From a virus: a stretch of DNA of 20,201 bases. The DNA lies in the IMG/VR virus record IMGVR_UViG_3300042486_000468, positions 1 to 20,201 of that record, one strand, 5' to 3'. The translations under genes and the position numbers were made by a program. Positions 1 through 20,201 of the stretch are shown in pieces. Each line of letters begins with the position of its first letter. The first letter of the stretch is position 1. The notes under the pieces were generated by a model. It searched no databases, was not told the origin of the DNA, and was given only the letters and a program-made list of their open reading frames with translations.

Positions 1-21
1 TTGAGATAGAGAGGTTACGTA

Positions 22-246
22 ATGAAAACATTTGATACATTTGAACAAGTAGAAGGTATGGGCGGCTGCATGAAGAAGCCGATTGTGGTTCATGCTAAAC
101 AAATTGGTGAAGAGTTTCGTGTCAATACACTTGAAGGTAACTATAAGCAAGGTAAGCCTGGTGATTACCTGATGCAAGGTATTGATGGAGAACTGTATAT
201 CTGCGATGAAGAAATCTTTGAAAAAACTTATAATTGGGTTGAATGA
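22..246 (+). CDS. Small PGDYG-type phage protein
   Basis: This 74-aa protein ends in a PGDYLMQG...GELYICDEEIFEKTY block that matches the PGDYG family motif of short phage and bacterial proteins. The molecular role of that family is not established. Start 22 is preceded by GAGAGG at a good distance. A second possible start is the Met at codon 17 (position 70), just before KKPIVVHAKQIG, where family members often begin, so the first 16 residues may be optional. The next open frame, a 6-codon ATG-to-stop at 243, overlaps its stop. Family assignment is from remembered motif similarity only. Confidence 0.72.
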   Translation: MKTFDTFEQVEGMGGCMKKPIVVHAKQIGEEFRVNTLEGNYKQGKPGDYLMQGIDGELYICDEEIFEKTYNWVE

Positions 247-264
247 AGAAGAAAACTAATTGAT

Positions 265-378
265 ATGACAGATAATTTTATATTCATTACTACGTTTGTT
301 TTCATTATTTTTTGCGCTAGTATTTCGCTAATTGGATTCGGAATGATGTTGGCTAAGATGGTACTAAGTACACTATGA
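265..378 (+). CDS. Tiny membrane protein (37 aa)
   Basis: The ATG at 265 opens a 37-aa frame that is almost entirely one hydrophobic helix (FIFITTFVFIIFCASISLIGF), with a short basic, Met-rich tail. The stop overlaps the next start as ATGA, which is typical of translational coupling here. No SD-like sequence is obvious; the upstream 6-codon frame at 243-263 could feed ribosomes to it. Function unknown. The overlap and the membrane profile are the support. Confidence 0.5.
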   Translation: MTDNFIFITTFVFIIFCASISLIGFGMMLAKMVLSTL

Positions 379-617
379 TACCGCATATACTACTCATGTG
401 GTCAATGTCAATATCCACAATTACTGGAACAGAGCACGGTGACTGGAAGTATCTGGGAACGTATGAATCCAACAAAGCCTGCCAACAAGCTTTCGTAGAC
501 CTCTCGGCACAATACTACAATATCTACGGTACCTTTAAGTGCATGCCTGACGCATATTTACAGCAAGAAGTAAAAGTACAGAAGAAAACGAACACTGATA
601 ACTGGGTAAGATACTAA
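375..617 (+). CDS. Small protein with possible signal sequence
   Basis: The product is 80 aa. It begins with a hydrophobic stretch (residues 2-17, IPHILLMWSMSISTITG) that could act as a signal peptide or anchor although it lacks a basic N-region. A polar body follows with two cysteines (CQQAF and FKCM) that could form a disulfide if it is exported. It overlaps the upstream gene by ATGA and the downstream gene by TAATG. No family recognised. An envelope location is inference from the N-terminus only. Confidence 0.6.
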   Translation: MIPHILLMWSMSISTITGTEHGDWKYLGTYESNKACQQAFVDLSAQYYNIYGTFKCMPDAYLQQEVKVQKKTNTDNWVRY

Positions 618-754
618 TGGGAAATTTCATCATAGGTACCATATTTGGAATTATTGTATCTCAGCTAGGATTCAGCGGAGTAGCAAAGATTCTAGATAAA
701 GCAATGTATTCGATACAGGAAATCGCAGTAGACTACGAACAGAGCAAGCGATGA
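617..754 (+). CDS. Tiny membrane-anchored protein (45 aa)
   Basis: The frame starts in the TAATG overlap with the previous stop and ends in an ATGA overlap with the next start. The 45-aa product has an N-terminal hydrophobic segment (residues 4-20, FIIGTIFGIIVSQLGFS) followed by an amphipathic, charged tail ending EQSKR. It looks like a single-pass membrane peptide. Function unknown. Confidence 0.5.
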   Translation: MGNFIIGTIFGIIVSQLGFSGVAKILDKAMYSIQEIAVDYEQSKR

Positions 755-909
755 GTATTTGGAATCATATCTACTATCTAGTAAGACACGGTGCCTGGTC
801 CGCAGGCCGACAATGGGGTAAATCTAAATTCGGCGTGTACCATAATTACTATGACGGTGACTGGATCACGTTAAACCTGGGACCATTCTGGATTTGTGTA
901 AACTATTAG
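751..909 (+). CDS. Small aromatic-rich phage protein (52 aa)
   Basis: This 52-aa frame is coupled to the upstream gene by ATGA. The sequence is rich in Trp, Tyr and His and contains YHNYYDGDW and a C-terminal LGPFWICVNY. Similar short aromatic phage proteins occur in other large phages, but I cannot name a family or function. It is basic and soluble-looking, with no convincing membrane helix. Confidence 0.55.
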   Translation: MSIWNHIYYLVRHGAWSAGRQWGKSKFGVYHNYYDGDWITLNLGPFWICVNY

Positions 910-931
910 TAACAAGGTAACGTACGAATAA

Positions 932-1216
932 ATGATAATACATAAGATACCAATGTCGCTACTAAACAATGTAGCACAAGCAGGAGAACAGACAAAACGT
1001 ATCAACTCTCACAAGCATGAGGATGATATGGTAAAGTACAGCAATGAAGCATTTAATTTAAAAGCACTACAAGAATCCCACCGTCTTCAACGTAATTACA
1101 CGTACATGAAAGACACAGAACTAATCAACCTATACTGGCATACATCAAACCAATACGAGAACAGTTTGTTAAAGTATGCTACGTACTCCGGTCTACATAT
1201 AGATCGATACATCTAA
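932..1216 (+). CDS. Hypothetical phage protein (94 aa)
   Basis: The 94-aa frame begins 22 bases after the previous stop. AAGGTAA lies rather far upstream (about 12 nt), so the start is uncertain; Met at codon 8 (position 953) is the main alternative. The sequence is polar with many Asn, His and Tyr residues and no membrane segment. A long helical centre is plausible. No family recognised. Confidence 0.55.
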   Translation: MIIHKIPMSLLNNVAQAGEQTKRINSHKHEDDMVKYSNEAFNLKALQESHRLQRNYTYMKDTELINLYWHTSNQYENSLLKYATYSGLHIDRYI

Positions 1217-1225
1217 TCAATTAGT

Positions 1226-1549
1226 ATGACAACGATGTCTGTGCAGGACATTCTCATATACCTAAAAAACGTAATGGGCACAACCTCGCATGAAGATTGG
1301 CGTAACAATATAGTCAATACTAACGATCATTTTGTGCTAATGACTATTCCGCTAAACTCATTAATGAGCAATCTCTCTAATCTAAATCAAGCAAATGTAG
1401 AAAAATACAAACAAATGAATACGAAAGCACCTCTCATAGTGATTGGTAGCGACGGTAATATCATTGACGGATATCATAGAGTAAACGCAATGAAAGAACT
1501 TAAGGTTACTACAATAGAAGCATGGGTAGGAACAAAAGAAAAAACGTAA
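1226..1549 (+). CDS. ParB-like domain protein
   Basis: The C-terminal half (about residues 67-102) reads APLIVIGSDGNIIDGYHRVNAM followed by VTTIEAWVG. This is the GxxxDGxHRxxA core with the trailing beta-strand of the ParB/sulfiredoxin-like fold common in phage accessory genes. Known members bind nucleotides or cut or modify nucleic acid; the substrate here is unknown. The N-terminal 60 residues are helical and unassigned. Start 1226 lacks a clear ribosome site; the Met at 1235 is an alternative. It is the last gene before a gap of about 400 bases. Confidence 0.7.
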   Translation: MTTMSVQDILIYLKNVMGTTSHEDWRNNIVNTNDHFVLMTIPLNSLMSNLSNLNQANVEKYKQMNTKAPLIVIGSDGNIIDGYHRVNAMKELKVTTIEAWVGTKEKT

Positions 1550-1894
1550 TATAGCATCGAAATAAGTCAACAACAGTGCGGCTTCTCAAGGGGCAAAAAG
1601 CAAAAAGCAACGTTAAAGTACAGATTAGATCGATATGGCATATAGAGTATATAGAACATATAGAATAATCGAGCCTATACAGAATAGCATATATAGTGTC
1701 AGAATGTATAGAGGGCGTAGATAGATCGGTAGCGTGCGTAGAGTACTAGCTTTCCGTAGATGTACTTGATGTACTTGATGTTGCATGCTTGTTATATTAT
1801 ATTTTTATTAATATTATTGTTCTAACAACTCTAGCGCTCAACGGCGGCAGCTAGACTTATTATATTAACAACTCTATCTATTCTAACAAAATGC
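1550..1894 (+). other. Non-coding, repeat-bearing leader region
   Basis: About 345 bases with no convincing gene. It contains TATAG-rich words (1637-1700), a 9-bp tandem repeat GATGTACTT at 1759-1776 followed by GATGT, an AT-rich tract (1791-1822), and two copies of TAACAACTCTA (around 1823 and 1866). The second copy sits just upstream of the promoter at 1895. A 29-codon ATG frame (1635-1724) is low-complexity and has no ribosome site, so I do not call it. The likely role is upstream promoter DNA or a regulatory spacer. Confidence 0.5.
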
Positions 1895-1923
1895 TTGACT
1901 TTTTGGTCAAACTGTGCTATAAT
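1895..1923 (+). promoter_or_regulatory. Strong sigma70-type promoter (copy 1)
   Basis: TTGACT (1895-1900), a 17-bp spacer and TATAAT (1918-1923), with TGC before the -10 (extended -10). It is a near-copy of the promoters at 2601 and 3776: all three share ATGCTTGACTTTT and TGTGCTATAATA. Transcription would begin near 1930, giving a short leader before the gene at 1956. Confidence 0.88.
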
Positions 1924-1955
1924 ATGCATATAGACAATAAAGAAAAGGGGCAGTT

Positions 1956-2207
1956 ATGCGTAGAGCGGCAGTGATCAAAGGGTTCAAGAACTCGCAGAAA
2001 ATCAGAGCTATCGTAGACGGTGTTGGCCTCTATATGACGATTGGAGAGATCGTAGACAGCTTTGTTTATACTACACAGTATTGCGCTGTAGAGCAAACGC
2101 TACATATGATGGCTAGAGAGAAGTGCGGTGGAATCAGTCAGCGCTTAGGCATATATGATTACAAAATGAACAAGGTGACGGTTGATGTACAAGTGGATTT
2201 AGTTTAG
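1956..2207 (+). CDS. Hypothetical early phage protein (83 aa)
   Basis: First gene behind promoter copy 1, with AAAGGGG about 7 nt before the ATG. The 83-aa product starts MRRAAVIKGF, is mixed alpha/beta in character and has two cysteines in the middle and C-terminal half. No family recognised. The strong promoter and ribosome site suggest high, early expression. Confidence 0.7.
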   Translation: MRRAAVIKGFKNSQKIRAIVDGVGLYMTIGEIVDSFVYTTQYCAVEQTLHMMAREKCGGISQRLGIYDYKMNKVTVDVQVDLV

Positions 2208-2214
2208 ACAATTT

Positions 2215-2385
2215 ATGCTATATAGAAACACACCAATTGCCCTTATAAGCAATTATATTGAAGGACTGCGGAATTCTGAACATACAGCTTACCGAGAAAA
2301 GCGAGAAACAAATTGGAAACAATTTGCCAAGCGTAAGGCTGCGTCAGACTGGTTCATTGGTGTGTTTCTATATAGTGTAATTTAA
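2215..2385 (+). CDS. 56-aa frame spanning an inverted repeat
   Basis: The ATG at 2215 opens a 56-codon frame starting LYRNTPIAL and ending GVFLYSVI, with a charged helical centre (YREKRETNWKQFAKRKAASDW). Both ends are encoded by the arms of a perfect 20-bp inverted repeat. No good ribosome site precedes it, and the 5' arm would bury the start in RNA structure, so expression may be low or regulated. It lies between two convincing genes and fills the gap exactly. The central charge pattern looks protein-like, but function is unknown. Confidence 0.42.
   Translation: MLYRNTPIALISNYIEGLRNSEHTAYREKRETNWKQFAKRKAASDWFIGVFLYSVI
2218..2237 (+). repeat. Left arm of perfect 20-bp inverted repeat
   Basis: The reverse complement of this arm is found exactly at 2356-2375, 118 bases away. 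In RNA the pairing extends outward to 2213/2380 with two G-U pairs, giving about 25 pairs. Confidence 0.9.
2356..2375 (-). repeat. Right arm of perfect 20-bp inverted repeat
   Basis: Exact reverse complement of 2218-2237. It ends about 9 bases before the AAGGAG ribosome site of the gene at 2395, so folding could affect translation of that gene. Confidence 0.9.
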
Positions 2386-2394
2386 GGAGAAGAA

Positions 2395-2592
2395 ATGACA
2401 GAAACAGAAATTCGTGCGAAGATGGATGCTTTACTGGAATCGAACAAGCATTGGAAGAGTTGTCAGGATGGTAGCTATGAAATGGCCTTGAGCATGAGCG
2501 GCTACTATGATTTGCGATCCCAATTGAATGCAGCCGAAGACGCACGCATTGAAGCAATAATCGTTAACGATTTAACAACTCCTAAGCAATAA
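2395..2592 (+). CDS. Hypothetical acidic small protein (65 aa)
   Basis: A clear ribosome site (AAGGAG) lies 6 nt before the ATG. The 65-aa product is acidic and predicted helical, with a central MSGYYDLRSQLNAAEDARIEA segment. No family recognised. It follows the inverted-repeat segment and ends just before promoter copy 2. It may be read from promoter copy 1 through the hairpin region. Confidence 0.65.
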   Translation: MTETEIRAKMDALLESNKHWKSCQDGSYEMALSMSGYYDLRSQLNAAEDARIEAIIVNDLTTPKQ

Positions 2593-2600
2593 TAAAATGC

Positions 2601-2629
2601 TTGACTTTTTGTCCGAAATGTGCTATAAT
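2601..2629 (+). promoter_or_regulatory. Strong sigma70-type promoter (copy 2)
   Basis: TTGACT (2601-2606), 17-bp spacer, TATAAT (2624-2629), extended -10 TGC. The predicted transcription start is near 2636. TTAACAACTC lies about 24 bases upstream of the -35, in the same relative place as in copy 1. Because the promoter overlaps the in-frame ATG at 2597, that ATG cannot be the start of the ATPase gene. Confidence 0.9.
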
Positions 2630-2659
2630 AGCAACATGGAAAATAAAAAAGGAGAACAA

Positions 2660-3562
2660 ATGGACGTTAAGGTGAAGTTCAACTCTAGCAAGAATCGCTT
2701 TGAGGGTTTTGTTGACGGTAAGATGGTTTCACGCTCAAGGCACGAATCATATGTAAAAGACCAGTTAGCTAAGCTAGGCTTCGTCGTTGGTAACAATGTA
2801 AACAATGCTACTCAAAAGGTATCAGAGTTTGGTATCAATAAACGCTTCGAGTTCGTAGAGCAAATGGTCGGTATGGTCAGCAAGAAAACGATTGCTTCAG
2901 CGATTATTACAGGTCAGGGTGGCCTAGGCAAAACCCATACAGTATTGGGTTCTCTAGAAAAGAGTGGCTACAAAAACGTAACAGACCTCGCAGAGTTCGA
3001 GCTTGGTACATTAGTAAATACTGCGAAGTCGTATCGCATTATTAAGGGCTTCAGCACAGCAAAGGGCTTGTATCGCACGCTGTTCGAAGGTAACAATATG
3101 GTACTGGTGTTCGATGACTGCGACAGTGTGCTCAAAGACCCAGTAGCGCTGAATTTGCTTAAGGGTGCATTAGACTCATACGGCGAGCGCTACATTAACT
3201 GGAATGCAGACATACGTGATCCAGACCTCCCAAGGTCATTTAAGTTTACAGGCAGTATCATTTTTATCAGCAACATGGATCTAGATCGTATCGACCAAGC
3301 AGTTAAGTCTAGAGCTTTTTGCGTAGACCTCAGCATGACACAAGAGCAAAAAGTAGAGCGCATGGAAGTTCTAGTTGAGTCTAGAGAATTTTTAGAAGAC
3401 TTTAGTATCACGGTAAAGCGCGATGCAATTGCATTCATCAAAGCGAATCAAGACCATGTATCGAATTTGAGTCTTCGTACGCTGATAGCAACTACCAAGA
3501 TCGCTGCAGAAGGTGGTGATTGGAAGCAGTTGGCAAAGTATGTTCTGACACAGGGAGCGTAA
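2660..3562 (+). CDS. AAA+ ATPase
   Basis: A 300-aa protein of the AAA+ P-loop ATPase class. Walker A is GQGGLGKT (residues 85-92), Walker B is MVLVFDDCD (147-155), sensor-1 is IIFISNMD (200-207), and an arginine-finger-like SRAF has its Arg at 218. A short beta-rich N-terminal region (residues 1-45) precedes the ATPase core. Such phage ATPases often remodel DNA or protein complexes; the partner here is unknown. I chose start 2660 because AAAGGAG sits 7 nt upstream, while earlier in-frame ATGs (2597, 2636) lie in or at the promoter. The gene at 3564 follows after one base and is probably co-transcribed. Confidence 0.9.
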   Translation: MDVKVKFNSSKNRFEGFVDGKMVSRSRHESYVKDQLAKLGFVVGNNVNNATQKVSEFGINKRFEFVEQMVGMVSKKTIASAIITGQGGLGKTHTVLGSLEKSGYKNVTDLAEFELGTLVNTAKSYRIIKGFSTAKGLYRTLFEGNNMVLVFDDCDSVLKDPVALNLLKGALDSYGERYINWNADIRDPDLPRSFKFTGSIIFISNMDLDRIDQAVKSRAFCVDLSMTQEQKVERMEVLVESREFLEDFSITVKRDAIAFIKANQDHVSNLSLRTLIATTKIAAEGGDWKQLAKYVLTQGA

Positions 3563-3563
3563 T

Positions 3564-3722
3564 ATGGCACAAGTAAAACGACAGTACGAAGCGATAGAAT
3601 TGATGTTGGCCGAGGGTGCTTCAGTAGAGGAGATTGCGTTGCGGATGAAGTACCCCGTAGACTACATTCGCGATGTGGTAAAAGCGCTGGAAGAAGAACA
3701 CGTCGAACGAGGATATAATTAG
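3564..3722 (+). CDS. Small helix-turn-helix-like protein (52 aa)
   Basis: The frame starts one base after the ATPase stop. The 52-aa product has IELMLAEGASVEEIALRMKYPVDYI, the spacing of a short helix-turn-helix as in sigma-region-4 or resolvase-type DNA-binding helices. It could be a small DNA-binding regulator or adaptor of the ATPase; this is inference from pattern only. The upstream GGGAGCG within the ATPase 3' end can serve as ribosome site. Confidence 0.6.
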   Translation: MAQVKRQYEAIELMLAEGASVEEIALRMKYPVDYIRDVVKALEEEHVERGYN

Positions 3723-3775
3723 CAAAGTAACAATGCTCGATCAAGAAACCGGGCTCAGATTTATAAAAAGAATGC

Positions 3776-3804
3776 TTGACTTTTCGGACAAAATGTGCTA
3801 TAAT
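3776..3804 (+). promoter_or_regulatory. Strong sigma70-type promoter (copy 3)
   Basis: TTGACT (3776-3781), 17-bp spacer, TATAAT (3799-3804), extended -10 TGC. It is the third near-copy of the block, and similarity continues into the leader (ATGGACAATAAGGAAAAGG, compare ATAGACAATAAAGAAAAGG after copy 1). Expected start of transcription is near 3811. Confidence 0.9.
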
Positions 3805-3837
3805 AACGATATGGACAATAAGGAAAAGGAAGAAAAG

Positions 3838-4104
3838 ATGAGCAACGAAAGAATGCGAGAAATCGAGATGTACGGTATGTCCAAAGAAGTGATCCGTGAG
3901 GAATACCTGGAATCGATTACGGCTCAGCTTTCCAGACCCCACATGGAAATGGTAGTAATGGGAATTCTTAGTGATTGCCAGGAAATGATTGCAATGAAGA
4001 ATCCTACAATCCCTGCTCCTAGCACCGACGAGTATATTCGTAAGCAGTTGAATGTAGCAAAGTATGTCCTTAGCGAGATGATGAAAGCAAGAGAGACGGC
4101 ATAA
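3838..4104 (+). CDS. Hypothetical helical early protein (88 aa)
   Basis: An 88-aa, largely helical, Met- and Glu-rich protein beginning MSNERMREIEMYGMSKEVI and ending MMKARETA. I chose 3838 because it lies downstream of the predicted transcription start with AGGAAAAGGAAG before it. In-frame ATGs at 3733 and 3772 are upstream of or inside the promoter, and 3811 coincides with the transcript start. No family recognised. It overlaps the next small frame by TAATG. Confidence 0.65.
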   Translation: MSNERMREIEMYGMSKEVIREEYLESITAQLSRPHMEMVVMGILSDCQEMIAMKNPTIPAPSTDEYIRKQLNVAKYVLSEMMKARETA

Positions 4105-4178
4105 TGGGTTATTGGATTTTTGATATTAACGAAGACGAGTACGTTTATATTCCAACCGCAGAGGAGCTAGCATGGTAA
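4104..4178 (+). CDS. Micro-ORF (24 aa)
   Basis: MGYWIFDINEDEYVYIPTAEELAW, started in a TAATG overlap with the previous stop. Very short and acidic, with no family. Coupling to the neighbours at both ends (the next ATG is at 4172) is the only support. Confidence 0.35.
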   Translation: MGYWIFDINEDEYVYIPTAEELAW

Positions 4179-4216
4179 CAGAAGAACAGATCACAATCCC
4201 AATCTCCCAGAAATAA
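4172..4216 (+). CDS. Micro-ORF (14 aa)
   Basis: Fourteen codons (MVTEEQITIPISQK) overlapping the end of the preceding micro-ORF. It may be only a coupling leader. Confidence 0.2.
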   Translation: MVTEEQITIPISQK

Positions 4217-4226
4217 ATATAAGACT

Positions 4227-4355
4227 ATGAAAAACAAAAACGAGACCAAAATGACACCAGAACAAATCGCAGAAGCAATCAAAGCATTTGCAGCATCAGG
4301 CCAAACACAGCAGATCCCCTCACGCCCAGAGCCTAAGCGACTAACAGCAAACTAA
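4227..4355 (+). CDS. Small hypothetical protein (42 aa)
   Basis: A 42-aa frame with a helical N-terminal half (MTPEQIAEAIKAFAASG) and a basic, Pro-containing tail (PSRPEPKRLTAN). No strong ribosome site; a second Met at codon 9 is possible. The next gene starts at the base after its stop. Function unknown. Confidence 0.4.
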   Translation: MKNKNETKMTPEQIAEAIKAFAASGQTQQIPSRPEPKRLTAN

Positions 4356-4469
4356 ATGAAAGCAACAATGACGCTAATTAAATCAGACCCAGACAACATC
4401 GTAGTAGCATCAGGCATCATGTGTCTTATAGCACTGAGCATTATGTTCTACGTAGGCATGATATATTAA
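4356..4469 (+). CDS. Tiny membrane protein (37 aa)
   Basis: The ATG directly abuts the previous stop. The 37-aa product has one hydrophobic helix (residues 15-37, IVVASGIMCLIALSIMFYV) after a charged N-terminus. Function unknown. Confidence 0.45.
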   Translation: MKATMTLIKSDPDNIVVASGIMCLIALSIMFYVGMIY

Positions 4470-4481
4470 GCACAACACGGC

Positions 4482-4625
4482 ATGATCGCTAAATACCTCA
4501 TACTCATCGCTATTCTAATAGGACTCTATACGCTAGTACAGCCCAAGGAGTTTGATCGACCAGAATGGCACGACGACGATGGGTGTGGGTCTAGCGAAGC
4601 TATAGAGCGCCATGGTCGCCTTTAG
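4482..4625 (+). CDS. Small membrane-anchored protein (47 aa)
   Basis: N-terminal hydrophobic helix (residues 5-19, YLILIAILIGLYTLV), then a polar, acidic tail containing HDDDGCGSS. The single cysteine just after the Asp cluster and the topology suggest a single-pass protein. Function unknown. The start has no evident ribosome site. Confidence 0.42.
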   Translation: MIAKYLILIAILIGLYTLVQPKEFDRPEWHDDDGCGSSEAIERHGRL

Positions 4626-5001
4626 AGCCCTAGAGCTTTTGAACAGACCCCCCTATAATTGTCAGTCAGCGGGTCTGGACTCTAGTAAGGGTATAGAGCT
4701 CCTAATCCATATATCATTGAATTCCGAATCTATCTATCCCCCTAACCATTCTACTTCGTATCTCAATCGTTCTACTTCGTATCTCTCCGAGTCCTCAACC
4801 GAACCTCACCGAGTCTCCCACTTCTACTCGTCAGAAAATTCTCCAGAAAAATTTCCCAGGCAAAACCGCCCTCAAACCCCGTTTCTAACCGAACCCACCG
4901 TTTCTAACCGAGCCCCCAAAATGACACTAATACAACGACTCAGCCTTATTGGTTTAATTGCCCTGATAGTATCAATCCTACTACACTTACGAATCGAGTA
5001 G
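4612..5001 (+). CDS. Doubtful Ser/Pro-rich frame with C-terminal helix
   Basis: An open frame of 129 codons. Residues 1-103 are low-complexity (Ser, Pro, Thr, Asn) and arise from a strongly C-rich repetitive stretch. Only the last 26 residues, from the internal ATG at 4921, look like the other tiny membrane proteins here (MTLIQRLSLIGLIALIVSIL). There is no ribosome site before 4612 or 4921. Either only 4921-5001 is translated, or the whole frame is a spacer-derived chance ORF. Confidence 0.28.
   Translation: MVAFRALELLNRPPYNCQSAGLDSSKGIELLIHISLNSESIYPPNHSTSYLNRSTSYLSESSTEPHRVSHFYSSENSPEKFPRQNRPQTPFLTEPTVSNRAPKMTLIQRLSLIGLIALIVSILLHLRIE
4749..4785 (+). repeat. Direct repeat, 16 bp x2, period 21
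   Basis: TTCTACTTCGTATCTC occurs at 4749-4764 and 4770-4785, with a weaker third relative (CTTCTACTCG) near 4821. It lies in a C-rich, G-poor stretch. Confidence 0.8.
4879..4911 (+). repeat. Direct repeat, 14 bp x2, period 19
   Basis: CCGTTTCTAACCGA occurs at 4879-4892 and 4898-4911, in the same C-rich stretch as the 16-bp repeat. Confidence 0.8.
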
Positions 5002-5032
5002 ATCGGTGTTTGCGAATCGGTTATATGAGTGC

Positions 5033-5061
5033 TTGACAGAGTCATCTTGTTATAATATAAT
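5033..5061 (+). promoter_or_regulatory. Consensus sigma70 promoter
   Basis: TTGACA (5033-5038), 17-bp spacer, TATAAT (5056-5061). It also carries the TGCTTGAC block of the other early promoters, but its spacer is different. It faces the gene at 5095 and possibly drives the long small-gene run beyond. A second TATAAT at 5051 has the wrong spacing. Confidence 0.88.
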
Positions 5062-5094
5062 AGCCGTATACTATAAACAGCCTTAGAGAATACT

Positions 5095-5301
5095 ATGAAA
5101 AATAAAACCGCCACTCTATTAGCATACACGCCCTGGGGCACGTCCGGTTGTAATCGTATAGTTGACGTGTTATATCGTAATAAAGTACTCTATTCCTTCT
5201 ATGGGGATACTGAACAGAAACTCATTGATAAGGCCAGAGTGTGGGCTGTGAATCGCAATTATACTGGAGTTAAAATTGAGCTGCCGGGCGCCGCGGCGTA
5301 G
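5095..5301 (+). CDS. Hypothetical early protein (68 aa)
   Basis: First gene behind the 5033 promoter, with only a weak AGAG upstream. The 68-aa product is basic, with GCNRIVDVLYRNKVLYSFYGDTEQKLIDKARVWA, and ends in GAAA encoded by a GC-rich palindrome. It resembles a small alpha/beta protein; no family recognised. Confidence 0.6.
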   Translation: MKNKTATLLAYTPWGTSGCNRIVDVLYRNKVLYSFYGDTEQKLIDKARVWAVNRNYTGVKIELPGAAA

Positions 5302-5364
5302 ACTTGGCGTAGGCGTAGGGATTAGAGAAATCGGCCGTGCCGTGTTTAATTTTTATATGGAGAT

Positions 5365-5541
5365 ATGATGGACAAACTGTTGACTCGTTTCAAACGTAAT
5401 CGCACTGCAATTGGATATACTATCGGTCTTATAGATGTAATGATTGGTCTGGCGGATCTGTACAATGGTCAATACTCATATGCTGCTCTACTGATTACGC
5501 TTGGAATAGTTATTATTGTTGATACTAAAGAATTTAAATGA
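5365..5541 (+). CDS. Small two-helix membrane protein (58 aa)
   Basis: A basic N-terminus (KLLTRFKRNRT) is followed by two hydrophobic segments (about residues 16-31 and 40-52). GGAG precedes the double ATG, so the second ATG (5368) is equally possible. The stop overlaps an in-frame ATG of the next gene. Function unknown; it opens the coupled run of small genes. Confidence 0.6.
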   Translation: MMDKLLTRFKRNRTAIGYTIGLIDVMIGLADLYNGQYSYAALLITLGIVIIVDTKEFK

Positions 5542-5552
5542 TTGGAGTTTAT

Positions 5553-5813
5553 ATGAATACAATGAAGAAACAAGCACTACTTGATGTGATTAAATTTATT
5601 GGAATCTCAATCGCAGGTGGTATCGGCGGTGCTGTTCTGATCAATTTAGTTCCGCTGGAATATATTGGCATAGGTGTATGTATTATTGGTATTGGATTTG
5701 CGCTAAAAACTATGTATAATATCCGCGTAGAATACTACGAAAGGCAAGCAAAGTATCAAGAAATTTATAAGGATTTGAAAATTGAACAGACAAATACTAC
5801 ACCTATTAAATGA
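5553..5813 (+). CDS. Two-helix membrane protein (86 aa)
   Basis: Two glycine-rich hydrophobic segments (about residues 13-31 and 36-54, including IGISIAGGIGGAVLI and IGIGVCIIGIGFAL) are followed by a charged cytosolic-looking tail with several Tyr. I chose 5553 over the ATG at 5538 because GGAG lies 6 nt upstream of it. The 3' end overlaps the next gene by 32 bases. Function unknown. Confidence 0.6.
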   Translation: MNTMKKQALLDVIKFIGISIAGGIGGAVLINLVPLEYIGIGVCIIGIGFALKTMYNIRVEYYERQAKYQEIYKDLKIEQTNTTPIK

Positions 5814-6306
5814 TGCTGGATTCCACATGCCTGAAATGGAACGGTTAGGGATTGAGGAGAAGTTTGACAAGTTCGCTGAGCTGATTGTTCAAGAGTGTAT
5901 TCGAACCTGCGAATCATTGCCGTTAATAGGACCTTACAAAGATGTTCAGGATGCTACTCTTAAAGATGTAGTAACTCAGATTAAAGAACACTTCGGAGTT
6001 GAATCCATGCCAACCATTAACTATAAAGCTCTCTATAACTCTGAATTAGCATTGAGGCTAGATCTGGAGACGGAAGTGAGCTTTCTTAATAACTTAATTA
6101 ATAAGCAAGAGTACTCTACTCCAGAAAAGATTGCTGAAGAACGAAAGAAGCCGCATACAGTCTGTCATAGAGATGTTCAGGAAGCAATTGATAAGACAGT
6201 CAAGTACCTTGGTGAGATCCGGCCTGACGTATTGAGGGTATCTGCTGCTGAGCACTTGAAGCAGCTGTATAAGATTCAGATTGCGATCTTGGGTAGGATT
6301 GAATGA
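5782..6306 (+). CDS. FAELIV/HFGVE-family protein with extra domain
   Basis: A 174-aa protein whose first 75 residues match the repeated family of this window: MNRQILHLLNDAGFH, then KFAELIVQECI, then IKEHFGVE. Residues 76-174 are an unrelated-looking helical extension found in no other copy here. The start is TTG at 5782. The family N-terminus begins exactly there and AAGGA lies about 8 nt upstream, so the first in-frame ATG (codon 16) would remove conserved residues. It overlaps the upstream gene by 32 bases. Function of the family is unknown. Confidence 0.7.
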   Translation: MNRQILHLLNDAGFHMPEMERLGIEEKFDKFAELIVQECIRTCESLPLIGPYKDVQDATLKDVVTQIKEHFGVESMPTINYKALYNSELALRLDLETEVSFLNNLINKQEYSTPEKIAEERKKPHTVCHRDVQEAIDKTVKYLGEIRPDVLRVSAAEHLKQLYKIQIAILGRIE

Positions 6307-6563
6307 ACCGTGTTCTAATTGTATGTCATAACTATGATTCTGCAGAGAGACGTTTTCGTGATATGATACAACAGAACGAGAGTGTATTAGTCAGGGCATG
6401 TAATGCTCAGCTGACTATTGAATTGGGGGATACTCAGTATAAGTTTATATCATCACATGCATCAGATAGAATAATAGGCCAGACATATCAGAATGTACTC
6501 ATAGATGAGATGGTAGAGATGACTGCTGAACAGACTGCTATGATAATGTCAAGGAAGAGATAA
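6303..6563 (+). CDS. Truncated helicase/terminase-like ATPase fragment
   Basis: An 86-aa protein with MNRVLIVCHNYDSAERRF, a basic middle and IGQTYQNVLIDEMVEMTAEQ. The VLIDE strand looks like a Walker B (DExx) core, and the preceding part resembles the segment between motif Ia and motif II of terminase or helicase ATPases. There is no Walker A, so it cannot hydrolyse ATP alone in the usual way. It could be a captured fragment used as a decoy or regulator; this is inference. ATGA overlap with the upstream gene. Confidence 0.55.
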   Translation: MNRVLIVCHNYDSAERRFRDMIQQNESVLVRACNAQLTIELGDTQYKFISSHASDRIIGQTYQNVLIDEMVEMTAEQTAMIMSRKR

Positions 6564-6564
6564 T

Positions 6565-6774
6565 ATGAATGAAAGAATTAGGGAGCTGGCTAGTTGTAAT
6601 GAGCGTGTTCAAAATTTCTTTGAGACCGGTCCTGTGCAACGTGCGGCCATTGAGCAGTTCGCCGAGTTGATTGTGCGGGAATGTGGCGTAGCATTGAGTC
6701 CTATGCTCCGTGATATGATTAGTCGTGGACAGGCATATGATATGATTAAAGAACATTTTGGAATCGAATCGTGA
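6565..6774 (+). CDS. FAELIV/HFGVE-family small protein
   Basis: A 69-aa family copy with MNERIRELAS, QFAELIVRECG and MIKEHFGIE. AAGGAAGAGA precedes the ATG. The variable centre (ALSPMLRDMISRG) differs from the other copies. The stop overlaps a GTG start as GTGA. The function of this phage family is not known; it is soluble and helical in appearance. Confidence 0.75.
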   Translation: MNERIRELASCNERVQNFFETGPVQRAAIEQFAELIVRECGVALSPMLRDMISRGQAYDMIKEHFGIES

Positions 6775-6869
6775 ATCGAACTGAAATCTCAATACTAATT
6801 GTCAGCACCATCGGTCTTGGGTTAGGCCTGTTGTGGTTGGCTAATATTTTAGGAAGGTTTGGACTATGA
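6771..6869 (+). CDS. Tiny membrane protein with GTG start (32 aa)
   Basis: GTG at 6771 overlaps the previous stop and the frame ends in ATGA with the next gene. The 32 residues are one hydrophobic helix (ILIVSTIGLGLGLLWLANIL) with a polar N-terminus. The double overlap makes translation likely despite the size. Function unknown. Confidence 0.5.
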   Translation: MNRTEISILIVSTIGLGLGLLWLANILGRFGL

Positions 6870-7138
6870 ACGAAGAACTAATTAAAAAATTACACGATCA
6901 AGCGTGGGGTGAAACTCACGAAAAAGCAATTGCTGTTACGAAAACCCCTATTGATTTTCAGAAAGTTCTTAGAGAACGATTCGCCGAGTTGATTGTGAAA
7001 GAATGTATTGACAAGATTACAACCTATGATTTGGTTCCTGGGCATTCAGCCAAGTGGGAAGATATCTATGATATTCACGCTAGGTTGCTACAAGACTTGG
7101 CCGAAGATTTGAAAGAACATTTCGGAGTTGATGAATGA
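6866..7138 (+). CDS. FAELIV/HFGVE-family small protein
   Basis: A 90-aa family copy with MNEELIKKLHDQA, RFAELIVKECI and LKEHFGVDE. It contains the 27-bp DNA block (6980-7006) that is identical in the copy at 8132. AGGAAGG lies upstream in the preceding frame. Coupled by ATGA on both sides. Function unknown. Confidence 0.75.
   Translation: MNEELIKKLHDQAWGETHEKAIAVTKTPIDFQKVLRERFAELIVKECIDKITTYDLVPGHSAKWEDIYDIHARLLQDLAEDLKEHFGVDE
6980..7006 (+). repeat. 27-bp exact direct repeat (unit 1)
   Basis: Identical to 8228-8254. It encodes FAELIVKEC in two paralogous genes and could serve as a recombination point between copies. Confidence 0.85.
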
Positions 7139-7353
7139 AACCCACTACTGATTTTGTATTGGTCAGAGGACCACGCACAGATGAAGATAACGACCCTATT
7201 GATATTCTTATTCGTGTTGTGAGAAACACCGATACCTTCGATTTTACTAAGTATTCATTTTTGAGATTATCCAAAACTGCTGAGTCTGAAATGGAAGAGT
7301 GGGTACCAACTAAAGAATTAAACATATACAAGAAAGCATTTAAGGTGCAATGA
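7135..7353 (+). CDS. Hypothetical small protein (72 aa)
   Basis: A 72-aa acidic protein, beta-rich in the first half (DFVLVRGPRTDEDNDPIDILIRVVRN), with EMEEWVPTKELNIYKKAF near the end. No family recognised. It is coupled by ATGA at both ends, so it belongs to the polycistronic run. Confidence 0.6.
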   Translation: MKPTTDFVLVRGPRTDEDNDPIDILIRVVRNTDTFDFTKYSFLRLSKTAESEMEEWVPTKELNIYKKAFKVQ

Positions 7354-7514
7354 TGGGATGGAAATATGAGGTAAATGTATGGGATGGTCCTGTAGATGGT
7401 GACTTTAAGTGGTTGCAAATTTATGCTGGACCAAGTATAATCAAAGCAATCTACAATATATGGTGGGCTAAACGTAACGGCTGGAAGTGTATAAAACTGG
7501 AGTATCGACCATGA
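7350..7514 (+). CDS. Small Trp-rich phage protein (54 aa)
   Basis: A 54-aa basic protein: YEVNVWDGPVDGDFKWLQIY, then IIKAIYNIWWAKRNGWKCIKLEYRP. Short proteins of this layout (beta-hairpin, helix, C-terminal strand) occur in other phages; the role is unknown. ATGA overlaps at both ends support it. The second ATG (7353) could be the start. Confidence 0.58.
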   Translation: MMGWKYEVNVWDGPVDGDFKWLQIYAGPSIIKAIYNIWWAKRNGWKCIKLEYRP

Positions 7515-7684
7515 ACGAAGAAATGCAAGAGATGATTCGCCAATATATCAAGGATAACTTGTCTCTTGACGTTAGAACAGATTCAATACACAATGGTGGC
7601 ATGAATAGTGGTTCATGCTATACTGAACATCATACTATCCAACTTGTACTTGATGGCGAAATAATTAGTGAGGTATCATTATGA
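7511..7684 (+). CDS. Small phage protein, IRQYIKDNL type (57 aa)
   Basis: The product begins MNEEMQEMIRQYIKDNLSLDVRT and ends QLVLDGEIISEVSL. It looks like a helix followed by a beta-sheet, a recurrent phage small-protein pattern of unknown function. I chose 7511 because it overlaps the previous stop as ATGA; an upstream in-frame ATG at 7487 lies inside the previous gene without a ribosome site. Confidence 0.6.
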   Translation: MNEEMQEMIRQYIKDNLSLDVRTDSIHNGGMNSGSCYTEHHTIQLVLDGEIISEVSL

Positions 7685-7881
7685 ACGAAAAAGTTGAGGC
7701 GATGTGGCAGGATCCTAGATTCCAATTACTGGCTGATTTAGACCGATTGTTGGATAGTAGCAAGATATGGGCTGGCATGTCCTGGGAGTATCATCCTATC
7801 CATCCAGTCAAGTATCGTCCTATGGCAGAACGAGTTCGTGCAGAGATGGGTAAACTTTATGCGGAATATGGAGTTGAATGA
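7681..7881 (+). CDS. Hypothetical small protein (66 aa)
   Basis: A 66-aa protein starting MNEKVEAMWQDPRF and ending YAEYGVE. Both ends recall the MNE... and GVE ends of the repeated family, but the central FAELIV box is missing. It may be a divergent relative or an unrelated gene that recombined at the shared ends. ATGA overlaps on both sides. Confidence 0.58.
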   Translation: MNEKVEAMWQDPRFQLLADLDRLLDSSKIWAGMSWEYHPIHPVKYRPMAERVRAEMGKLYAEYGVE

Positions 7882-8135
7882 TGAACGAACGAATTCGAGA
7901 ACTTGCTGAACAGGCTAGACAGTATGCTATTGAAACAATCAAAAACTCTCAAGACCCCACAGAATGGTCAACTGCCGTGTTTGAACAAAAGTTCGCCCAG
8001 TTGATTGGTCAAGAATGTTTGGCACTAGCGGATAGTATTCGTGATGAGTGTGATAAAGATGGTGAGAATCAACAAGCATTGGGTGCTGCTTGGGTAGGAA
8101 TAGCAATAGCACGACATTTCGGAGTTAAAGAATGA
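7881..8135 (+). CDS. FAELIV/HFGVE-family small protein
   Basis: An 84-aa copy with MNERIRELAEQARQY, KFAQLIGQECL (Gln and Gly replace the usual Glu and Val) and IARHFGVKE. I prefer the second of two adjacent ATGs (7881) because the family begins MNERI; 7878 would add one Met. Middle region IRDECDKDGENQQALG is unique. Coupled by ATGA to the next copy. Confidence 0.72.
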   Translation: MNERIRELAEQARQYAIETIKNSQDPTEWSTAVFEQKFAQLIGQECLALADSIRDECDKDGENQQALGAAWVGIAIARHFGVKE

Positions 8136-8338
8136 ACGAACGAATTAGAAAATGCTGTGATGGTGCCGGATTGGATAGTAATTGGAAACCGGGTTTTGAC
8201 AGTATCTATGGCCAACAATTAGAAAAGTTCGCCGAGTTGATTGTGAAAGAATGTGCCAATATCGCCAATGCTGGTGTTGATCCTGCTGAATCGCATTTGC
8301 CTGGTGATGATATTTTAGAACATTTCGGAGTAGAATAA
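8132..8338 (+). CDS. FAELIV/HFGVE-family small protein
   Basis: A 68-aa copy with MNERIRKCCDGAG, KFAELIVKECA and ILEHFGVE. The vicinal cysteines at residues 8-9 are unusual for the family. It carries the second unit of the 27-bp exact repeat. ATGA overlap upstream, TAATG downstream. Function unknown. Confidence 0.73.
   Translation: MNERIRKCCDGAGLDSNWKPGFDSIYGQQLEKFAELIVKECANIANAGVDPAESHLPGDDILEHFGVE
8228..8254 (+). repeat. 27-bp exact direct repeat (unit 2)
   Basis: Identical to 6980-7006. Shorter or mismatched versions of the block lie in the other seven family copies. Confidence 0.85.
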
Positions 8339-8514
8339 TGTGGAATAAATTTAAAAGTTTGCCTCTTACTGTAAAGATGGCCGGTGTGTTTTTGACTCTC
8401 CTGATCAGTGCAGGAGTAGTGACCATACCGTATGTGGTAATTCCTATTCTAGTGGCTATGTTAGGTATCGTGTCGGGTATTCGAATCGCTGTTTATTTGG
8501 CGGATGGAAAATGA
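8338..8514 (+). CDS. Small two-helix membrane protein (58 aa)
   Basis: A basic N-terminus (WNKFKSLPLTVK) and two hydrophobic helices (about residues 14-31 and 33-49), ending AVYLADGK. It begins in a TAATG overlap and ends in ATGA. It is similar in size and layout to the protein at 5365, but I see no clear identity. Function unknown. Confidence 0.58.
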   Translation: MWNKFKSLPLTVKMAGVFLTLLISAGVVTIPYVVIPILVAMLGIVSGIRIAVYLADGK

Positions 8515-8729
8515 ATGAACGAATTAGAGAAGTTTGGATCAAAGCGGCTAGAGAAGATTCTAGTGAAACGTGGGATTCGCAAGAACAATTTATTGAACGA
8601 TTTGCCGGGTTGATTGTCAAGGAATGTATTGGCATTGCTCAGGATCGTGCAGCATTTGATTGGGCTTCACCTAATGATGTCAACCATATTATTAACGAGA
8701 TTAAAAACCATTTTGGAGTTGAAAAATGA
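8511..8729 (+). CDS. FAELIV/HFGVE-family small protein
   Basis: A 72-aa copy with MNERIREVWIKAA, RFAGLIVKECI (Gly for Glu in the core box) and IKNHFGVEK. It is coupled by ATGA on both sides. The middle (DRAAFDWASPNDVNHI) is unique. Function unknown. Confidence 0.74.
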   Translation: MNERIREVWIKAAREDSSETWDSQEQFIERFAGLIVKECIGIAQDRAAFDWASPNDVNHIINEIKNHFGVEK

Positions 8730-9046
8730 ATGAACTTACACAAGACGAACATAAGATACTAATTGATGCTATTCACGATTCTGCCACTGTCATCCATAAA
8801 GGACAAAGAATGAACGAACGAATTCAAGAACTAATGATAGAAGCCGGTAAAACTATACCAGGCGACAAACACATTGACGCTGACTTTTGCAAAAAGTTCG
8901 CCGAGTTGATTGTGCGTGAATGTTATGAACATTGTAAAGGACAAGTACTTGACAAAGAGGTTGCTGATACAAATGAACTAACATATAACGATGCTGTCAG
9001 TGATTGTGCTAATGGTCTATTACAACATTTTGGGGTTGAAGAATGA
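8726..9046 (+). CDS. FAELIV/HFGVE-family protein, extended N-terminus
   Basis: The frame from 8726 gives 106 aa. Residues 29-106 are a full family copy (MNERIQELMIEAGK, KFAELIVRECY, LLQHFGVEE). The first 28 residues (MNELTQDEHKILIDAI...) are extra. The family start at 8810 has its own ribosome site (AAAGGA about 6 nt upstream), while 8726 overlaps the previous stop as ATGA. Both starts may be used, or the 5' part may be the remnant of another small gene fused in frame. Confidence 0.68.
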   Translation: MNELTQDEHKILIDAIHDSATVIHKGQRMNERIQELMIEAGKTIPGDKHIDADFCKKFAELIVRECYEHCKGQVLDKEVADTNELTYNDAVSDCANGLLQHFGVEE

Positions 9047-9255
9047 GTGACTATGATATGAGTATTCATACTAATCCTGATGCAATGGCATGGGCCAAGT
9101 TCTTTAGAGAATTGAATCCTGATTGTAATGTATCAGATGAAACTATGTTAGGCTGGTTCGCTAATGCAATGATGGCGATGCATGATCATCTAGTATTGAA
9201 GGGTAATCCAATCAATGGTGATCATGCCGAATATATGTTGAAAGGAAAAGAATGA
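9043..9255 (+). CDS. Conserved small phage protein (70 aa)
   Basis: MSDYDMSIHTNPDAMAWAKF, then MLGWFANAMMAMHD, then a C-terminal INGDHAEYMLKGK. I recognise this layout from small proteins of many other tailed phages, where it is unnamed. It is helical and soluble. Coupled by ATGA at both ends. Function unknown. Confidence 0.68.
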   Translation: MSDYDMSIHTNPDAMAWAKFFRELNPDCNVSDETMLGWFANAMMAMHDHLVLKGNPINGDHAEYMLKGKE

Positions 9256-9395
9256 TTACATGGTATTGGCATAAGTGCATGCAGTTCATTGGATACAGGA
9301 AGGTGTGGTACTTTCCTTCCAAGTACATGCCAATGAGTGACTTCTGGATGTGGGAATATCGTCCAGATCTACCTAAAGGAGTATACAAAGCATGA
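9252..9395 (+). CDS. Small Trp/Met-rich protein (47 aa)
   Basis: A 47-aa basic protein with many aromatic residues (MITWYWHKCM, VWYFPSKYMP, DFWMWEYRP). It is linked to both neighbours by ATGA. Its composition resembles the 54-aa protein at 7350. Function unknown. Confidence 0.52.
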   Translation: MITWYWHKCMQFIGYRKVWYFPSKYMPMSDFWMWEYRPDLPKGVYKA

Positions 9396-9952
9396 ACAAA
9401 AAAGAAACGTGTAATGGTATGCCTGCGTATGAGGGGCCGCTATCAAAAAATCAATCATTGGCGCAGTCTGAATTGGAATTCAATCCTGACTGGGACGCAA
9501 TGGCTGTAATGGTTGAGGAACAGCAGCGCATGGCAAAACGTATTGAAGAGTTAACTCAATTAGTAACCAGTCAAGGCATTCGTCTCATGGACGCAGAAGC
9601 GCAGCCTGAACCGGAGCCGGTGGCGTACATCAACGTACAAGATCGCAAACTTGAATGGGCAAAACTTACTAAATGGGAAACGCCGACAGTGGTCAAGATG
9701 GATAAGGTTCCGCTTTACACCGCTCCCCCACTACCTGATTATAACATCAAATTAGAACGTATGCGTGAGCTGGTAAAGATTCAGGGAAATAATGGTAACT
9801 GGAACTATGATCCTTATATGCATGGGATGTATAATGGAATGGAATTCATGCTTGCCATGTTAGAGGATAGAGAACCTAATTACAGGGCTAAGCCAGAAGT
9901 ATGGCTATATGAACTCCCACCCGATAAGGTGGTAGGAGGGACTAGTGAATAA
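9392..9952 (+). CDS. Mosaic phage accessory protein (Ea22-like parts)
   Basis: A 186-aa protein built from recognisable phage pieces. A helical segment around residues 35-68 (VEEQQRMAKRIEELTQLV) is followed by PEPVAYINVQDRKLEW...VPLYTAPP (about 73-114), the VPLYTAPP cassette seen in Ea22-type and other lambdoid accessory proteins. The C-terminal MRELVKIQGNNGNWNYDPYM and HGMYNGMEFMLAMLEDREP block is also common in phage proteins. This arrangement suggests recombination of short modules. Function unknown. GTAGGAGG near its 3' end serves the next gene. Confidence 0.65.
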   Translation: MNKKETCNGMPAYEGPLSKNQSLAQSELEFNPDWDAMAVMVEEQQRMAKRIEELTQLVTSQGIRLMDAEAQPEPEPVAYINVQDRKLEWAKLTKWETPTVVKMDKVPLYTAPPLPDYNIKLERMRELVKIQGNNGNWNYDPYMHGMYNGMEFMLAMLEDREPNYRAKPEVWLYELPPDKVVGGTSE

Positions 9953-10115
9953 AAAATATGTAGATCTGCAAGAGAAGGTAGTCAATGCGGTATTAGAGAT
10001 GCAGAAAGGATCGTCATTGAAAGACTTTTTAACAGATGATGAGATTGAAGAGGCATTATCAATGTTTGCTGATGTGTTGATTTCTTTAGGTACTTTGATT
10101 GAGGTAAAAGAATGA
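9945..10115 (+). CDS. Small acidic helical protein, GTG start (56 aa)
   Basis: GTG at 9945 is preceded by AGGAGGG, one of the best ribosome sites in the window, and the frame runs to an ATGA overlap with the next gene. The 56-aa product (MNKKYVDLQEKVVNAVLEMQ..., ending TLIEVKE) is acidic and all-helical. No family recognised. Confidence 0.62.
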   Translation: MNKKYVDLQEKVVNAVLEMQKGSSLKDFLTDDEIEEALSMFADVLISLGTLIEVKE

Positions 10116-10345
10116 ACGAACGACTCAAACAACTTGCTCTCGAGGCAGGTTATCTTCCAGATAGTTTTGGTATAGGTCATTGGGATATGCCAGAGTGTAA
10201 AAAGTTTGCGGAATTGATTGTCGCTGAATGTATGCGTATGTGTGAAGTCACAGAGATGAGTTTTGTGACTCATGATTGTGATGTTGAAGCATCGGGTGCA
10301 ATTACTGTTAAACAATTTATTGCTGAACATTTTGGAGTTGAATGA
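10112..10345 (+). CDS. FAELIV/HFGVE-family small protein
   Basis: A 77-aa copy with MNERLKQLALEAGY, KFAELIVAECM and IAEHFGVE. The centre (DCDVEASGAITVKQF) resembles the lead-in to the last helix in other copies. Coupled at both ends by ATGA. Function unknown. Confidence 0.74.
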   Translation: MNERLKQLALEAGYLPDSFGIGHWDMPECKKFAELIVAECMRMCEVTEMSFVTHDCDVEASGAITVKQFIAEHFGVE

Positions 10346-10452
10346 TGCCAGAATATAAAATGGAAATGTGGTGGGTAGGTATATTTGCAATTGGCAAAGG
10401 TCTAACCTATTTGCTGGCTATAGCCTCAATGATAAAATACTTGTGGAGTTGA
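10345..10452 (+). CDS. Tiny membrane protein (35 aa)
   Basis: MPEYKMEMWWVGIFAIGKGL... with one hydrophobic helix through residue 28. Adjacent ATGs at 10342 and 10345 both overlap the previous stop. Its 3' end (TGGAG) gives the ribosome site for the gene at 10456. Function unknown. Confidence 0.48.
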   Translation: MPEYKMEMWWVGIFAIGKGLTYLLAIASMIKYLWS

Positions 10453-10455
10453 AGA

Positions 10456-10830
10456 ATGAGCCAATTAAGTAAAGCAATTATAGCCACAGACACAGGTGAG
10501 CGCAAATATATTCCACATAAGTTATCACCTCTGTTCCAAGATATATTTTCAGCCAAAGAAGAAATACAACAAGTTACAACTCCTACAGATATTGGTAAGG
10601 TATATCGTATTGGATGTAAGATAGGGTCGCAGGCAGTAGTTTCTGATTATGATTATGAGGATGCGCTTGAGAATGCTATAATGCGAACCAAGCGTCAGGT
10701 GATTGAAGGTGTATTTGGTGAGTTTAGACCTCACTTCAGACGTATAGAAAAAGCCATTTATGACCATGATTACAATGAGGCAGGACGTTTGCTACATGAG
10801 ATGGAACATATTATGTTTGAACCGGAGTGA
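10456..10830 (+). CDS. Conserved phage protein (124 aa)
   Basis: A 124-aa charged protein. About residues 60-120 (VSDYDYEDALENAIMRTKRQ, VFGEFRPHFRRIEKAIYDHD) form long helices of a type I have seen in other phage hypothetical proteins. The N-terminal half (ATDTGERKYIPHKLS, QVTTPTDIGKVYRIGCKIGS) looks beta-rich. GGAG sits 7 nt before the ATG. No enzymatic motif. Function unknown. Confidence 0.65.
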   Translation: MSQLSKAIIATDTGERKYIPHKLSPLFQDIFSAKEEIQQVTTPTDIGKVYRIGCKIGSQAVVSDYDYEDALENAIMRTKRQVIEGVFGEFRPHFRRIEKAIYDHDYNEAGRLLHEMEHIMFEPE

Positions 10831-10925
10831 TGATGAATAACTACGATCTAGGAATGACGTTATTTGTAATAGCATTGGCTGCTTGGTGCTTTTTTCTTGG
10901 ATACTTGTATGGGAGAAGTGAATGA
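10830..10925 (+). CDS. Tiny membrane protein (31 aa)
   Basis: The frame begins in a one-base overlap with the previous stop (a second ATG is at 10833) and ends in ATGA with the next family copy. Product: one hydrophobic helix (MTLFVIALAAWCFFLGYLYG). Function unknown. Confidence 0.48.
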   Translation: MMNNYDLGMTLFVIALAAWCFFLGYLYGRSE

Positions 10926-11173
10926 ACGAACGAATTGGAGAACTTGCTGAACAGGCTAAACAACATTCTCTTGATGCTATGATTAAAATCACAGACCGAG
11001 AACAAGCATTGAAAGTGTATTCAGAATCGTATGATACAAAGTTCGCCGAGTTGATCATACAAGAATGTATTACCGCCATATATAAATCGCAAAATATAAC
11101 ACCGGGATTTTTAATAAATCTTCCGTCAGATCAATTGGTGCTGCAAATTAAAAAACACTTTGGAGTAGACTAA
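10922..11173 (+). CDS. FAELIV/HFGVE-family small protein
   Basis: The ninth and last copy, 83 aa: MNERIGELAEQAKQH, KFAELIIQECI and IKKHFGVD. It is closest at the N-terminus to the copy at 7881 (ERIxELAEQAxQ). TAATG overlap with the next gene. Function unknown. Confidence 0.75.
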   Translation: MNERIGELAEQAKQHSLDAMIKITDREQALKVYSESYDTKFAELIIQECITAIYKSQNITPGFLINLPSDQLVLQIKKHFGVD

Positions 11174-11364
11174 TGCCAATAACTATTTCGAATGAAGTAG
11201 CAGATGAAATTACAATGGCAAATCTTATTAATGCCAGAAGCAATCTAAGAATGCAATTAGAAGACTATGCGGGTGGACTATGGATGCATGAGGAAGATAT
11301 ACGTATGCACAAAAAGCTAATAAAATATATGTCCAAACTAATTGAATACTATGGCGGCGAATAA
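11173..11364 (+). CDS. Conserved small phage protein (63 aa)
   Basis: MPITISNEVADEITMANLINARSNL... followed by HEEDIRMHKKLIKYMSKLIEYYG. This short two-helix phage protein type (ISNEVAD... ending in EYYGG) recurs in other phages and has no assigned function. TAATG overlaps link both neighbours. Confidence 0.66.
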   Translation: MPITISNEVADEITMANLINARSNLRMQLEDYAGGLWMHEEDIRMHKKLIKYMSKLIEYYGGE

Positions 11365-11843
11365 TGTATATTGAAGATTCTCTGTATAAGCAAATACTCG
11401 AAAACTCTGTAAATCTATGCGTAGATGTACTTTTAAGATACGATCATAAGTACTTGCTTATTAAGAGAAAGGAAGAACCATGTAAAGGCATTTACTGGCC
11501 TATTGGTGGTAGGATACATAAAGGCGAGGGGGCAGAACAAGCCGCTCGTCGAAAAATATTTGAAGAAATTGGTATTGATTTTTCTGCTCCGATAAAGCCA
11601 ATCGGATATTATGAAGATACATATGAAACTAATTCTTTTGGATATGGTCCTTATAGCACATTATCTATTTGTTGGTTAGGATACCTAACAAAAACACAAT
11701 ACGAATCTATTCAATTAGACAAAACATCTTCAAAATTTCGTCTGCACGCCCATATGCCGACTAGATTTACCATAAAAACCTATGATGATTACCCGAAACC
11801 ATATTGGTACATGGAATCTGCCAACGAATTCGTAAAAAATTAA
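11364..11843 (+). CDS. Nudix hydrolase, GDP-mannose hydrolase-like
   Basis: A 159-aa Nudix-fold protein. The Nudix box runs from Gly49 to Ile71 (GRIHKGE ... RKIFEEIGI): the Glu pair 67-68 and Gly70 are present, but the Glu expected after Arg63 is Lys64. The preceding WPIGG and following YYEDTYET resemble GDP-mannose mannosyl hydrolase-type and related sugar-nucleotide Nudix proteins. These cleave nucleoside diphosphate-linked substrates using divalent metal; the substrate here is an inference. Last gene of the coupled run, near a phosphomannomutase and a glycosyltransferase. Confidence 0.8.
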   Translation: MYIEDSLYKQILENSVNLCVDVLLRYDHKYLLIKRKEEPCKGIYWPIGGRIHKGEGAEQAARRKIFEEIGIDFSAPIKPIGYYEDTYETNSFGYGPYSTLSICWLGYLTKTQYESIQLDKTSSKFRLHAHMPTRFTIKTYDDYPKPYWYMESANEFVKN

Positions 11844-11856
11844 AAGTATTTGAGAA

Positions 11857-11864
11857 TATAAATA
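11857..11864 (+). promoter_or_regulatory. T4-type late promoter (TATAAATA)
   Basis: An exact TATAAATA lies in a short AT-rich gap, 56 bases before the gene at 11920. In T4-like phages this octamer is the -10 element used with the phage late sigma factor. It sits where accessory genes give way to structural and lysis genes. Confidence 0.6.
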
Positions 11865-11919
11865 ATGTAGTCGCTAATCATAATGAATTGCGAAATTACA
11901 AACTGAAATTGGAGAAAAT

Positions 11920-12291
11920 ATGGAACTTATCATCATTGCTATTATCGCTTTAGGAATTGCGGTATTTATTAGTTATACTTTTCTGAAAACACCCGATGAC
12001 GAAAAGACACATCCGTTGGATTCTGCCACAAATAAGTATACGGGAGAACCAGTTTCTACGTATGTAGAACCACCGCAACCGGTAGTTGAAGAAAAACCAA
12101 TTGTAGTTGACACAGTAGATGCTAAAATTGCACCTTCTGCCCCTGCAGAATCAGTAAAACAACCAACTACGCAAGAAAAACCAAGAAAAAAGTATTATAA
12201 GCCAAAAGCTAATACAAATGCGAATAAGCAATCTGGTAAAAAGCCGGCTCCGAATACAGGACAACCCAAAAAGCCTGCTATAAAAAAATAA
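11920..12291 (+). CDS. Membrane-anchored Pro/Lys-rich protein
   Basis: A 123-aa protein with one N-terminal membrane helix (residues 3-21, LIIIAIIALGIAVFISYTF), an acidic Pro-rich linker (residues 25-88) and a strongly basic C-terminus (KKYYKPKANTNANK and repeated KKPA). The layout, helix then extended spacer then basic tail, could span the periplasm as a spanin-like protein or link a membrane to nucleic acid or cell wall. No lipobox, no recognised family. GGAG precedes the ATG. First gene after the late promoter. Confidence 0.6.
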   Translation: MELIIIAIIALGIAVFISYTFLKTPDDEKTHPLDSATNKYTGEPVSTYVEPPQPVVEEKPIVVDTVDAKIAPSAPAESVKQPTTQEKPRKKYYKPKANTNANKQSGKKPAPNTGQPKKPAIKK

Positions 12292-12300
12292 GGCAAATAA

Positions 12301-13245
12301 ATGGCAACAAAATTAAAACAAAAACGATCTTTAGTAAAAACCCTATCGCAGATGGGGATAACTACTGCTAAAAATTTAGGAGGAATTGCTAATACCGAAA
12401 GTAGATCTAATGTAGATCTACTTATATCTATTCCTAACGGCGTTACTTCAATACTATCTAATGCCGATAAAACATCTGCGATTACCGGATTGTTGAACAT
12501 CGATCAATTCACTGCTACAGCTACTGGAAATGTAATACCTAACTTTTTTGGTACATTTAATAAATTAGGATCGATTTCTGTACTAACCTCGGGGAATAAC
12601 TACTCGGCATTATCGAATGTAGTAATAGAAAATCAAAGTTCAACCGGCGCTATTGCTAATTTAGTTATACACTATAAATTAAAAGAAATTTACGGGGATT
12701 TTGGTTTAGGTAATAATTACGGTCGTGCAAATGTTACCGTGTCTGGAGGAACGTTAGTTTCTGGAGGTAGACATGCAAACATTGCACCAATCATTGTTGC
12801 TAATTTGGTTGCAGGCTTTACTATTCTAGATAATGGAAATGGTTATCTCCAAGCTCCAAATATTATAGTCAATCGTTTAGACGGCAATGTTGGACAAAAT
12901 GCTGTGTTTGGTGCTAATTTAGGGTATGGTTATATTGATCGTATTATTCTTGTAAATGCCGGTACTGGTGGATATAGTTCATCTCCAAATATTACAATTA
13001 ATGCAAATAATAGTGTCGGCGCAAATGCAAATATTGTTGTTGGATCTAATGCGACTGCGATCGCTTTACTAGAATCATCCGATACTAATATTAAAACGAT
13101 ATCAATGCCAACTTATGCGAATCAAGCTAACGCAAACACAGCATTTACTTCAGTGAATAATTTTATACCTGGCGCAATGTTTTTTGATACATCAACCAAT
13201 AAGTTAATGGTATATAACGGAACTGTTTGGATAAGTATAAATTAA
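12301..13245 (+). CDS. Tail-fibre-like structural protein
   Basis: A 314-aa, Asn- and Gly-rich, cysteine-free protein. From about residue 95 it has beta-strand repeats of the type NxGxGYxxxPNIxI (for example LDNGNGYLQAPNIIV and GTGGYSSSPNITI). It ends in PGAMFFDTSTNKLMVYNGTVW, the C-terminal motif of many fibre and neck-appendage proteins of large phages. Residues 1-20 are basic, followed by about 70 residues of Ser/Thr/Asn-rich sequence. The likely role is a virion fibre or decoration, possibly host recognition. AAGG precedes the ATG. Confidence 0.75.
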   Translation: MATKLKQKRSLVKTLSQMGITTAKNLGGIANTESRSNVDLLISIPNGVTSILSNADKTSAITGLLNIDQFTATATGNVIPNFFGTFNKLGSISVLTSGNNYSALSNVVIENQSSTGAIANLVIHYKLKEIYGDFGLGNNYGRANVTVSGGTLVSGGRHANIAPIIVANLVAGFTILDNGNGYLQAPNIIVNRLDGNVGQNAVFGANLGYGYIDRIILVNAGTGGYSSSPNITINANNSVGANANIVVGSNATAIALLESSDTNIKTISMPTYANQANANTAFTSVNNFIPGAMFFDTSTNKLMVYNGTVWISIN

Positions 13246-13252
13246 TAAAATT

Positions 13253-13281
13253 TTGAGCATGCTCTTTGTTATAACTATAAT
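13253..13281 (+). promoter_or_regulatory. Probable sigma70-type promoter before holin
   Basis: TTGAGC (13253-13258), 17-bp spacer, TATAAT (13276-13281). One mismatch cluster in the -35, perfect -10. It points at the holin gene at 13302. Confidence 0.6.
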
Positions 13282-13301
13282 AATAACAACAAGGAGGTAG
13301 T

Positions 13302-13574
13302 ATGGTTAAATTTGATAAAGAATTTATGGAGAATAACTGGAAAGCTTGGATGGGTGTTACCTATATGTTAATTTGCTTATTTGATTTTATGGGTGCACCC
13401 GTTTTATGGAGTGCGATACAATTTTGGGAAAACGAAGCGGCAAATGATGCCTTTAGACAATGGGCACCATTAACACTGCAGGGTGGTGGATTTTTTCATA
13501 TGGCAATGGGTGCGGTTCTAGGTATTTCTGCTCTGAATAAAGATAAGAAAGAAGAATCGTCAGATAAAGATTAA
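13302..13574 (+). CDS. Holin
   Basis: A 90-aa membrane protein of the holin type found in T4-like marine phages and gene-transfer agents. Helix 1 is about residues 14-36 (AWMGVTYMLICLFDFMGAPVLW); an amphipathic middle leads to WAPLTLQGGGFFHMAMGAVLGISAL (about 54-78) and then a charged C-terminal tail (NKDKKEESSDKD). The LTLQGGG-FH-GAxLG signature is the main family clue. Holins open the inner membrane at a set time so that the lysin can reach the wall; no lysin gene is seen in this window. A near-perfect AAGGAGGT ribosome site suggests high expression. Confidence 0.8.
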   Translation: MVKFDKEFMENNWKAWMGVTYMLICLFDFMGAPVLWSAIQFWENEAANDAFRQWAPLTLQGGGFFHMAMGAVLGISALNKDKKEESSDKD

Positions 13575-13586
13575 TAACAAATAATT

Positions 13587-14303
13587 ATGTATTTTATATT
13601 TGATGTGGATGGTACTCTGACACCAAGCAGAGGCAAAATGGATCATGAATTTAAACTATGGTTTTTAAACTTCATTAAACAGAATCCGGTGGCGCTAGTC
13701 ACCGGATCTGATCTTCAAAAAACATTAGAACAATTAGGCGAAGATATAGTACATAGTGTTGAGTACTCCTTCAATTGTTCCGGCAATGCGATATATAAAC
13801 AAGGCAAATTAATTTACCAGTCTGCCTGGTCTTGCCCTAGTGATCTAAAAGAATACCTCGAAGAGGTATTATCAAATTCTAAGTATACATTTAGATATGG
13901 GAATCATTTAGAAAACCGAATAGGTATGCTAAATTTTTCTGTTGTGGGTAGGGGCGCAATTGGTGCACAACGAGATCATTACTACCATTGGGATTTACAG
14001 CATCAAGAGCGAGCAAGTATTTGCAAATATATTAATAGCACGTGGGATAATGTGCAAGCAGTCGTAGGCGGAGAAACTGGTATTGATATTTTTGAAAAGG
14101 GTTGCGATAAGTCACAGGTCCTAAAATATATTACAGATACGGATATCCATTTCTTTGGTGATAGGATGGATGTCGTAGGTAACGATTGGCCGTTAGGCAA
14201 AGTCATAATTGACAAAAAATTGGGAAGCATTTATAATATTAAAAATTGGGAAGACACTCAACGTAATTTAAAATTTATGGAAAGTGTTGGTATATTAAAC
14301 TGA
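13587..14303 (+). CDS. Phosphomannomutase, eukaryotic (HAD) type
   Basis: A 238-aa HAD-superfamily protein resembling the PMM1/PMM2 family, which interconverts mannose 6-phosphate and mannose 1-phosphate. Visible motifs are the DVDGTLT nucleophile loop (Asp6, Asp8), TGSD at 39-42, RIGMLNFSVVGRG (111-123; the family has RNGMLNxSPIGR), GGETGIDIFEKGCDK (161-175), FFGDRMDVVGND (189-200) and EDT near the end. Length matches the family. Bacteria normally use an unrelated phosphohexomutase, so a protein-type PMM in a phage is notable. No clear ribosome site. It precedes a small basic gene and a glycosyltransferase, suggesting supply of an activated mannose precursor. Confidence 0.88.
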   Translation: MYFIFDVDGTLTPSRGKMDHEFKLWFLNFIKQNPVALVTGSDLQKTLEQLGEDIVHSVEYSFNCSGNAIYKQGKLIYQSAWSCPSDLKEYLEEVLSNSKYTFRYGNHLENRIGMLNFSVVGRGAIGAQRDHYYHWDLQHQERASICKYINSTWDNVQAVVGGETGIDIFEKGCDKSQVLKYITDTDIHFFGDRMDVVGNDWPLGKVIIDKKLGSIYNIKNWEDTQRNLKFMESVGILN

Positions 14304-14313
14304 GGAGAAATTA

Positions 14314-14487
14314 ATGTCTACAAAAAAAGGTACTGCCGCAAGAGATCCAAACAAAACTAAAACAGGTAAACCTAAACTACATTCTAAAACAATGGTAGAT
14401 CTTGAACAGATGCTTGTTGCTGCAAGACCTAAGCATGTGAACACTATCAATAAAGCTATTGTGAGAAAAGCTGGGCGAGGACGATAA
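14314..14487 (+). CDS. Small very basic protein (57 aa)
   Basis: The start is preceded by TGAGGAG. The 57-aa product (MSTKKGTAARDPNKTKTGKP... ending VRKAGRGR) is Lys/Arg-rich with a helical middle. It could bind nucleic acid or a scaffold; no family recognised. The stop overlaps the next start as TAATG, tying it to the glycosyltransferase gene. Confidence 0.65.
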   Translation: MSTKKGTAARDPNKTKTGKPKLHSKTMVDLEQMLVAARPKHVNTINKAIVRKAGRGR

Positions 14488-15587
14488 TGTCGGTATTTTA
14501 TAATATGCCGGCGAATACTTCTATGCCCGCTTTGCCCGAACTAATAGGTAGAGCGAATGCAGCAGCCAATCAAATTGCTCAACATATCGCATCATCTAGC
14601 GCAATCTCGCAAAATGATGATATTTACAATATGATTGTTACTAAAAATATTCGTAATCGCCAATTAAAAGAAACAATTAAAGCAAACTACAGTAAACAGA
14701 TTTATATTACTGATCATATTTTTCATGCAGTGACGCATAAACCAATTAATTCAAAAATTAATTTTTTCAATATGCAAACGGCGCCAGATAGTTTTGAAAA
14801 CTCCATTATTATTTTAAGTAATAATAATGTTATGGTTGATAATACGTTAGATAAATTTATTGCACTATATTTAAATTCACCAACGTCAATATTTGTAATT
14901 TGGGATTTTGACAATCATCATTGGTTTGCATTATCTGGTGTACTTGCAGCATGTTGCGATCTTTACGTACCAACCCATAGCGATAATTTAGAAATATTAT
15001 CCAGATATAATAATGTGATGGCCGGCCCTGTTTCCTCAGGTACAATTCAATGGTCTAAGGATTTTCTGAAAGAAAATAAAAACATTATTGTAAAAACCAA
15101 AAGATCAGATGCGCCATTGGGTACACATATAGAATATCCGCAATTTCCTCTAAGGCAAAAGAATTTAAAAATATTAAATCAACATTTAACAAGTGTTAAA
15201 CTTGTAGATGGCTCTTACCACGGACGGGATATTCTAGAAAGATTTACAGAATGGTGTTCGCATAAATCTCATTGGATTGTGCCTGTATTAAATGATGCCC
15301 CTATTAGAATATATGATGCATTAATTACTGGCGGTATTCCCATTATCCCTAGATCAGTAAAATATCATAAAAATATTATAGATTTGTGGGATCATGTATT
15401 ATTTTACGATTATTATGATATTCAAAATCCACAAGAAATAACCAAACGAGCAAATGATTTGTTTGATAGTCGAGGACCCAAAGGAGTGCTTGACAGACAC
15501 GAAGTTTCCTGTTATAATAATCATGTAGACAATCGTGTAGAGACAATCTTGGAGGCAGTTAAAAATGAATTCGAAATCGACATTTGA
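14487..15587 (+). CDS. Glycosyltransferase-like protein
   Basis: A 366-aa protein. The C-terminal half carries the nucleotide-sugar-binding pattern of GT-B and exostosin-type glycosyltransferases: residues 270-290 read DAPIRIYDALITGGIPIIPRS, followed by a helix and DHVLFYDYYD (about 303-312). The N-terminal half has Rossmann-like strands (IIILSNNNVMV, SIFVIWDFDNHHWFALSG). The acceptor could be LPS, virion protein or modified DNA; the sequence does not decide. The neighbouring phosphomannomutase suggests mannose or a derivative as donor. AGCTGGGCGAGG lies upstream of the ATG. It overlaps the next gene by 23 bases. Confidence 0.7.
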   Translation: MSVFYNMPANTSMPALPELIGRANAAANQIAQHIASSSAISQNDDIYNMIVTKNIRNRQLKETIKANYSKQIYITDHIFHAVTHKPINSKINFFNMQTAPDSFENSIIILSNNNVMVDNTLDKFIALYLNSPTSIFVIWDFDNHHWFALSGVLAACCDLYVPTHSDNLEILSRYNNVMAGPVSSGTIQWSKDFLKENKNIIVKTKRSDAPLGTHIEYPQFPLRQKNLKILNQHLTSVKLVDGSYHGRDILERFTEWCSHKSHWIVPVLNDAPIRIYDALITGGIPIIPRSVKYHKNIIDLWDHVLFYDYYDIQNPQEITKRANDLFDSRGPKGVLDRHEVSCYNNHVDNRVETILEAVKNEFEIDI

Positions 15588-15885
15588 GCACCCGTACGAA
15601 TGGTATGCTAAAGCAGAAGAAAAGGAACAACAACTATTCCGTGAATGGATTAAGAATGTGTTAACTCTTTCTATAGTTAACTTGACTTTTAAGAAGAAAG
15701 ATGATACTATTAGGGAAATGAAATGTACTCTAATCGAAAACAAAATTCCTACTTATGAAAAGAAGACATCCCGAATTCGCAAAGAAAACGAGTCGGTGTT
15801 GTCTGTATTCGATTTAGAAAAGAAAGAATGGCGCTCTTTTAGATTCGACGCAATTACCGATATTAAATTTTCTATAGGAATGTAA
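15565..15885 (+). CDS. SH3-like beta-barrel protein (DUF2693-type)
   Basis: A 106-aa protein with LTFKKKDDTIREMKCTLIENKIPTYEK followed by VLSVFDLEKKEWRSFRFDAITDIKF. This VTFxKKDGTxRxMxCTL ... VxDLExxxWRSFRxDxI pattern is the small beta-barrel protein found in many T4-like cyanophages and other phages. It probably binds nucleic acid or protein; its function is not established. GGAGG precedes the ATG inside the end of the glycosyltransferase gene. Confidence 0.75.
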   Translation: MNSKSTFEHPYEWYAKAEEKEQQLFREWIKNVLTLSIVNLTFKKKDDTIREMKCTLIENKIPTYEKKTSRIRKENESVLSVFDLEKKEWRSFRFDAITDIKFSIGM

Positions 15886-17022
15886 ATGGCTACCAGAAAA
15901 AATACTACTAATACTATTGCATCAAAAGCTGCTGCCAGTATGCTTACCGGAGCAGAGCCCGCGTATGGTAAATTGGAAGGGGAGTCTGCATCGTATAAGG
16001 AAGAAATTCAAGTAGTATTTAATTGGTACAGTGCAGAAAAGAAACGTAGTGATGCTTATAAGTATTATTTGGACTATGTTAAGAAGTTTAGAAATAAAGA
16101 CTATAAGCTATTTCAAAAAGTAGATGAGGGTAGTATCACTACCACCTTAGGATGGATTGCTCGTATTATCATTCGAGGTGGTAGTGTATCCAACGATCAT
16201 ACTAAACGGCTTGAAGATAATATTACACAATTGCTAAGTAAGTTTACTGAAGAAAAAAAGATTCAACCGGAAGTAACAAAACAATCGATTGTACCCAGTA
16301 TCAATATTCAAGAAGCTACTAAATTAAAAGCAAAAGAATATATCGGTGATTTGGAAGGGTCAATCGATGAATATATTTTTGACGATAAAGACTTCTCACT
16401 TTATGCAGATTTAAAGGGTAAGCAAATCCCTGCGCCTTACGTACCAGATGTTAAAGTATGGGCGGAATCTAAGTTATCGGAATATTCATCTGTAGCTGAC
16501 GGCGAGGATTCTCAATTGATTGAAGGCTATTCCAATATCAATAAGAGAAAATTAAAAAACATAGTTAAGCTGTTTGAAACTTTCATTGAAGATTGCGATA
16601 AGTATGGTCAATTTAAAAAAGCCAATCGCAAAGTTCAAGCAGTTAGAGAAAAACCTCCAGCAATACAAGTTAAATCGGTAAAATATAAAATGAAGGATGA
16701 AGAACTTAAACTTGAATCAGAACGTCCTATTGATATTATTGGTGCAGCTCAAGTATGGTTGTTTAATACTAAAACAAGAAAGCTTGCAGTATATACTTCC
16801 GAATCTACAAAAGGTATGACAGTAAAAGGATCCACATTACAAAATTGGACTCCGGAAAAATCTAAGCAAAAAACATTGCGTAAACCCGACGAACAACTTA
16901 AAGACTTATTGGCATCGGGCAAAGTAAAACTTAGAACATTTATTGATAGTATTAAATCCAAAGAACAAGAAGTAAATGGTAGGATAAATATAGAAACAAT
17001 AATTCTAAAAGTGGTGAGGTAA
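15886..17022 (+). CDS. Conserved T4-like phage protein (378 aa)
   Basis: A large basic protein. Residues 1-25 are Ala/Thr-rich; residues 40-85 are helical (FNWYSAEKKRSDAYKYYLDYV). The C-terminal 110 residues carry the best signature: KYKMKDEELKLESERPIDIIGAAQVWLFNTKTRKLAVY, then GSTLQNW, then KVKLRTFIDSIKSKEQEVNGRIN ending LKVVR. I have seen this C-terminal pattern in T4-like marine phage proteins of unknown role. No catalytic motif is visible. It abuts the preceding gene and is followed after 3 bases by the next. A virion or morphogenesis role is a guess. Confidence 0.7.
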   Translation: MATRKNTTNTIASKAAASMLTGAEPAYGKLEGESASYKEEIQVVFNWYSAEKKRSDAYKYYLDYVKKFRNKDYKLFQKVDEGSITTTLGWIARIIIRGGSVSNDHTKRLEDNITQLLSKFTEEKKIQPEVTKQSIVPSINIQEATKLKAKEYIGDLEGSIDEYIFDDKDFSLYADLKGKQIPAPYVPDVKVWAESKLSEYSSVADGEDSQLIEGYSNINKRKLKNIVKLFETFIEDCDKYGQFKKANRKVQAVREKPPAIQVKSVKYKMKDEELKLESERPIDIIGAAQVWLFNTKTRKLAVYTSESTKGMTVKGSTLQNWTPEKSKQKTLRKPDEQLKDLLASGKVKLRTFIDSIKSKEQEVNGRINIETIILKVVR

Positions 17023-17025
17023 TAG

Positions 17026-17955
17026 ATGTCAGTTTTAAAGTTAACCTATTGTCAATTAATTAAAATTGTTTTATCCCAAATAGGTGGCAACCCACTTCAG
17101 CAAGTATATTCTCAGCTGAGCCAGGGTATGCCTATGATAAGTGCACGATCCGGTTTGCTTCCCACTGGATTGACTGAGGTAAAAGATTTAATTGATAAGG
17201 TTACAAATACAATTAATGATGCACAACGAGCCGTAAATGATTATTCCGATATATTGGAAAGATTGGGTAATCAATTATATATTAATCCTTTGGGTACCGC
17301 ACTATCGGGCACGACAAGTGTAATGCAAACAAGATTAGATGCGGTTGATGCTAGATTAGGATTTATCGGATTAGGTACTGAAGAAAGAATTTCTTTGCTT
17401 GAGGAGAAAACTGCATTAACTGAAGGCATAAGTTCATTCACAAAATATAAAGATTATACTGATAGATTATCCGGCATAGGCCCACAATCGGGAGCATCTA
17501 CTGCAGGAGGATGTTCTTTACAGGATCTACTAGGTTCAGGCTGCGCACCAAATCAAGATGTGCCAGATATTGATTTGCAAAATTTAATAGATTCTCTTAA
17601 GAATGGAGATCTTATCGCTGCACTTAAATTAAAAATTGAGAATGCAGTAGGGTATACATCATATCAAACAGCATTGGCATCGTTTCAGGCAGAAGTTACA
17701 AATTTTAATTTTACATTTTCAAATCTAATCAATAGAGCAGCTATACGAAATGCGGTTACTTCGCAGATAACACAGATCGTGTTTAATTTATTGTCCGGAT
17801 GCGGTAATCAAGTTTTTAATCTAACACTAAATCCAGATGTTAGAAATACATTAACACCATATGTATCAGATTTAGATAAACAGAGATCGGGTGAAGTATA
17901 TTACGATTCGTTTGGAAATGAAATTGCAGTTAAGGATACCGATTTTACCGTTTAG
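17026..17955 (+). CDS. Probable virion structural protein (309 aa)
   Basis: A 309-aa, slightly acidic protein with helical/coiled-coil-prone regions (residues 48-85 and 99-130), a Gly/Cys-containing linker (STAGGCSLQDLLGSGC, about 161-176) and Asn/Phe/Thr-rich C-terminal part ending EIAVKDTDFTV. The composition fits a phage tail or baseplate component, but I recognise no specific family. The N-terminus (MSVLKLTYCQLIKIVLSQIGG) is hydrophobic yet lacks a cleavage site. Its place between a conserved T4-like protein and RNase H supports a core phage gene. Confidence 0.6.
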   Translation: MSVLKLTYCQLIKIVLSQIGGNPLQQVYSQLSQGMPMISARSGLLPTGLTEVKDLIDKVTNTINDAQRAVNDYSDILERLGNQLYINPLGTALSGTTSVMQTRLDAVDARLGFIGLGTEERISLLEEKTALTEGISSFTKYKDYTDRLSGIGPQSGASTAGGCSLQDLLGSGCAPNQDVPDIDLQNLIDSLKNGDLIAALKLKIENAVGYTSYQTALASFQAEVTNFNFTFSNLINRAAIRNAVTSQITQIVFNLLSGCGNQVFNLTLNPDVRNTLTPYVSDLDKQRSGEVYYDSFGNEIAVKDTDFTV

Positions 17956-17966
17956 GAAATTATATT

Positions 17967-18848
17967 ATGATAGTTATAGATTTTAATCAAACCGCCATTT
18001 CTAATTTGATGGCGGAAGTAGGTGGTCGAAAAGATATTGACATTGATGTACCGTTACTTCGACATATGATTTTAAATTCGATCAGAGGATATAATCAAAA
18101 GTTCGGAGCAAAATATGGTGAAATGGTTATCGCCTGCGACAATCGAAACTATTGGCGTAGACAAGAGTTCCAATATTATAAAGCCGGCAGAAAAAAAGCT
18201 AGAGAAGAATCTGGTCTAGATTGGAAATTAATTTTCGAAGCGTTAACTATGATTCGGGAAGAACTGCATACATATTTTCCATATAAAGTTATTGACATTG
18301 ACGGGGCGGAAGCGGATGATGTCATTGCGGTACTTGCAGAGTGGTCACAATCAAATGACATGGAGACTTTATTATTCAGAGAACCAAAACCATTTTTGAT
18401 TCTTTCAGGTGATCACGATTTTATTCAATTACAAAAATGGAAAAACATTCATCAATATTCTCCAATTCAAAAGAAATTTATTAAACCGGATATAAGCCCT
18501 GAACAATATATTTTTGAGCATATCATAAAAGGTGATAAGGGTGACGGTATTCCTAATGTACTGTCTGCAGATGATAGTATTGTAACCGGTACTAGACAAA
18601 AGTCTATTATGCAAAAGAAAATGGATATTTGGTATAAAGATAAAGATCAAATGCCGCAGGATATAGAATTTGCAAAGAATTATGAACGCAATAAGATGTT
18701 AGTTAGTTTTGAGCACATCCCAGCACCGGTAAAAGAAAACATTATAAATAGTTATGTTGGTCAGCCGAATAAAGATAAAAGCAAACTATTAAATTTTTTC
18801 ATTCAAAACAAAATGAAAAACATGATGGAATTAATCGAGGAATTTTAA
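17967..18848 (+). CDS. rnh: T4-type RNase H (5'-3' exo/flap nuclease)
   Basis: A 293-aa protein of the T4 RNase H/FEN family (T4 protein: 305 aa). It removes RNA primers and short DNA from lagging-strand fragments at the fork. Metal-site motifs are in order: VIDFNQT (Asp5), IACDNRNYWRR (Asp58), FQYYKAGRKKAREESGLDW (68-86), DGAEADDVIA (Glu115, Asp117, Asp118), LSGDHDFIQL (Asp149, Asp151) and KGDKGDGIPNV (Asp190, Asp193). AGGAAAT sits before the ATG. The next gene starts at the base after its stop and has its ribosome site inside the end of this gene. Confidence 0.95.
   Translation: MIVIDFNQTAISNLMAEVGGRKDIDIDVPLLRHMILNSIRGYNQKFGAKYGEMVIACDNRNYWRRQEFQYYKAGRKKAREESGLDWKLIFEALTMIREELHTYFPYKVIDIDGAEADDVIAVLAEWSQSNDMETLLFREPKPFLILSGDHDFIQLQKWKNIHQYSPIQKKFIKPDISPEQYIFEHIIKGDKGDGIPNVLSADDSIVTGTRQKSIMQKKMDIWYKDKDQMPQDIEFAKNYERNKMLVSFEHIPAPVKENIINSYVGQPNKDKSKLLNFFIQNKMKNMMELIEEF
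18743..18750 (+). promoter_or_regulatory. Possible T4-type late promoter
   Basis: A second exact TATAAATA, inside the 3' end of the RNase H gene and 98 bases before the start of the next gene. It could be chance in AT-rich coding DNA or a late promoter for the gene at 18849. Confidence 0.3.
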
Positions 18849-19352
18849 ATGAAAACAACCGTACCCCAGGTGTTTGAAGAAGTAGAAAAATCAGTTACAC
18901 GAGAAACAAAAATTAAAGTGTTGCGAGCATATGATGCAATGGTTGTGAGAGGAATTCTTCGAATCAATTTTGATCCTATGATTAAAATGGATTTGCCCGA
19001 AGGCGAACCGCCATTTAAGAAAGATACATCAATTCCGGCAGGATATTCTGAGACAAATTTGTTTTCAGAATTTCGTCGCTTTTATATTTGGCTAAATCGC
19101 GATGTCAATCTTTCTAAACAACGAAAAGAACAACTATTTATTCAACTATTGGAAGGCATCCATTGGTCAGAGGCTGAAGCAGTTTGTTTAGCAAAAGATA
19201 AAAAGCTACAAACTAAATACAAATCAATTACTGAAGATTTGGTTAGAGAAGCATATCCTGAGCTTTTACCTGTACGAGAAGCTGTAGCAGAACCAGTTAT
19301 TAAGGTAAAGGCTGCTCCGTCAAAAAAGAAGGTTTCTTTGAACGCTTCCTGA
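18849..19352 (+). CDS. DUF6433-like conserved phage protein (167 aa)
   Basis: A 167-aa protein resembling the DUF6433 family of T4-like cyanophages and marine phages. Conserved stretches are LRINFDPMIKMDLPEGEPPFKK (37-58), GYSETNLFSEFRRFYIWL (64-81), LSKQRKEQLFIQLLEGIHW (87-105) and EAEAVCLAKDKKLQTKYKSIT (107-127). GAGGAA precedes the ATG within rnh. The zero-frame C-terminus after residue 160 (KVSLNAS) is not family-like. A slippery sequence at codons 158-160 offers a -1 extension described separately. Function unknown; the position beside rnh suggests replication or late-transcription context. Confidence 0.82.
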   Translation: MKTTVPQVFEEVEKSVTRETKIKVLRAYDAMVVRGILRINFDPMIKMDLPEGEPPFKKDTSIPAGYSETNLFSEFRRFYIWLNRDVNLSKQRKEQLFIQLLEGIHWSEAEAVCLAKDKKLQTKYKSITEDLVREAYPELLPVREAVAEPVIKVKAAPSKKKVSLNAS

Positions 19353-19372
19353 CCTGGTTCAAAGAAGAACCT
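19322..19372 (+). promoter_or_regulatory. Candidate programmed -1 frameshift signal
   Basis: The heptamer A AAA AAG (19322-19328) lies in the correct phase of the 18849 frame. AAAGG (19307-19311) is 10 nt upstream, as an internal Shine-Dalgarno-like stimulator. Downstream, TTCTTTGAAC (19334-19343) pairs perfectly with GTTCAAAGAA (19357-19366) around a 13-nt loop. AGGT (19330-19333) pairs with ACCT (19369-19372) across a 2-nt bulge. The spacer to the main stem is 5 nt. The arrangement copies that of the bacterial dnaX frameshift site. Confidence 0.7.
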
Positions 19373-19483
19373 ATACCGGAACCAACTGAAAAATGGTCAG
19401 ACGTAGGAACGATGCCTCCAGATCCCCAATATGATGCAAGAGATTTTAACATAAAGCAATACAGAGCATTTGACAAATATTGA
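19328..19483 (+). CDS. -1 frame extension of the DUF6433-like protein
   Basis: After a -1 shift at 19322-19328 translation continues for 51 codons: EGFFERFLTWFKEEPIPEP, then TEKWSDVGTMPPDPQYDARD, ending YRAFDKY. Joined to residues 1-160 this gives a 211-aa protein. The -1 frame has a TAA stop (19300-19302) shortly before the slip site. It has no ATG before 19409, so it is not an independent gene. Composition (aromatic, Pro, Asp, Lys) is protein-like. The alternative is a single-base error in the A6 tract, in which case the 211-aa form would be the only product. Confidence 0.65.
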   Translation, partial: EGFFERFLTWFKEEPIPEPTEKWSDVGTMPPDPQYDARDFNIKQYRAFDKY

Positions 19484-19498
19484 AAAAGATGTTATAAT
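19470..19498 (+). promoter_or_regulatory. Consensus sigma70 promoter
   Basis: TTGACA (19470-19475), 17-bp spacer, TATAAT (19493-19498), a perfect match. It overlaps the end of the -1 frame extension and drives the gene at 19526 and the nucleotidyltransferase. The leader to the ATG is about 20 nt. Confidence 0.85.
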
Positions 19499-19525
19499 AT
19501 AATTTTACTTGATAATGGAAATGTT

Positions 19526-19906
19526 ATGTCTATGCATTTGGTTGGGCCTTGGTTATCTTCTACGGGCAAGAAAAAAGGCAAGCAAAAATATCGAAATTCC
19601 GAGCAAGCAAAAAAAGCTCGGGATCTCGAATCTAGTTGGAATCAAATTTTAGCCTCACATGGTGCGGCTCCTGTCAAAGCTAAAAAGCCATTTAAGCAGC
19701 TCTCCTATCAGTTAGCTGTACCTGAAGATCGTAGTACAAAACACATTAAAAGTCTAGATACGGGTCATGTAGGTGCTGTCACAATACGTGCGCCTATGAA
19801 GTATACTGGCGATAAAATTTTAGGTATCGGAACAATGCATAAGTCTAATGCGGTTCCCATTTTTACAGACCAAGAAGCAAAAGACATTTCTAGTATGAGG
19901 CGATAA
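19526..19906 (+). CDS. Conserved T4-like small basic protein
   Basis: A 126-aa basic protein. The N-terminal MSMHLVGPWLSSTGKKKGKQKYRNSEQAKKARDLESSWNQIL has helix-forming basic residues; the C-terminal KYTGDKILGIGTMHKSNAVPIF...AKDISSMRR is the most distinctive part. I recognise this architecture from T4-like phages, where the protein is unnamed. No catalytic motif is visible. Only a weak GGA precedes the ATG. The stop overlaps the next start as TAATG, so the two genes are coupled. Confidence 0.72.
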   Translation: MSMHLVGPWLSSTGKKKGKQKYRNSEQAKKARDLESSWNQILASHGAAPVKAKKPFKQLSYQLAVPEDRSTKHIKSLDTGHVGAVTIRAPMKYTGDKILGIGTMHKSNAVPIFTDQEAKDISSMRR

Positions 19907-20201
19907 TGAAAACAGTTGTTTTAGTAACCGGCGGCTTTGATCCTGTTCATAGTGGCCATATTGCATATTTAAAAACTGCTGCAAGTATGGGCAGTACTTT
20001 GATTGTAGGCCTAAATTCTGATAATTGGCTTGTTCGCAAAAAAGGCAAAGCATTTATGCCTTTTAATGAGAGACAGGCAATTCTTGATAATTTAAAATTT
20101 GTTGATTGGACTATTGCGTTTGATGATGCGGACGGTACAGCAAAAGATGCAATTAAAAAGGTTAGGAATTTTTTTCCAGTCGAAAAAATTATTTTCGCAA
20201 A
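19906..20201 (+). CDS. HxGH nucleotidyltransferase (partial, runs off end)
   Basis: The first 98 residues of a cytidylyltransferase-like nucleotidyltransferase. GGFDPVHSGHIAYL (residues 8-21) is the HxGH nucleotide-binding motif; LIVGLNSDNWLVRKKGKAF and NERQAILDNLKFVD follow, as in heptose-1-phosphate adenylyltransferase (RfaE C-terminal type) and glycerol-3-phosphate cytidylyltransferase. These enzymes activate a sugar or polyol phosphate with ATP or CTP. The substrate cannot be chosen from this half. The ISSTRR-type signature expected near the C-terminus is beyond the window. It adds to the sugar-nucleotide genes upstream. Confidence 0.85.
   Translation, partial: MKTVVLVTGGFDPVHSGHIAYLKTAASMGSTLIVGLNSDNWLVRKKGKAFMPFNERQAILDNLKFVDWTIAFDDADGTAKDAIKKVRNFFPVEKIIFA

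Follow-up and report, generated by a model that had tools for sequence, protein, structure and literature searches.

Does the DUF6433 gene near the end of this phage sequence encode a single protein, or do some ribosomes change frame shortly before its stop codon and make a second, longer one? The window, by which we mean the whole stretch of 20,201 nucleotides that was analysed, carries this gene on the + strand at 18849..19352, where the zero frame specifies a 167-aa termination product. The protein is a member of DUF6433, since it scores 99.1 bits against PF20025 (E 2.1e-28), for which the Pfam cut-off is 38.9, and it also matches phrog_461 (E 5e-40). Its upstream neighbour is rnh (17967..18848, +), a T4 RNase H-type 5'-3' exonuclease recognized by PF02739, PF09293 and phrog_107, and its downstream neighbour is a gene of unknown function assigned by a PHROG match to phrog_27048 (19526..19906, +). 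Rfam and tRNA scans of the 20,201-base window returned no matches. The terminase encoded in a related 222-kb contig is ~50% identical to the terminases of Pelagibacter phage Mosig, Methylophilales phage Melnitz and cyanophages, and on that basis these phages are T4-like. The contigs come, apparently, mostly from fresh water.

Elsewhere in the window, positions 2597-3562 encode a probable AAA-type ATPase (phrog_1250, E 6e-57, with a weak match to the clamp-loader family phrog_168); this gene is distant from the rnh-DUF6433 pair. Nine small + strand ORFs within 5782-11173 (starts at 5782, 6565, 6866, 7878, 8132, 8511, 8726, 10112 and 10922) have FAxLIxxEC ... HFGV in common, and they apparently form an array of divergent paralogs whose function is unknown.

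Layout of the proposed frameshift cassette

The slippery heptamer A_AAA_AAG is located at 19322..19328 (+), in phase with the ATG at 18849. The zero-frame stop codon, a TGA at 19350..19352 (+), follows 28 nt after the heptamer start, a spacing that is kept in nearly all relatives. The -1 frame is open from 19328 to 19483 (+) for 51 codons and a terminal TGA (19481-19483), and encodes a tail (EGFFERFLTWFKEEP...QYRAFDKY) that is supported by homologs, dN/dS and alignment. Upstream, the -1 frame is closed by a TAA at 19301..19303 (+), and any shift has to occur 3' of this codon. No ATG, GTG or TTG occurs in the -1 frame of the window ahead of the zero-frame stop. Termination gives the 167-aa protein, and slippage would join 160 residues to the 51 of the tail for a product of 211 aa.

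Putative stimulators flank the heptamer on both sides. Downstream, a hairpin with its 5' arm at 19334..19343 and its 3' arm at 19357..19366 (both +) forms a perfect 10-bp stem that starts 5 nt after the heptamer and can be lengthened to 14 bp if a small bulge is allowed. Its folding energy in the window is -14.7 kcal/mol (z -2.1 against dinucleotide shuffles, and about -2 against synonymous shuffles). Upstream, AAAGG at 19307..19311 (+), 10 nt 5' of the slip site, is a possible Shine-Dalgarno-like stimulator, and its predicted pairing with the anti-Shine-Dalgarno sequence is weak, at about -3 kcal/mol (-3.2 to -3.3).

An earlier note, made without database searches, had described these four elements (the in-phase heptamer, AAAGG, the hairpin, and a protein-like -1 frame closed by TAA and lacking a start) and had inferred two products; all four and their positions held, and its coordinates, phase, spacing and the arithmetic of 167 and 211 aa were right. 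It had also named five or seven As in the raw reads as grounds for refutation. The same protein with the same A6G is found in four other contigs from different metagenomes, and an in-phase run of six or seven As is present in every relative with the heptamer (class A, below), so a read error in the A6 tract is very unlikely.

Conservation of the slip site, hairpin and tail

All 80 IMG/VR relatives of the DUF6433 gene have the same cassette layout. Among 257 loci, a set that includes many overlapping fetches of the same contigs, 245 contain both core and tail, and in every one of the 245 the frame of the tail is -1 with respect to that of the core. The 12 loci without a tail belong to named marine phages and other cultured or single-cell phages. 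Reduction to distinct junctions left 64 genes, which we refer to as class A; each has an in-phase A_AAA_AAG or A_AAA_AAA (A_AAA_AAR), nearly always 28 nt before the zero-frame stop. These sequences are metagenomic and share ancestry, and so are not independent trials. Recurrence of the layout in 64 distinct relatives places it far beyond chance. The codon preceding the two lysines is GCA, GTA, CCA, TCA or ACA: the residue varies and the third base is A without exception, whereas the same residues elsewhere in these genes have A in third position in 24-51% of cases. This indicates that selection acts on the heptamer and not on the protein.

Purifying selection acts on the tail, which is a real protein segment. 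Past the zero-frame stop, median dN/dS between close pairs is 0.196 in the -1 frame, versus 0.854 and 1.429 in the other two frames (the core has 0.048 in close pairs), and where both frames overlap the -1 frame is the more constrained. An alignment of 29 tails, 45-96% identical to that in the window, shows no variation at K, F, K, W, G, D, R and AFD positions, and the conserved -1 frame residues KK..F.R are encoded ahead of the zero-frame stop. The best-conserved part is the C-terminal YRAFDK and not a helix. A structural model of the tail has two short helices, at low confidence (pLDDT 65). No significant match to the tail was found in Pfam, PHROGs, PDB sequences or named phages; bacterial genomes (GTDB contigs) yielded none either, and the tail therefore gives no clue to the host.

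Support for the hairpin comes from a synonymous-codon control, which was used because covariation is only weak to modest, the core pairs being nearly invariant. The 48 nt after the slip site were folded and set against 300 versions in which the -1 frame had been recoded with synonymous codons. Across 44 distinct regions the mean z was -2.04, and the fold at the post-slip window was below the shuffle mean in all 64 class A genes; control windows upstream and further downstream had mean z values of -0.66 to +0.5, and the window at -0.66 overlaps the hairpin. The encoded FFER...WFKE alone thus does not account for the hairpin. The evidence for the Shine-Dalgarno-like element is weaker, with a family mean of -4.6 kcal/mol against -3.2 for shuffled sequences, and it is not significant gene by gene (per-gene median p 0.29).

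Searching with a more distant member identified two lineages in which the heptamer is replaced. In class C, made up of L306-L309 and the more distant L311, an in-phase C_CCT_TTG is preceded by GTC, TCC or GAC, so that here too the residue varies and the third base is fixed; support for its hairpin is mixed (z -2.95 to +0.64). Class B (L245, L249, L258, L259 and L261) has no heptamer. Its zero frame ends in GTA AAG and a stop, which contains the tetramer A_AAG, and a hairpin after the stop has z values of -2.1 to -4.3. Directly after A_AAG, the class B tail frame opens with an ATG that overlaps the DUF6433 stop (TAATG or TGATG). Expression of this tail by tetramer slippage or by reinitiation, as a natural alternative to the heptamer, is possible; the overlapping ATG means that the tail could be a separate protein in class B, which would weaken the case that the fusion is important. 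In E. coli, A_AAG outperforms the other tetramers, A_AAA_AAG ranks with the best heptamers, and C_CCU_UUG is one of the heptamers that exceed 0.1% without stimulators (PMC4066793).

In a tree of the core, the genes that have the tail cluster together, separate from cyanophage DUF6433 (89/85), and class B falls within class A; the alignment takes in divergent C-termini, and the fine branching is therefore tentative. We infer from sequence alone that the slip motif was swapped among A_AAA_AAR, C_CCT_TTG and A_AAG, with the -1 relation kept throughout and the hairpin kept in most cases. The most distant tail candidate, on the 52.8-kb contig L311, has both A_AAA_AAA and C_CCT_TTG in phase, and its diverged -1 frame (WKKKEIPEV..DPWLPYYDIPKYDDYYTFK) was undetected by the tail profile.

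The reading of the locus as recoding, which the earlier note had proposed to check by aligning homologs, is strongly supported, as the alignment shows a conserved slip site with both frames kept open. A zero-frame-fused tail without a slip site, which would have refuted it, was not seen in any locus examined. Of the three stimulatory signals it had listed, the heptamer and, through the synonymous-codon control, the hairpin held strongly; AAAGG held in position, with weak pairing in the window and only modest enrichment in the family. The other slip motifs of sister lineages and the ligase-type DNA-binding domain of DUF6433 had been missed.

A ligase-type fold in DUF6433

By computation, DUF6433 is shown to have the fold of the DNA-binding domain of DNA ligases, an assignment that is new here. 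The AlphaFold model of the core has a pLDDT of about 84-96 up to residue 140 (85 for the model), followed by a disordered C-terminal linker. In a Foldseek search with this core, the top 27 PDB hits are all DNA ligases. The DNA-binding domain of T4 ligase (6dt1/5wfy) leads with a probability of 1.00, but its E-value is modest (2e-3); Pmar-Lig entries, a Rhizobium phage ligase, human ligase 1 and archaeal ligases come next. Profile comparison matched DUF6433, from one end to the other, to the DNA-binding domain of the ligase that these phages encode, at 80-93% probability, and the score of 37 compares with at most 23 in 60 column shuffles. Given the fold and the profile match, the best reading is that DUF6433 is a stand-alone protein homologous to the DNA-binding domain of ligases.

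The 167-aa protein has no match to DNA_ligase_A_M, the nucleotidyltransferase domain with the catalytic KxDG lysine, and in the absence of a catalytic domain it is not a ligase. We also considered whether DUF6433 might supply the DNA-binding domain missing from a split ligase. This was rejected, because an N-terminal DNA-binding domain is already part of the ligases examined in related contigs; a complete DNA ligase was present in six of six related contigs tested, about 2-3 kb from DUF6433. The adjoining rnh encodes the type of exonuclease that removes Okazaki primers in T4 (PMC3012046).

In several cyanophages DUF6433 is annotated as 'DNA ligase', for example at 2474-2923 of L091 (DSL-LC02). 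Homology to the ligase DNA-binding domain explains such labels, which fit the domain and still mislead, as these proteins lack the catalytic domain. The assignment provides a first functional lead for DUF6433, a family present in hundreds of cyanophage genomes.

Proposed mechanism, rival explanations and known systems

We consider it very likely (probability about 0.88) that DUF6433 undergoes programmed -1 ribosomal frameshifting, with the reservations that no frameshift product has been measured and that the lysine tRNAs of the host are unknown. Ribosomes translating DUF6433 would reach A_AAA_AAG and pause at the hairpin 5 nt further on, and a fraction would slip back by one base. The majority would terminate seven codons on, yielding the 167-aa form, and the rest would read 51 codons in the -1 frame to yield the 211-aa form. 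Both would share a body with the stand-alone ligase-type DNA-binding fold, to which a lysine-rich flexible linker would join the tail. The short form is inferred to bind duplex or nicked DNA, for which there are no binding data. The long form would add a docking peptide made up of an amphipathic helix (FERILTWFK) and the conserved end YRAFDK, and we infer that this tail may tie a set fraction of the protein to a partner in the replication machinery. The shift by the ribosome, the ratio of the two forms, DNA binding and the docking role are all inferences that computation has not shown.

One candidate partner is the sliding clamp. The polymerases of these phages end in QATLEGLFG, which contains the clamp-type motif LEGLFG; the first tail helix in classes A and B resembles it, following h-x-x-[WLIFY]-[FL] (ILTWF, VIGLF, LTRFF, MEWFF), and a gp45-type clamp is encoded in related contigs. 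We rate clamp binding low, given that YRAFDK is the best-conserved part and that the class C helix is a poor fit to the h-x-x-h-F pattern, and it remains a guess without binding data that we would not quite favour. A bolder reading, which is no more than possible, is that frameshifting controls how much of a stand-alone, ligase-type nick-binding protein is free and how much is tethered to the clamp, and that the slip motif that does so was swapped during evolution. If this were true, the gene would encode a regulator of Okazaki repair or late transcription that is made by way of recoding.

The rival that survives best accepts frameshifting and holds that the tail does not dock on the clamp, binding instead the DUF6433 core or another replication protein. 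Conservation of YRAFDK above that of the helix and the poor fit of class C speak for it, and the likeness of the class A and B helix to the polymerase LEGLFG and the gp45-type clamp of related contigs speak against it; on balance we can neither favour nor dismiss it.

Transcriptional slippage is very unlikely. Under this explanation RNA polymerase would add or drop an A at the run of six or seven As, fusing the frames in some mRNAs. The slip site is indeed homopolymeric, and transcript slippage does occur in some bacterial dnaX genes, at stretches of about nine As or longer (PMC3711429). However, many of the genes, including that in the window, have only six As followed by G; slippage of this kind needs no phase, yet the phase of A_AAA_AAR is fixed; and the hairpin sits exactly downstream of the slip site. 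In addition, sister lineages use C_CCT_TTG or A_AAG without a long homopolymer, and transcript slippage therefore cannot explain the whole family.

Equally hard to sustain is expression of the tail as a separate small gene by termination-reinitiation at the zero-frame stop. Class B, which lacks the heptamer and has TAATG or TGATG where the frames meet, is in its favour, and coupling and frameshifting are regarded as interchangeable (PMC3711429). Against it, no class A gene (0/64) has a -1 frame ATG near the stop, ATG, GTG and TTG are all absent in 38/64, the conserved KK..F.R precede the zero-frame stop, and the heptamer is fixed. Finally, a recent frame-breaking mutation or a sequencing error that split a continuous gene, for which only the broken frame itself argues, is all but excluded and refuted by the homologs, as 245 loci from many metagenomes all show the -1 relation, the tail is under selection and no zero-frame fusion was found.

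Programmed frameshifting would thus operate in a probable DNA-replication gene across many contigs of uncultivated T4-like phages. The well-studied frameshifts of tailed phages are mostly in genes for virion assembly. An ordinary gene caller would overlook the -1 frame tail. Natural swaps of the slip motif within one orthologous gene make this a good system for determining what frameshift signals must keep. In the literature searched, which mostly excludes subscription journals, DUF6433 was unmentioned and programmed frameshifting was never paired with cyanophages. The mechanism is of a known kind and, as far as the searchable literature shows, DUF6433 is a newly added family.

Among known systems, the tail assembly chaperone G/GT is similar in that a tailed-phage gene shifts to -1 near its 3' end, so that part of the product carries a C-terminal extension. 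Unlike G/GT, DUF6433 adjoins rnh and the phrog_27048 gene, lies upstream of a DNA ligase in related contigs and has a ligase-type fold. A tail assembly chaperone frameshift was therefore rejected: the neighbours do not include a tape measure gene, and Pfam and PHROGs gave no tail-chaperone family match for the gene. T4 gp30 (PDB 5wfy, 6dt1) shares with DUF6433 the all-helical fold of its DNA-binding domain, with a colinear profile match over the whole domain, whereas DUF6433 is without the nucleotidyltransferase and OB domains and is accompanied by a separate complete ligase in related contigs. The DUF6433 proteins of marine cyanophages (T4-GC 313; for example S-PM2 and P-SSM4) belong to the same Pfam family and their genes adjoin rnh in several phages, but in the relatives examined they end at about WGGRS and have neither a slip site nor a -1 tail, and the lysine-rich linker is missing as well. 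The gene that follows in cyanophages, T4-GC 314, was considered as a stand-alone homolog of the tail, and was rejected as its translation is not similar.

The closest parallel in layout is E. coli dnaX (tau/gamma), which likewise has A_AAA_AAG, a stem-loop ~5 nt downstream and a purine-rich element ~10 nt upstream, and from which, as proposed for DUF6433, two replication-linked products with a shared N-terminus arise. DUF6433 differs in being an unrelated protein encoded by a phage gene with a weaker upstream element, and in the outcome of the shift: slippage gives the shorter product in dnaX and would give the longer one in DUF6433.
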